DNA from: a virus
Strand: one strand, 5' to 3'
Length of the DNA stretch: 49,656 bases
Virus record (IMG/VR): IMGVR_UViG_3300044987_002599
Coordinates: 1-49,656 of that record
Numbering within the stretch: the stretch's first letter is position 1; every line of letters begins with the position of its first letter. The position numbers were made by a program, and so were the translations under genes. This document shows positions 1 to 49,656 of the stretch, in pieces. The notes beneath the pieces were generated by a model. That model was not told the origin of the DNA. It did no database searches and worked only from the letters and a program-made list of their open reading frames with translations.

Positions 1-733
1 GCGTCTTTACAGCTTTGCCCTTGCGTGCCGGCGCCTTGCCTGCCTTCACCGCCTTGGGCAGAACCTTGTCCTGGCGAGCCTGCTCAGGTTCCGCATTGCT
101 GTTAAGTGCACGCACAATAGCCTTAAGAGGCTTCTGCCAGTCCTGGATCAGCTTGTCGCTCTGTGCCTCAGCAAACGCCTCAGCATAGTGCTCCTGCAGG
201 CGGACTCGCACCTTGGGATGACCATATTTGGTAATAATCTTTTCAATTTCCACAGCCAGCTCCCGGAGTTCCATCTTGCCCTTGAGCACAAGGGTTTTGA
301 GGTTGTCAATCCGGGAATAGCAAGCCACATATGCCTCAATGAGCTTGCCTGAGGCACTGAGCGCGAGGTTTTCCATCCCAATGTCAGTGTTGGGCTTGGC
401 CTGGTGCAACGCATTGTCAATGTAAGTGTAACTCTTGGGGCTCAGCTGAGCTCCCCGATTGAGGCAGTAAGCAATCTTACCCATAGTCTGCTGGGTGCCA
501 AAAGGAACGTTCTTGACCACAGCAGCATCGTGGGGCCTGCCCACCTGCGTGAGATACGCTTGCGCTTCGCGAATCAGCTCTTCCGGCTCAGCAGCCTGAT
601 GCACCCAGTTCAGTGCAAGCCCATACCTCACATTGAAGTCTGGGGCCGTGTAGTCAAGGGTGCTGAAGTCGGGTGCCCCACGGCTGTTCAAGATCTCTTG
701 CAGCTTTGTGTCAGTGCGCGTCAACCGAGCCAT
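1..733 (-). CDS. unknown phage protein, 3' end outside window
   Basis: Partial gene of at least 244 codons, cut by the window edge at its C-terminus. The start is the ATG at 733-731, with an AGGAG Shine-Dalgarno about 8 bases upstream. The protein begins MARLTRTDTKLQEILN, has a mixed alpha-helical body and ends in a Lys/Ala/Pro-rich stretch (about residues 220-244) that could be a nucleic-acid-binding tail. I do not recognise a family. It lies downstream of pstS on the same strand, but a strong hairpin and its own sigma70-like promoter separate the two, so it is probably an independent early or middle unit. The frame is unbroken and codon use looks like the rest of the phage. Confidence 0.8.
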   Translation of the reverse strand, partial: MARLTRTDTKLQEILNSRGAPDFSTLDYTAPDFNVRYGLALNWVHQAAEPEELIREAQAYLTQVGRPHDAAVVKNVPFGTQQTMGKIAYCLNRGAQLSPKSYTYIDNALHQAKPNTDIGMENLALSASGKLIEAYVACYSRIDNLKTLVLKGKMELRELAVEIEKIITKYGHPKVRVRLQEHYAEAFAEAQSDKLIQDWQKPLKAIVRALNSNAEPEQARQDKVLPKAVKAGKAPARKGKAVKT

Positions 734-756
734 TTGGGTAACTCCTGTCTCTATGA

Positions 757-789
757 GCCCAACATATAGCTAGTTGGGCCCAGTGTCAA
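757..789 (-). promoter_or_regulatory. sigma70-like promoter with operator-like dyad
   Basis: On the minus strand a perfect -35 TTGACA (789-784) is followed after 17 bases by TATGTT (766-761), or after 15 bases by TATATG. A perfect 7-bp inverted repeat GCCCAAC-N9-GTTGGGC (757-763 / 773-779) covers the -10 and part of the spacer, as a repressor operator would. It lies just upstream of the Shine-Dalgarno of the 1-733 gene. Promoter identity is by consensus match only; the dyad could also be an mRNA leader hairpin. Confidence 0.5.
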
Positions 790-846
790 CCGTTTTCTTT
801 GCCAAATTGCCAATTTTTTTGATGTGTGATTTCCGCAACACCCAAG

Positions 847-885
847 ACTTGAGGCAGCGCGGCACATTGCCCTGCTGCCTCAAGT
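847..885 (-). terminator. hairpin terminator after pstS
   Basis: A perfect 12-bp inverted repeat, ACTTGAGGCAGC (847-858) with GCTGCCTCAAGT (874-885), encloses a further 3-bp GGC/GCC stem. It sits 48 bases past the pstS stop codon. There is no immediate U-run on the minus strand (a run lies about 20 bases further), so it could act as a 3'-end stabiliser rather than a classical intrinsic terminator. Confidence 0.55.
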
Positions 886-932
886 TGTGTGCCCTCAAGA
901 GTGCAACCGGGTTCCGGGGCACGACCTCGTCG

Positions 933-1964
933 TCACTTCCAGACGGGGTTACCGTCAGGGGCTTTCACCTCACTTGCCCAGGTTTGGCGAATTCTGGCCT
1001 TCACTACAGCTGGTATAGGCACATAATCCAACCGTTCAGCTATCTCGTCGCCATGTGTGTAAGCCCAGTCAAAAAATCGCATCACTGTGAGGCTGTTGGT
1101 GGGGTTGCGAGGATCACGCGGCAACAGAATGTAGGTGGGACTCACAATAGGCCAACTGTTGGCGCCAGGCTGGTCAACGAGGTCAACAGCAAAGTTAGGC
1201 ACGTTCCAGTTGGCAGATGCTGCTGTAGCCTCAAAAGCCTTGTGAGTGGGCTTCACCCAATGTCCATCGCGGTTGCGGATTTGCGTGGTAACCAATCCAG
1301 CTTGCTGAGCATAGGCATTTTCCACATAACCAATGGCTCCCATGATCTGACGCACACTGGCGCTAACACCCTCGTTTCCTCGTGCTCCAGTGCCAGTGGG
1401 CCACTTAACTGAGGTGCCTGTACCTACCTGGGTGCGCCATTGCTCACTCACTGCCGATAGGTAACTGGCCCAAACAAAGGTTGTTCCGCTGCCATCTGCG
1501 CGATACACCACTGCAATAGCCAAATTAGGCAAGCGAATTGTTGGATTCAGTTCCACAATGCGTTGATCATTCCACTTTACGATCTTACCTAGATAGATGT
1601 CTGCCAACACTGGACCAGTGAGTCTCAGTTGCTCTCGCTCTAGACCCGGCACATGGACTGCTGCAACTAAACTGCCCATAGCTGTTGGAAACTGCACTAA
1701 GTTGTTTTTTTCCAAATCCTCCTGTTTCATAGGAGCATCACTGGCCCCAAAATCCACAGTGCGGTTCCGGATTTGGTTTTGCCCAGCACCGCTGCCCACA
1801 CTTTGGTAGTTGAGTGCAATACCAGTTTTCTTCGCTTCCTCTCCCCATTTTTGATAAAGCGGGTTGGGAAAAGTGGCACCAGCACCGTTTATTGGTTGCG
1901 CAACTACACCAGTAGCACCTATTGCCATCAACGCAGCAGCCATCAACAATTTTTTCAAACCCAT
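933..1964 (-). CDS. pstS: PstS phosphate-binding periplasmic protein
   Basis: 343-residue substrate-binding protein of the Pst phosphate ABC transporter, an auxiliary metabolic gene known from marine T4-like phages. It would be exported to the host periplasm and feed phosphate to the host PstCAB transporter during infection. Seen: an N-terminal signal peptide (MGLKKLLMAAALMAIGATG, then VVAQ as likely cleavage region), the PstS hallmark NGAGATFPNPLYQKW, the SVGSGAGQNQI and DFGASDAPM phosphate-loop segments, and the YRADGSGTTFVWASYL motif. Length is normal for the family. The start at 1964 was preferred over longer frames (ATGs at 1979 and 2027) because AAGGA lies 7 bases before it and the signal peptide then begins properly. 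A PHO-box-like repeat lies upstream and a strong hairpin downstream, so it is a single-gene unit. Confidence 0.95.
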   Translation of the reverse strand: MGLKKLLMAAALMAIGATGVVAQPINGAGATFPNPLYQKWGEEAKKTGIALNYQSVGSGAGQNQIRNRTVDFGASDAPMKQEDLEKNNLVQFPTAMGSLVAAVHVPGLEREQLRLTGPVLADIYLGKIVKWNDQRIVELNPTIRLPNLAIAVVYRADGSGTTFVWASYLSAVSEQWRTQVGTGTSVKWPTGTGARGNEGVSASVRQIMGAIGYVENAYAQQAGLVTTQIRNRDGHWVKPTHKAFEATAASANWNVPNFAVDLVDQPGANSWPIVSPTYILLPRDPRNPTNSLTVMRFFDWAYTHGDEIAERLDYVPIPAVVKARIRQTWASEVKAPDGNPVWK

Positions 1965-2044
1965 AAAGTTTCCTTTCATAGTTTCTTTTGGTAATCTCAG
2001 TTTGCCGACGATTTTCCAAATATGCAATGAGGCTCTAAAGTTTT

Positions 2045-2062
2045 AATACGACTGTAATACAG
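2045..2062 (-). promoter_or_regulatory. PHO-box-like direct repeat upstream of pstS
   Basis: On the minus strand CTGTATT (2062-2056) and TCGTATT (2051-2045) are 7-base direct repeats separated by 4 bases, the 11-base period of a PhoB box (consensus CTGTCAT-N4-CTGTCAT). A weaker third unit, CTTTAGA (2040-2034), keeps the period. It lies about 80 bases upstream of the pstS start. This suggests control by host PhoB, as described for pstS in cyanophages, but rests on consensus only. Confidence 0.5.
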
Positions 2063-2125
2063 CTTTCAACATAAGAAAGAGTCAGGAGTGTGACTATCAT
2101 AAATATCACAAATGAGGAAAATGTT

Positions 2126-3217
2126 ATGCCGCCGTTGACGTTCTGGAATGGAGTTGGTGCGAAAAACAAGGACTACAAGTTCTTTGATCGCATGGCATCT
2201 CAGTACATGAACATGGGTGGTACAGAATTTTATTGCCATAAGTACGTTGGGCCACTGAATCCAGATCCCAAGATTGTTACCCCTGACACAGACGAAACCA
2301 ACTTACTCAGCATATCAGACTTAGTGAACTTGGAGGTGAGAGACAGAAAATATGACAACGACGTCTACAGCCTCAAGGGACACTACTTAGTCACTGACAC
2401 AGAGTTTGATTTGAAGCAGTTTGGTTTTTTCCTGTCAACAGATACAATTTTCATAACCTTTCATATCAACCAAATGGTTACCCAACTGGGCCGACGGTTA
2501 ATGAGTGGTGATGTACTTGAAGTGCTGCACATGAGAGACGACACTACTTTGGATGGCAGGCCCATCAACAAGTTTTACGTGATCCAAGAGGGCACACGTC
2601 CTGCAGAAGGATTTAGCCCCACTTGGTGGGCACATCTATGGCGTGTGAAGTGCCAACCACTTACAGACAGTCAAGAGTTCCAGGACATTTTGAATAAAGA
2701 ATTGGAAGATCGTGGAGATGGAATTGTGCCTGAGCCCAATCCTGACGGCAGCATGCCTACAATTGGTGATATCACTAGCGTATATGACAAAGAAATCAGC
2801 ATCAACGATGCTGTTTTGGAAGAGGCTACTGCTAACGTGGCATTCAGAAACTGGCAAAGCACACACTTTTACATCCTTCAAGAGGACTTAGACCAACCTA
2901 TTTCAGTATACAACTCAGACGGTATCCCACCAAACCAAAGCAAACCTGTGCCTTCTGGCACAAGTTTTCCCGCTGTTAACAAAGAAGGCGACTATTTCCT
3001 TCGCTTAGATTATGTTCCCCCTGTATTATACAAACGGACTGCATCAAAGTGGAAGAGAGTTGAGACCAATTATAGGGCCCCGTGGCTACCCGCTAACCGC
3101 GTGCTCACTAGCTTCATCAACAACAAAAACAAAACCACTCTCACAGATGGTAGTGTGATTGATGAACGCCAAAACCTGCGCACAGCTATCAAACCCAAAC
3201 TAGATCCAGATATATAA
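2126..3217 (+). CDS. gp14-like neck protein / virion structural protein
   Basis: 363-residue protein with the layout of T4-type neck protein gp14: an N-terminal helix and GGTEFYCHKYVGP strand, a central segment with FFLSTDTIFITFHINQM and RRLMSGDVLEV, and a conserved-looking EGFSPTWWAHLWRVKCQPL block near residue 170. gp14 sits at the head-tail junction and is needed to join tails to filled heads. Context supports this, since the next structural gene is gp15, as in T4 (13-14-15), here separated by an endonuclease and an endolysin. The ATG at 2126 was chosen because GAGG lies 8 bases before it; a GTG at 2090 has its Shine-Dalgarno too close. The family assignment is from remembered motif layout, so another neck or baseplate role is possible. 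A T4-type late promoter overlaps its stop codon. Confidence 0.6.
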   Translation: MPPLTFWNGVGAKNKDYKFFDRMASQYMNMGGTEFYCHKYVGPLNPDPKIVTPDTDETNLLSISDLVNLEVRDRKYDNDVYSLKGHYLVTDTEFDLKQFGFFLSTDTIFITFHINQMVTQLGRRLMSGDVLEVLHMRDDTTLDGRPINKFYVIQEGTRPAEGFSPTWWAHLWRVKCQPLTDSQEFQDILNKELEDRGDGIVPEPNPDGSMPTIGDITSVYDKEISINDAVLEEATANVAFRNWQSTHFYILQEDLDQPISVYNSDGIPPNQSKPVPSGTSFPAVNKEGDYFLRLDYVPPVLYKRTASKWKRVETNYRAPWLPANRVLTSFINNKNKTTLTDGSVIDERQNLRTAIKPKLDPDI

Positions 3218-3220
3218 ATA
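3213..3220 (+). promoter_or_regulatory. T4-type late promoter TATAAATA
   Basis: A perfect TATAAATA late-promoter octamer overlaps the stop codon of the gp14-like gene. It lies 66 bases upstream of the HNH endonuclease gene, the unit it most likely drives. Late promoters of this kind are read by host RNA polymerase with gp55, which is encoded in this window. Confidence 0.7.
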
Positions 3221-3225
3221 CGGTT

Positions 3226-3257
3226 GTGGTTCACGGGAGGTGAGATTCCCTAACCAC
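3226..3257 (+). promoter_or_regulatory. leader hairpin before HNH gene
   Basis: GTGGTT (3226-3231) pairs with AACCAC (3252-3257), and an inner GGGA (3235-3238) pairs with TCCC (3247-3250). The hairpin lies between the late promoter and the Shine-Dalgarno. It may limit read-through translation of the endonuclease from upstream transcripts, as leader hairpins do for T4 homing endonucleases; that role is inference. Confidence 0.4.
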
Positions 3258-3285
3258 TCTAAACGCTATGTAGGAGCATTCAGCA

Positions 3286-4044
3286 ATGCGTATTTATCGC
3301 AATCCGTCTAACTATCGTGCAATTTATGAACAACATTATGGCCCTGTCCCCAAAGATCAAAATGGGCGAACTTATGACATACACCATATAGATGGTGACC
3401 ATACTAATAATGATCCTAGTAATTTACGAGCAGTTAGCATTCAAGAACATTATGATATACATTATCAACAAAAGGACTATATGGCATGCTATATGATACG
3501 ATTACGCATAGATAAAAGTCCTGAAATGTTATCAGAATTAAGCCGCAAAGGCCAGGAAAAAAGGGTAATTGATGGAACCCACCATATGTTAGGTGGCCAT
3601 GTTCAACGTAAAAGAGTTGAGAATGGCACCCATCCATGGCAAGACAAAGAATGGCACAAGCGCAGAGAACAAGAGAAGGTTGATAATAGAAGTCATATGT
3701 TTTTGAACCCTGAGATATCAAGAGCAATAACCTCCAAAAGATTAGCCGACGGGACACACAATTTTTTAAACAATACATATGCGAAAGACTGGTGGGACAA
3801 TAAACCAGAAGACGTTCTAGCTGAATATCGTAAAAATGCTCAGGAGAGGCAACGTAATAAGGTGGCTGATGGTAGTCATCACTTCTTAAACAGTGGTGAA
3901 AAATCTAGAGAAATCCACCGCAAACTTATTGAGGAAGGCAGGCACCCTTCTCAGGTGATAAGGACCTGCCCACATTGTGGTAAAGAAGGGCGCGGAGCTG
4001 TTATGTTTAAGCATCACTTTGATAAATGCAAACAGCAAACGTAG
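3286..4044 (+). CDS. HNH homing endonuclease
   Basis: 252-residue free-standing homing endonuclease. The N-terminus carries an HNH core: DIHHIDGDHTNNDPSNL (residues about 31-47) followed by EHYDIHY. The middle holds about six copies of a short DNA-binding-type repeat, (V/A)-x-(D/N)-G-(T/S)-H-x-(F/M)-L, spaced roughly 22-30 residues apart. The C-terminus has a zinc knuckle, CPHCGKEGRG ... HHFDKC, typical of phage HNH mobile nucleases. It separates two tail/neck genes that are adjacent in T4, so it is an insertion in the structural cluster, with its own late promoter and a hairpin on each side. Base composition is more AT-rich than its neighbours, consistent with transfer. Confidence 0.9.
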   Translation: MRIYRNPSNYRAIYEQHYGPVPKDQNGRTYDIHHIDGDHTNNDPSNLRAVSIQEHYDIHYQQKDYMACYMIRLRIDKSPEMLSELSRKGQEKRVIDGTHHMLGGHVQRKRVENGTHPWQDKEWHKRREQEKVDNRSHMFLNPEISRAITSKRLADGTHNFLNNTYAKDWWDNKPEDVLAEYRKNAQERQRNKVADGSHHFLNSGEKSREIHRKLIEEGRHPSQVIRTCPHCGKEGRGAVMFKHHFDKCKQQT

Positions 4045-4055
4045 ACCGGAGAATG

Positions 4056-4086
4056 TTACCAGAAGACTTTTCGCTTCTGGTAAATA
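4056..4086 (+). promoter_or_regulatory. hairpin plus late promoter before endolysin
   Basis: A perfect 10-bp inverted repeat TTACCAGAAG / CTTCTGGTAA (4056-4065 / 4074-4083) follows the HNH stop codon. Its right arm merges with a late-promoter core GGTAAATA (4079-4086), which lies 27 bases upstream of the endolysin ATG. It looks like a terminator of the endonuclease unit joined to a new late promoter. Confidence 0.5.
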
Positions 4087-4112
4087 CGAGCACTGCATTA
4101 AAGGAGACAAAC

Positions 4113-4556
4113 ATGAGTAAAACAACAGGCGAAAAAGGTCTATCACTTATCAAGAGTTTTGAAGGCTTGCGATTGGACGCCTATATCTGTCCTGCAGGTG
4201 TAGCCACTATTGGTTATGGCACAACCAAAATCAATAGTCAAGCAGTTAAAGTGCCGTCAGTTATAACAGAGTCCCAAGCCAACGACTATCTGAAAACTGA
4301 TGTCAAAGCATTTGAGCAATCTGTTAACAGTGCTGTCTCTGTGCCAGTTACACAAAACCAATTTGACGCACTTGTGAGTTTCACTTACAATCTAGGCGCC
4401 GGCAATTTACGTAGCAGCACACTCTTGAAAAAGCTCAATGCAGGTGACTATGCTGGTGCTGCTGATGAGTTCCCCAAATGGAACAAAGCTGGTGGCAAAG
4501 AACTGGCAGGTTTGACCCGCCGCCGAAATGCTGAAAGGGACTTGTTTCTCAGCTAA
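4113..4556 (+). CDS. endolysin, GH24 lysozyme (muramidase)
   Basis: 147-residue soluble lysozyme of glycoside hydrolase family 24, which cleaves the MurNAc-GlcNAc bond of peptidoglycan at lysis. The catalytic segment is SFEGLRLDAYICPAGVATIG: Glu17, Cys26 in the position usually held by Asp, and Thr32, that is the E-8X-(D/C)-5X-T triad in its Cys form. Other family marks are FDALVSFTYNLGAGNL and the C-terminal GLTRRRNAERDLF. There is no signal peptide or SAR anchor, so a separate holin is needed; none is recognisable next to it. The ATG at 4113 has AAGGAGA 6 bases upstream; an upstream in-frame ATG at 4026 overlaps the HNH gene. The stop codon overlaps the gp15 start (TAATG). Confidence 0.93.
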   Translation: MSKTTGEKGLSLIKSFEGLRLDAYICPAGVATIGYGTTKINSQAVKVPSVITESQANDYLKTDVKAFEQSVNSAVSVPVTQNQFDALVSFTYNLGAGNLRSSTLLKKLNAGDYAGAADEFPKWNKAGGKELAGLTRRRNAERDLFLS

Positions 4557-6439
4557 TGGAATATTGGTACAACCAACAGCTACGGCAGTATAGACTTCAA
4601 GTCATACGAGCATTCAGCAACTTCAGTGTAAGCATGGGTATCAACAGCGACGGCACCCCGAAGCTGAGGCGAGTGCCTTGTCGCTATGGTGACCCTTCAC
4701 GTTTGGCAGAAACCATCACAAATGCCAACAGTGAAAACAAATTACCAACAGCCCCTTTCATCTCAGTCTATTTGACAGCCATGAGTTTGGCACCCAACCG
4801 GCGTCATGCTCCAAGCCTTGTTTCAACACAAAACGTTATTGAACGTGAATACGACGGAGAAAATAGTCGCTACCTAGGTACACAAGGTAACAGAAGCACT
4901 GTTGAACGTTATATGGCTGTACCTTTTGACCTGACCTTCAACGTAGACTTTTGGACCAGTAACCTTAACCAAAAAGAAGAGCTTATTGAGCAAACCCAAG
5001 TACTCTATAATGGAATGATTGATATTCAAACATCGAACAATCCCTTGGACTGGACAGCTATTACAACCCTTGAGCCCACAAACATCACTTGGAGCAGTCG
5101 AAGTATTCCCATTGGTACAGAAAACCCCATTGATGTTTGTACTGTTGAATACAAAGTGCCAATTTTCATAAATCCACCAGCCAAAGTAAAACTCCAAAAG
5201 ATAATTCAAGAGATTGTAACAAATATACGTGAAGGTGAATATGATCCCAACACAATGGAGTGGACCGAACAGTCTTTGCTGAGTAGAGTGTTAACAACTC
5301 CTCTGGATGCCTGTATTGCCATGGCCAATGCAGGTGAAAACACCTGGGAAATCAGCCTACAAAGTCCTTCTGGTAGTACGATTGATCCTCAGACATTGCC
5401 GACCCGTGTGTTGGGCAGAAAAAATCCTGTATTGACACCTGGTACTACATTCAAGTTCAATGGGCAAGCTATAACAATACCCAACACAAGTATTGATGAT
5501 TTAATCAACTTGATTCGAGTGCGAACTGTTGAACCCAGTTTGAACGCAGTTTTTAATTTGAATCAGCAAATTGAATTTTGGAACATGACTGGTGGAGATA
5601 TTGTCTTGGAAAACGTGGAAGGCACACCAATCCAGGATTTGGGATTTCAGCCCACCATATATAAGGGCGGAACCTTGGCTTGGTGGAGGCTCTTGGACAA
5701 ATATGGCGCAGTAAAACCCCAAAGCAGTTTCCAAGAAAACGCTAGCCAAATAAGGCTGTTGTCAACAGATGATCTTGACAACAGAGACTCTGACATTGTG
5801 GGATATATTGATTTTCATCCCACCAACCAAAACTACTTGATTTGGAAAGGCGAACTTTCCAGTTGGCCTGGAGATCAACTTCCTCCCATCACTGCTGTTA
5901 TTGATCCACAGCGCACTTACCCTGGCTCTGGCTTGACTGAGGAAAGATTTGGTCAAAGATATTTGTTGACAAATGAAGTTGCATTTCAAAGCGGCGCGTG
6001 GGGCAATGTTCAGGCAATACCAAATGTGCAGGCACTGGTAGTTGGTAAGGTCAGCAACCACGAACTGGTAATAGAACCTGTTGATCAAGCCCAGTTAAGC
6101 CTGAACCGCAGCATGCAAATCCTATTTGGGTCAGGCATTACACAAACTGCAAGTGTTGTGCAGATTGTACAATTGAATGCACTTCAATACCAAGTGGTTT
6201 TGTCAGGAGACTCTGTTGCACAAATTGGAGATTTTGTGCAAGTAATTTACCCTGTTATTGCCAACGATATAATTGAATACAACGGCTCACAATGGGTTTT
6301 GGCCTTTGACAGCAGCAGCCCTTTGCAGACATTGGTGTTGAATCAATACAGTCAAAAATGGTTTCTTTGGACGAATCAAGAATGGAAAGCTTTTCCCAAG
6401 AGCACGTATACACAGGGCTTATGGCGCCTCAGCCTCTAA
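4556..6439 (+). CDS. 15: gp15-like tail sheath stabiliser/terminator, extended
   Basis: 627-residue protein whose first about 220 residues match the T4 gp15 pattern: YWYNQQLRQYRLQVIRAFSN at the start, RVPCRYGDPSRLAETI, LPFISVYL-type strands, PFDLTFNVDFWTSN and the closing CTVEYKVPIFINPP. gp15 caps the contracted sheath and tail tube and connects them to the neck. T4 gp15 is about 272 residues, so roughly 400 extra residues follow. They are beta-rich with no family I recognise (for example residues about 270-627, including DIVGYIDFHPTNQNYLIW) and may decorate the neck or tail end. It starts on the last base of the endolysin stop codon, so it is translationally coupled. Confidence 0.82.
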   Translation: MEYWYNQQLRQYRLQVIRAFSNFSVSMGINSDGTPKLRRVPCRYGDPSRLAETITNANSENKLPTAPFISVYLTAMSLAPNRRHAPSLVSTQNVIEREYDGENSRYLGTQGNRSTVERYMAVPFDLTFNVDFWTSNLNQKEELIEQTQVLYNGMIDIQTSNNPLDWTAITTLEPTNITWSSRSIPIGTENPIDVCTVEYKVPIFINPPAKVKLQKIIQEIVTNIREGEYDPNTMEWTEQSLLSRVLTTPLDACIAMANAGENTWEISLQSPSGSTIDPQTLPTRVLGRKNPVLTPGTTFKFNGQAITIPNTSIDDLINLIRVRTVEPSLNAVFNLNQQIEFWNMTGGDIVLENVEGTPIQDLGFQPTIYKGGTLAWWRLLDKYGAVKPQSSFQENASQIRLLSTDDLDNRDSDIVGYIDFHPTNQNYLIWKGELSSWPGDQLPPITAVIDPQRTYPGSGLTEERFGQRYLLTNEVAFQSGAWGNVQAIPNVQALVVGKVSNHELVIEPVDQAQLSLNRSMQILFGSGITQTASVVQIVQLNALQYQVVLSGDSVAQIGDFVQVIYPVIANDIIEYNGSQWVLAFDSSSPLQTLVLNQYSQKWFLWTNQEWKAFPKSTYTQGLWRLSL

Positions 6440-6442
6440 ATA
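6435..6442 (+). promoter_or_regulatory. late-promoter-like TCTAAATA
   Basis: TCTAAATA overlaps the gp15 stop codon. The same octamer lies before the acidic prohead core gene (14871-14878) and in the leader before the minus-strand 36243-37076 gene. It could give the nucleotidyltransferase gene its own late transcript, in which case translation would more likely begin at the ATG at 6487. Confidence 0.35.
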
Positions 6443-6447
6443 ATCCT

Positions 6448-7212
6448 ATGAAACAATATCCCACAAAGCCAGTTGCACAAGTTGATATGCAAATAATGGA
6501 CCAATTTATTGATCCCAATACGCGGCAAATTTTGAAAATTCTTCATGATCATCATGTGTCCACTCGGATTGTAGGTGGTGCAGTGAGAGACATGTTGCTA
6601 CATAAAAAACCACGGGATATTGATTTGGTAGTGGACGCAGATCCCAGCGAAACGTTGTTTCTCTTGAACCTATATGGAATTGAGGCAGAAACACAGGGCA
6701 TCAAACATGGCACTATCAAAGCCGTTTTTAGGCAGAATGGGGACAAAAACAAAGTGGAAATAACCAGTTTGGGTTACAGGATACAGTTGAAAGGTTCTCG
6801 ACCTTTTCTCAAAAAAGCCAAAAACTGGGCTACAGACAGTGAAATGCGGGACCTGACAATCAACAGCATGAGTATGGATTTACATGGCCACATTTGGGAT
6901 TATCAAGGCGGATACGCCGATTTGAAGCACAGTCGTATCCGAATGTTGCCTGATACTAAAACCAACATCAAGGACGATCCCAACCAAATCATGCGATACT
7001 TCAAAGCCTTAACTATGTTTCCACAACCACTTATGGTGAAAACAGACCTTGAGTGGATCAAGAAACACATTAGCTTGTTAGCTGACCAAGAAGATGACGA
7101 GAGAGTTATCAGAAACTTATTGAGTATTCAAAAAAGCCCAAATGCTGACAGAATATTAGAATTGATGTGCCAATTGGGTGTAAAAAAATACATTTCCTAC
7201 TTACCTTGTTAG
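6448..7212 (+). CDS. CCA-adding-type nucleotidyltransferase head domain
   Basis: 254-residue member of the class II tRNA nucleotidyltransferase/poly(A) polymerase family (pol-beta fold). Motifs seen, numbered from the ATG at 6448: VGGAVRD (about 42-48), RDIDLVV with the two metal-binding Asp (56-62), HGTIKAV (87-93), RDLTINSMSMD (134-144), and DDPNQIMRYFKAL (about 176-188), the brace/nucleotide-recognition segment. Full bacterial enzymes have about 400 residues; here the body and tail tRNA-binding domains are mostly missing, so it may add nucleotides to another RNA or to processed tRNA ends. No ATG has a good Shine-Dalgarno: possible starts are 6358, 6421 (both inside gp15), 6448 and 6487. 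It lies within the tail cluster, an odd place for an RNA enzyme. Confidence 0.85.
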   Translation: MKQYPTKPVAQVDMQIMDQFIDPNTRQILKILHDHHVSTRIVGGAVRDMLLHKKPRDIDLVVDADPSETLFLLNLYGIEAETQGIKHGTIKAVFRQNGDKNKVEITSLGYRIQLKGSRPFLKKAKNWATDSEMRDLTINSMSMDLHGHIWDYQGGYADLKHSRIRMLPDTKTNIKDDPNQIMRYFKALTMFPQPLMVKTDLEWIKKHISLLADQEDDERVIRNLLSIQKSPNADRILELMCQLGVKKYISYLPC

Positions 7213-7309
7213 TATTTTTGCCTCAGTAACACCAGTAACAAAGTAGCAATGTATGTCCTGACTCTGCTATAATGATGGCAACAACTCTCTATGTATATAA
7301 GGACCAAGA

Positions 7310-8197
7310 ATGAAAATAAAAATGCCCAGCACCAAGGACGTTAAAAAAGCCACCAGCAGTGTGACAAAAACTGTCACTGACACCAGCAACACTGTGGTTA
7401 AAGAAACTACCAAAACTGTTGACAAGGCTGTTGACACAATAGCCAACACAGCCACTGATGCCTATAAGGACGCATCTAAGGCAGCGTCTGATGCCTACAA
7501 TTATTCAGTGAGCTTGGCTAACAATACTGCTGCTGTGAGTGCAAGTGTTGCCAACACCGTTGCCAAAAACACCGAAGAGGCTGCCAAACAGGGCATCAAC
7601 GTTGCTAGTGATGAGTGGAAGAAGGGCAGTGCTCTAGCACAAGACTTTTATAAGGACGGTGCTGAGGCAGTTGTCAAAGCTGCTGAAGATGCATATGCCT
7701 GGGCGGATGCTAATGCATGTAGAATTGGCTTGAACTATGCACTCACAACTGGTATAGTGCTCTACTTTGCTCCCAAGCCTGCTCCAGGTGATCCAGGCAC
7801 TGTGAATTCAACCGCAGCCAGCATGACCTGGGTTGCCTGGTTTGCATCACAAGCTGGTAAGGCTGCCTCCGCAGCACAAACTATGGCATTGAGTTGCAGT
7901 ATCAGTTACATCATAACCGAAGGCTTGTTTTTGATTCCAGGGGTAAAGGGTCAAGTGAACAAGACACTTGTGTTCAATGCTCTGTCAAATTGCATCAACA
8001 CAACGATTACTAATGCATATCTCTGGGGTACACCAGCCGGTGTTGGTATTGCTGTGGGATCAGCCATCTCCCCAGTTATTGCAACGCTGATTTGCGAGGG
8101 TGTGCTGCCGCGTGGTGCAAGCAAGGGTCCAGACGCCAAAGCTGCTGAAGACGGCATCAAGATGGCCAAGGACGCTTTGAAAAGCTTGGGCTTTTAA
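7310..8197 (+). CDS. unknown helical protein, low-complexity N-terminus
   Basis: 295-residue protein I do not recognise. Residues about 5-110 are a Lys/Thr/Ala/Asp-rich amphipathic region of degenerate 11-residue type repeats (for example KTVDKAVDTIANTATDAYKD), like LEA or apolipoprotein-type helices. Residues about 135-270 are Ala/Gly-rich and moderately hydrophobic, with possible membrane-inserting stretches (NYALTTGIVLYFAP, ISYIITEGLFLIPGV, GVGIAVGSAISPVIATLI). No signal peptide. AAGGA lies 6 bases before the ATG, and a TATAAT hexamer (7268-7273) lies upstream but without a clear -35. It ends at a long palindrome. A membrane-active or internal virion protein is possible, but this is a guess. 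Confidence 0.8.
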   Translation: MKIKMPSTKDVKKATSSVTKTVTDTSNTVVKETTKTVDKAVDTIANTATDAYKDASKAASDAYNYSVSLANNTAAVSASVANTVAKNTEEAAKQGINVASDEWKKGSALAQDFYKDGAEAVVKAAEDAYAWADANACRIGLNYALTTGIVLYFAPKPAPGDPGTVNSTAASMTWVAWFASQAGKAASAAQTMALSCSISYIITEGLFLIPGVKGQVNKTLVFNALSNCINTTITNAYLWGTPAGVGIAVGSAISPVIATLICEGVLPRGASKGPDAKAAEDGIKMAKDALKSLGF

Positions 8198-8199
8198 CA

Positions 8200-8235
8200 A
8201 TCAAAGGAGCTGGATTTGTGTCCAGCTCCTTTGAT
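8200..8235. terminator. bidirectional palindrome between convergent genes
   Basis: A perfect 15-bp stem (8200-8214 with 8221-8235) and a 6-base loop sit three bases past the 7310-8197 stop codon. The right arm ends in the stop codon of the convergent FkbM gene. No long U-run follows on either strand. Confidence 0.6.
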
Positions 8236-9269
8236 CATGTAAAGATATCACTCAATGCGTTTTGATATTCTGGAAACTGTTGAAAAAACCTTTCTGTAAA
8301 AACAACCAAATCTCCCTCTCGCGTATAAACTTTGTTACTGCGGCTGGGAGACAAAGTTTCTCCCTCCTCCGGCAGTTTGTCTAGCTTGGCCATTTCCCTA
8401 GCGTTCAACTGAAACCAAGGCACACTATCTTTCCAAAAGCTGACTTTTCCAGATTTTGTCAATTGCTCCTGATACACTTTGTAGAGATGGACTTTCTCAC
8501 TGTTGCTGGGCAGCAGGGCTCGAGGCACAGCCAATAGATCGTTCACACCTGCCAGGATGCTGTTGCTTGCGAGGCTGCTGGCCCTGATATCAGTTTCAGT
8601 CAAAATTTGATGATAACTACTACTAATAGGAACATAATCATGTTCCAAGAACCAATTGATTACATTAGTGACTTTTTGCAGTTCCACTGCATTATTGTGA
8701 TTGCATTCAAAGAATATCCAAGGTTGGTCTTGTTGAATACGGGCAGCCGCACCTTTGAGAACATCAAGCTCATGACCTTCAACATCAATTTTCATGAGCT
8801 TGATTTTGGGAAGATCAAGGCTGTCAATGCAAACAGTTTTCACAGTGCGGTTTCCACGCTCTGATCCCACAATATGGCTGGTGCCAGTTTGTTTGGGATT
8901 GTATTGAAAGCTGATTTCTCCACTTTGTTGACTCACTGCCTGGTTGTGGATTTGATAAATGCTTTCCTTGCCTGCAAAGCTACGCATTATGCATTCACAA
9001 TTTTCTTGAATGGGTTCAAACATAATTGTTTGACTACAGAAGCTTTGACTCAAAAATTCCCAGCTGGCAACACCATAGTTTGCACCAATATCCAACAGCA
9101 GTCCTGGTCCTTCCAGTCCCAGTGACTTCCAGCTTTTCCACCATTTCTTGAACAACCAATTGTCATTTTGGAGACGTAGCTTGCTGCTCCAGAAGTCGGC
9201 TTTGTTCATGTGTAGATTCAAACCATTGAATGGCAAAACTTCTGTTTTGAGCTCTGGCAGGCGTTCCAT
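8235..9269 (-). CDS. FkbM-family methyltransferase
   Basis: 344-residue SAM-dependent methyltransferase of the FkbM type. The SAM-binding core is LLLDIGANYGVASWEFL (about residues 57-73) with FEPIQENCE (about 85-93) as the second strand. The family block KLMKIDVEGHELDVLKGA follows near residue 160, then IFFECNHNN. FkbM enzymes usually O-methylate sugars or small molecules; in phages they occur near glycan-modifying genes, so a sugar on the virion or host surface is a possible substrate. The C-terminal about 120 residues are an extension I cannot assign. It is a single-gene unit converging on the 7310-8197 gene, and its upstream side faces the late promoter of the second endonuclease. No strong Shine-Dalgarno precedes the 9269 ATG. 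Confidence 0.88.
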   Translation of the reverse strand: MERLPELKTEVLPFNGLNLHMNKADFWSSKLRLQNDNWLFKKWWKSWKSLGLEGPGLLLDIGANYGVASWEFLSQSFCSQTIMFEPIQENCECIMRSFAGKESIYQIHNQAVSQQSGEISFQYNPKQTGTSHIVGSERGNRTVKTVCIDSLDLPKIKLMKIDVEGHELDVLKGAAARIQQDQPWIFFECNHNNAVELQKVTNVINWFLEHDYVPISSSYHQILTETDIRASSLASNSILAGVNDLLAVPRALLPSNSEKVHLYKVYQEQLTKSGKVSFWKDSVPWFQLNAREMAKLDKLPEEGETLSPSRSNKVYTREGDLVVFTERFFQQFPEYQNALSDIFT

Positions 9270-9367
9270 AGAGTCTTATTCCCGTGAATACATTATTCTG
9301 ATTGTTACAGCTTTTTTGTTCTTGCGTCAAGATTCCAAATACATAAACAACCTATTTGACATATCGC

Positions 9368-9375
9368 TATAAATA
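9368..9375 (+). promoter_or_regulatory. T4-type late promoter TATAAATA
   Basis: A perfect TATAAATA octamer lies 30 bases upstream of the homing endonuclease gene at 9405, in the correct orientation. Confidence 0.7.
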
Positions 9376-9404
9376 CAACAAACTTAAATTGGAGAGTTTG
9401 TTAA

Positions 9405-10256
9405 ATGATCGAATGTCAAATCTGCAAAAGACAATTGGGCACCTTGGTAGGTAAGCACCTCAAAAGCCATGGTTTATCAAGTCAAGAGTATCAAGAAAAA
9501 TTTCCTGGGAATCCTGTTAGCGCAATGAAGCCATGGACAGAGGAGTTGCGTGCCAAACAAAAACAAGTGCGGACTGGCAGAAAACACAGCGAAGAAACCA
9601 AACAAAAAATTGGTGTTGGTAACAAGGGTAAAATTATGCCTAGAGAAGCTGTGGAGCGGCAAAAAGAAAGTTACCAGAAATTTTTAGAGAGTAATGGTGG
9701 CAGTCCTCAAAAAGGCTACAAACGTAGTGACGAATTCAAAAAGAGAATGAGTCACATAGCACAAACTAGAGATCCTGCACTAGTGCAACAAAAGGTTGAA
9801 CAGATGTGGGCTGCACGACGCGGCAGCAAGGCTACTGATGAACAAAAAGCCCGATATTCTGAAGCTAGACTAGATTTTATTGAAAAGAACCCTGACAAAA
9901 TTATTCCCAAACTATTCAATACAAAACCAGAGCAGGAATTTGAACAAATCTTAGTCACTAAAAACATCGCCTACAGTAAGAATAAAAGGGTTGGTAACAG
10001 ATTGTTTGACTTTGTTGTAGAGGATTGCGTAATTGAGATTGATGGACCATATCATTGGAATCCATTGATGCATGGTAACAAGACAATGACATTGGAAGAG
10101 AGGACTTTATTGTTAAGGGAGATGCAAACTCGAGATGCGCTCAAAACACAACTTGCCAAAGAAAATGGGTATCGGGTTTTTAGGCTAGATGTAACAAGTT
10201 GTCTACCCAAGGATTGGTATGAAAGGCTTAAAGCACAGGGATGGGATATCTTTTAA
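9405..10256 (+). CDS. homing endonuclease, zinc-finger and Vsr/EDxHD-type nuclease
   Basis: 283-residue mobile nuclease. It starts with a MucR/Ros-like zinc finger, CQICKRQLGTLVGKHLKSHG followed by LSSQEYQEKFPG. NUMOD3-like DNA-binding repeats follow: GRKHSEETKQKIGVGNKG and a second at GYKRSDEFKKRMS. The C-terminus is a restriction-like fold of the Vsr/EDxHD type: LFDFVVEDCVIEIDGPYHW (about residues 200-218) and RDALKTQLAKENGYRVFRLD. It sits immediately downstream of the major capsid gene on the opposite strand, a usual place for T4-type homing endonucleases that spread by cutting conserved core genes. AGAG lies upstream of the ATG. It has its own perfect late promoter and ends at a bidirectional terminator. 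Confidence 0.88.
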   Translation: MIECQICKRQLGTLVGKHLKSHGLSSQEYQEKFPGNPVSAMKPWTEELRAKQKQVRTGRKHSEETKQKIGVGNKGKIMPREAVERQKESYQKFLESNGGSPQKGYKRSDEFKKRMSHIAQTRDPALVQQKVEQMWAARRGSKATDEQKARYSEARLDFIEKNPDKIIPKLFNTKPEQEFEQILVTKNIAYSKNKRVGNRLFDFVVEDCVIEIDGPYHWNPLMHGNKTMTLEERTLLLREMQTRDALKTQLAKENGYRVFRLDVTSCLPKDWYERLKAQGWDIF

Positions 10257-10262
10257 CACAAG

Positions 10263-10290
10263 AAAAAAGCCCGGCATTGCCGGGCTTTTT
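10263..10290. terminator. bidirectional intrinsic terminator
   Basis: An 8-bp stem AGCCCGGC-ATT-GCCGGGCT (10268-10286) is preceded by a run of A and followed by a run of T, so it works as a Rho-independent terminator on both strands. It serves the convergent endonuclease (+) and capsid (-) units. This is the only hairpin in the window with clear U-tracts on both sides. Confidence 0.85.
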
Positions 10291-10341
10291 GCATGAAAGT
10301 CTATGTATCAAAGGGCACATTACGTAACCCTTTGATATTGC

Positions 10342-11556
10342 TCACAAAAATTTCAAATTCGCAGTATTTATGGCGATGCCAGCCAAGTAGTCAGCAGCAT
10401 TACCAAGTGAACTTGCTACGTTGCTGAGTTCCAAGTAACCATATCGTGACATGAAAGACACCACTGGTTCGAAGGTGTTGGGATCAATCACAACACCACT
10501 GCTTGTCAGTGGCACATATGGGCAATAATACGCAGCCGCATCAATTTCGCCAGGACCCTTGTAACCAACTAGCACAGGGGTATCATCAGCAGCATATTGG
10601 TCCACATACACGCGAACTGAGTTGTTCAAAACGCCAACGAACTTGGTGTTGGTTGGAGCTTCGAATGTGCCTTCAGTTGTGCGAGCGAAAGCGGAAGTTG
10701 TTGCGCTTTGCAGGATTGTCAGTGCTGTGGGGGAAACCACAACCCAGTTACCAGCACCACGACGTGTGCGAGCAGCAATCAAGTTTGCACCACGGTTGAT
10801 CAAGACAGCAAGAGCAGCATGCTCGTCACCAACGAATGTGGCAGTGCCGGAGACAGCGCCTTGGTCGTATGTGAGAGTGATGCCAGCTAGGTTGCGCAGG
10901 CTGTTTAGGATCTCTTGGTCAATTTCAGCTGTGATTTCTTGAGCTAGAGCAGCCATAATCTCAGCTTCGATGTCAATGCCTTGTTGGGCTTGTGCATCTT
11001 GTGCAGCCTCGAAAGTCCAGCGAGCGCTGAGCTTGCGGGTCTTGGCTTCCACAGTCTCTTTCAAGATCTGGATGTTTAGTCTCTTGCCAGCTGTGCCTTC
11101 AAGTGTTGCAGCAGCAGCACCGCGAGGGTTGTTCACATCGCCATTACCGCTGTAAAAGCGAGCAATGTCAAATGGGCTGAGAGCTTCAGTACCAGCAATC
11201 ACGCCACCAGCTACTGCTGGATTGGGGTATGTGTCGGCATAACGCACACGCAGGGTGTGGATTTGCCCAACGGGACCTGTCATTGGTTGCACGCCGATGA
11301 TCTCGTTAGCGATAACAGTTGGCATCACTCGACGGATAACGGGCAGGATAACCTTGTTTAGGGTAGCAACGTTGCCTTGGCTTGTTGAACCAGGTGTTGC
11401 GTTTTCAAACAAGATGCCTGCTTTGCTGCTTAGGTCACGCTTGGTATTCTCAAGAACCACTTCCATAACTTTCTTGCGATTGCCGGTGAGGCCTTCGCAG
11501 AGAGCGTCTCTGGTGAGATTCCAGTTGGCTTCAAAAAGGTTGCCTTTCATAGTCAT
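10342..11556 (-). CDS. 23: major capsid protein gp23
   Basis: 404-residue T4-type major head protein. Typical blocks are present: the N-terminal NTKRDLSSKAGILFENATPG, VLPVIRRVMPTVIANEIIGVQPM, TGPVGQIHTLRVRYAD, the KLSARWTFEAAQDAQAQQGID core, and the C-terminal DPNTFEPVVSFMSRYGYLE. T4 gp23 has about 520 residues and is cut by gp21 after residue 65; this version is shorter, as in aquatic relatives. The ATGs at 11556 and 11550 both follow AAGGAG (spacing 3 and 9), and I took the first. It is the last gene of the head operon 14832 to 10342 and would be the most abundant virion protein. Confidence 0.97.
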   Translation of the reverse strand: MTMKGNLFEANWNLTRDALCEGLTGNRKKVMEVVLENTKRDLSSKAGILFENATPGSTSQGNVATLNKVILPVIRRVMPTVIANEIIGVQPMTGPVGQIHTLRVRYADTYPNPAVAGGVIAGTEALSPFDIARFYSGNGDVNNPRGAAAATLEGTAGKRLNIQILKETVEAKTRKLSARWTFEAAQDAQAQQGIDIEAEIMAALAQEITAEIDQEILNSLRNLAGITLTYDQGAVSGTATFVGDEHAALAVLINRGANLIAARTRRGAGNWVVVSPTALTILQSATTSAFARTTEGTFEAPTNTKFVGVLNNSVRVYVDQYAADDTPVLVGYKGPGEIDAAAYYCPYVPLTSSGVVIDPNTFEPVVSFMSRYGYLELSNVASSLGNAADYLAGIAINTANLKFL

Positions 11557-11563
11557 TTTCTCC

Positions 11564-12769
11564 TTATTGTGCTTTGGCGACACCGGCCAAATACAAGATA
11601 TTTTGAAGATCGCGATCTTCAGTTGGGTTTTGTTGTGTTTCCACGAGACTTACGCGGTCTCCGGAATGTGCCACAGCTCTGCTGGGTTTTGCTTGCACAG
11701 CCTTTGGTGCGGCTGGTGCATTTTGGTTCAACACTGCGGGCAAGTATCTGTGATAGCTTTCTTTGAGGTGTGTGGTTTTCACATCTTCCAAAAGGCTTTC
11801 CATGATCTTTTTCTTGTCTCTGGCCAAGGGGTTCAACAGCTCATTGAGCACTTGGGCTCTTTGAAGCTGAGCTTGTGCTGCACGGCTTTGTGCACGAACG
11901 CTTTCCAAGAGATTTTCTTTCTCATGAATTGCCTTTTGTGCCTCAGCTAGTGCTGCTTGTTGCGTCTTGAGTTGATCACTGAGCTTTTTGACTTGAGTAC
12001 CTTCTGCAAGGTAGCTGGTCATAAATTCAGCGGCCACAGCTTCGAATATTTTACGACCAAAATTGTTCTCACGAGCAATTTTGATATCGTCTCTCCATTG
12101 CACCAACTCGCGCTTGATGACCTCGTTCAAGGTTTTATCAACCACAGTGGTTGCTCTGTTGACAAATGAGCGTTGGGTTTCATCCAGCTTGCGCTTTGCT
12201 TCGCTTGCCAGTTTGACTCGTTGCTCTACCAGAGCCTTTTTGTCAGATTGAAATTCGGAAATTTCTTCTGACAATTGCTGAAGAACAAAGTTCTCCAGTT
12301 TGCCAATTTTAGCTTCGAGGGCTGCTTGAGCGTTTTTCTTACTCTCCAGCAGTTCGGTAGCCATAGATTTGCGTTGAACGGCCAACTGTTTTCTGTCGGC
12401 TTTGAACTCAGTAATTTCCTTGCGGATTTCACCTTGCATAAACTGTTCCATCATTTTCACATGTTGGGCCAGCTTTTTGTTGTAAGTGGATTTTGCCTCA
12501 CTAACAGCACGGGTGAGCTGCACCTTTTTGGCTGCTACTGCTTGCTTGTCTTGAGAGAACTCACTGAGTTCTTTTCTCACAACATCGTTCAACATCTTGT
12601 CCATGGCTTCCACAAGCAATCCGCGCTCGTGCTCGAAGCGATGAGCATAACTTTCTTGGAGCTTTGTCTCAGCTTCTTTGAGCTTGTTTGTGAATGCTTC
12701 CTGAAGGGCAGTTTTGGCTTCGGGGCCAAGCACTTCGTTCTCCAGGAGCTCTTGTAGTTGTTTTTCCAT
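11564..12769 (-). CDS. 22: prohead core scaffold gp22
   Basis: 401-residue coiled-coil scaffold protein of the prohead core, between gp21 and gp23 exactly as in T4. Almost the entire chain is Lys/Glu/Gln-rich helix. I see a tandem repeat of exactly 51 residues at 56-106, 107-157, 158-208 and a partial fourth from 209. Each begins like MDKMLNDVVRKELSEF, MEQFMQGEIRKEITEF, LENFVLQQLSEEISEF or VDKTLNEVIKRELVQW. T4 gp22 is about 269 residues, so the extra length comes from these repeats. The C-terminal about 70 residues are Pro/Ala-rich and flexible. It would be degraded by gp21 after assembly. The stop codon lies 8 bases before the gp23 start. Confidence 0.92.
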   Translation of the reverse strand: MEKQLQELLENEVLGPEAKTALQEAFTNKLKEAETKLQESYAHRFEHERGLLVEAMDKMLNDVVRKELSEFSQDKQAVAAKKVQLTRAVSEAKSTYNKKLAQHVKMMEQFMQGEIRKEITEFKADRKQLAVQRKSMATELLESKKNAQAALEAKIGKLENFVLQQLSEEISEFQSDKKALVEQRVKLASEAKRKLDETQRSFVNRATTVVDKTLNEVIKRELVQWRDDIKIARENNFGRKIFEAVAAEFMTSYLAEGTQVKKLSDQLKTQQAALAEAQKAIHEKENLLESVRAQSRAAQAQLQRAQVLNELLNPLARDKKKIMESLLEDVKTTHLKESYHRYLPAVLNQNAPAAPKAVQAKPSRAVAHSGDRVSLVETQQNPTEDRDLQNILYLAGVAKAQ

Positions 12770-12787
12770 AGGACTGGCGTCTCCTTG

Positions 12788-13420
12788 TTAAATCTTCAAC
12801 TCGTTAACCCAGCGGAGCAGGGTCTTGGTGAGATGCTTTTGAGCCTTCTCATCATGACGCACGCTTTCTGCCAAGTCTCTGATGTTGCTGCCGAGCCTTC
12901 TGTGATACATAGCCTCATATACAGGCACAGGATATGCACTTGGGGCTGAAGGTTTGGCCACTATGTCGACTGTTAACATTTCAAAATCTGAAACGTTCCC
13001 ATAGGGATCGACATTGCCTGAGCCACGTGATGAAACGCCAAGTTTTACACCACTCTCAAGCAAGGTTTTTGCAATTTGACCGCAAGGTGTTGGTAATACT
13101 TTCAACTTACCAAGGCCATTGGGACCGTCTATCCACATTTTTTGAATGCTGTGGCTTACGCGATCTAGATGAATTTGAAGCTCTTGTGGATGATCCAGTT
13201 CACCAGGTACCCCATTGTCTTTGGATATGCTTGAATTTACTAGCTCTACGGCTTTGCGAATCTCGTCTACAGGATAGACTCTTCCGTTATGATTTTTGAT
13301 TCCGCCTTGAATGAAGATTCCTTCCATGAAGAGGTTTTTATGACCACCTTCTATGGCTTCGGTAACAACCTTCATTTGTGCATCATCAAAATGCAAGTGT
13401 TCTTGCAGAATTGAGACCAT
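12788..13420 (-). CDS. 21: prohead core protease gp21
   Basis: 210-residue serine protease (T4 prohead protease family) that cleaves scaffold and capsid proteins during maturation. Catalytic motifs are visible: GELDHP with His77 and LGVSSRGSG with the nucleophile Ser around 130-131; the N-terminal NLFMEGIFIQGGIKNHNGRVYP is the family signature. The ATG at 13420 was chosen because AGGA lies 8 bases upstream; the longer frame to 13510 has no ribosome site and adds an unrelated leader. A late-promoter-like GTTAAATA lies 32 bases upstream. gp22 begins 18 bases after its stop. Confidence 0.94.
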   Translation of the reverse strand: MVSILQEHLHFDDAQMKVVTEAIEGGHKNLFMEGIFIQGGIKNHNGRVYPVDEIRKAVELVNSSISKDNGVPGELDHPQELQIHLDRVSHSIQKMWIDGPNGLGKLKVLPTPCGQIAKTLLESGVKLGVSSRGSGNVDPYGNVSDFEMLTVDIVAKPSAPSAYPVPVYEAMYHRRLGSNIRDLAESVRHDEKAQKHLTKTLLRWVNELKI

Positions 13421-13451
13421 TTTTGTTTCCTGTTTAGTTTCGTAGTAACAA

Positions 13452-13459
13452 TATTTAAC
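13452..13459 (-). promoter_or_regulatory. late-promoter-like GTTAAATA before gp21
   Basis: The minus-strand octamer GTTAAATA lies 32 bases upstream of the gp21 ATG and just after a terminator-like hairpin. The same octamer precedes the ligase-like fusion gene at 34027 in the same relative place. Confidence 0.5.
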
Positions 13460-13515
13460 AACACTATCTGAAACAGCTGGATTTCCAGTAAGAAACCAGT
13501 GTTTTTTCAAAGAAC

Positions 13516-13544
13516 TATGCTGTAACCTTTTGAGTTACAGCATA
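13516..13544. terminator. palindrome between acidic core gene and gp21
   Basis: A perfect 11-bp stem TATGCTGTAAC / GTTACAGCATA (13516-13526 / 13534-13544) with a 7-base loop lies 17 bases past the acidic core gene stop. No strong U-run follows on the minus strand. It probably separates a highly expressed core-protein transcript from the gp21-22-23 transcript. Confidence 0.5.
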
Positions 13545-13560
13545 ATTTCTTGTTGATAAA

Positions 13561-14832
13561 TTACTTCTTTGGTGTTGTGCCGGTGCTGCCCAGTGGGCTG
13601 CGAACGTTGGCTGCGCCAAAACCTTCTGAACGATCTTTGTTCAACATGGCCTTTGTACTGCCTTCCTTGCTGACATGAGTCATGTCTTCACTAGCCTTCT
13701 TGCGACGGTTGGACAAGTTCATACTGGCACTTGTGGGGGCAGATTGAAGATGATATCCATCAGCCTTTGATCCCTTGCCTGTCACAACTGGCTTGGCACC
13801 TGGAACAGGGCTTTGAACTCCTTTGGGCACTGGGCTATGCTTGCTGACATCAGAACGGGAAAATTTACCAGCGCCAACTTCAGCAGACTTTTTGGCGTCT
13901 ACATGAACTGTATCGAGGGCAATGGCTTCATCAAGATCATCATAGTCTTCATCAAGGTCGCCTGACCCAGGGCTACCGCCAAGCTGGTCAATCACATAAT
14001 CCCAGCACTTTTCTTCTGTGCCTGAGAACAAGCTGTCGGGTTCGTCATCGTCGCCATCATCTACGTAAACCTCGCATTCACCACCTTGTGCACCGCTGAT
14101 GTTAAACCGATCAATTTCATATTCCACACTTCCGTATCCGCCAGCAGACTGGATGCGATAAGGCATGCCTTCAATAGTAATTTTGTCGTTAGTGGCAGAG
14201 AACTTGTAACGTGTGCCTTTTGGAGTCTGTCCGCTGTCGCCATAAGATTCATCAAGGTCGTCAGTGTTGTCCATCCAGCCTTCGTCTACTGTTTCTTCGT
14301 CACTATCTGCATCACCATGTTCACCATGTAGTTCGGCTTTCATAGCTTCAAATTCAGCAGTCAATTCTTCAATTGCTTGCTCAATGTCTTTTAGACGCTC
14401 GCCTTCAGCTTCCTCGTCGTGGGCCATGTCTGCATCCATTTCAGCTTCATCAGCATCCATTTCTTCATCATCCATGTCGTCTTCAGCATCCATGTCCATG
14501 TCATCGTCTTCCACGTCAACATCAACATCGTCAGCATCTTCATCATCTCCAGCACTTACTGTGAGATCTTCAACCGCGTCATCGAGGTCAACATCTTCCA
14601 TTGTGCCGTCGCCATAATGCTCTTCACTCTCAATTTCTTCTTTGTGAGCTCTAATGTCGTGTCCGAGGTCTTCGCCCTCGTCCCCGCCCATTTCATGCTC
14701 TTCGTCACTTAGCATTTCCTCGTGAATTGCACGGGCCTTCTCAATGAAGATTTGGTGCAACAGGTCACGAGCCTTGTCTTCTTGCTCGTTGATAAGGTAA
14801 TCCATTACCTTCAACAGCTTGCTATTAGCCAT
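13561..14832 (-). CDS. acidic prohead core protein (gp67/gp68-like)
   Basis: 423-residue, extremely acidic protein immediately upstream of gp21, the place of prohead core proteins gp67/gp68 in T4. The N-terminus, MANSKLLKVMDYLINEQEDK then ARDLLHQIF, resembles the short helical start of T4 gp67. Residues about 40-200 are dominated by Asp, Glu and Met, with hardly any basic residues. Residues about 205-300 form a compact domain (RYKFSATNDKITIEGMPYRI ... CWDYVIDQLGG), and the last about 120 residues are Ser/Pro/Lys-rich and disordered. T4 gp67 and gp68 are only 80 and 141 residues, so this is a much enlarged version; the middle domain is unassigned. AAGGAGA precedes the ATG, and a late-promoter-like TCTAAATA lies 38 bases upstream. 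Confidence 0.78.
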   Translation of the reverse strand: MANSKLLKVMDYLINEQEDKARDLLHQIFIEKARAIHEEMLSDEEHEMGGDEGEDLGHDIRAHKEEIESEEHYGDGTMEDVDLDDAVEDLTVSAGDDEDADDVDVDVEDDDMDMDAEDDMDDEEMDADEAEMDADMAHDEEAEGERLKDIEQAIEELTAEFEAMKAELHGEHGDADSDEETVDEGWMDNTDDLDESYGDSGQTPKGTRYKFSATNDKITIEGMPYRIQSAGGYGSVEYEIDRFNISGAQGGECEVYVDDGDDDEPDSLFSGTEEKCWDYVIDQLGGSPGSGDLDEDYDDLDEAIALDTVHVDAKKSAEVGAGKFSRSDVSKHSPVPKGVQSPVPGAKPVVTGKGSKADGYHLQSAPTSASMNLSNRRKKASEDMTHVSKEGSTKAMLNKDRSEGFGAANVRSPLGSTGTTPKK

Positions 14833-14870
14833 AGTTTGTCTCCTTTGGTAAAGTTGATAGACTCTGTGTT

Positions 14871-14878
14871 TATTTAGA
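14871..14878 (-). promoter_or_regulatory. late-promoter-like TCTAAATA
   Basis: The minus-strand octamer TCTAAATA lies 38 bases upstream of the acidic core gene, oriented into the head operon. Confidence 0.5.
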
Positions 14879-14928
14879 AGGAGTTGAAGAATAACTTGGA
14901 TTTATATGGAAAATAAGGCAATTTTAGA

Positions 14929-15147
14929 CTACATGCCTGGCATTCCGCCGCCTTCAGCAGAGGGAGCGCCATACAACAGGCCCAAAAGATCTCTGCGCAC
15001 AAGATTTTCCAATTTCTTGGCACTACGCATTCTTTTCATTTGATTTAAATGTGCGATTGTAATCTTGGGTCGACGCGGGTCATACTGATTTTGCATAGTA
15101 TAATGATCTTGGTCTGGGCTGTAATAGCCAGCACTATCTAAATCCAT
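14929..15147 (-). CDS. small conserved-type head-cluster protein
   Basis: 72-residue basic protein starting MDLDSAGYYSPDQDHY, with a helical PKITIAHLNQMKRMRSAKKL centre and a Gly/Met-rich end (GAPSAEGGGMPGM). Small proteins of this layout sit beside the portal/core genes of aquatic T4-like phages; I know no function. The ATG at 15147 is preferred over 15156 because GAG precedes it and a late-promoter core lies only 15 bases upstream, leaving too short a leader for 15156. A prohead-core or head-assembly role is inferred only from position. Confidence 0.65.
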   Translation of the reverse strand: MDLDSAGYYSPDQDHYTMQNQYDPRRPKITIAHLNQMKRMRSAKKLENLVRRDLLGLLYGAPSAEGGGMPGM

Positions 15148-15161
15148 TGCTCTCATAAATC

Positions 15162-15169
15162 TATTTATT
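15162..15169 (-). promoter_or_regulatory. late-promoter-like AATAAATA
   Basis: The minus-strand octamer AATAAATA lies directly upstream of the small head-cluster gene, 15 bases before its preferred ATG. Confidence 0.45.
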
Positions 15170-15218
15170 GCAGAGAAACAAAGGCCCTTGTATAGTTCAA
15201 ATCAAAGGGAGCAACAGA

Positions 15219-15827
15219 GTGTCAATTTATCAATTTTTACCAAGTCCCAGCTTTGGCGCTGGTGAGGCAAACGTAGCAACCTGGAAAGATGGATTTTCAG
15301 GAGATGATATAAAAAAGATAATTCAATTGGGGCAGGCTAGACAGCCAGGAAAAGCGGTAATTGGTGGATTTGATCCCGCTCAAAATTATGAACAAATACG
15401 CAAAAGCAAAACCAGTTGGATTGAAGCCAGTCCTGACACTGATTGGATTTATCAACGCTTGGGTAATATTGCTCGTAATTTAAATGGCCAGCATTTTCGC
15501 TTTGATTTGTGGGGATTTGGTGAACACCTACAATACACTGAATACTACGGGGAGGATGAGGGTCACTACACCTGGCATATTGACAGTGGCATCACTTCAA
15601 CAAACCACGGTCCTCGAAAACTCAGTGTAGTTTTACAATTGAGCGATCCCTGTGAGTATGAAGGTGGAAATCTACAAGTTAAGTTGGGCGCTGATCCACA
15701 AACCATTAGCAAGGATCTAGGCCTTGTAGCCGTTTTTCCCAGCTTTGTGCTGCATAGGGTTACCCCAGTTACAAATGGTTTACGCCGCACTTTGGTGGCT
15801 TGGTTAACTGGTCCAGCACTGCGTTAA
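15219..15827 (+). CDS. 2OG-Fe(II) oxygenase (PKHD/prolyl-hydroxylase type)
   Basis: 202-residue 2-oxoglutarate/Fe(II)-dependent dioxygenase. The double-stranded beta-helix core shows the metal ligands His120-x-Asp122 (HYTWHIDSG) and His179 (FVLHRVTP), and the 2OG-binding Arg in [10 protein letters not shown] (189-190). The EGGNLQV turn and [11 protein letters not shown] strand are typical of PiuC-like and prolyl-4-hydroxylase enzymes. The GTG at 15219 was chosen because AAGGGAG lies 8 bases before it; an in-frame ATG at 15168 has no ribosome site. The gene is convergent with, and overlaps by 4 bases, the first of three collagen-like fibre genes, which suggests (inference) that those Gly-Pro-Pro repeats are its substrate. 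It could instead hydroxylate another protein or a nucleic acid. Confidence 0.9.
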
Positions 15828-16759
15828 GGACCTACAGCAACATATTCTATAAGAACTGCACCTGGTTGTCCACCTGATGCTGATGTATCGTCTCGGCCCA
15901 CGCCCCCGTAACCAAACCTAAGGCCTAAGTCAGCATTCAAGTAAACCAGCGGGCCTATGCTGGTGGCAGTTCCTCTCGCACCATTGGCACCGGGTGTGAA
16001 GATGTTGGCATTGAGGCCGCCGCTTCCACCACCTGCTGTAACAAGGGCTATTCCACTTTGATCCAAAAGTTGGCTGGGCGTGCCAGGGTTTCCAGAATTA
16101 CTAATGTTAGCAGCCCCACCACCTCCAACTATTACTTGCAAATTACTGCCTGCCGTGACCGGTATCCATGTTTCTATAGCAGCACCTGGTCCACCCTTGC
16201 CTCCAATTAGTTTTATAGTGGGACCATCAGCATAGCCGCCGTCAGCACCTGTGTAATCCTGTGTTGTATAAATTGCTCCCCAACCACCTGCTCCTCCTCC
16301 GCCCACAGTTGTGATTTTTACATTAGTAGTTGTAGCAGGCACAGCCCATGTACTGGGAGACAAAAAGACAGCTACTGCTAATTTTTGGCCTGTCCCTTGG
16401 GGTCCTGGAAAACCAAGAGTTCCTGTTGCCCCTGGGTCTCCGGTCGGGCCAGCGCCACCTACTGGCCCGGTTGCCCCTAGTGTGCCTGGTGGTCCTGCTA
16501 ATGGGCCAGGCTGCCCAGCAGACCCAGTGGCACCTTTTACACCTGGAGGGGCAGGAAATCCACCAAATCCTGGCGCTCCTCCCAATCCTGTAGGCCCTGT
16601 AGGCCCCCTTACGCCTGGAAAACTTGTGGCTGGACCCAACAGCAAAGCGGCGCCTGTTGGCGCCACTATAAGGGGTAATCCAGCAGGCACACCAATCAGT
16701 ATTGTATTCAGGACGTCTGCAGACCCGCCTATTATACGCTTATCAAGAAGTTTTGGCAT
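15824..16759 (-). CDS. collagen-like fibre protein, copy A
   Basis: 311-residue fibre or adhesin protein. The N-terminus [19 protein letters not shown], then a small beta domain, is shared with copies B and C. Residues about 45-120 are Gly-X-Y collagen repeats rich in GPTG, GPPG and GATG. After [20 protein letters not shown] comes a Gly-rich beta domain ending in [12 protein letters not shown], a layout common in phage tip/adhesin proteins. Trimeric collagen stalk plus C-terminal binding head is the likely architecture. Four bases separate it from copy B, and its stop overlaps the convergent oxygenase gene. Receptor binding is plausible, but not shown by the sequence. Confidence 0.88.
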
Positions 16760-16762
16760 CTT

Positions 16763-17704
16763 TTAAATCCATTCTATAAGTGCTGCACCAGGGCCGCCCT
16801 GTTGTTCTGCTCCGGCCCCAAATCCATAGACTGTTGCCACACCCAATCCCACACTTAAGGGTGAATTCACTCCAGGATTACCTGCAATTCCTGCCTGTGC
16901 CGCAGGCGCCGATGGACCGCCGCCTGCTACGACTGTGGGACTGCCTGGACCACTCCATATCGTGGGGGTGCCAGGACTTGGTGGAACGACTACATATTGT
17001 GGATAATATACTGGAATATTATTTTCATTGGGGTACACCCCACCTCCAGATATTCTAGCTCCACTGCCCCCAACTCCTATTGTGACATTGTAATTTTGTC
17101 CGCCCTGCACAGTTACCCATTGTTCATTTACGCCACCACTGCTGCCAGGAATACCTTGTATTGTCCAACCAGGTTGAGAATTAGTGATCTGTTCATTGAC
17201 AAAGTCAATTGGCAGTTGACTCACGGGCAAACTCCCGCCTCCTCCTGCTCCAATAAGTGTCAGCTTAACAGAAAACACACCTGGGGGTGCTGTCCATACA
17301 CCAGGAGACACAAGTTGTGCTGCATTTATATCTTGATTGCCACTAGGCGGCCCAATAGGTCCAGTAATTCCAGGCGGTCCTGGAGGACCCACTGGTCCCC
17401 CGCCTGGTCCCGTTGGTCCAGTTAAACCTGCAGGACCAGGAGGTCCTCCTGCAGGACCAGGAGGACCTGGGGGACCTGTATCACCTACTAATGCACTGCT
17501 GGCTCCAGGTGGCCCAACAGGCCCTGCTAGTCCAGCGGGGCCAGGAGGACCTGGAGGACCTAGTGGGCCACCTGGGGTTGTGACCACAAGTGTATCTCCT
17601 GTGGGGGATACTCGTAACACATACCCGGCAGGCGCCCCATATAATGTTGTAGTCAAAACGTCTCGTGATGGGCCAACAATACGGTTATCAAGTAAGCGAG
17701 GCAT
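16763..17704 (-). CDS. collagen-like fibre protein, copy B
   Basis: 313-residue paralogue of copy A: the same N-terminal module ([20 protein letters not shown]), a denser [10 protein letters not shown]-type collagen region at about residues 45-120, the link [20 protein letters not shown], and a Gly-rich C-terminal domain ending [11 protein letters not shown]. The C-terminal domains of A and B differ much more than their N-termini, as expected when binding heads diverge. Its ATG overlaps the stop codon of the split-copy C-terminal gene (TAATG), so translation is coupled. Confidence 0.88.
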
Positions 17705-18084
17705 TAGTTAATCCATTCAATCAAAATAAGGCCAGCTGAGCCATTTGACCCTGCAGGATTTGGCTCAGTGGGATCGCCTCCTGCACCTGCCAAACCATGG
17801 AGATATGATCCAGTTACCAAGGGCCAAATTATGTTTGGTGTCGTGCCTGCATTGCCTCCACTCACTGCTACGCCGCCTCCAGCAGAATAAAATACTCCAC
17901 CTGGTCCGCTCATAGTAGTGTTGCCTCCATTTGTTGGAGGAACTGTGGCAGATGTTTGCCCTTGACCTCCAGCACCAACTTGAAGATTATAGGTGGCATT
18001 TGGGATTATATCTACCCACAGCCTTAAAATTGCTCCAGAGCCTCCAGCCAGGCCAGTAAACCAGCCGCCAATGCTTCCACTCAT
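17704..18084 (-). CDS. Gly-rich C-terminal fibre domain, separate ORF
   Basis: 126-residue protein made only of the Gly-rich beta domain found at the C-termini of copies A and [33 protein letters not shown], and the shared ending [12 protein letters not shown]. It lacks the N-terminal module and collagen stalk, which are encoded by the upstream ORF at 18179-18751. It has its own ATG with GAGG about 9 bases before it. The gene may be the second half of a third fibre gene broken by a roughly 95-base segment, or a real second subunit. Confidence 0.75.
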
Positions 18085-18157
18085 AACAGTAATCCTCTAT
18101 AGCTATCCATTGTTACACCCCAACTGTTCCGCTCATTTACCTATTTTGGCCTTATCC

Positions 18158-18182
18158 GTAACCGGGGCCTAGCCCCGGTTAC
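18158..18182 (-). terminator. GC-rich palindrome inside the split fibre gene
   Basis: A perfect 11-bp stem, GTAACCGGGGC / GCCCCGGTTAC (18158-18168 / 18172-18182), has a 3-base loop. The stop codon of the collagen-like ORF lies within the stem. No U-run follows. It lies in the segment that splits the third fibre copy and may attenuate transcription between the two halves. Confidence 0.5.
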
Positions 18183-18751
18183 TCCCCAGGTACTCCACCT
18201 CCACCAATTCCACCAGGCCCCAGCTGACCACCTTCTGTAGGTGGAACTGAACCTGGAGGCACATAAATGCCCAACGTTCCCCCAGCCCCTCCACCGATCA
18301 GTGTTATTCTAGCACGCCTAACACCAGGTGGCGCTGTCCATGTTTGTGGACCAGCAGTGCTGAAAACTGCTGCATAGTGTTGTTGATCAGTTATTTGTGG
18401 GCCTGTTGGCCCGGTATCACCATTAGGACCTCGATCGCCAGGAGGTCCTTTGTTTGGTCCAGGAGGTCCTTGAACTCCTGGGCTTCCAGGAATTCCTCCT
18501 CCTATACCAGGAGGACCAGGAGGACCAGGTGGACCAACAACAAATGTGTCATCTCCTGGTGGTCCTTGAGGGCCAGGGCTCCCTGCTGTGCCAATAATAC
18601 CTGGAGGCCCAGGTGGTCCAATTTGTTGCCCAAAAAAGAATTGCTCTCCGTTGGCAGAGACTTTCAATACCAAGCCAGCTGGAACACCTTCCAGTTGCAC
18701 ATCAATAAGATCAGCTGATCCAACAACGCGGTTATCAAGTAGCTTTGGCAT
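18179..18751 (-). CDS. collagen-like fibre protein, N-terminal part (copy C)
   Basis: 190-residue paralogue of fibres A and B: N-terminal module [20 protein letters not shown], collagen repeats GPPGPPG/GPQGPPG at about residues 42-120, and the link [19 protein letters not shown]. It then stops in a Gly-rich tail ([11 protein letters not shown]) where A and B continue for about 130 residues. The missing part is found, in another frame, in the ORF at 17704-18084. So the copy is split or truncated; it may still trimerise through the collagen region. Confidence 0.82.
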
Positions 18752-18760
18752 GCTTAGTCC

Positions 18761-19231
18761 TTAATTGGCAGTCGCATTGGCAATTTCCAATAGGCTTACA
18801 ACAACATCAACACAGTTATCAGTACTGGTATTGGTTGTTTCTGCTGGAGGATTACTTACTTGTACAACCAAGGTATCTCCGCTGCTCATGATCAAATTGC
18901 CATTCAAGGGGTCAAAAGCGTTGTTGGGAATAATTGTGTAATTGTTAACAAGGTAACGTCTACCAGTGGGTAGATAGGCTGGATCAGGAGGATTATCAAT
19001 CCATACACTGAGATTGATGGTTTTCCGTAGAGTAGGACTGCTGACACTGCCTGTAATGTTGCTGCATTGAACAGTCAACAACACAATACTGACTTCAGTT
19101 GGATCTACACCTGGAGGCAATGTTGTGTTGGGAATAGTTTGATCGTAACTTGAAACTTTGTAAATGGTTGTGGGTTGATCATTTGTAACTCTAACTTTGA
19201 CATTACGAAAGTTAAAAATAGGTGCAGGCAT
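18761..19231 (-). CDS. virion-associated beta protein, unknown
   Basis: 156-residue protein without Cys-rich or enzymatic motifs, mostly beta strand (FRNVKVRVTNDQPTTIYKVS, NGNLIMSSGDTLVVQVSNPP). It lies between the tail-fibre gene and the collagen-like genes, all tightly spaced (3 and 9 bases apart), so it is co-expressed with them. A fibre connector or minor structural protein is the best guess. I do not recognise a family. Confidence 0.7.
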   Translation of the reverse strand: MPAPIFNFRNVKVRVTNDQPTTIYKVSSYDQTIPNTTLPPGVDPTEVSIVLLTVQCSNITGSVSSPTLRKTINLSVWIDNPPDPAYLPTGRRYLVNNYTIIPNNAFDPLNGNLIMSSGDTLVVQVSNPPAETTNTSTDNCVDVVVSLLEIANATAN

Positions 19232-19234
19232 ATG

Positions 19235-21211
19235 TTAAGATCCTTTGCGTGAAAGAGCAAGTATAAAGGGAGTCATAAATCCAAAGATGCTTTGATAAAA
19301 GCTGCGTCCATCAATAGCACCTCGTCTCTGATTTATGCGGAAACTGGGTCTGGCAGGAGGTTTCTCCCACACGAAGTTAAAAGTAGCTGACGATCCACCA
19401 CCACTTGTTGACGTTGCACTAATGGGATTTGTGGGCAAACTGCCAATTGTTGTGCTACCTGGCGCCGAAAGTAGATAGTATCCAGGAATAAGAATCGCAA
19501 CACTTGTAATAACACCACTGGACACACTCAAAACCTTAAGTGTTGTGGGCACAGCATAGGTGCTGTTAACGTTGGCTGGGGTACTGAAATTCAATGTATC
19601 CCCTACGTTATAACTGCCTCCGCCATTGGCAATAGTCAATCCGCCAACTTGAAACGCTGGATTGGGTGTCACAGCCCCCACATAAAAGTCTCCGCTTTCG
19701 TCAGTTGTGGTATGGAATACACGTCCACCAGCTAGTGCAATAGTATATTTGTTGGGATCAGCGTAGCCACTGCCATCTTGACTGGGGCTGAGTTTGGCAT
19801 AATCCAAGCCAGCACCAGCATAGCTCATGGTATAGCCGCTGGCTTCAATCAAGGAGCCAAACTTGATCCTGGCTCGCAATTGACGGCCAGCTATGGGCAA
19901 AGACTTCAAGCTAATAACTGAACAAGGCAAACCACCCGCTGTTACACCTTTTGATACTGTGTAATCAACAGTAGGCAGCAAGGGTGTCGCAGCGTCTAAA
20001 AATTGCACTTCCAATTCACTGAATTGATTTGGCAAAACATAAGTACCCCCAGTTGTGACAAAATCAGAACTGACACCATTTGTGGCCCAAGTTTGATTTA
20101 CAGCCACAGGGCTATCAGTGGTTTCAAGATATCTGTGCCCTTGACTCCAAAGTGCATAATTGCCAAAACTGCAATTGCTGTTCAATGCAGTCACGTGACC
20201 ACCATCAAGGCACAGCAAGCCAAACTGGCAGAAGTTAACGAAAAAACTCACCAACTGCATGTAACCTTTGCCAATGACTTTGACGCCGATACCACCAAGA
20301 TTGATTTGAGTAAATGCGTCAATAACAATGCTGTGAATCCTATTATTGGGTCCCAAAACACTGGGATCAATCAACACACCGCCACCACCTGGGTAAATCC
20401 CTGATCCAGTGTCTGGATCGCCACTGATGCTGGAACAGTTTTGTACATAGGGACTGACCAAGATGTCTGCACCTGGAGCAAAGCCAAAGGCAAATCCTGT
20501 TTGTCGAGTTGTGGAGATCAGTGCTGATGTATTCACTCCACTTGTGTTGGCATAACCTGCTGGAGTTATATCCAATGCTGATGGATTCAATCTATGATCT
20601 CTTACAGTAATGCCATACACATAACACTTGCTGTTCAAATAAAATACATCAGTAGTTGCGACTCTTGGTCGTATGGAAACAGCTCTAAGATTATCGCCAA
20701 TAATACTAACACCTGGCGGAATTTCAATTGGACAGTCTTCAGTATAGTCACCTGCTGCTACCAAAATAGCTGTGTGATCAGGTCGGAATGCACCAGTGGC
20801 AATTTGTCTAGCTGCTTCAGCACATGCAGCTTTCACAGTACGCTTGGCGCTATACCAACTTTGTCCACTGTTGGTATCATTACCACTTTCTGCAACGTAA
20901 ATGCGATTTTTAACAATTGCATCAGCAATCTGTTGCAGGCTTTCTGCATTTAGCAGTTTCCAAACACTGCCTTCCCAAACATACATTTGTTTGTCTGTGG
21001 TTTTGTACCAAAGCTGTCCTTGTGTGGGACTTTGTGGAGGACTTTGGTCGGCAAAATTTTCCATGAGATGAACAAGATTTTCATTCAAATAAGTACCGTA
21101 ATTGGCAAAATTCTTACCAAATAGGATCAAACTGGAAACTGTGCTGTTATACTGTCCTGGCGGAATACTTGCCAGCGTAGTGCCATTGGTCTTTGTGATA
21201 TTTGTATTCAT
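19235..21211 (-). CDS. tail fibre / short tail fibre-like protein
   Basis: 658-residue fibre. The N-terminus ITKTNGTTLASIPPGQYNST, with NFANYGTYLNENLVHLMENF and GQLWYKTTDKQMYVWEG, is the repeated virion-attachment module of aquatic T4-like tail fibres. Residues about 105-360 look like a pectate-lyase-type right-handed beta-helix: YVAESGNDTNSG, EIPPGVSIIGDN, VYGITVRDHRL, GGHVTALNSNCSFGNYAL. The C-terminal third is Gly/Ser/Thr-rich beta structure. The beta-helix could bind or cut polysaccharide; no catalytic residues are assigned. It starts 9 bases after the portal gene stop. Confidence 0.8.
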   Translation of the reverse strand: MNTNITKTNGTTLASIPPGQYNSTVSSLILFGKNFANYGTYLNENLVHLMENFADQSPPQSPTQGQLWYKTTDKQMYVWEGSVWKLLNAESLQQIADAIVKNRIYVAESGNDTNSGQSWYSAKRTVKAACAEAARQIATGAFRPDHTAILVAAGDYTEDCPIEIPPGVSIIGDNLRAVSIRPRVATTDVFYLNSKCYVYGITVRDHRLNPSALDITPAGYANTSGVNTSALISTTRQTGFAFGFAPGADILVSPYVQNCSSISGDPDTGSGIYPGGGGVLIDPSVLGPNNRIHSIVIDAFTQINLGGIGVKVIGKGYMQLVSFFVNFCQFGLLCLDGGHVTALNSNCSFGNYALWSQGHRYLETTDSPVAVNQTWATNGVSSDFVTTGGTYVLPNQFSELEVQFLDAATPLLPTVDYTVSKGVTAGGLPCSVISLKSLPIAGRQLRARIKFGSLIEASGYTMSYAGAGLDYAKLSPSQDGSGYADPNKYTIALAGGRVFHTTTDESGDFYVGAVTPNPAFQVGGLTIANGGGSYNVGDTLNFSTPANVNSTYAVPTTLKVLSVSSGVITSVAILIPGYYLLSAPGSTTIGSLPTNPISATSTSGGGSSATFNFVWEKPPARPSFRINQRRGAIDGRSFYQSIFGFMTPFILALSRKGS

Positions 21212-21219
21212 CTTGATAT

Positions 21220-22977
21220 TTACTGTGTTTCAGTTGGAGGTGTTTCAGCACCTGGAGCAACTTCAGGTGTTTCAAATCCCGGTGTCTCAAGCGGGGCTTC
21301 AGGAGGCATCTCAGGTCCACCCATACCAAAATCAGGCTCTGGTGAAGGGCGTATCCCTATTGAACCCAGTCCCACACCCCTGTCTTCAATGGGGCTGGTG
21401 CCAGTCTTGCCTTTGACTTTGTCGTTGTTTTCTTCTTTCCACATCCGCTCATTTTCCAGAATATCTTCTTCTGTCCATCCTAGATAACGCTTGAGCGCAT
21501 ATCTCTTGCTCATGTAAGCTCTTGCATCACTGTTCATAGCTGAACTGAAGAGGTTAACACGCTCAGTGTCAATGCTCATGTTGCGATATTGACTGAAACT
21601 TTGTGGAACGTTAAATGCCAACTCAAACAAACTGCTGTGTACCTCAATGCCACGGAACTTCAAAAACAATTTAAATTCCATATCCAATGTTGGCGCAAGA
21701 CTGTTCTGCAATCTTTGGCAATATTTGTTGAATCTATACTCTTGGATAAATGCTGTTCCCACTTTGCCATCGTTGTAGACTGCTGTGCCATCATCTGGTC
21801 CAGTGGGCAAATAGCTGCTGGGAATACCTAGCCCGCGCATCAACTTGTTGTTGAAGTATTTCAAGTCGTCAATAGTGCCCAAGTTTTCGCCAGCATTCAA
21901 AGTGTCAATAGTTGTGCCGCGTTGTTCACTGTTGGTTGCAAGGAAGAAATCTTCTGTAATGCTTATGGGGTTGTAGGCGCTGTCAATAATACTTGAGCCA
22001 CCACCTGTGCGGTTTGGGAGTCGCCTTTGGTAAATTTCGTTTTTAACTCTTTCAACATACTGCATGGCACGTTGACCTTGCAGCTGACCCACGTCAATCT
22101 TAAACACTCTGCGCTCAGGTGCACGCACAATACGGTAAATGAGAATGCAGTCTTCCAACAGGTCTTTTTGTTTGTAAGTTTTGTAAACTGCCTCAATGAT
22201 GCTGGTGCCAAAAGGCCAATATTGATCCAAGCCTTCACTTAAACTGAGATGCACCACGTGGTTGGCATCAATTGCCATGCTGTTGGCTGGATTGTAAAAT
22301 CTGCTGGTACGGCCGCCAGGTGTTGTGGGCTGTCCATAGTTGATGTTGCCTGCACCAGCTGCTGGGTTCGCACTTCTGGGATAACCTCCTGGGAAACTGT
22401 ATTGATCATGCACAAGAGGGTTGGTTGCCACTAGACTTTGTAAATTGAAATCCAAATCTCTAATCACATATTGTTCAATTTTTTTGCCTTGTGCCTCATT
22501 GACAATGATTTTTTCCACTTTGGCTGAATCCACCCACAACAGCTCATAGGTTTCTGGATCTCGGACGAAAAATTGATCACCGTATTTGACAGTATTACGA
22601 AATATTTTGAAGATTCGTTGATTTAGTTTGTTGATGCTGCACCATTGTTGAAGTGCACTGGCTAAAAGTTCTGTTTCTGTTTCAGTAACATCACCTTTCC
22701 AAATAAATCGGAAAGGAATAGGCTCATCATCACTTTGGTTTTGTGTGCAAAACTCAGCAATAGTGTCCAAGCTGCGATTGATTTCACTATCTAAATCAGC
22801 TTGTTCATAAGCCACATAGCGTTCAACCCGGTTTGGAGCACCAGCATAGACTTCAGGCAAATAGCTGCTGAATTTTGTAGTAGTTGCACCTTGACTGTTG
22901 TCTTTGTTGATTTCTGCTAGTCTTGCAGTGAGTCTAGCTTGACTCGGTACTGTTGTGAAATATTTTTTCCAAGCCAT
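21220..22977 (-). CDS. 20: portal protein gp20
   Basis: 585-residue T4-type portal vertex protein, the dodecamer through which DNA is packaged and ejected. Family marks: the RSLDTIAEFCTQ and IFKIFRNTVKYGDQFF segments, IDANHVVHLSLSEG, the YRIVRAPERRVFKIDVGQL helix and YFNNKLMRGLGIPSSYLP. The C-terminal about 60 residues are Pro/Glu-rich, acidic and probably disordered. Length is close to T4 gp20 (524) plus this tail. A late-promoter-like CATAAATA lies 28 bases upstream of the ATG. In T4 the portal directly precedes 67-68-21-22-23; here fibre genes and an oxygenase lie between the portal and the head operon. Confidence 0.96.
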   Translation of the reverse strand: MAWKKYFTTVPSQARLTARLAEINKDNSQGATTTKFSSYLPEVYAGAPNRVERYVAYEQADLDSEINRSLDTIAEFCTQNQSDDEPIPFRFIWKGDVTETETELLASALQQWCSINKLNQRIFKIFRNTVKYGDQFFVRDPETYELLWVDSAKVEKIIVNEAQGKKIEQYVIRDLDFNLQSLVATNPLVHDQYSFPGGYPRSANPAAGAGNINYGQPTTPGGRTSRFYNPANSMAIDANHVVHLSLSEGLDQYWPFGTSIIEAVYKTYKQKDLLEDCILIYRIVRAPERRVFKIDVGQLQGQRAMQYVERVKNEIYQRRLPNRTGGGSSIIDSAYNPISITEDFFLATNSEQRGTTIDTLNAGENLGTIDDLKYFNNKLMRGLGIPSSYLPTGPDDGTAVYNDGKVGTAFIQEYRFNKYCQRLQNSLAPTLDMEFKLFLKFRGIEVHSSLFELAFNVPQSFSQYRNMSIDTERVNLFSSAMNSDARAYMSKRYALKRYLGWTEEDILENERMWKEENNDKVKGKTGTSPIEDRGVGLGSIGIRPSPEPDFGMGGPEMPPEAPLETPGFETPEVAPGAETPPTETQ

Positions 22978-23004
22978 CAGGGTTCTGTTTCTCTCGGTTT
23001 TTGA

Positions 23005-23012
23005 TATTTATG
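23005..23012 (-). promoter_or_regulatory. late-promoter-like CATAAATA before gp20
   Basis: The minus-strand octamer CATAAATA lies 28 bases upstream of the portal ATG. The same octamer precedes the baseplate gene at 37149. Confidence 0.55.
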
Positions 23013-23042
23013 TGAGAAAAATACCCAGAAAAAAGATTACCT

Positions 23043-25343
23043 CTAGGCAAAGTCACCAATTATTCCAGCTGTGATACGTGCTTGTCTTGCTTGATCTTGG
23101 ATGTAGGGTGTTTGTGCTGCCACTGTGCTGTTCAAGGTAGTGACCATACCTAATAGTGCATCGTTTTGCGGTGCCATTGGTGGCGCAAGACTAGTCATAG
23201 TGGCTTGGGCTGCCACTCTACTTACAAGTGCCGCCATAGCAGAAACATATGACGTGCTGCTCGCTTGCATTTCAACAAGTGCAGTTGAATCTTGTAATAC
23301 GCTGCTGGCATCGCCAGTTTGCTCGCCCGGCTTAGCTTCTGCTGCACTTGCTGAACTTGTCCCATAGCCTGTGATGCCCCCGACTAATCCGCCAAGTAGG
23401 GCTCCTGCCAAGATACCACCAGGGCCTGCCCCTATGCCTGCAAGAGCTCCCGTTGCTGCACCGCCCAATGCACCGCCCAACCAACCATCCAAACCTACTT
23501 TACTACCTAGATATGCCCCTCCTAGTCCGCCCGCTACTCCTAGCCCGCCAGCGCCTATCAACCTGCCCCTCCCTAGTCCGCCCATAGTAGATGCTCCCTG
23601 CATAAGACCAGACATCATTCCTGTTGAGCCCAACATTGAAGTCAAACCCAAGCCTCCTCCTCCCAGTAACCGTGGTATCGCAGCTTTTAAAGCTGTACTT
23701 GCCAGCAATTTAGGCATCAATGCCACAGCAGCTCCTGTGGCTAAGGCCGAAGCTGCTCCTGACATACCACTAGCAGCCATTCCATAAAATGAGTTTGCTG
23801 CTCCTGCGCCTGCGCCAGTTGCTGCTGCCAAGGGTTCAAGAACTTTCGTAAACAAGCCCAACTGTTGTGTAGCTGCATAGAGCGCTGCCTTGAAGTCACC
23901 AGTGATACGAGCAGTATCCATAGTCACTTTTTGCATGGCAGTAGTAGCTCGATCTAAGTTTCCACCTCTGCCAGAGAAAATATTCAAAATTCTTTCCATG
24001 CCGCCAGGCCGGGCTGCTGCTGCTTGTGCCCGTTCAGCTTCTGGCAACATCTTGGCAAACATTTCTGCTCCACCAGCGTATGGCCCTCCTTGCTGTGCTT
24101 GTATTTGCAATCTCTCAGCACCAGGGCCTTCTGTCAAAGCCGTTTGAACTTGTTGCACTAAACGCATCGTATCTTCAGTAGTCCCAGTAGTCAATCCGCG
24201 AGACAGTGCTGTCATGGATGGCATCAATTCGCCCATGCTCATCATCGCCCGCGCCTGAGGATCACTAGGCATAAGGCCCATTTGCATACCTACAGCGATT
24301 CGAGCCATTGCAGGACCCATTTCACCAAACTGGCCCGCTATTACAGATTTATTGGCTTCAAGGCGTGCAGCCTCTTCAGGATTAGTTTTTCTTAACGTAC
24401 GTATACGGAGCATAATTGCTGCATCTTCCGCAGCAGCTTTTTGTCTCGCTTGTATTTCTTTTCTGTCTTTGCCTGTTAACTCAGTCAATGCAGTGAGTTC
24501 TCGCACATATTTGACTGCACCTTCTCTTTGCATTTCAGTACTCATACCATAAGCTGAGCCGCCTTTGGCTAACATATCAAGGAAAAAAGCTACAGACTCT
24601 CCTTGTTGAGAAAGGGTTTGGTTATACAAGCCAAATTCGCGTGTACTATCTTGAACCCCTCGCACCAATTTGACAAATTTTTCTTCACCAACACCACTTA
24701 TTGTTGTGCCAAACTGCCCCACAATTCCTTGAAACTCTTCCAGCTTCAACCCACTGCGGCCAACCATTTCCTGCATCTTTTCAAGGCTGCCGCCAAAAGT
24801 GACACCAGTGCTGGCCATTGCTTGAAAAGCTGGCATTCCGCTAGCAAAAATTCCCACACCGGCAGCAACTGTTGCTACAGCTTTATTCAAAAATGAGAAA
24901 CCTAAGCTAAGCTTAGTAGCATTGCCGCTTGTATCTCGAAACTTCATATCCAGGTAAGATAGGCTGCTTGTTACCCCATCATATAACTTTGTGCTGTCAA
25001 ACTTGCTCACCCTCTCCAAGCTGGATCGCAAGTCATCTACACTGCGTTTGTAACTGCCTTGAATCTCCTTATCAAAATCTTGCATGCGCTGCTCATGACG
25101 CAGCTTATTGACTTCTGCACGTTTGGATTTTTCAGCCTCTATTTGAAGTTTAGTCAAGCCACTGGCTGCATCCCCTAAGGCTTCGTTGAATTCTTGCAGA
25201 TTGGCCAAGTCTTCTTGTTTGACATCAGCTATTTTGGCCAAAAGCTTGTTGCTAGTGCTAACTTTGTCGCGCAGCTCTGCCAAGGTGCGATCTTGCGCCC
25301 AATTCTTGCTGATAGTTGTTAACTCACTAGCTGTAACATTCAT
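23043..25343 (-). CDS. tape-measure-like tail protein
   Basis: 766-residue protein with the composition of a tail tape measure: an N-terminal coiled-coil (about residues 5-130), a central helical region with DVFGGSLEKMQEM-like segments (for example FGGSLEKMQEMVGRSGLKLE), and a long Ala/Gly/Met-rich hydrophobic stretch (about 520-680, GGLGGAYLGSKVGLDGWLGG) that could insert in membrane at ejection. T4 gp29, its functional counterpart, has 590 residues. I chose the ATG at 25343 because a late-promoter core CTTAAATA lies 30 bases upstream; longer frames start at 25373 and 25394, inside or past the promoter. Position beside the baseplate hub assembly gene gp26 fits. An internal head protein is the alternative. 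Confidence 0.65.
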   Translation of the reverse strand: MNVTASELTTISKNWAQDRTLAELRDKVSTSNKLLAKIADVKQEDLANLQEFNEALGDAASGLTKLQIEAEKSKRAEVNKLRHEQRMQDFDKEIQGSYKRSVDDLRSSLERVSKFDSTKLYDGVTSSLSYLDMKFRDTSGNATKLSLGFSFLNKAVATVAAGVGIFASGMPAFQAMASTGVTFGGSLEKMQEMVGRSGLKLEEFQGIVGQFGTTISGVGEEKFVKLVRGVQDSTREFGLYNQTLSQQGESVAFFLDMLAKGGSAYGMSTEMQREGAVKYVRELTALTELTGKDRKEIQARQKAAAEDAAIMLRIRTLRKTNPEEAARLEANKSVIAGQFGEMGPAMARIAVGMQMGLMPSDPQARAMMSMGELMPSMTALSRGLTTGTTEDTMRLVQQVQTALTEGPGAERLQIQAQQGGPYAGGAEMFAKMLPEAERAQAAAARPGGMERILNIFSGRGGNLDRATTAMQKVTMDTARITGDFKAALYAATQQLGLFTKVLEPLAAATGAGAGAANSFYGMAASGMSGAASALATGAAVALMPKLLASTALKAAIPRLLGGGGLGLTSMLGSTGMMSGLMQGASTMGGLGRGRLIGAGGLGVAGGLGGAYLGSKVGLDGWLGGALGGAATGALAGIGAGPGGILAGALLGGLVGGITGYGTSSASAAEAKPGEQTGDASSVLQDSTALVEMQASSTSYVSAMAALVSRVAAQATMTSLAPPMAPQNDALLGMVTTLNSTVAAQTPYIQDQARQARITAGIIGDFA

Positions 25344-25372
25344 ACAAATTTCTCGCAATAGGAGACTAGCCA

Positions 25373-25380
25373 TATTTAAG
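25373..25380 (-). promoter_or_regulatory. late-promoter-like CTTAAATA (divergent pair, minus)
   Basis: The minus-strand octamer CTTAAATA lies 30 bases upstream of the chosen tape-measure start. Three bases away, on the other strand, lies the late-promoter core of gp26, so the two units share one divergent late-promoter region. Confidence 0.5.
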
Positions 25381-25383
25381 CCC

Positions 25384-25391
25384 CGTAAATA
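25384..25391 (+). promoter_or_regulatory. late-promoter-like CGTAAATA (divergent pair, plus)
   Basis: The plus-strand octamer CGTAAATA lies 37 bases upstream of the gp26 ATG, back to back with the tape-measure promoter. Confidence 0.5.
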
Positions 25392-25427
25392 CAAGGAAAT
25401 AAAACGCTAAGATTATAAGGCAGCCCG

Positions 25428-26261
25428 ATGACTAATCCGTTAAGTCAATATTTTCACACTCCCAAAGCCTACGCCCAATTGCCTACCCGCGGCAAATTTT
25501 ACACCAGTGACTTTTTAACTTTGGCAGTAAATGGAGAAATTGCAGTGTATCCACTCACAGCAATTGATCAAATCATGCTGAAAACTCCTGATGCAATGTT
25601 GAACGGTGACGCATTGTTGAGTGTGTTCAGGAATTGTGTGCCTGGCGTAAAAGATCCAAAAAAGCTTGTTGAGCCTGATATCAACACACTGCTTGTGGCA
25701 ATACGTATTGCCAGTTCTGGTCCAACAATGGAAGTGGATACCAAGTGCCCAAGCTGTGGAAAAGAGCACAACTTTGGCATTGATTTAAGTGTATTTATTG
25801 AAACTCAGAGCTATGTGGACGGGCCCTGTTATGTGGAAATAGATGGCGCCTTACAAGTTTTCCTGCGTCCTTACAATTTTGAACAACGGAATTTACAGCT
25901 ACTAAACGAGGTTGAGCAAGCTCGTAGTATTCGAACTCTTGAAGAAACTGACACCACTGATGCAGAAAAAATCAGCAGCGTAACAAAACAAGTGAGCCGG
26001 ATGGCGCAGCGCACATTGGACATCATGGCCATGAGCATAACTGAAATCAAAATAATCAGTAGTGGTGAAATGGTCACCAATCAAGAATACATTCAAGAGT
26101 TTGTGAAAGGTATTCCCACAACCAGTGCCAACGCCATCATCGACAAGTTGAAAGAGCTCAACAAAACTGGTATTGATACCGAAACCTCTTTTCAATGCGA
26201 CGGTTGCTCACACACTTGGAGCCAGTCAATTGACTTTGATCCCACAAGTTTTTTCGACTAA
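25428..26261 (+). CDS. 26: baseplate hub assembly protein gp26
   Basis: 277-residue T4 gp26-type protein (T4 baseplate protein family), a chaperone-like factor for assembly of the central baseplate hub. Typical blocks: KAYAQLPTRGKFY near the start, YPLTAIDQIMLKTPDAMLNG, PDINTLLVAIRIASSG, a zinc-ribbon half Cys107-x2-Cys110 (KCPSCGKEHNFGID), VFLRPYNFEQRNLQ, YIQEFVKGIPTTSANAIIDK, and a second Cys pair at 257/260 (CDGCSHTW) before IDFDPTSFFD. AAGG lies 7 bases before the ATG. Its last codons contain a TTTTTTC slippery heptamer, and the -1 frame continues into the gp51-like region, so a minor 355-residue gp26-gp51-like fusion is predicted. Confidence 0.92.
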   Translation: MTNPLSQYFHTPKAYAQLPTRGKFYTSDFLTLAVNGEIAVYPLTAIDQIMLKTPDAMLNGDALLSVFRNCVPGVKDPKKLVEPDINTLLVAIRIASSGPTMEVDTKCPSCGKEHNFGIDLSVFIETQSYVDGPCYVEIDGALQVFLRPYNFEQRNLQLLNEVEQARSIRTLEETDTTDAEKISSVTKQVSRMAQRTLDIMAMSITEIKIISSGEMVTNQEYIQEFVKGIPTTSANAIIDKLKELNKTGIDTETSFQCDGCSHTWSQSIDFDPTSFFD

Positions 26262-26309
26262 AGCTTCTCAGGGGTGATCCTGTAGCCATCACCCAAATAC
26301 TGAGAAGCT
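26249..26309 (+). promoter_or_regulatory. programmed -1 ribosomal frameshift signal
   Basis: The heptamer T TTT TTC (26249-26255) is in the correct phase (X XXY YYZ) for the gp26 frame. A 6-base spacer that contains the gp26 stop codon follows, then a composite hairpin. The outer stem is 10 bp (26262-26271 with 26300-26309) and the inner stem 7 bp (26272-26278 with 26288-26294), with a 9-base loop and a 5-base bulge; all pairs are Watson-Crick. The -1 frame is open from 26240 through 26491. All standard elements of bacterial/phage -1 frameshifting are therefore present. Confidence 0.8.
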
Positions 26310-26494
26310 GTGAAAAAGAAGTGGAAATGATTGAAAGCGATATTGCCAACCTAGTGTATTACATGAACGGAGGACTCACCTACAGTGAAGCTTGGCGTCT
26401 CACCACTTCACAGATGAAATCTTTGAGTGGAACTATTTCCAAACACTATGAGATGCAAGCCGAAGCTTATAGGAAGGCTCAATCAAAGAAGTGA
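26252..26494 (+). CDS. gp51-like baseplate hub assembly frame, reached by -1 frameshift
   Basis: Open frame in -1 phase to gp26, reading RLKLLRGDPVAITQ and on through NLVYYMNGGLTYSEAWRLTT, ending in a Lys-rich tail at 26492-26494. The YYMNGGL-x-x-x-EAW motif is of the kind seen after gp26 in T4-like phages (gene 51, baseplate hub assembly catalyst). The frame has no ATG before 26327, and neither that ATG nor the GTG at 26321 has a Shine-Dalgarno, while protein-like sequence extends well upstream. So the product is most likely a gp26 fusion (276 gp26 residues plus 79), as with lambda gpG-gpGT tail chaperones. A separate 55-residue protein from 26327 is the alternative. Assignment to gp51 is from motif and position only. 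Confidence 0.65.
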   Translation, partial: FRLKLLRGDPVAITQILRSCEKEVEMIESDIANLVYYMNGGLTYSEAWRLTTSQMKSLSGTISKHYEMQAEAYRKAQSKK

Positions 26495-26594
26495 TAATTT
26501 TAGCTGGGCGTGATCTGGTATGAATCTCAATGATCTTATTGATGATATTATTGGATCTGGAATAGGATACTTGTTGGACTGATAATAGTTCTGG

Positions 26595-26990
26595 GTATTT
26601 CGTTAGGGAGGAAGTCACACTTCTCCCCACCGGGAGGAGAAGTTTGAAAAGGCTTTCGTATAGGGCTTCGGCCTGCCTGTCTCGTCTTGGGAATTGCTTC
26701 CAGCTGGCGGAGAACCTATTTCCAGCGTTCCTGACTCTCTTCTCGGACTTATGCTCATGGAGCTGCCTTCTCGGTTATGTGCTCATCACACACGCAGGGA
26801 ATTCAGTCAGACAGGCTGTTGACTGAACCCCTTCCAGCTTCACGGGACAGTGAGAGGCTGGATCCTTTTTGTTCACTTTTGTGGCGAGGGCATAGAACCG
26901 TAAACCCTCATACGCAATTTTCCCCGGCCTTCGCGCCTGGTAGATACGGATGGACACTACACCATCATATAAAGCCACTATGTTTTAAAA
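26595..26990 (+). ncRNA. candidate large structured non-coding RNA
   Basis: Between the gp51-like frame and the convergent 27001-27810 gene lie about 500 bases with no convincing coding frame, more GC-rich than the neighbours, and full of inverted repeats. Stems seen: 26619-26626/26636-26643 (8 bp); a C(UUCG)G tetraloop hairpin at 26664-26673; GCTGG/CCAGC 26703-26707/26722-26726; 26802-26809/26820-26827 (8 bp); TCCAGC/GCTGGA 26833-26838/26857-26862 with inner TCAC/GTGA; GAGGG/CCCTC 26886-26890/26905-26909; GATGG/CCATC 26949-26953/26962-26966. The loop bases 26810-26816 (GACAGGC) are complementary to 26675-26681 (GCCTGTC), a possible 7-bp pseudoknot. The UUCG loop favours the plus strand. I cannot name the class: GOLLD, HEARO/omega RNA, group I intron remnants and novel phage RNAs should be compared. 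No intron core, tRNA or IscB-like gene is evident nearby. Confidence 0.55.
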
Positions 26991-27000
26991 ATATACTCTG

Positions 27001-27810
27001 TTATGCGTAGTTGCTGATTCTATAATTGCCTGGACTACGTGCTGTGCTGTCTAGGTATTTCAAAAGATAATTGTTTTTTGTATTTTTGAAGTCAATTACC
27101 CAAGGTGTGTTGTATTCACAGAATCTACCACTCTCTTGCTTGACTATTGCTGTTGTCCATCGATTGTATTCGTTAAGGTTAAAATGCGGAATAATAATGG
27201 GTTTGGTAGTTAACGGAGTCCAAATTTCTGTATGTTGTTCAGTGTTGTTGTATTTGTATTTGATTTCATTACGAGGGATCTGTGCATGACGTTTGTTGCT
27301 GATTTCCAGCTCACTCAAGCTGCTGGGTGGTGTCTTGTAAGCCACCTCAATTATATCGCTTGATTGGGGATGAGCCAAAATGTCTGCTTGCTCTTTGTAA
27401 AAATCAATAACTGCTCTAGCCATCTGTTTTTTGGCTTCTGGAATCATAATCCAGCGATTGGCTCCTGCAGATTCAAACATCATAATTTGCGCTTCGGTCA
27501 AAATTGTTTTTTGTGTGAGTCTGTCAAAAGCAACTGGAAAATAACTTTTCAGTTGTTCAGGCCATTCTTGAGGCTTTTTCACCAATTCGCGAATGTTGAG
27601 ATTGTATTTGGCTAGATCACAAAAGAGTGATGCTTGATCGTGTGTGATGTTGAGAATAGTTTGTGGAAATGCTCTTACACGACTGCTAAAGGTTCCTACA
27701 AGAGTATTGTAAAATCCCAACTCTTGCCGGAAAAAACTATTGAGCCGATTTTGATCTACTGGATCAACTACAATAAAAATGCTGCGGTGTTGTGGCTTGT
27801 TGTGCTTCAT
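27001..27810 (-). CDS. unknown protein behind a sigma70-like promoter
   Basis: 269-residue protein starting MKHNKPQHRSIFIVVDPVDQ, with mixed alpha/beta character and basic, aromatic-rich segments (GFYNTLVGTFSSRVRAF, YNLNIRELVKKPQEWPEQL, WIMIPEAKKQMARAVIDFY, FCEYNTPWVIDFKNTKNNYL). I do not recognise it. The ATG at 27810 was chosen because a TTGATT-N17-TATAAT promoter ends just upstream; the longer open frame to 27927 would overlap the divergent nuclease gene. It is transcribed away from the nuclease gene and towards the structured-RNA region. The sigma70-type promoter implies early or middle expression. Confidence 0.75.
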   Translation of the reverse strand: MKHNKPQHRSIFIVVDPVDQNRLNSFFRQELGFYNTLVGTFSSRVRAFPQTILNITHDQASLFCDLAKYNLNIRELVKKPQEWPEQLKSYFPVAFDRLTQKTILTEAQIMMFESAGANRWIMIPEAKKQMARAVIDFYKEQADILAHPQSSDIIEVAYKTPPSSLSELEISNKRHAQIPRNEIKYKYNNTEQHTEIWTPLTTKPIIIPHFNLNEYNRWTTAIVKQESGRFCEYNTPWVIDFKNTKNNYLLKYLDSTARSPGNYRISNYA

Positions 27811-27834
27811 TTGAAATGCTCTTTTGTTATTTTG

Positions 27835-27863
27835 ATTATAGCCATCTAAAACTATAAAATCAA
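27835..27863 (-). promoter_or_regulatory. sigma70-like promoter TTGATT-N17-TATAAT
   Basis: Minus strand: -35 TTGATT (27863-27858), exactly 17 bases, then a perfect -10 TATAAT (27840-27835). The expected start point lies about 18 bases upstream of the 27810 ATG. Confidence 0.7.
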
Positions 27864-27902
27864 AGACTTCCAGAGCTTTTTCTGGATTACAGGAAAAAAC
27901 AT

Positions 27903-28418
27903 ATGGCAGGGTCCAAAGGCAAGGCAAAAGGAAATGCAGGCGAATTACGGATAGCCAAGTTTCTCACAACGTTATATGAAGCCAAATTTATTAGGGTGCC
28001 TAATTCTGGTGCCTTCATTGGAGGAGCAAACACCAAGAGAAAAGACACTATGGATGCTACGCAAATCAGCTACTTCAAAAGTGATCTCATTCCACCTTCC
28101 CATATGAAAAAGCTGGTGATTGAAAGTAAGTTTTATCAAGACTTTCCGTGGCATCGACTCATGTGCAATGGAGATATCAAACAACTGGATGCTTGGATAG
28201 AACAGACATTGGATGTCTGTGACCCAGAAGACCTCTGGTTCGTGGTCATACGCATCAATCGCAAAGGAAGTTATGCTTGTTTTGATCAAAAACATTTGGA
28301 CAGCTTCACTGTAGAGAACCATGCTCGTTACAAAACCTTTGTAATAACAGAGTTTGAGCCATTTTTTGAACAAAACAAGCTTAAGATTGCAGAATTGGCC
28401 TACACTGCTGGTGTATAA
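27903..28418 (+). CDS. PD-(D/E)XK-type nuclease, resolvase-like
   Basis: 171-residue small nuclease-like protein. The restriction-endonuclease-fold pattern is visible: a helix with Glu14 (GNAGELRIAKFL), Asp61 in YFKSDLIPPS, and the Glu74-x-Lys76 pair in LVIESKFYQD. NSGAFIGG in the N-terminal part is a common feature of phage proteins related to Holliday-junction-resolvase folds. AGGA lies about 9 bases before the ATG. It runs opposite to gp46 and overlaps its 3' end by 19 bases. Association with gp46/gp47 suggests a recombination or DNA-processing role; the exact substrate is unknown. Confidence 0.75.
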   Translation: MAGSKGKAKGNAGELRIAKFLTTLYEAKFIRVPNSGAFIGGANTKRKDTMDATQISYFKSDLIPPSHMKKLVIESKFYQDFPWHRLMCNGDIKQLDAWIEQTLDVCDPEDLWFVVIRINRKGSYACFDQKHLDSFTVENHARYKTFVITEFEPFFEQNKLKIAELAYTAGV

Positions 28419-30187
28419 TCCCAATCAAATCTAGTAAAATTATCTTCTTTCACTACAGTCAAAATATTGTTCACACGACTTTGGAGTTCTTCTCTATGTG
28501 AGATCAACAAAATGTTCTTGTTCCGATCTCTGCTCATAGCCTTAAGCGTCTCTAGAGATCTTTCAAGTCCTGTGCTGTCAAGTCCCACATCAAGGATCTC
28601 ATCAACAGCCATGAAGTTGATGCTGGTGTTCATGTTTTCAAAAATGTCTCGGAATGCCCAGCTGAGTGCCAAACAAACTCTTGTGCGCTCACCTCGGCTG
28701 AGACTGTCAAAGTCAAAGTCTACGCCCATATGCATGATCTCAACTCCCAAGTCGTTGCTGAATTTAACTTGGTGTGGCAACATCAATCCAGCTAGATATT
28801 CACCCAGTCTGTGATTCAAGTAGCTGAGGTTTTGATCAATAATACGCTTTCGGATGAAGCTGTCTTTGTTTGTTAGCAGCTTCAAGAGAAACTCTTGATG
28901 GTCTTTGAGTTGGCTGAGTTCATTTAGTGAATCATAAGTGACTTCTTGCAGTGTGTCATTTAAATTACCCACTTGGGCTTGATAAGGATTGGTTTCAAGC
29001 TTAAGTTTGTCCAGTTCACCACTAAGAAGTGTGAGACTGTTTCGATGCTCATATGCCTCATCAATGCTTTTGTAAAATGTTTGGTTTAGCGATACAGCAC
29101 TAGACAGACCCATGAGCTCATCCAGTTCTTGTGTCAAACTCAGGCATTCCTGTTCCAGTGTTTGAATGCTGCTGTCCAGTTTGGTAATTTTGTGCTCAAG
29201 GTCGTCCAGCAGATGTGTTTGCTTCTCGTCATGAATCTTTTGACCACACATTGCGCAGTTGTGGTCTTGAATTTGACTATACTGAGTTAACCAGTTGTTT
29301 TGTTGCGCCTTCAGCTGTGTTCCATGCTGTGTTTTTGTTTGGCTTTGGCTGCGCACATTCTTCAATGCTGTTTGAAGTTCACGATACACAAGATTGTCTT
29401 TGTGACTTTGAATTTCCTGCTCAACATCAAGATGACTCAAAGCATCTAGTGCATTTTCCAAGTCTTGAATTTTGTTCTGATGTTGAGTATCCCACTGTTG
29501 GGTTTTTTGATTCAAACTTTCAATAGTGCTCAAAATACGTGTATTGCTGTTTTTGATAGTATGTATTTTGAACTCTTCTTGTTCAATAGTTTGTTTGGTT
29601 GTTTGAATAAGCTTTTTGAGGTTTTCTGCCTTTTGAGACAGTAATGTAATTCCCAACAGCTCTTCAATTATTTCTCGTTGTTTTCCAGCGCCCATGCTCA
29701 AAAATGGCTCAGTATAGGTGTTCAAAGCCACAATGTGTTTGAACATGGTGTGGCTGATGCCCAATACCTTCTCAATCTCTTTCTGAGTATCTTTGTTTTC
29801 GCCTTGAGCCTCGTCAGCACTTTTGTTTTCATTTACTGATTCATCATTTACAACATAGCGGAAAAAACTGGGCGCACGGCCACGTTCAATTTTGTAGCTG
29901 TTGCCGTGGGCTTCAAACTCAATACTCACCACCATGTTCTTTTTGTTGATGCTGTTGATGAGATTGTTTTTCTTGATGTTAGTAAGAGCTTGTCCATACA
30001 GGGCATAACAAATGGCTGAAATCAGTGTTGATTTGCCAACACCATTCCGGTTGCCGTTGCCACCCAAGTCTAGATTCTCGCCCAATACAAGAGTCAAGCC
30101 AGGTTGTGTGAGAGTAACTGATTGTGTAACAGCACCCACACTCATGAAGTTTTTGATTGTGACGTTTTTGAGGATGATCAATTTCAA
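28400..30187 (-). CDS. 46: recombination endonuclease subunit gp46 (SbcC/Rad50-like)
   Basis: 595-residue ATPase subunit of the T4-type gp46/gp47 complex, the Rad50/SbcC homologue that resects DNA ends for recombination-dependent replication. Seen: Walker A in GNRNGVGKSTL (about residues 45-55), two long coiled-coil arms, a zinc hook CAMCGQ at the apex, the ABC signature DSLSRGERTRVCLAL, Walker B NFMAVDEILDVGLD, and the D-loop/His switch ILLISHRE. Length is close to T4 gp46 (560). Its ATG overlaps the gp47 stop codon by 4 bases, so the two subunits are coupled and expressed from the sigma70-like promoter upstream of gp47. Confidence 0.96.
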   Translation of the reverse strand: MKLIILKNVTIKNFMSVGAVTQSVTLTQPGLTLVLGENLDLGGNGNRNGVGKSTLISAICYALYGQALTNIKKNNLINSINKKNMVVSIEFEAHGNSYKIERGRAPSFFRYVVNDESVNENKSADEAQGENKDTQKEIEKVLGISHTMFKHIVALNTYTEPFLSMGAGKQREIIEELLGITLLSQKAENLKKLIQTTKQTIEQEEFKIHTIKNSNTRILSTIESLNQKTQQWDTQHQNKIQDLENALDALSHLDVEQEIQSHKDNLVYRELQTALKNVRSQSQTKTQHGTQLKAQQNNWLTQYSQIQDHNCAMCGQKIHDEKQTHLLDDLEHKITKLDSSIQTLEQECLSLTQELDELMGLSSAVSLNQTFYKSIDEAYEHRNSLTLLSGELDKLKLETNPYQAQVGNLNDTLQEVTYDSLNELSQLKDHQEFLLKLLTNKDSFIRKRIIDQNLSYLNHRLGEYLAGLMLPHQVKFSNDLGVEIMHMGVDFDFDSLSRGERTRVCLALSWAFRDIFENMNTSINFMAVDEILDVGLDSTGLERSLETLKAMSRDRNKNILLISHREELQSRVNNILTVVKEDNFTRFDWDYTPAV

Positions 30188-31215
30188 ATACTCTGATAGA
30201 TTTCAATCAAGCGTTGTTTGTTCATTGTAGTGCTTTCAATACTATTCAAATGTGACACCACAATTGAGTCAACGCTTTCAAAATTGATTTCACTGTCATC
30301 AAGTACAGTGTCATCTCCATCACTTCTGCCATGGATGAAACTCACATCCAAGGCAGCTAGTTGAGTTTCAAATAACTCTCTAATGAAGGCAAGGTCTTCA
30401 TAAGTTAAGTCAGCATCTACTGTTATCCGTGCGAAAGTTTTGTTGTCTATCAAGCCGGTAGGATCCTGAAGTGCCTCTGTAAGGTTATACGTGCGATACT
30501 TGGGTGCACCAAGCCATTTTTCAAATATGGGATCAGTTCCAGGAGTCCAGATCATCAACCCTCTATCATCGTCTCCCGCATCTGCAAAGTTGTGAGGAAA
30601 GGCATTGCCAATATAACAAATGTTGCCCTTTCGCTGCCTTTTGTGAAAATGCCCACTGAACACCAATTTTTGATTTTGAAAGTGTTCACTGTTCAAGCCG
30701 CCATGATCGGGCATTTCCACCATGGCATTCATCCGGAACTTGGCAATTTCAGCATGACAAAACAAATAAGGCTGTTTGATTTTTTGAATCAACTTATACT
30801 CATCACCCACCAACCAAGGAACAAAACAATAGTCTTTGACTGTGGTGATTTTGTCAATTAGGTGAATATTTGAAAAATCCTGTGCATAGGGAATACTGTG
30901 CAGCTCTAGAGTATCTCGAAAATAGAGATCATGGTTGCCCAAGAGCATTATCACATTGTCAAAATTGTTGTTTAGCAGTTTCATGCCATTGTGGCTGTAA
31001 TTGAGTGTGCTGATGTTCACACTGTTGCGGTTGTGACTCCAGTCGCCCAAAAACAACAGTGTTTTGATTTTCAGCTCTTGTGCTCGTTTGACCACAAACT
31101 CCAAAAACTCAGTACACCAAGTGTTGTGCTGTTTGGAGTTGTTCCGCATGCCAAAATGCACATCAGTTATGGCAATTACTTTTGAAAAATCAACATTGTC
31201 TAGATTGATAGTCAT
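30184..31215 (-). CDS. 47: recombination endonuclease subunit gp47 (SbcD/Mre11-like)
   Basis: 343-residue metallophosphoesterase nuclease, partner of gp46. All motif blocks are present: Asp18-x-His20 (ITDVHFGMR), GDWSHNR (57-63), GNHDLYFR (93-100), FCHAEI and GHFHKRQ. Length equals T4 gp47 (339) within a few residues. AAGGAGA lies about 10 bases upstream of the ATG. First gene of the gp47-gp46 operon. Confidence 0.96.
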   Translation of the reverse strand: MTINLDNVDFSKVIAITDVHFGMRNNSKQHNTWCTEFLEFVVKRAQELKIKTLLFLGDWSHNRNSVNISTLNYSHNGMKLLNNNFDNVIMLLGNHDLYFRDTLELHSIPYAQDFSNIHLIDKITTVKDYCFVPWLVGDEYKLIQKIKQPYLFCHAEIAKFRMNAMVEMPDHGGLNSEHFQNQKLVFSGHFHKRQRKGNICYIGNAFPHNFADAGDDDRGLMIWTPGTDPIFEKWLGAPKYRTYNLTEALQDPTGLIDNKTFARITVDADLTYEDLAFIRELFETQLAALDVSFIHGRSDGDDTVLDDSEINFESVDSIVVSHLNSIESTTMNKQRLIEIYQSI

Positions 31216-31239
31216 GACTCAAAAGTCTCCTTGAGTCAG

Positions 31240-31268
31240 AGTATAGCTGATAAAAACTGTTAGTTCAA
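31240..31268 (-). promoter_or_regulatory. sigma70-like promoter TTGAAC-N17-TATACT
   Basis: Minus strand: -35 TTGAAC (31268-31263), 17-base spacer, -10 TATACT (31245-31240), about 25-30 bases upstream of the gp47 ATG. Typical of an early or middle phage promoter. Confidence 0.65.
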
Positions 31269-31308
31269 CAGGTGGGCAGGACCTAGATTTGTGATATTCA
31301 TTATGATA

Positions 31309-31316
31309 TATAAATA
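31309..31316 (+). promoter_or_regulatory. T4-type late promoter TATAAATA
   Basis: A perfect TATAAATA octamer lies 27 bases upstream of the 31343 GTG, pointing into the third homing endonuclease gene. Confidence 0.7.
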
Positions 31317-31342
31317 ATATGCAATAGGGTTGGAGAAAAATT

Positions 31343-33064
31343 GTGAATTTGGCAGAATTGAAAGAACTTTGGTTGAACAAGGAGATTACACCAAATAGGT
31401 TGACAAAGTTGTTGCCTATACACAAAGAAGAGCTAGACAAATTATTTCCTTGTGAAGGCCCAATTGCAGCTAAATTTTATGCATACGTTCATAACACTAA
31501 TGCAGAAAACAGTTGGTGTGAACAGAGTGGTAAGTTCAGGACTTTCAATAATATGGTTCTAGGGTTCAGAAAATTCTGTGGTAATCAATCTCAATGCTCC
31601 TGTAATCGTGAATATCAGGAAAGCGTTCGACACAGCCGCACTAGAGATGAAATAAATCATATTCACGAAAAACGTAAAAATACCAACCTTCAAAAGTATG
31701 GTTTTGAGTATGCAAGTCAACATGACAAGGTCAAAGCCAAAGCTGAGACCACATGTTTTGAAAAGTATGGCGCAAAAGCTCCAACCTTAAATCCTGTTGT
31801 TTTAGACAAAGCACAAAAAACGATCCAGGAAAATTGGGGAGTAAACTTTCCTCAGCAACATCCTGATATAAGAACCAAAACTATAGAGGTGTTTCAAAAC
31901 ACTTATGGAGCACCTGTTCCTGCTCAAAACCTGGAGGTGTTAGTTAAAACCAAAAAAACCAACCTCTCAAAATATGGTGTTGTGGCCCCGTTTTTGACAA
32001 CAGAGCATAGGGAGACCAATAGGAAAACTTTTCGGCAAAAATCTTGGGATTCCTATATTACAAATAGGACTGATTACACTCCGTTATTCACTCAAGAAGA
32101 ATTTTTGGACTCACATCGTTATTCTGAACATTCGTTTGTTTGCCAAAAATGCCATAACCAATTCAGTGTTGCCTTGAAAAGAGAATCTGATTTGCGTTGT
32201 TTTGCTTGTTATCCAAGAAAAGAAAGTTGGGGAGAAACAAAGATCAAACAATGGTTGTGGGATAATAACATATCTTTTGAGCAATGGAATAGGCAAGTTA
32301 TCAAGCCATTGGAGATTGACTTTTATATTCCAGATTTAAATGTGGGTATTGAGTTTAATGGCATCTTTTATCATTCAGATTGCCAAATAGGAGACAAAAA
32401 ATATCATCAAAATAAATGGAAACAAGCTCTTGAAAAAGGTGTAAGGCTTGTTCAAATTTGGGAACATGAGATGGTGCAAAAACCCAATATTATATTTGAC
32501 AGATTGTCACACGTAGTGGGTTTGAAAAAAACAATTGTTGGTGCACGTAAATGCAACATTACAGTTGTGGATTTTGGAACAGCTAAAACATTTATTCAGA
32601 ACTCACACTTGCAGGGCAACATACCAACCAAACATATTTGGGGTTTGGAACACAACGGGTCGCTTGTTGCACTTGCTAGCTTTGTCAAAACTAGGTACAG
32701 CAAAGGGAGTGATTATGAGCTGGCCCGTTATTGTATTTTGCCTGGGTATCATGTTCCAGGCGGGCTTAGCAAGCTTTTGAATCATGCGCATCAGGAGTTG
32801 GGATTCAAAAGCTTGGTGTCCTACAGTAACTTGAACTGGGGACTGGGAAATGGTTACGAAAAAACAGGCTTTGAGTTAAGTCATATCAGTCCACCCAATT
32901 ATTGGTATTGGAAAAATATAAATGACGTTCAGAGCCGACTTAAATTTCAAAAACACAAAATACAAGGCTTAGCTGCGGGCAATACGGAGCAGGAAATTGC
33001 CAAAAATTTGGGCTACAATCGTTTTTATGATGCAGGCAACGCAGTGTGGATCAAAAAATATTAG
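31343..33064 (+). CDS. large homing endonuclease, KYG-repeat/EDxHD type
   Basis: 573-residue mobile nuclease inserted between gp47 and gp55. Layout: residues about 105-240 hold about five repeats built on K-x(3)-T-N-L-x-K-Y-G-x(4)-Q (for example KNTNLQKYGFEYASQ, KKTNLSKYGVVAPF), a DNA-contact region of phage homing enzymes. A zinc-ribbon follows (FVCQKCHNQF ... LRCFACYP), then the nuclease core (KPLEIDFYIPDLNVGIEFNG with HSD, and VRLVQIWEHEM), a Vsr/EDxHD-like fold. The C-terminal part has GNAT-like features (ALASFVKTRY, YELARYCILPGY, GNGYEKTGFE) and ends in a short helical DNA-binding segment. The start is a GTG with GGAG 8 bases upstream. It overlaps the convergent gp55 by 4 bases. Confidence 0.88.
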   Translation: MNLAELKELWLNKEITPNRLTKLLPIHKEELDKLFPCEGPIAAKFYAYVHNTNAENSWCEQSGKFRTFNNMVLGFRKFCGNQSQCSCNREYQESVRHSRTRDEINHIHEKRKNTNLQKYGFEYASQHDKVKAKAETTCFEKYGAKAPTLNPVVLDKAQKTIQENWGVNFPQQHPDIRTKTIEVFQNTYGAPVPAQNLEVLVKTKKTNLSKYGVVAPFLTTEHRETNRKTFRQKSWDSYITNRTDYTPLFTQEEFLDSHRYSEHSFVCQKCHNQFSVALKRESDLRCFACYPRKESWGETKIKQWLWDNNISFEQWNRQVIKPLEIDFYIPDLNVGIEFNGIFYHSDCQIGDKKYHQNKWKQALEKGVRLVQIWEHEMVQKPNIIFDRLSHVVGLKKTIVGARKCNITVVDFGTAKTFIQNSHLQGNIPTKHIWGLEHNGSLVALASFVKTRYSKGSDYELARYCILPGYHVPGGLSKLLNHAHQELGFKSLVSYSNLNWGLGNGYEKTGFELSHISPPNYWYWKNINDVQSRLKFQKHKIQGLAAGNTEQEIAKNLGYNRFYDAGNAVWIKKY

Positions 33065-33906
33065 ATGGGGCCAGTTGGGCTCATTTGAGGCACAACAAGT
33101 GGGACTGCTGCTTCCGCATTGTCAAATCCCAGTTGTTGTGCCAACTGATCCTCTGTCTGTCGGGTGTGACTAGGTGTTGCACCATGCATGATCAAAAGAT
33201 CATCTCTTATGTGTTGACTTCTCTTTTCCAGTTGCAATATCTTGAGAAAACTTGTACTACTTACGGTAGTATAATAAGCAAAGGGGTTTGAGCTTTTAGC
33301 TTCATCAAATTGAAGTCCCACTTGTGCCAATTGCACCAGTGCTTGCGCTTTCATTTCGTCAAGATAAGTGTAACCTCTCCAGTTGCCTCTATGCCCATAG
33401 CGATCAACCAATTTGATCCACATAGCAGCCAGTCTATCAGTAATCCTACCGCCAGTTAAGGTGAATTCACCCTTTTTGTGATGACTCTTGCCCACACATT
33501 TCCATTCATTGTTTTGGAAAATCCAATGTTGAAAAGGAGGGAAATTGCATCTGATGTGTTTTTCTGCCTGATTTTTGGCTTTGTCTGCTTTGGCAGGGTT
33601 TAACGGAATGTGCACAAAAGTCATAAGCCTCACAACAATTTCATCCAAAGGCACATTATCCAATGTTAATGAAGATTCAAAAGTCTTGCTGCCGCTGGCT
33701 TTCTTTTCTTCAGCCATTTTGTTAGCTAGCTTTTTGTGTCGAGCAGCGTCCAAAACTTCTGGAGTTGCTGCTGCAAGATCATATACAATGACATCAAAAT
33801 CAGTGTATTTTTTGTCAACAAATTCACAAAAAGTAAGCTTGCTTTCATGGATTGCAGACAATAAATCTTTGTTTGTTAGATATTTGATCTTGGGAACCAA
33901 TGCCAT
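33061..33906 (-). CDS. 55: late-transcription sigma factor gp55, with large insertion
   Basis: 281-residue T4 gp55-type sigma factor, which directs host RNA polymerase to TATAAATA late promoters together with the clamp. The C-terminal half matches well: RITDRLAAMWIKLVDRYGHR, GYTYLDEMKAQALVQLAQVG, FDEAKSSNPFAYYTTVSSTS, FLKILQLEKRSQHIRDD. T4 gp55 has 185 residues. Here about 100 extra residues (about 35-140, including TFVHIPLNPAKADKAKNQAE and a WIFQNNEWKCVGKSHHKKGE segment) lie between the N-terminal helix (YLTNKDLLSAIHESK) and the sigma core. The ATG at 33906 has AAGGA 6 bases upstream; the frame upstream of it is not needed. A sigma70-like promoter precedes it. Confidence 0.92.
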   Translation of the reverse strand: MALVPKIKYLTNKDLLSAIHESKLTFCEFVDKKYTDFDVIVYDLAAATPEVLDAARHKKLANKMAEEKKASGSKTFESSLTLDNVPLDEIVVRLMTFVHIPLNPAKADKAKNQAEKHIRCNFPPFQHWIFQNNEWKCVGKSHHKKGEFTLTGGRITDRLAAMWIKLVDRYGHRGNWRGYTYLDEMKAQALVQLAQVGLQFDEAKSSNPFAYYTTVSSTSFLKILQLEKRSQHIRDDLLIMHGATPSHTRQTEDQLAQQLGFDNAEAAVPLVVPQMSPTGPI

Positions 33907-33933
33907 TATAGTCCTTTGTGTTTGAAACCCTAA

Positions 33934-33962
33934 ATTTTGTAATTGGTTACAGAAGAAGTCAA
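33934..33962 (-). promoter_or_regulatory. sigma70-like promoter TTGACT-N17-CAAAAT
   Basis: Minus strand: -35 TTGACT (33962-33957), 17 bases, -10 CAAAAT (33939-33934), with the start about 20 bases before the gp55 ATG. The -35 is near-perfect, the -10 weak, as expected if an activator helps. Confidence 0.5.
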
Positions 33963-33979
33963 AATGGACGCCTTGATCT

Positions 33980-33987
33980 GTTAAATA
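33980..33987 (+). promoter_or_regulatory. late-promoter-like GTTAAATA
   Basis: The plus-strand octamer GTTAAATA lies 39 bases upstream of the ATG of the ligase-like fusion gene; identical to the octamer before gp21. It suggests late expression of this enzyme. Confidence 0.45.
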
Positions 33988-34026
33988 ATTCAATAGATTG
34001 CCAAAAGATTATGTTGGGGCGTAACA

Positions 34027-36246
34027 ATGAAGCTGTTTGACTTATTACCAGAAGTAAATCTCTCTTTGACTGAGGCCAAAGCCCGTATCGAGCATCCAGA
34101 AGACATGATCTTCGATGAGGGGTTAGATGGTGCCAAAAGAGCTTTTCATATACTGAGCACAACTGCTCATGAACCCGAGTATGTTAGTATCAAGTTTGAT
34201 GGTTCTCCGGCCTTGATTTCTGGATGGAAAGACTATAAATTTGTGTTAACAGACAAAGCTGGATTCAGCAGTAAAAAATACAATGGTTTAACCACAAGCC
34301 CTGAGGATATTGTCAATATGCTCATGAGCAGGAAAATGAAAGACACCAGCCCCAGTGCAAAGAGTGCTCGACTGGCATATGCCAACAAAATAGCCAGTCT
34401 CTACCCATTGTTGAAAAAAGTTACCCCAAAAGGATTTATCGGTTACGTTCAAGCGGATTTGTTGTGGACTGGTGTACCTCCCATTGTAGATGGGGCATAT
34501 GAATTTACACCCAACAAAATAACTTATCGTGTGCCTGTCAACAGTCAATATGGTGAAATGATTGCCAACAGCAGTGCTGGCGTGGTCATGCACAGTGTTT
34601 ATCAAAGCCCTGAAGATCAGGAACCAGAAGCCTTGCGAAACATCAGTCAATATGGCTTTCGCACTGATCAAGGACTGGCTATCCTACCTCATGAAGCCAC
34701 CATGCTCAAAAGTTTGAACCTGGATAAAAACTTAGTTGACAAATTATCCCACTTGTTTAGAGTGCATGCTGTAAGTGTGAAATCATTTTTGGACAGAGGA
34801 CAACTAGCCAGTCATGAAATCTTGAGCCTTCCTGGCTTGATGAAAAGCTTTTTGGCCAAAAAGGCAGAACGTGGTAGTTCCACATTTAGCCATGTGAGTA
34901 GAGAGTTTTTGGAGTGGCTTACAGGGCTCAACAGTACTGCTAGCCCTGCAATGCAGGCCAAGTGTTTGAAATGGATTCAAAGCCACATCCATGGTTACAA
35001 TAGCGTGTGGCGGATAGTAAGTTTGTTGACAAGTTTGAAGCTGGATCTCAAGAAACAAATGGACCGTCAAACAGATGGGACAGTTGGTGCTAGTTTGGGT
35101 GGAGATCCAGGACATGAAGGATTTGTGGCTGTAACTCCCACTGGAATAGTGAAGTTTGTAAATCGTGCCCAATTTATGAGAAAAGGCGAGCCTGATTCAT
35201 TGATGGAACAAGAACACAAACGGGTAGTTTGGACCTTTGGCAGGATGAATCCTCCCACTCGTGGTCATCAGCACTTGGTTAACACAATGGCCAAACACGC
35301 TGGCAAGGGTGACTATTGGATCTTTTTGAGTCACAGTCAAGACGGTAAAAAGAATCCATTGCCTTGGGCGGAAAAGCTGGAGTTTTTCCAAGAGATTATG
35401 CCTCAACACCAAGATCATGTGGTGCAGGATGAGAGCATCAAAACTCCGCTGCAAGCCGCAGAATGGCTTTACAACAAAGGCTATAGACATTTTGTATTTG
35501 TTGCCGGAGAAGATCGTGTGCAGGGCATGACAGACCTTTTTGACTCTTGGAACAGTCCAGAAATACGTGAAAAACATCAACGTCAACCAGTGACGATTGA
35601 AATTGTATCAGCTGGAGAACGGCATCCAGATGGCATTGGCGTTAGTGGAATAAGCGGCACCAAGGCACGTGCGGCTGTTTTGAACAAAGACAAAAAGGCT
35701 TTCCACCAAGCTGTGGGTTTGGATGATGAACTTTCCAATAGGCTGTTCCAATCAGTTCGACGCTATCTCAAGCACCCTAGGAACACAGTAATGGAAGCTC
35801 ATGAGCACGCTGCTGGCACCATAGTTGTTTTGAGCATGAGTCCCAAAAATGCTCTAGAGCTCAAAGAATGGTGTGAAAGTCAAGGTGTTCCCTGTATGAA
35901 TACTGATGATCTTCACATGACTGTTTTGTATAGCCAAAAACCAGTGCCTCACCTCATGAGCATGCATGGTAACACTGTGGTTGTGCCAGCACAAATAAAA
36001 GGTTGGACCAAAATGGGCGACAAAGCCCTGTGCCTAGACCTAGATTGTGACCTGGCACACAAATTTCATCATCATTTGAAGAGCAAGGGAGGAACTCACG
36101 ATTTCCCCAACTTCATTCCACACAGCAGCGTAAATTACAATTGGTTGGAGAGAACAGACCTACCAAAAGTTTTGCCCAACTTTCCTCTGCTGTTTGATCA
36201 GATTCATGTCAAGCCAATTGATCCCCGATACGGAAACAAAAGCTAG
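34027..36246 (+). CDS. ligase-like / NMNAT-like / 2H phosphoesterase fusion
   Basis: 739-residue protein with three enzyme-like parts. (1) Residues about 25-385: covalent nucleotidyltransferase (DNA/RNA ligase) motifs, with Lys56 in IKFDGSPALI (motif I, KxDG), GYVQADLLW near 139-147 (motif III-like), Glu364 in HEGFVAV (motif IV) and VKFVNR 375-380 (motif V). (2) About 398-585: nucleotidylyltransferase of the NMNAT/cytidylyltransferase fold, with TFGRMNPPTRGHQHLV (TxGH at 411-414), FVAGEDRV and ISGTKARAA (the ISGTxxR motif). (3) About 590-735: 2H phosphoesterase, with HxT in DLHMTVLYS (His630, Thr632) and HxS in IPHSSVNYN (His699, Ser701). Together these could adenylylate, join and process RNA or nucleotide ends (repair or NAD-related), but the substrate is unknown. 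It overlaps the 3' end of the next nucleotidyltransferase by 4 bases, convergently. Confidence 0.85.
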   Translation: MKLFDLLPEVNLSLTEAKARIEHPEDMIFDEGLDGAKRAFHILSTTAHEPEYVSIKFDGSPALISGWKDYKFVLTDKAGFSSKKYNGLTTSPEDIVNMLMSRKMKDTSPSAKSARLAYANKIASLYPLLKKVTPKGFIGYVQADLLWTGVPPIVDGAYEFTPNKITYRVPVNSQYGEMIANSSAGVVMHSVYQSPEDQEPEALRNISQYGFRTDQGLAILPHEATMLKSLNLDKNLVDKLSHLFRVHAVSVKSFLDRGQLASHEILSLPGLMKSFLAKKAERGSSTFSHVSREFLEWLTGLNSTASPAMQAKCLKWIQSHIHGYNSVWRIVSLLTSLKLDLKKQMDRQTDGTVGASLGGDPGHEGFVAVTPTGIVKFVNRAQFMRKGEPDSLMEQEHKRVVWTFGRMNPPTRGHQHLVNTMAKHAGKGDYWIFLSHSQDGKKNPLPWAEKLEFFQEIMPQHQDHVVQDESIKTPLQAAEWLYNKGYRHFVFVAGEDRVQGMTDLFDSWNSPEIREKHQRQPVTIEIVSAGERHPDGIGVSGISGTKARAAVLNKDKKAFHQAVGLDDELSNRLFQSVRRYLKHPRNTVMEAHEHAAGTIVVLSMSPKNALELKEWCESQGVPCMNTDDLHMTVLYSQKPVPHLMSMHGNTVVVPAQIKGWTKMGDKALCLDLDCDLAHKFHHHLKSKGGTHDFPNFIPHSSVNYNWLERTDLPKVLPNFPLLFDQIHVKPIDPRYGNKS

Positions 36247-37076
36247 ACAGCTACACCTGTCAACTGCTCAATCCTTGCAGCTTCTTCTTCTGATTTGCGT
36301 TGCTCACTGGGAGATTTCTGCTTAAACTTCCCAGTTTTCACATCCATTGTGGGTTTGCCAGTGGGCCCTAATTTATCCAAGCTCCTTAGAGTTTGAATCA
36401 ACTCAGTCAACCCTTGATGAATAGCCCTATTGCCTTTGATGGCTCGTTGAATAGTTTCAACACTTTGGAAGCTGTCGTGAGTGAATCTGGGTCCCAACAG
36501 CTTTTGTGCAATCACATCAGGATCAGTGGAGATAACAGATTCATCTTCCCGATTCAACAGTCCACGTTGCCAACTGTATTTCATTCCCAACGCTTTGGCA
36601 ATACTGCTCATGAGTTGATTTCTTTCTGCACCAGTGTAGTTGCTGGCGTCTCCTGGACTCTGCATGCTGAATTTCATCCATTGAGGATCATCATGGAAGA
36701 AAAAGTCAGTTTGCACGAAGCCATTCTTGGGATCACCTGCAATTGGTGTCAACAGATGAACTTCTCCAGCAGGCTTCACATACTCTTTGGGGTTCAAACC
36801 TTGGCTCAACACCCAGTTTTGGAGACTTTGGGCAAATTGGGCTTTTGACATTTTCTTGCTGTCGACTACGATGTCGATATCCCCACTGCTGGCTTTTTTG
36901 CCAACACTGCCCAAGGTCATGCCATGCATGGGCAGCCCTGTGATTTTTTCCAGCCAATCCAACGTGGGACTGATCAAAGCCAGTGGGATACGAGTGGTGC
37001 GTGGATAGCCATCTGAGGTTTTGAATACGTTGCCGCCTTCAAAAACTAATTGTGGGGAGAGTTCAAACTGTTTCAT
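36243..37076 (-). CDS. pol-beta-type nucleotidyltransferase
   Basis: 277-residue nucleotidyltransferase. The signature LGSVGKKASSGDIDIVVDSK (about residues 56-75) contains the GS and D-x-D elements of the pol-beta superfamily; a third acidic strand is probably VQTDFFFHDD (about 121-130). The AGEVHLLTPI region fits the fold. The C-terminal about 100 residues are helical and basic, ending in a Lys/Glu-rich segment. It faces the ligase-like fusion gene. The adjacent placement suggests a shared nucleic-acid-end pathway, but the substrate (tRNA, protein or nucleotide) cannot be told. A late-promoter-like octamer lies close upstream of the ATG. Confidence 0.82.
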   Translation of the reverse strand: MKQFELSPQLVFEGGNVFKTSDGYPRTTRIPLALISPTLDWLEKITGLPMHGMTLGSVGKKASSGDIDIVVDSKKMSKAQFAQSLQNWVLSQGLNPKEYVKPAGEVHLLTPIAGDPKNGFVQTDFFFHDDPQWMKFSMQSPGDASNYTGAERNQLMSSIAKALGMKYSWQRGLLNREDESVISTDPDVIAQKLLGPRFTHDSFQSVETIQRAIKGNRAIHQGLTELIQTLRSLDKLGPTGKPTMDVKTGKFKQKSPSEQRKSEEEAARIEQLTGVAV

Positions 37077-37083
37077 GATCTAG

Positions 37084-37091
37084 TATTTAGA
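37084..37091 (-). promoter_or_regulatory. late-promoter-like TCTAAATA (minus)
   Basis: The minus-strand octamer TCTAAATA lies only 7 bases before the 37076 ATG, which would leave almost no leader. It may be active only if translation starts later, or it may be chance. Confidence 0.3.
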
Positions 37092-37110
37092 TTCCAGCTG
37101 GTTTCCAGCA

Positions 37111-37118
37111 CATAAATA
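37111..37118 (+). promoter_or_regulatory. late-promoter-like CATAAATA (plus)
   Basis: The plus-strand octamer CATAAATA lies 30 bases upstream of the baseplate gene at 37149; the same octamer precedes gp20. Confidence 0.55.
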
Positions 37119-37148
37119 TTTGGCTAATATTTTTGAGGAAAGAATTGC

Positions 37149-38168
37149 ATGCCTAGATTTGGTGGTTTTGGTGTTAACACTGGTTCTTTGGTTGGTGGAC
37201 TTGTAAACAACGTTGTGGGGTCGGCTGCCTCTGCTATTTTTCCACGCGGGGTGTTTGGCGGTTTTGGAATTGGAGATGGTGTGAATTTGTTGGGAACACT
37301 CAACAATCAAGATCCCACTAACCGACGTGTAAGCCTGCGGCCCAGACCAGCTGCTGCTAATCGCGTGTTGGGCAAGGGATTATTGGATCCTTTGCGAGAA
37401 ACAAACAATGGCATGGTTTGGCCCTACACACCTACAATCAACTATCAACAAGACATTGATTATCAAACCATTAGCACTGTACATACAAACCAAGACTTTC
37501 ATATATTTGCACGTACGCCGGCAACTTCATTCAGTGTTGATGGTCAATTCACTGTTCAAAATCAAAAAGAAGGACGCTATGCATTGGCATGCATACACTT
37601 TTTGAGAACCATGAGCAAGATGCATTTTGGTGAAAATGACAAAGATGCAGGCACACCTCCTCCTATTCTCTTGTTCAATGCCTACGGTCCTTTTGTGTTC
37701 AACAACTTGCCAGTCATAGTCAAGAGCTATAGTATTGGATTTCCAGATGATGTAGACTATGTTCAAGTGGCTAGTGGGCTGTCCCCAGTAAATCAACCCA
37801 CTGTGCCAAATAATCCCGCAGGAGGTAGTATTATTGCTGAAAATTTACCTCCAATTCCAGGAGTGCCCGCACCAAGTATTCGCAATAATCCTAATGATTT
37901 GATATATAATGATCCTGGTGCATCACCTTCAGGTCGTGCCCGCACTATTGATCCTAGAGCAGACATGTCGTGGGCAGACCCGCTGAACAATCCGCCGGGC
38001 GCAAGTGTACAGCAACCAACACCATCTACAACAAAAGCTATTTGGTTGCCCAGCTTGTTCAAAATTTCAGTAACATTGATTGTGCAACATACTCCCACCA
38101 CATTGCGGAAGAGATTCGAGTTGCCCAAATACATCAATGGTGACCCAAGTCAAAGTGATTTCATATAA
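37149..38168 (+). CDS. baseplate tail-tube cap/initiator protein (gp48/gp54-like)
   Basis: 339-residue structural protein. The Gly/Phe-rich N-terminus (FGGFGVNTGSLVGGLVNNVV) is followed by a core with MVWPYTPTINYQQDIDYQTI, HTNQDFHIFARTPATSFSVD and YALACIHFLRTMSKMHFGEN. After a Pro-rich linker comes a final strand block, PSLFKISVTLIVQHTPTTLR. This fits the tail-tube-like baseplate proteins gp48/gp54 (cap and initiator of the tail tube), which share a tube fold; I cannot decide between them. It opens a coupled cluster: its TAA overlaps the ATG of the gp53-like gene, which in turn overlaps the next. AGGAAAG lies 8 bases before the ATG. Confidence 0.7.
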   Translation: MPRFGGFGVNTGSLVGGLVNNVVGSAASAIFPRGVFGGFGIGDGVNLLGTLNNQDPTNRRVSLRPRPAAANRVLGKGLLDPLRETNNGMVWPYTPTINYQQDIDYQTISTVHTNQDFHIFARTPATSFSVDGQFTVQNQKEGRYALACIHFLRTMSKMHFGENDKDAGTPPPILLFNAYGPFVFNNLPVIVKSYSIGFPDDVDYVQVASGLSPVNQPTVPNNPAGGSIIAENLPPIPGVPAPSIRNNPNDLIYNDPGASPSGRARTIDPRADMSWADPLNNPPGASVQQPTPSTTKAIWLPSLFKISVTLIVQHTPTTLRKRFELPKYINGDPSQSDFI

Positions 38169-38467
38169 TGACAACAGTAACTTATCTACGCAGTAGTCCT
38201 TACTATCGCACTCCACAAAACACCACATATCTGGATTTTTGGCGGCCACCATTACTCACAAGAACAAGTGACGATCTAATTGTTACTTTGGCACAACGGC
38301 ATCTACATCGGCCTGACTTATTGAGTTTTGAACTATATCGAAATCCACGGGCATGGTGGGCGTTTGCTATCCTAAATCCTGATCAAATTGTGGACCCAAT
38401 TTATGATTTTGTTCCTGGGATAACAATTTATGCACCTAGCCAACTCAGCATTGGAAGCACCTTATAA
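38168..38467 (+). CDS. 53: baseplate wedge protein gp53
   Basis: 99-residue short version of T4 gp53 (196 residues). The family core is clear: TTYLDFWRPPLLTRTSDD, HRPDLLSFELYRNPRAWWAF, ILNPDQIVDPIYDFVPGITI. gp53 links neighbouring wedges through its LysM-like domain during baseplate assembly. Only this domain is kept here, as in aquatic T4-like phages. TAATG overlaps on both sides couple it to its neighbours. Confidence 0.88.
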   Translation: MTTVTYLRSSPYYRTPQNTTYLDFWRPPLLTRTSDDLIVTLAQRHLHRPDLLSFELYRNPRAWWAFAILNPDQIVDPIYDFVPGITIYAPSQLSIGSTL

Positions 38468-40761
38468 TGCCCGATCCTGTTACTAGTCATTATCTCCGAC
38501 GTATAATTAGTGAGTTAAAAGAACGTGGTGTTGACTTCAAACCTGAAGATAATGATCTTAATAAATTTGACCGTTACGCATACCATTTACAGTTGTTTAT
38601 GGTAAATGATCGAGACGCAGTTGACCCAGACATACAAGCAAAAGTTGAAAATAATCAGATTCGTAAAATAATTATTGCTGAAAGTGGTGTTACAGCAGGA
38701 TTTAATATTGTAGACTGTGAACTTTCTGATGCAGTAGGACATAATTTCCGTAATCGAAATACGCATTCGGTAAAAGTGGACTTCACAATTGCTGAGCCAT
38801 ATAGCATGAGTTTACCTGACAAGCTTTATATTGCAAGTGTGCAACTTGCTATCCTTAACTGGCGATTAGCACCGATCTTTTTGAAACTGTATTTTGACTA
38901 TTACGACGCTGAAGGGCGTATTGTGCCAGATAGAAGAAAAAGAGGATTTTACTACCGCTTGAAAATAGTGGACTTTGATAACACACTGACCGCTGCTGGT
39001 ACAATCTACAAACTCTCATGTGTTGTTGACAATGACATAGGATTTAGAAATAACTACTTTATTATACCACAAACTTATACAATTAAAGTAGGAGGGACAC
39101 CTAGTACAGTCCAAGGCAGTAACTTACCATTACAAAATCCAGCAGCACCTGGTACAGTGTTTGAATTCTTTCGAAAATTGGAAGACGAGATCAATAAATT
39201 TTATGCAAAACAGCGTCAAGGACCTGCAGGGCCGCTGCCCGCATACGGGGCGTCTGATCCTAGAGCTGAAGCCCAGGGAGCTCAAGTTGTTTTTTACGAA
39301 TTTAACGTTGAGGACAAACTTGCGGAGCAAAAAATTAAATTTACCCCAAATGTCAACAATAGACGTGCATCATTTAGTCAACCTGCAGGAGGCGAGGTTG
39401 AGATTACAGTGGGCCACGGTATTAGTATTGGTGCAATTGTGGATGATATCTGTGCATCAATTACAGACCCGTTATTTTTCATTCCTAATGATCAAACAGG
39501 CCGAATAAAAGTTCCTTGGATTGAATGTGTGGTTGAAGAGATAGGGTGGGATGACCTTTTAAACGACTATATCCGGCGGTTTCGCTTCTTCATAAATGTA
39601 AAAGAAACACGACGGCCTGTTCCTAACTTACCCTTTGGGCGTACTTTCCAAGCTTCTGAGGAGTTTCAAAATGCTAGATTGCAGTCTATTGCTGACGGGG
39701 GAACGTTACGCAAAGCATACTTGTATTTTTATACTGGGTTAAATACAGAAATTATAAATCTTGATGTTAAATTTTCTCACTTACATTATATACCGCAACC
39801 CCTTACCAACGCAACAGTATTGCCTGATGTTTTTAGTGCGCCTCGTGCAAGTTTGCCCTCAGTCCAAGTTGCGTTAGGACAGCGCCTCTCCATGCAATCA
39901 CGGATCCAGGCGCTCCAAGCAGAGCTTGCAAGGCCTGGTGGTGTACCTGCAGCACGAAGTGCAGCCATATCCGATGAACTTGCTGCGTTGCTTGCCCAAG
40001 ATAACTTTTATGCGACAATAATAGCTGAAAGGTCTCTTGTTATTTTTGATCCTAACCTTGCGTCCCAAATACAGAGTAGGACGGAGATTGACCTAGGGCA
40101 AAGCAGTGCACCAATCCAGAGCAGGAGAGATGAGTTATTGATCAGCCGGCAAGCTGCGCAAGTTAGAAGAGCTAGATTAGAGTTTGTGGAAGATGTGTCA
40201 ACACAACAGCAAAATGTGCAACCATCCGCTCTCACTTATATTAGTGATCCTCGTGATTTGGTGAATTTGGTAAGGCCGGTAAATGGCGATAGTCAGTCGA
40301 GAAAACAGTATGCAAGTATTACCAGTCAATTGTATGATAAACGAGGTGATATGGTAAACATTACTATGGAAATAAAAGGGGATCCGTATTGGTTAGGAAA
40401 ACCAAACATAGAACGTAATAATGACCTACTTAGGTCTTTGCCAAATTCAGGAGCACCTGTACCAAATCAGACATTAGGCCAAAGATTTGCACTTGCTCCA
40501 AATGCGGATGATATCAGTGGGGTTTTTGATGCGTTTTTTATATTAGCATTTAGACATGGCACGTTGCCAAACGAGCAAACCGGTTTTATGGACTTGCGTG
40601 ATGATGTTGATTTTTTCAATGCATTGTATCTTGTTGTTAACGTTACACACATATTTCGAGACGGCAAATTTACTCAAAGAATTGAGGCTACACGAGATGC
40701 GCTTTCCACTTTTGGTGGTACAAGACCACAACCTGAACCACAGCAAAGTTTACCTGGATAA
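38467..40761 (+). CDS. large baseplate protein upstream of gp5, hub-like
   Basis: 764-residue structural protein. The N-terminal about 200 residues look like a folded virion domain (NFRNRNTHSVKVDFTIAEPY, LYFDYYDAEGRIVPDRRKRG, FYYRLKIVDFDNTLTAAGTI). The middle includes a coiled-coil-like stretch (about 460-600, ARLQ/ALQAELARPGG-type), and the C-terminal part has FFILAFRHGTLPNEQTGFMD. It directly precedes gp5, is translationally coupled to gp53, and has no T4 name. In contractile machines the protein next to the spike usually forms the hub ring, so a gp27-like role is possible (inference). Confidence 0.7.
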   Translation: MPDPVTSHYLRRIISELKERGVDFKPEDNDLNKFDRYAYHLQLFMVNDRDAVDPDIQAKVENNQIRKIIIAESGVTAGFNIVDCELSDAVGHNFRNRNTHSVKVDFTIAEPYSMSLPDKLYIASVQLAILNWRLAPIFLKLYFDYYDAEGRIVPDRRKRGFYYRLKIVDFDNTLTAAGTIYKLSCVVDNDIGFRNNYFIIPQTYTIKVGGTPSTVQGSNLPLQNPAAPGTVFEFFRKLEDEINKFYAKQRQGPAGPLPAYGASDPRAEAQGAQVVFYEFNVEDKLAEQKIKFTPNVNNRRASFSQPAGGEVEITVGHGISIGAIVDDICASITDPLFFIPNDQTGRIKVPWIECVVEEIGWDDLLNDYIRRFRFFINVKETRRPVPNLPFGRTFQASEEFQNARLQSIADGGTLRKAYLYFYTGLNTEIINLDVKFSHLHYIPQPLTNATVLPDVFSAPRASLPSVQVALGQRLSMQSRIQALQAELARPGGVPAARSAAISDELAALLAQDNFYATIIAERSLVIFDPNLASQIQSRTEIDLGQSSAPIQSRRDELLISRQAAQVRRARLEFVEDVSTQQQNVQPSALTYISDPRDLVNLVRPVNGDSQSRKQYASITSQLYDKRGDMVNITMEIKGDPYWLGKPNIERNNDLLRSLPNSGAPVPNQTLGQRFALAPNADDISGVFDAFFILAFRHGTLPNEQTGFMDLRDDVDFFNALYLVVNVTHIFRDGKFTQRIEATRDALSTFGGTRPQPEPQQSLPG

Positions 40762-40775
40762 TAGAGTATAGTTAA

Positions 40776-43541
40776 ATGGCAACCTTAAAACAAACAGTCA
40801 ATCTGCCAGGTGCTTATGAACTAGACCCAGGAGGCTTACGCGCAACATGGGATAAAATTTATCTTGGCCTAATACGAGACGTAAATGATGCTCGCAACAT
40901 GGGACGTATCCGAGTTTGGATACCAGAATTAGGAGGACTAATTGATAATTCTGCAAATTGGATTATTTGTGATTACGCCAGTCCATTTGCTGGGGCATCA
41001 AACGTAGCTGATGTAAACCTAAATCCCACAAGCTCACAAACAGACTATGGTATGACATTCATACCACCTGATCTCAATAACCAAGTGCTGGTTTGTTTCA
41101 TAAATGGCGATCCCAGTCGTGGCGTTTGGTTTGGATGTTTGTTCCAAGTTGACCGCAATCATATGACTCCCAGCACTCCTGGTAGTAGCCCCTCAAAAGA
41201 AAACAAAAACATCTTAACTGGTGGACAACCCATCTTCAAAGACAGTTATGATTTTGCCAAGGAAGCAGGAGTTCCAGAACTGCCTATTGAACAAGGTGGA
41301 CCAGCTCCTCGAGGTATGCAACAAGGTATTCGCACCATGGGTTGGCGAACCCCATATGGGCACACTATGGTTTATGACGACACTCCAACAGACGCTTTTA
41401 TCCGATTGCAAACTCGTGGCCTAGCTCAGATTGTTATTCATGATACAAAAGATAGGATCATAATCAACACTGGTCCAAACAGAGCCAGAATAGAGATGGA
41501 CAAAGAAGGCAACATTGATATTTTTGGACAAAAAAGCGTCAGTGTCAGTGCCGGACAAGACATCAATCTACATGCTGACAGAGATGTGAATATTGAAGCT
41601 GGTGGCAGCATCAAAATGAGAAGCCTAGATGAAACACGCATGTTCAGCAAAAAGCCCTTCAACATCAGCAGTGGTGGAGATGTTTTGTTGTTCAGTCAAG
41701 GAAATATGCATCTTGTAAGTAATTCAAATATCTACAACACTGCTGTAGGAAGCCTGCAATACAGAAGCAATTATGGCATATTTCTCACCACTCAAGAAAG
41801 CAACATTGACATCAAAAACTTGACTGGTAATATTCGCTTGTTTGCAGGAGGCAATGTTGATGCCAGCAGCACAGGTGACGTAAGGTTAAGAAGCACAAAT
41901 GGCAACTTAAATTTAGTTGCCAGTGCTGATGTCAAAATCCAAAGCACAGGTACCTTGAATTTAGTAGGTGGTGCTGATGTCAAAGTTCAAGGCAATGGAT
42001 CTGTAAACTTGCGTTCTGGTGCAGGAAGTGTGAACACTGGTCCAAAAACAGTCTTGAATGTTGCTAATTTACCAGATGCAGCCAAGCCCACCAATCCAGA
42101 TAATCCCATAACTGCTGTACCAGGAGTAGTTGCATTATCGCCTGACATTCGAACGGAAGAAAGAGTGCAGTTGCAGAATGTAGTGAGTCCTGCAAGAAGC
42201 ATTCAGATTGTTCAAACTATTGTCAGCAGACTGCCAGGAGCTGATCCTTGGAGACAGCGCAGTGTTTCAGGCCCAGGTTATTCCAACACAGGCTTAGTGC
42301 AGAGGAAAACCACTCCACCTGAAAGCACTTACAAAGTGGGGCAAGTGAGTCCAGCACAAGACAAACCACTTCAAGTATATGGAATAGTGAATGGCCAAAC
42401 TGGCTTGCACATTGGGCAAATTTGGGACGAAGGTGGGACTCCACAATATGAATTCAAACCGTTGGGTCCTAGAGTATTGCTCCCCTCCACAGAGTGGACA
42501 GTTAACAACCGTGGTATTCAAATCATAATTGATCATGAAGGTTTGGGTGGCAATTTGATTGGCAAGCCCTTTGACGATGCATGCAAAAGCGGGCAAAAGC
42601 TGTTGGGTTATGGTCATTTGTTATCAAGTGAAGAACTTCAAAACAACACAGTTACCTTGAATGCAACAGACGATTCTGGCACTCAGATCAGCACGCAATT
42701 GAATGTTGGAGAGGGTATAAGCGAAACCAATATGAAGGTGTTGTTGAAAACAGACATCAAAAAAATTGAAGGCAAGATTCACAGCAGCATTGGTAGCAAC
42801 CTATTAACACAAGATCAGTTCAATAGTTTAGCAGACTTCATCTACAACATTGGCTCTGACAACTTTGACAAGAGCGGCATCACTGGCATGATCAGCAGTG
42901 GAGACTACAACAAAGTTCCAAATGAAATGAGTCGATGGATTTTGGCTTGTAACAACCAAGAAAAGTTTGAACTCAAAACTCGCCGACTCAACAACGCATT
43001 TTTGTTCAGTGGACAAGCTAGACCTGATGCAGACTTCAGTGCCACAGCAAGTGGGGCTGGCAAAGGATTTGATTCCAATCAAGCCAAAAAAGCTTGGTGT
43101 TACTTGAGGGGCAAAGGCTATCAACCCGAACACATTGCTGGCTTGCTGGGCAATTTCACTATTGAAAGTGCCTTGAATCCCAGAGTGGACAGCAACCCCA
43201 CCTTCAAAGGCTTGGCTCAGTGGAATTCCGATCGTTTCAAAAATATGCCGCGGGCTATTGGTGTAAGTTGGCCACAATTGAGTCAACTATCAAACGACAC
43301 TGCCTTGTATAAAAGCCTAGACTTTGTGGATTGGGAATTCAAGAACACACATCGCAGTGCCTACTCCAAGATGTTGGCAACCAACAGTCCTGAGTCAGCA
43401 GCTAGAGCAGTAAATGAATACTACGAGATCAGTTCATCAGGGCTGTTGGGACGGCAGGGAACAATTACCCCAGAAGCTCAAAACAGATTCAATACAGCAA
43501 AGACCATTTTTGATCAACTGAATGGAACTCAGTGCGGCTAA
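40776..43541 (+). CDS. 5: gp5 baseplate spike with two C-terminal muralytic domains
   Basis: 921-residue central spike. Residues about 25-135: OB-fold (YLGLIRDVNDARNMGRIRVW, NQVLVCFINGDPSRGVWFGC). About 195-425: triple-stranded beta-helix with short repeats (GDVRLRSTNGNLNL, VKIQSTGTLNLVGGADVKVQ). About 575-750: a GH24-like lysozyme domain with Glu588 (IIIDHEGLGG) and LLGYGH, but the catalytic Thr position before GYGH reads Leu and the Asp position Cys, so activity is doubtful. About 765-920: a tail-lysozyme/transglycosylase-like domain (HIAGLLGNFTIESALNPRVD with Glu797, FKGLAQWNSDRF, SPESAARAVNEYYEI). In T4 gp5 the single lysozyme lies before the beta-helix, so domain order and number differ. 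It would puncture the outer membrane and open the cell wall. Confidence 0.88.
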   Translation: MATLKQTVNLPGAYELDPGGLRATWDKIYLGLIRDVNDARNMGRIRVWIPELGGLIDNSANWIICDYASPFAGASNVADVNLNPTSSQTDYGMTFIPPDLNNQVLVCFINGDPSRGVWFGCLFQVDRNHMTPSTPGSSPSKENKNILTGGQPIFKDSYDFAKEAGVPELPIEQGGPAPRGMQQGIRTMGWRTPYGHTMVYDDTPTDAFIRLQTRGLAQIVIHDTKDRIIINTGPNRARIEMDKEGNIDIFGQKSVSVSAGQDINLHADRDVNIEAGGSIKMRSLDETRMFSKKPFNISSGGDVLLFSQGNMHLVSNSNIYNTAVGSLQYRSNYGIFLTTQESNIDIKNLTGNIRLFAGGNVDASSTGDVRLRSTNGNLNLVASADVKIQSTGTLNLVGGADVKVQGNGSVNLRSGAGSVNTGPKTVLNVANLPDAAKPTNPDNPITAVPGVVALSPDIRTEERVQLQNVVSPARSIQIVQTIVSRLPGADPWRQRSVSGPGYSNTGLVQRKTTPPESTYKVGQVSPAQDKPLQVYGIVNGQTGLHIGQIWDEGGTPQYEFKPLGPRVLLPSTEWTVNNRGIQIIIDHEGLGGNLIGKPFDDACKSGQKLLGYGHLLSSEELQNNTVTLNATDDSGTQISTQLNVGEGISETNMKVLLKTDIKKIEGKIHSSIGSNLLTQDQFNSLADFIYNIGSDNFDKSGITGMISSGDYNKVPNEMSRWILACNNQEKFELKTRRLNNAFLFSGQARPDADFSATASGAGKGFDSNQAKKAWCYLRGKGYQPEHIAGLLGNFTIESALNPRVDSNPTFKGLAQWNSDRFKNMPRAIGVSWPQLSQLSNDTALYKSLDFVDWEFKNTHRSAYSKMLATNSPESAARAVNEYYEISSSGLLGRQGTITPEAQNRFNTAKTIFDQLNGTQCG

Positions 43542-43556
43542 GTTTGTTGCACTGAG
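43528..43556. terminator. palindrome across convergent stop codons
   Basis: A perfect 8-bp stem CTCAGTGC / GCACTGAG (43528-43535 / 43549-43556) with a 13-base loop spans the overlapping stop codons of gp5 (+) and the 43538-44761 gene (-). There are no U-runs, so termination is likely but unproven. Confidence 0.4.
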
Positions 43557-44761
43557 ATTCCAGGAGGAATAAGGCCAGCCACTGCACTGCCTAGTCCCAA
43601 AATGGGACTTAACACCAGCCCAATAAATGTGCAAAAGGTGAAGGGAATGTATTTGAAAATTTCTTTGAGTATGGGAACAAACTTCAAGATAGCTTTGAAG
43701 AACCCCACGACAAGCTTCATCCACAGTTCCAATATCAGAGTAGGAATTTGTTCAAACAAGTCTTTCACAGCCTGCATGATGCTGTTGAAGCGGGTTTCCT
43801 TGCTCTCAAGATTGAGATCTTTGGGTGGGTCAGATATTTTGAGAAGCTGTTTGACTTTTGTGGGAAAGGGCCAAGCTATGAATTTTAACAATGGACCAAA
43901 TGTTTTGTCCAAAAAGTTTTTTATATCAAACTCCAGGAAGTAATCAATCATGCGCTGCATTTTTTCATTAGCACTGATAGCCAAGTCTTTGATGGGTTGC
44001 CACACACTATTGAAAAGCTCTTCAAAATTTAGCGCCACCAAATTGGGAAGGTCTGGTAAGCGCAGGGCTTGCCAAATTTGTCTGATGGGTTCAGTCAAAG
44101 CTCTTAGTGCTCGGAAACCTCTGTTGATCAAGCTCAATAAACCTTTGTGGAACTCACTCCATACTCTACTGATTAGGCTTTGTTGGCGCATTTCATCGTT
44201 CTTCAAACCCAATGTTCCATCAAATGTGATATTCCAAGGTAGGCCCAAGGCTCTTGCTATTTGATCTTGGCGAGCGCCAATTGCAGCTCTTATTTTAGCT
44301 CTACCCTCTGCACTAAGAAGATCACGCACTGTACAGTTGGGCAGGAACGGCAAAGGTATATTCAAAAAGCTTAAGTTGGGAATAATTCTGCCCAAAATGT
44401 CCAATAACTTGAGCTCCAAATAGAGTTTGAACTCGTTAAACAGTGCCCGCAGCCGTACACCCATTTCTTGTTCTGGGACTTTGAGGTTAGGGCCGTATAC
44501 GGGATTGCCAACGCTACCTAGTGTGGTCCCAAAGGTTTTGTCAAATAATTTTAGTAAACTGTCTATCGCATCAGAAATTTGTTTGGCTGTGGCAATAACA
44601 GTGCATTGAGCTATCCTACCCAATTGCCCTGGTATGCTGCCTAAACCTCTGCCAAACTCATCAAGATTGTTGAAATTAGGTAATACACCATCAGTGCATT
44701 CAAACTTTGGAAATGTAACTGTGAGGCTCACGCCTTGGCACGGATCTATTGGTTGATTCAT
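43538..44761 (-). CDS. unknown structural-type protein with hydrophobic C-terminus
   Basis: 407-residue protein I do not recognise. Starts MNQPIDPCQGVSLTVTFPKF. The middle is strongly alpha-helical and amphipathic (LFNEFKLYLELKLLDILGRI, MRQQSLISRVWSEFHKGLLS), and the last about 90 residues contain hydrophobic helices (LILELWMKLVVGFFKAILKF, FCTFIGLVLSPILGLGSAVA) that could enter a membrane. It converges on gp5 and overlaps it by 4 bases. A tail or baseplate-associated component that meets the host membrane is possible. TTTAAATA (44768-44775, minus) lies just upstream but is too near the ATG for a normal leader. Confidence 0.75.
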   Translation of the reverse strand: MNQPIDPCQGVSLTVTFPKFECTDGVLPNFNNLDEFGRGLGSIPGQLGRIAQCTVIATAKQISDAIDSLLKLFDKTFGTTLGSVGNPVYGPNLKVPEQEMGVRLRALFNEFKLYLELKLLDILGRIIPNLSFLNIPLPFLPNCTVRDLLSAEGRAKIRAAIGARQDQIARALGLPWNITFDGTLGLKNDEMRQQSLISRVWSEFHKGLLSLINRGFRALRALTEPIRQIWQALRLPDLPNLVALNFEELFNSVWQPIKDLAISANEKMQRMIDYFLEFDIKNFLDKTFGPLLKFIAWPFPTKVKQLLKISDPPKDLNLESKETRFNSIMQAVKDLFEQIPTLILELWMKLVVGFFKAILKFVPILKEIFKYIPFTFCTFIGLVLSPILGLGSAVAGLIPPGISVQQT

Positions 44762-44810
44762 AACACTTATTTAAATTGACAATCACTCTTGGAAAAAATT
44801 AAAAGGAGGT

Positions 44811-45494
44811 ATGAATTTCAATACATGGCTAGTTACAAGCACAATCAACACAGAGTTTAGTGTTTGGTCGCCAAAACAAAGGCTGGATCAAACTCTACAA
44901 ACCCTAAAAAGTATTCGACAAACTGATGCGTCAGCCAAAGTAATTTTTGTAGACAATAGCATTGAACCACTAGACCAAAGCATGCAACTACTATTGCTGC
45001 CCTATACTGATGTTTTTCATCAATTCAAGCATCATGTTTTTTCAACCGTTTGTAATACAACAGACTTCAACAAAGGCGCTGGTGAAATTTTGATGACAGA
45101 TGTGGGGTTGGACATTGCTGTTAAAAACAGCTTGTTGGGTAAAAGGCTCTTCAAAATGTGCGGGCGGTATATCTTATCACACAAATTTAACACCAGTTAC
45201 TATGACAGGCTAGAGTTTGAAGGAAAGTATGTGTATAAAAATACTTTTTGGGAATATGAAACTCACAATCACAAAACTATAAAACAATTTCTTGAAACCA
45301 AATTGTGGAGCATGTGCAGCAGCTTGATTCCAGAATATAAAGCCCTATTACCTAAAATATTGGAATTTATGCTACGCAACAACGAGAACATTGAAGTATC
45401 AACTGACAAATTGCTGCCTGTAGACAAAAAGATAGCTATTGATCAGCTACATGTCACTGGTTTGTATGCCACCGGCCTGTATGTAGAGGCATAA
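44811..45494 (+). CDS. glycosyltransferase-like protein (weak)
   Basis: 227-residue protein, start ATG at 44811 preceded by a perfect AAGGAGG that is only one base away, an unusually short spacing with no later in-frame start nearby. The sequence ASAKVIFVDNSIEPLDQSM resembles the first beta-alpha-beta unit and DxD-like turn of GT-A glycosyltransferases, and KRLFKMCGRYILSHKF the acceptor-side region. No clear catalytic motif follows. A TTGACA lies upstream (44776-44781) without a good -10. It faces another glycosyltransferase-like gene, so a role in modifying a virion or host glycan is possible. Confidence 0.65.
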   Translation: MNFNTWLVTSTINTEFSVWSPKQRLDQTLQTLKSIRQTDASAKVIFVDNSIEPLDQSMQLLLLPYTDVFHQFKHHVFSTVCNTTDFNKGAGEILMTDVGLDIAVKNSLLGKRLFKMCGRYILSHKFNTSYYDRLEFEGKYVYKNTFWEYETHNHKTIKQFLETKLWSMCSSLIPEYKALLPKILEFMLRNNENIEVSTDKLLPVDKKIAIDQLHVTGLYATGLYVEA

Positions 45495-45500
45495 CATATC

Positions 45501-46166
45501 TTAAAAATCACAAATTTTCCTGATTGAGTTCAAGTAAAAATACTTGCATAACCAAGACTGAACATAGCTGTGTTCCTTGCATGACAAGAACTCACCTGGC
45601 GTCCTGGGTCCCCAATCTCGTTGTTTAAAACTGTCGGGCAATCTTTTATACATCTCAGTTGTGTTGACTGCATCCGGCCAACTTATCCATTTTTCTTGAA
45701 AATAGCTTATGCCAGGATATTGTCCTGAAGGGGCCCAAGTGCTGGGGGCCCAGAAATACTCAGCCTCTTGTGTAATATAGCAGGCTAGATTGTTGCCAAT
45801 CAATCGCAATATGAAATCATCGTCTTCAAAGCCTCCAGGAAACTTCTCGTCCAAGCCACCTATTTGCCTAAACAATTCCTTTTTGATACCAAAAAAACGG
45901 AAATCATACAACGCCACAAAGGCAAACCCTTCATCCAGCTTTTGTAACATCAATTGAATATTCTCGTCAGAGGGGGCAATGCGATTACAAAGTATGATAG
46001 TTGTTTCTGTAGGACTCTGGTGAACACAATCGTTCACCAGCAGGGAAAAACTGGGATAATTGCTGCCATTGAACCAATTCACTGTATTGTTTTGTAATTT
46101 GCTGTTGGCAAATTGTAAATCGTCAAAATTTTGTGAAATAAGCCAAATGGAATAATCAAGTGTCAT
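45501..46166 (-). CDS. family 2-like glycosyltransferase
   Basis: 221-residue GT-A-type glycosyltransferase. The family-2 acceptor/catalytic block is clear: RQIGGLDEKFPGGFEDDDFI (about residues 100-119), with the ED-D and a following Arg (LRLIGNN), and PSDENIQLMLQKLDEGFAF before it. It lacks a typical N-terminal nucleotide-binding strand motif, so it may be a short or divergent enzyme. On the minus strand TTGACA lies at 46201-46196, but the -10 (TACGCT) is poor. It is convergent with the 44811 gene. With the FkbM methyltransferase it suggests glycan modification. Confidence 0.82.
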   Translation of the reverse strand: MTLDYSIWLISQNFDDLQFANSKLQNNTVNWFNGSNYPSFSLLVNDCVHQSPTETTIILCNRIAPSDENIQLMLQKLDEGFAFVALYDFRFFGIKKELFRQIGGLDEKFPGGFEDDDFILRLIGNNLACYITQEAEYFWAPSTWAPSGQYPGISYFQEKWISWPDAVNTTEMYKRLPDSFKQRDWGPRTPGEFLSCKEHSYVQSWLCKYFYLNSIRKICDF

Positions 46167-46205
46167 ACTTAAAGCGTATCAGAAACCCCAAAGGTTGTCA
46201 ATATG

Positions 46206-46448
46206 CTACCTTCCCCACAAGAGGGCAAACAAGCTGGCATCCTCTTGGCTCCGAAAGCTCACCCAAATTTTTTCATAATGTTGGTGAGATGACAGAGAAC
46301 GATAGCTCCATCGGCTACTTGCTTTGAAAAAGTCCGGTTGGCCCAAGGTATCTATCAACCACAGCAGCATGTTTTCGTGCTCAGCAAGAGACATGCCTTC
46401 CAGCACTACCATATGTGGCCATTGAGGCAAGACTGTGGTCTCATACAT
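46206..46448 (-). CDS. small protein of a repeated family, copy 1
   Basis: 80-residue protein, starting MYETTVLPQWPHMVVLEGMS. Its C-terminal half, KIWVSFRSQEDASLFALLWG, matches those of the 46452 and 48925 genes: beta strand, then (S/E)-x-(E/D)-D-A-x-x-F-x-L. No family known to me. Last gene of the minus-strand helicase operon, 3 bases after the stop of copy 2. Confidence 0.65.
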   Translation of the reverse strand: MYETTVLPQWPHMVVLEGMSLAEHENMLLWLIDTLGQPDFFKASSRWSYRSLSSHQHYEKIWVSFRSQEDASLFALLWGR

Positions 46449-46451
46449 GCG

Positions 46452-46700
46452 CTAGGTCCACGTCAACCTGAACAGAAGTGCATCTTCCTCACGCTCAAAC
46501 ACCAGTTGATATCGTTTGGGGTTGACACCACTGTGCCACTGGAGCCAGTAGCTGCCTCCAGGTGTCTTCTTCAGCCAACTCCATCGCAGCTCGCCCAACA
46601 CGTCCAAAAGATGGGGCAAAGGCACTGGGTTGTTTGCCTCAATAGGCACCTCGTGCCACTGGCTGTAGTCCGCTTCCAGATCCCGGTTAACCCGCTGCAC
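46452..46700 (-). CDS. small protein of a repeated family, copy 2
   Basis: 82-residue protein with a GTG start at 46700, overlapping the helicase 3' end by 14 bases, so translation is coupled. The ending RYQLVFEREEDALLFRLTW shares the pattern of copies 1 and 3. The middle (LRWSWLKKTPGGSYWLQW) is Trp-rich. Function unknown; it may be an operon-specific helper of the helicase. Confidence 0.6.
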   Translation of the reverse strand: MQRVNRDLEADYSQWHEVPIEANNPVPLPHLLDVLGELRWSWLKKTPGGSYWLQWHSGVNPKRYQLVFEREEDALLFRLTWT

Positions 46701-48294
46701 GCAAGTCCACTGTGTTCACCACAGCCCCACCATCCAATCCCGCATCCAGCACCTGCCCCTTGCTGAACAGCATGTCTGCCATCAGCTCTTCGATAGTATT
46801 TTCAGCCACCAAGTTGAAAATCGTAACCTGGTCGCTAGTTTGACCAATGCGGTGCACACGGTCGGCACACTGCTGAATTTCTCCAGGGCTCCACGGCGTC
46901 TGCACAAACGCCACCGCATTTGCAGCCGTAAGAGTCAATCCAAATCCCCCTGCCGTAATCGAAACCAAAATCACTCGGGTCCTAGGATCATTCTGAAAAG
47001 CCTCAACAGCCTGGGCACGCTCTTCGTTGCTGACCCCACCGTAGATAACTCCAACACGTCCGCCCCATTCCTGGTCCGCAGTCAGCGCACCTTGGATATG
47101 GTCGATAACTGCTCGGTTGTGGGCAAACACCACCAGCTTCTCGCCGTTTTCAGTGTAGTCCCGAATCCACTCCACAGTGCTGGCGAGCTTGCTGAGCGCA
47201 GCCACCTCACGCAGCTTCTGCATCGCAACAATACGCTCATCGCTCTTGGGAGCATTGCTGCCCAAGCGGATCATAGTCTCAAGGCCAGCCTTCCAGTCAA
47301 TTCCCTTGAAGGCTCGATCTACGCTGTCATACTCTGCACGATCAAACTCCAGTGGGATAACCTGATACACCTTGGGCGGCAGCTCCTTCAGCACGTCCCG
47401 CTTCAAGCGACGCAGCATGAGGTGCACTGTCAGCAGCTGGTGCAGTTCATCCATGTTCGAGCTGCCACCAAAGTTCCAACCATGCCCGTTGTTCACCGGG
47501 TTGCAGAAGCGCCATGCGAACTTGTTCCAAGTGCTGAACTGCGGCACATAGCTGGCCAAGCTCCTGACAGTGCTCCACAGCTCTGCCGGCCTGTTTACCA
47601 TTGGAGTGCCTGAAATCAGAACCACACGCGGCACAGGCTTGCTGACCTTGTGAGTCTTGCGCACACCGCCCTTGAGCTTTTCCTCCACCTCACCAGTAGC
47701 CAGCCGCATGTAAGCCTGTGTGCGCTTGGCACTGGGATTCTTGATCTTGTGGCTCTCATCCACCGCCATGAACTTGAGATTCAATGCCTCGATGTCGTCG
47801 AGGTTGCTACTGAGGATGTCGTAGTTCACAAGGTAGATGTCGCAACCGGCTGTGGGCCGCTTGCTGTAGATGACATTGGGATGCCGAGCAGCTCGCTCAG
47901 CAGTGGCACGCTTGCTGTAGGAAGTGCCCACCACATTGATTTGGTACCGAGTGCCAGTCATCGCGATGATTTCATTCCGCCAATTCAACTTAAGAGTATT
48001 GGGCAGCACTACCATCATGGGAAACAGCTGATTCTTGTGGGCGTAGGCCATAACCTCAACGGTCTTGCCCAGTCCCTGTTCTTCAGCCAACAGTCCAACT
48101 CCCAGCTGGCTCTCCAACCACGCAACCGCCTCTGCCTGGTAAGGCTTAAGCTTGAAGTTGAAACCTTCCAGCTGGGTGACCCGAGGGATGCTGTTCAAGA
48201 GAGCTTCAACTCGGGGATCAACCTTGAGGTTGTGCTTGGTGCTGAGTCGCAGCACCTTGCGCGCATTCTCAATCGAGGCTGGAACAGTCAACAT
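46687..48294 (-). CDS. SNF2-type DNA helicase/translocase
   Basis: 535-residue helicase of superfamily 2, SNF2/SMARCAL1-like. Motifs: KLKPYQAEAVAWL (Q-like), Walker A EEQGLGKT (71-78), motif II DESHKIKN (179-186), motif III LISGTPMVNR, motif IV region LVVFAHNRAVIDHI, motif V VSITAGGFGLTLTAAN and motif VI QCADRVHRIGQ. Such enzymes remodel forks or anneal DNA. T4 uses UvsW for fork regression; this family can serve a similar role, but they are not the same subfamily. It lies in an operon of small overlapping genes. The intergenic gap to the upstream gene is 61 bases, and AAGGAGA precedes the ATG. Confidence 0.95.
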   Translation of the reverse strand: MLTVPASIENARKVLRLSTKHNLKVDPRVEALLNSIPRVTQLEGFNFKLKPYQAEAVAWLESQLGVGLLAEEQGLGKTVEVMAYAHKNQLFPMMVVLPNTLKLNWRNEIIAMTGTRYQINVVGTSYSKRATAERAARHPNVIYSKRPTAGCDIYLVNYDILSSNLDDIEALNLKFMAVDESHKIKNPSAKRTQAYMRLATGEVEEKLKGGVRKTHKVSKPVPRVVLISGTPMVNRPAELWSTVRSLASYVPQFSTWNKFAWRFCNPVNNGHGWNFGGSSNMDELHQLLTVHLMLRRLKRDVLKELPPKVYQVIPLEFDRAEYDSVDRAFKGIDWKAGLETMIRLGSNAPKSDERIVAMQKLREVAALSKLASTVEWIRDYTENGEKLVVFAHNRAVIDHIQGALTADQEWGGRVGVIYGGVSNEERAQAVEAFQNDPRTRVILVSITAGGFGLTLTAANAVAFVQTPWSPGEIQQCADRVHRIGQTSDQVTIFNLVAENTIEELMADMLFSKGQVLDAGLDGGAVVNTVDLRAAG

Positions 48295-48355
48295 GTAAGC
48301 TCTCCTTCCTACCCCTGCATTGTAGCAGGTTTGAAGGGATGGTCAATCCCTAAAT

Positions 48356-48553
48356 CTAGAGATTCACATGATGAGTGATGAGAATCTGCTGGCGCTGATG
48401 AGGGTTGAGATACAGTTGGGCAAAGTAAGTGGCCTTGTGTCCACGCTTGGTCATCATCTCAACCAAGCGTCGGCTTTCGTGCTCACTGAGCTTATCGGCC
48501 AAAATGGTGCACACACCGTTGTCGTCTTGACGGATCACTAGGTAGCTGCTCAT
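48356..48553 (-). CDS. small unknown protein
   Basis: 65-residue protein MSSYLVIRQDDNGVCTILAD... with one alpha-beta unit (KLSEHESRRLVEMMTKRGHK) followed by a strand (TYFAQLYL). Its ATG overlaps the stop of the next upstream gene by 4 bases, so it is coupled. No family recognised. Confidence 0.7.
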   Translation of the reverse strand: MSSYLVIRQDDNGVCTILADKLSEHESRRLVEMMTKRGHKATYFAQLYLNPHQRQQILITHHVNL

Positions 48554-48921
48554 GCTCGGAGACTCTCCTCTACACTCATCAACTGTTGAAAATCCACTGC
48601 TTCGCTGTAGTAGCCGTTGCTCTCACCCAGCCATCTCAGTGTCACGCTGCCCTTGATGGAAGCCAGTTCGTAAAATGTCCAAGTCTCGTGCCCCCATTCA
48701 GTATCGCTTCCATTCACACGCTCCTCAGCCACAAGAATAGGCGCACCAACGAGGTCACTTAGATCGCCAATGATGTCTTGGAGGACAACATTCTCACAGC
48801 AGTCTTGACAGTGCCACATACGCCACCTACGCCCGCACTCGCTGTAAAACATGAGCTGGTCTGGCTCGCGTTCAAGCTCAATGTTGAGCAGAGTGATGCC
48901 CTTGAGATCTTCGATACCCAT
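48550..48921 (-). CDS. DUF7448-like protein
   Basis: 123-residue protein with the pattern of a domain of unknown function common in phages: RRWRMWHCQDCCENVVLQDI (about 31-50), GDLSDLVGAPILVAEE, TWTFYELASIKGSVTLRWLG, ESNGYYSEAVDF. The paired Cys-Cys with HCQDCCE suggest metal or structural roles. Function is not known for the family. Part of the minus-strand helicase operon, 3 bases after the upstream stop. Confidence 0.8.
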   Translation of the reverse strand: MGIEDLKGITLLNIELEREPDQLMFYSECGRRWRMWHCQDCCENVVLQDIIGDLSDLVGAPILVAEERVNGSDTEWGHETWTFYELASIKGSVTLRWLGESNGYYSEAVDFQQLMSVEESLRA

Positions 48922-48924
48922 ACT

Positions 48925-49206
48925 CTACCTTTCCATCATCAACGCAAATTGTGTCAAGTCATCCTTGGACCGGAACCAAAACCTCACACATGAGAAATTA
49001 TGGATGCTGATGGCATGCCATGACCATCGGCTGCTGCAACTCTCTGCATCAGGAGTGCCAAAAAGCTGTAGCCCCAGTGTTCGGTTTCTTTTCAAAGTAA
49101 TATTGGGCACGTCTAAAACCTCAATCATGTAGGGCCACTGATCAGTGTCACGGGTTTTGAGCAGATTGAGATGGAATTGAATTTGGTCTAGAGCTGTCAG
49201 CGTCAA
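48925..49206 (-). CDS. small protein of a repeated family, copy 3
   Basis: 93-residue protein (MTLTALDQIQFHLNLLKTRD...). The ending VRFWFRSKDDLTQFALMMER has the same strand-then-(D/E)D-x(3)-F-x-L pattern as the 46206 and 46452 genes. It overlaps the upstream zinc-ribbon gene by 4 bases (ATGA). Unknown function. Confidence 0.7.
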   Translation of the reverse strand: MTLTALDQIQFHLNLLKTRDTDQWPYMIEVLDVPNITLKRNRTLGLQLFGTPDAESCSSRWSWHAISIHNFSCVRFWFRSKDDLTQFALMMER

Positions 49207-49484
49207 TGCATAGTCTCCGGAAAATAATCCTCATCCTCATCCGCCATCAGCAGTTGCAGCTGGTAGAGGTCGCTGAACTCGGGCCAGATGCTGGTGCAAC
49301 GCTGGCAGATCTTGTCAGCCCAACCATTTCCCACCACAGGCGCACAGGTCAGCACAGGGGTTTCGCACCGTCCACACCAGCGACGACCGTCATCAAATGT
49401 GGCACCATGTGGGGTAGGCATCTCTCGAAATGCCTCTGCCAGTAGGTCTCTGTCAATCCAATCAGGCGTCAGTGTTGAGCTCAT
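49203..49484 (-). CDS. small zinc-ribbon protein
   Basis: 93-residue protein beginning MSSTLTPDWIDRDLLAEAFR. Two Cys pairs, CGRCETPVL and ICQRCTSIW, are spaced for a zinc ribbon. The acidic C-terminus ends ADEDEDYFPETMH. The ATG at 49484 was taken because AAGGAGA lies 6 bases upstream, inside the preceding gene; a longer frame to 49526 has no ribosome site. Function unknown; small zinc proteins in phage operons often bind nucleic acid or host polymerase, but nothing here shows that. Confidence 0.7.
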   Translation of the reverse strand: MSSTLTPDWIDRDLLAEAFREMPTPHGATFDDGRRWCGRCETPVLTCAPVVGNGWADKICQRCTSIWPEFSDLYQLQLLMADEDEDYFPETMH

Positions 49485-49656
49485 CTTCGATCTCCTTGAG
49501 AATGGCAGCGTCGTCAACCGACACAATCAGTGTGTCGCCTGCCAATGTCACATGCTGGCCGCCTGTCAGCATGAGATGAACTCGACTTTCTTCCGTCTTT
49601 TCTCGCACACGCTCCAAGTAAGTGGTGAAACGATCTTCCACCTCAAACTCAAACTT
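49462..49656 (-). CDS. unknown protein, 5' end outside window
   Basis: The last 64 codons of a minus-strand gene enter the window, reading KFEFEVEDRFTTYLERVREK and ending LKEIEDELNTDA before the TGA at 49464-49462. A helical, acidic C-terminus with one beta hairpin (VTLAGDTLIVSVDDAAIL). It overlaps the start of the zinc-ribbon gene by 23 bases and provides its Shine-Dalgarno, so the two are coupled. The fragment is too short to identify. Confidence 0.65.
   Translation of the reverse strand, partial: KFEFEVEDRFTTYLERVREKTEESRVHLMLTGGQHVTLAGDTLIVSVDDAAILKEIEDELNTDA

Follow-up and report, generated by a model that had tools for sequence, protein, structure and literature searches.

The window analysed in this study is a 49,656-base stretch of viral DNA (record IMGVR_UViG_3300044987_002599), and it carries a homologue of T4 gene 26 together with the features listed in Table 1. 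This homologue matches 64 phage records, at 25.7-34.2% identity among the 60 matches listed, and 57 of these 60 records exceed 280 kb. By sequence, the window comes from a relative of the large myoviruses of the RaK2/PA5oct type. Genes for a portal protein and for SbcC/SbcD-like nuclease subunits are found near the gene-26 homologue, and elsewhere in the window an HNH/homing endonuclease-like gene lies at 9405-10256 on the plus strand (phrog_314, E 4e-9).

Table 1. Positions of the features at the gene-26 locus of the window.
Feature	Position	Strand	Description or basis
Divergent neighbour, 783 aa, candidate tape measure protein	23043..25394	-	Gly/Ala-rich hydrophobic stretch; inferred
Gene-26 homologue, short form (TAC-N), 277 aa	25428..26261	+	TAA stop 26259-26261; PF12322, phrog_150
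Slippery heptamer T_TTT_TTC	26249..26255	+	X_XXY_YYZ phase of the zero frame; read from sequence
6-nt spacer GACTAA, including the zero-frame stop	26256..26261	+	Sequence
-1 frame extension, 79 residues, predicted C-terminal domain of the long form (TAC-NC)	26255..26494	+	CGA 26255 to AAG 26491, TGA 26492-26494
Composite hairpin, probable stimulator	26262..26309	+	10 bp (26262-26271/26300-26309) + 7 bp (26272-26278/26288-26294), 9-nt loop

The protein encoded by the zero frame, TAC-N, matches PF12322 (T4_baseplate) with an E of 9e-17 and 61.9 bits, against a curated cut-off of 24.5, and phrog_150 (baseplate hub) with an E of 2e-20. AlphaFold2 predicts a confident fold for this short form (pLDDT 90.6). 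A Foldseek search of the solved structures in the PDB returned no significant relatives for it. In a follow-up structure comparison the listed matches had Z < 8, and the VIA rows for TAC-N mostly spanned only residues 133-236. Among predicted viral proteins, TAC-N gave 57 matches at E <= 0.001, several of which are named baseplate hub proteins.

The 3' end of this gp26-like reading frame is AGT TTT TTC GAC TAA. The original prediction had proposed a complete -1 frameshift cassette at this point, comprising the heptamer TTTTTTC in the correct phase, a six-base spacer that holds the gp26 stop, a hairpin of 10 + 7 pairs, and an open -1 frame that would yield a fusion of 355 residues. Each of these elements was found, exactly to the base. 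The -1 frame is open from 26240, immediately after a TGA at 26237-26239, to the TGA given in Table 1, and the fusion product would comprise 276 + 79 = 355 residues. The hairpin begins after the six-base spacer, i.e. at the classical spacing of about 5-9 nt, and the fold of 26256-26320 has a minimum free energy of -24.3 kcal/mol and a z of -4.5, a stability equalled by none of 200 shuffles.

The -1 frame is under protein-coding selection. When the window was compared with the related contig L007 over 228 nt from 26264, codon changes in the -1 frame were 15 synonymous and 11 non-synonymous, as opposed to 2/27 (synonymous/non-synonymous) when frame 0 is read and 4/24 for frame +1. AlphaFold2 models the -1 segment confidently as all-helical (pLDDT 90.1). 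Against predicted viral proteins, the -1 domain had one match at E <= 0.001, an uncharacterised phage protein (E 4e-5); the weaker rows include phage Moogle's 'tape measure chaperone' (E 0.5), which is no proof of kinship. No family in PHROGs matched the -1 frame of the window's lineage (best E 0.09).

The signal is conserved among relatives. In the 12 closest contigs (L001-L012; protein identities of 100, 91 and 84%, and one of 51%), TTTTTTC, a stop one codon further on and the -1 frame are all retained. A wider group of 16 loci was made up of L012, itself one of these 12 contigs, and 15 phage records chosen by hand among the 64 matching (60 listed): PA5oct, Phosso, Munch, Atu_ph07, 121Q, XaC1, RaK2, SCTP-2, CM1, XacN1, CBB, GAP32, XbC2, Kaldavass and Serratia phage BF. 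All 16 have an in-phase heptamer (14 TTTTTTC, 2 TTTTTTT) and an open -1 frame, with the zero-frame stop 3-33 nt past the heptamer and the -1 frame running for 59-80 further codons. The sample was extended by further searches with query peptides that do not overlap the slip site; two of these searches each covered the best 80 of 591 confirmed stretches. Among the best 80 of 591 in the jumbo-type search, an in-phase heptamer and an open -1 frame are present in 68/68 distinct loci (58 TTTTTTC, 8 AAATTTT and 2 TTTTTTT), 12 of the 80 having been excluded as duplicate site regions. The -1 extension is 68-90 codons long in those 66 jumbo-type loci whose contigs run past it. The cyanophage/KVP40-type queries gave 82 loci (best 80 of 591 in one search), two of them excluded as duplicates, and TTTTTTC 3 nt before the stop with an open -1 frame occurs in 80/80 distinct loci. 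Four loci whose contigs end within the -1 frame (L056, L081, L135 and L183) are included in the counts.

Among T4-like records outside the jumbo group, 7 of the 8 that we chose from the 60 listed of 1853 contain an in-phase heptamer (6 TTTTTTC, and TTTTTTG in Rhizobium phage RL2RES). The exception is the Ackermannviridae phage GG32, which has an open -1 frame and no canonical heptamer, and in which another slip sequence or mechanism may operate. By eye, the -1 frame of this Salmonella phage (L035, 2932-3117) looks like the gp51 C-terminal domain. In the database records viewed, the recoding signal is unannotated; where the predicted fusion would be expected, they show either a 'gp51' cut short, or a hypothetical gene, or no gene at all. 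In two cyanophage loci (L030 3274-3369 and L031 3277-3372), 'gp51' is annotated as a 96-base ORF from an internal ATG. The conserved cyanophage -1 frame begins at the slip site, about 35 codons ahead of this ATG, and the annotated 'gp51' in these two loci is therefore probably a truncated piece of the fusion.

Three other accounts of the site were rejected. Chance occurrence of the slip site is rejected by its conservation in 16/16, 68/68 and 80/80 loci. A protein constraint for the FF dipeptide alone, T-rich by chance, is rejected by the FF dipeptides elsewhere in the jumbo-type loci, of which only 21/151 are encoded by T_TTT_TT[C/T] in a control that also takes in non-genic open frames, versus 60/68 at the site, where the other 8 are A_AAT_TTT. 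A +1 frameshift is rejected because the +1 extension exceeds 20 codons in only 8/68 distinct loci, with a maximum of 46.

The downstream hairpin was examined for covariation in 8 hand-picked related sequences, with the window's own structure as the one tested. In these sequences 87.5% of the cells are paired, both sides have changed in 9/17 pairs, and the covariation score is 0.437 as compared to 0.215 for shuffled alignments, with 0/500 shuffles reaching the score. Because the stem is kept with compensatory changes and is beaten by no shuffle, we take it to be real and stimulator-like in the branch to which the window belongs. In the jumbo-type set the 60 nt 3' of the heptamer have a mean z of -2.15 (n=67, 51% below -2), versus -0.21 for control stretches 120 nt further on (n=66, 6% below -2). 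A strong stem is missing from some jumbo-type loci, e.g. L074, L105 and L115. Downstream structure in the cyanophages is weak: the cyanophage/KVP40-type set has a mean z of -1.06 (n=78, 24% below -2), with a control of -0.48 (9%). The original prediction had called for an alignment of gp26 3' ends from related phages, and had asked whether the fusion is a peculiarity of this phage or a general property. Heptamer and open -1 frame recur in every locus of the three sets and the stem covaries in the 8 sequences; the frameshift signal is general in the gene-26 relatives sampled.

The -1 frame could also be read as a separate small gene, translated from its own start or through termination-reinitiation where start and stop codons overlap. 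Public records do annotate it in this way, with separate -1 ORFs in Phosso, 121Q, CBB, GAP32 and V09 among others, and with an ATG that overlaps the stop in some of them. Among the 68 distinct jumbo-type loci (best 80 of 591), an ATG, GTG or TTG in the -1 frame lies within 15 nt of the stop in 19, and an ATG does so in 7; however, near the stop any such start is lacking in 49/68, and an ATG in 61/68. The window has -1 starts of its own at GTG 26321 and ATG 26327, but the first of these is about 23 codons past the slip site. The frame is already open and alignable with relatives ahead of that start, in agreement with the predicted protein-like sequence before the first ATG. The companion claim, that the first ATG at 26327 has no Shine-Dalgarno sequence, holds as to the position of the ATG and needs amendment otherwise, since a GTG start precedes it and a purine-rich AAAAAGAAG lies upstream of both, so that 'no strong Shine-Dalgarno' is safer than 'none'. 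Reinitiation, moreover, requires neither the heptamer nor a covarying hairpin, and we regard a separate gene as very improbable. Joining of the two frames by transcriptional rather than ribosomal slippage is even less probable: the heptamer includes a run of six T, and longer T runs promote polymerase slippage, but the A_AAT_TTT found in 8/68 distinct loci (best 80 of 591) suits tandem tRNA slippage with a T run of only five, TTTTTTC keeps a single codon phase in 58/68 jumbo-type and 80/80 cyanophage/KVP40-type loci (searches that covered the best 80 of 591), and an RNA hairpin is kept at classical spacing in the jumbo-type set.

The comparison with T4 places the predicted ribosomal frameshifting at this locus in a family context. 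T4 gp26 and gp51 both match PF12322, over residues 1-206 of 208 and 1-201 of 249, respectively, and their genes are divergently oriented. The last 100 nt of T4 genes 26 and 51 hold no in-phase heptamer, as would be expected with a separate gene for each form. The fused jumbo-type and fused cyanophage/KVP40-type profiles align with each other across the junction and the C-domain (probability 99.3%, E 9.5e-21). In turn, the alignment of the fused cyanophage-type profile with T4 gp51 reaches residue 244 of its 249 (E 9.2e-11), FF-R falling at gp51 VF-K (199-201), and that with T4 gp26 stops at the terminal FFEL of gp26 (E 7.8e-17). These alignments are collinear, and therefore the short form appears to correspond to gp26 and, by way of the cyanophage/KVP40-type set, the long form to gp51 in layout: the short form ends at the conserved FF and the long form runs on into a C-terminal domain. 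The family phrog_634, 'baseplate hub assembly catalyst', matches the -1 frames of cyanophages (E 3.6e-30), KVP40-type phages (1.3e-21) and the Rhizobium phage (1.1e-15), and that of Moby at E 0.031; residues 147-246 of T4 gp51 also match it.

The direct comparisons with the window's own family were not significant. The -1 segment of this family, compared directly with T4 gp51 by hhalign, gave a probability of 0.7%, and the jumbo fusion aligned with gp51 over part of the N-terminal domain only (probability 12%), with no significance in the C-domain. The kinship of the window's C-domain to gp51 would thus run along a chain through the cyanophage/KVP40-type set. The label 'gp51-like' is borne out by the whole-fusion profile alignment through that set, and not by the -1 segment taken directly. 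A novel fusion of two unrelated genes is not supported: T4 gp26 and gp51 are paralogues within PF12322, and gp51 already has the long-form layout and gp26 that of the short form. Where T4 has two paralogous, divergent genes without an in-phase heptamer in their last 100 nt, the window appears to have one gene, from which frameshifting would make both products.

A 2022 study by Vladimirov, Gautam and Davidson (Virology 566:9-15) reportedly dealt with the tail assembly chaperones of T4-like phages, and its title names a mechanism other than frameshifting. Going by papers that cite it, the frameshift idea is already published for T4-like phages, and its kind, the lambda gpG/gpGT scheme, is not new. 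The PRFect paper, citing Vladimirov et al. 2022, relates that in some T4-like phages two gene copies, one short and one long, take the place of a frameshift (PMC10885494), and the phage Adele paper cites the same work for poly-T frameshift signals in T4-like TAC-N genes (PMC12846349). The TAC loci of Vandenendeviridae and Andersonviridae, with the motif GTTTTT, resemble the present one in having an open -1 frame and a poly-T motif at the end of TAC-N, and in a downstream frame that public records list as a hypothetical gene of its own; they belong to other phage families, and the passage on TACs names no downstream hairpin (PMC12846349). In lambda, likewise, a -1 frameshift close to the 3' end of the short gene yields two products; neither of them is in the virion, the long form links the tape measure to the tail tube protein, and the scheme is stated to be widely conserved 'except T4' (PMC5009743). 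The parallel to lambda that had been drawn for the window is supported by the conserved signal joining gene 26 to its downstream frame. The likeness is one of scheme; in the window, T_TTT_TTC is combined with a strong covarying hairpin. Nothing on frameshifting in RaK2-type jumbo phages was found in open-licence PubMed Central texts, and 'frameshift' has 0 occurrences in the papers on Atu_ph07, CBB, XacN1, Erwinia Eneladusvirus and RsoM2USA in that collection. XaC1 and XbC2 are both reported to encode a tail assembly chaperone, in a text from which the word frameshift is absent (PMC11273794). There is good support for counting the jumbo branch and its covarying hairpin as a new member of the TAC frameshift class.

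Taken together, the locus is very probably a tail-assembly-chaperone gene read in two ways, as the short TAC-N and as a -1 frameshifted long TAC-NC, and the two predicted products would share their N-terminus. What the sequences show is a conserved signal in the right phase, a hairpin that covaries, coding selection on the -1 frame and, for the family and by way of the cyanophage/KVP40-type set, a short and a long form collinear with gp26 and gp51 of T4. From this we infer slippage itself, its efficiency and the chaperone action. The majority of ribosomes would stop at 26259-26261 and release the gp26-like short form. A minority, slowed by the hairpin 3' of the six-base spacer, would slip one base back, with two Phe-tRNAs re-pairing on U_UUU_UUC, and would go on to produce TAC-NC, with its gp51-like layout and extra helical C-terminal segment. 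As with gpG and gpGT of lambda, the tape measure protein may then be bound by many copies of the short form and few of the long one, whose C-terminal segment may recruit the tail tube protein, after which both forms would depart. Binding of the tape measure and tail tube proteins by the predicted chaperone forms is proposed here by analogy.

The candidate tape measure protein would be the product of the divergent neighbour. Of the 15 phage records viewed, 12 have a divergent gene of more than 2 kb at the same place; Atu_ph07 and XacN1 have no such gene, and the CM1 record is without annotation. The neighbour in the window gave no significant match in family searches and shows weak similarity to CBB_251 (E 2e-4), the divergent neighbour in phage CBB. 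In the virion table of phage CBB, CBB_251 is well covered, with 29 and 50.14 in its columns, and CBB_247 is followed directly by CBB_251; the table lacks the gene-26 homologue CBB_250 and the -1 ORF CBB_249, the latter not occurring in the text of that paper (PMC5259590). Absence of both from the virion table would be expected of chaperones, although these are data of a relative. The CBB record labels CBB_250 'structural protein', and the paper in one sentence calls an 894-aa gp5-like protein CBB_250, where CBB_240 was probably intended (PMC5259590). The PA5oct record has an ESI-MS/MS note on the divergent neighbour and none on the gene-26 homologue. As indirect evidence, the CBB and PA5oct data are compatible with a chaperone and its tape measure protein. 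According to a review of T4, genetic studies support gp26 as part of the hub (PMC3004832), and a purely transient chaperone fits less well with such a role.

A second structured element was observed in this region. About 390 nt of strongly structured sequence with no convincing gene lie directly 3' of the frameshifted gene (26592-26985, plus strand), with counterparts in L007 (1265-1665), L012 (6091-6480) and L040 (3070-3480). The window and L007 are identical at 370/384 aligned positions of this stretch (96%), versus 84% for their gene-26 proteins, and the stretch is recognisable in L012 and L040 at 53-54% identity. The consensus structure has kept double changes in 21/63 pairs, and the stored structure covaries (0/500 shuffles) in an alignment fitted to that structure. 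A covariance model of the first 147 positions was found in 11/80 sources searched, a sample of 80 loci with cyanophage-type ones left out: the four that built the model, L038, which is close to the window, and six others (E 3e-9 to 1.4e-3). All of these matches are on the same strand and start about 250-390 nt past the heptamer. The 5' part is thus also seen in L038, L042, L043, L045, L046, L048 and L055. A search of the whole window against Rfam gave nothing at the gathering threshold, and the sub-threshold match in this region is PtaRNA1 (E 0.035). In the window's jumbo-phage group, this stretch probably represents a non-coding RNA, or an element of a 3' region, that is so far undescribed. 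Stretches of about 660-840 nt without annotated genes also occur after or near the -1 ORF in L018 (3537-4374), L024 (3543-4330), L025 (3543-4348), L028 (3543-4347), L016 (3540-4224) and L014 (4031-4695), and the window-group RNA model finds no match in them.

As for the history of the two-product gene, we lean slightly towards a frameshift of gene 26 that is ancestral to the T4 superfamily, including the jumbo, cyanophage and KVP40 branches. T4, the sole phage having 26 and 51 as separate genes in which the ends of these genes were checked, would then be derived, by duplication and loss of the slip site. The covarying hairpin of the jumbo phages, whether evolved or kept, would set the ratio of short to long form, and the cyanophages would use the heptamer with much weaker structure. 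This ratio becomes testable through mutations of the heptamer or the hairpin in a culturable relative.
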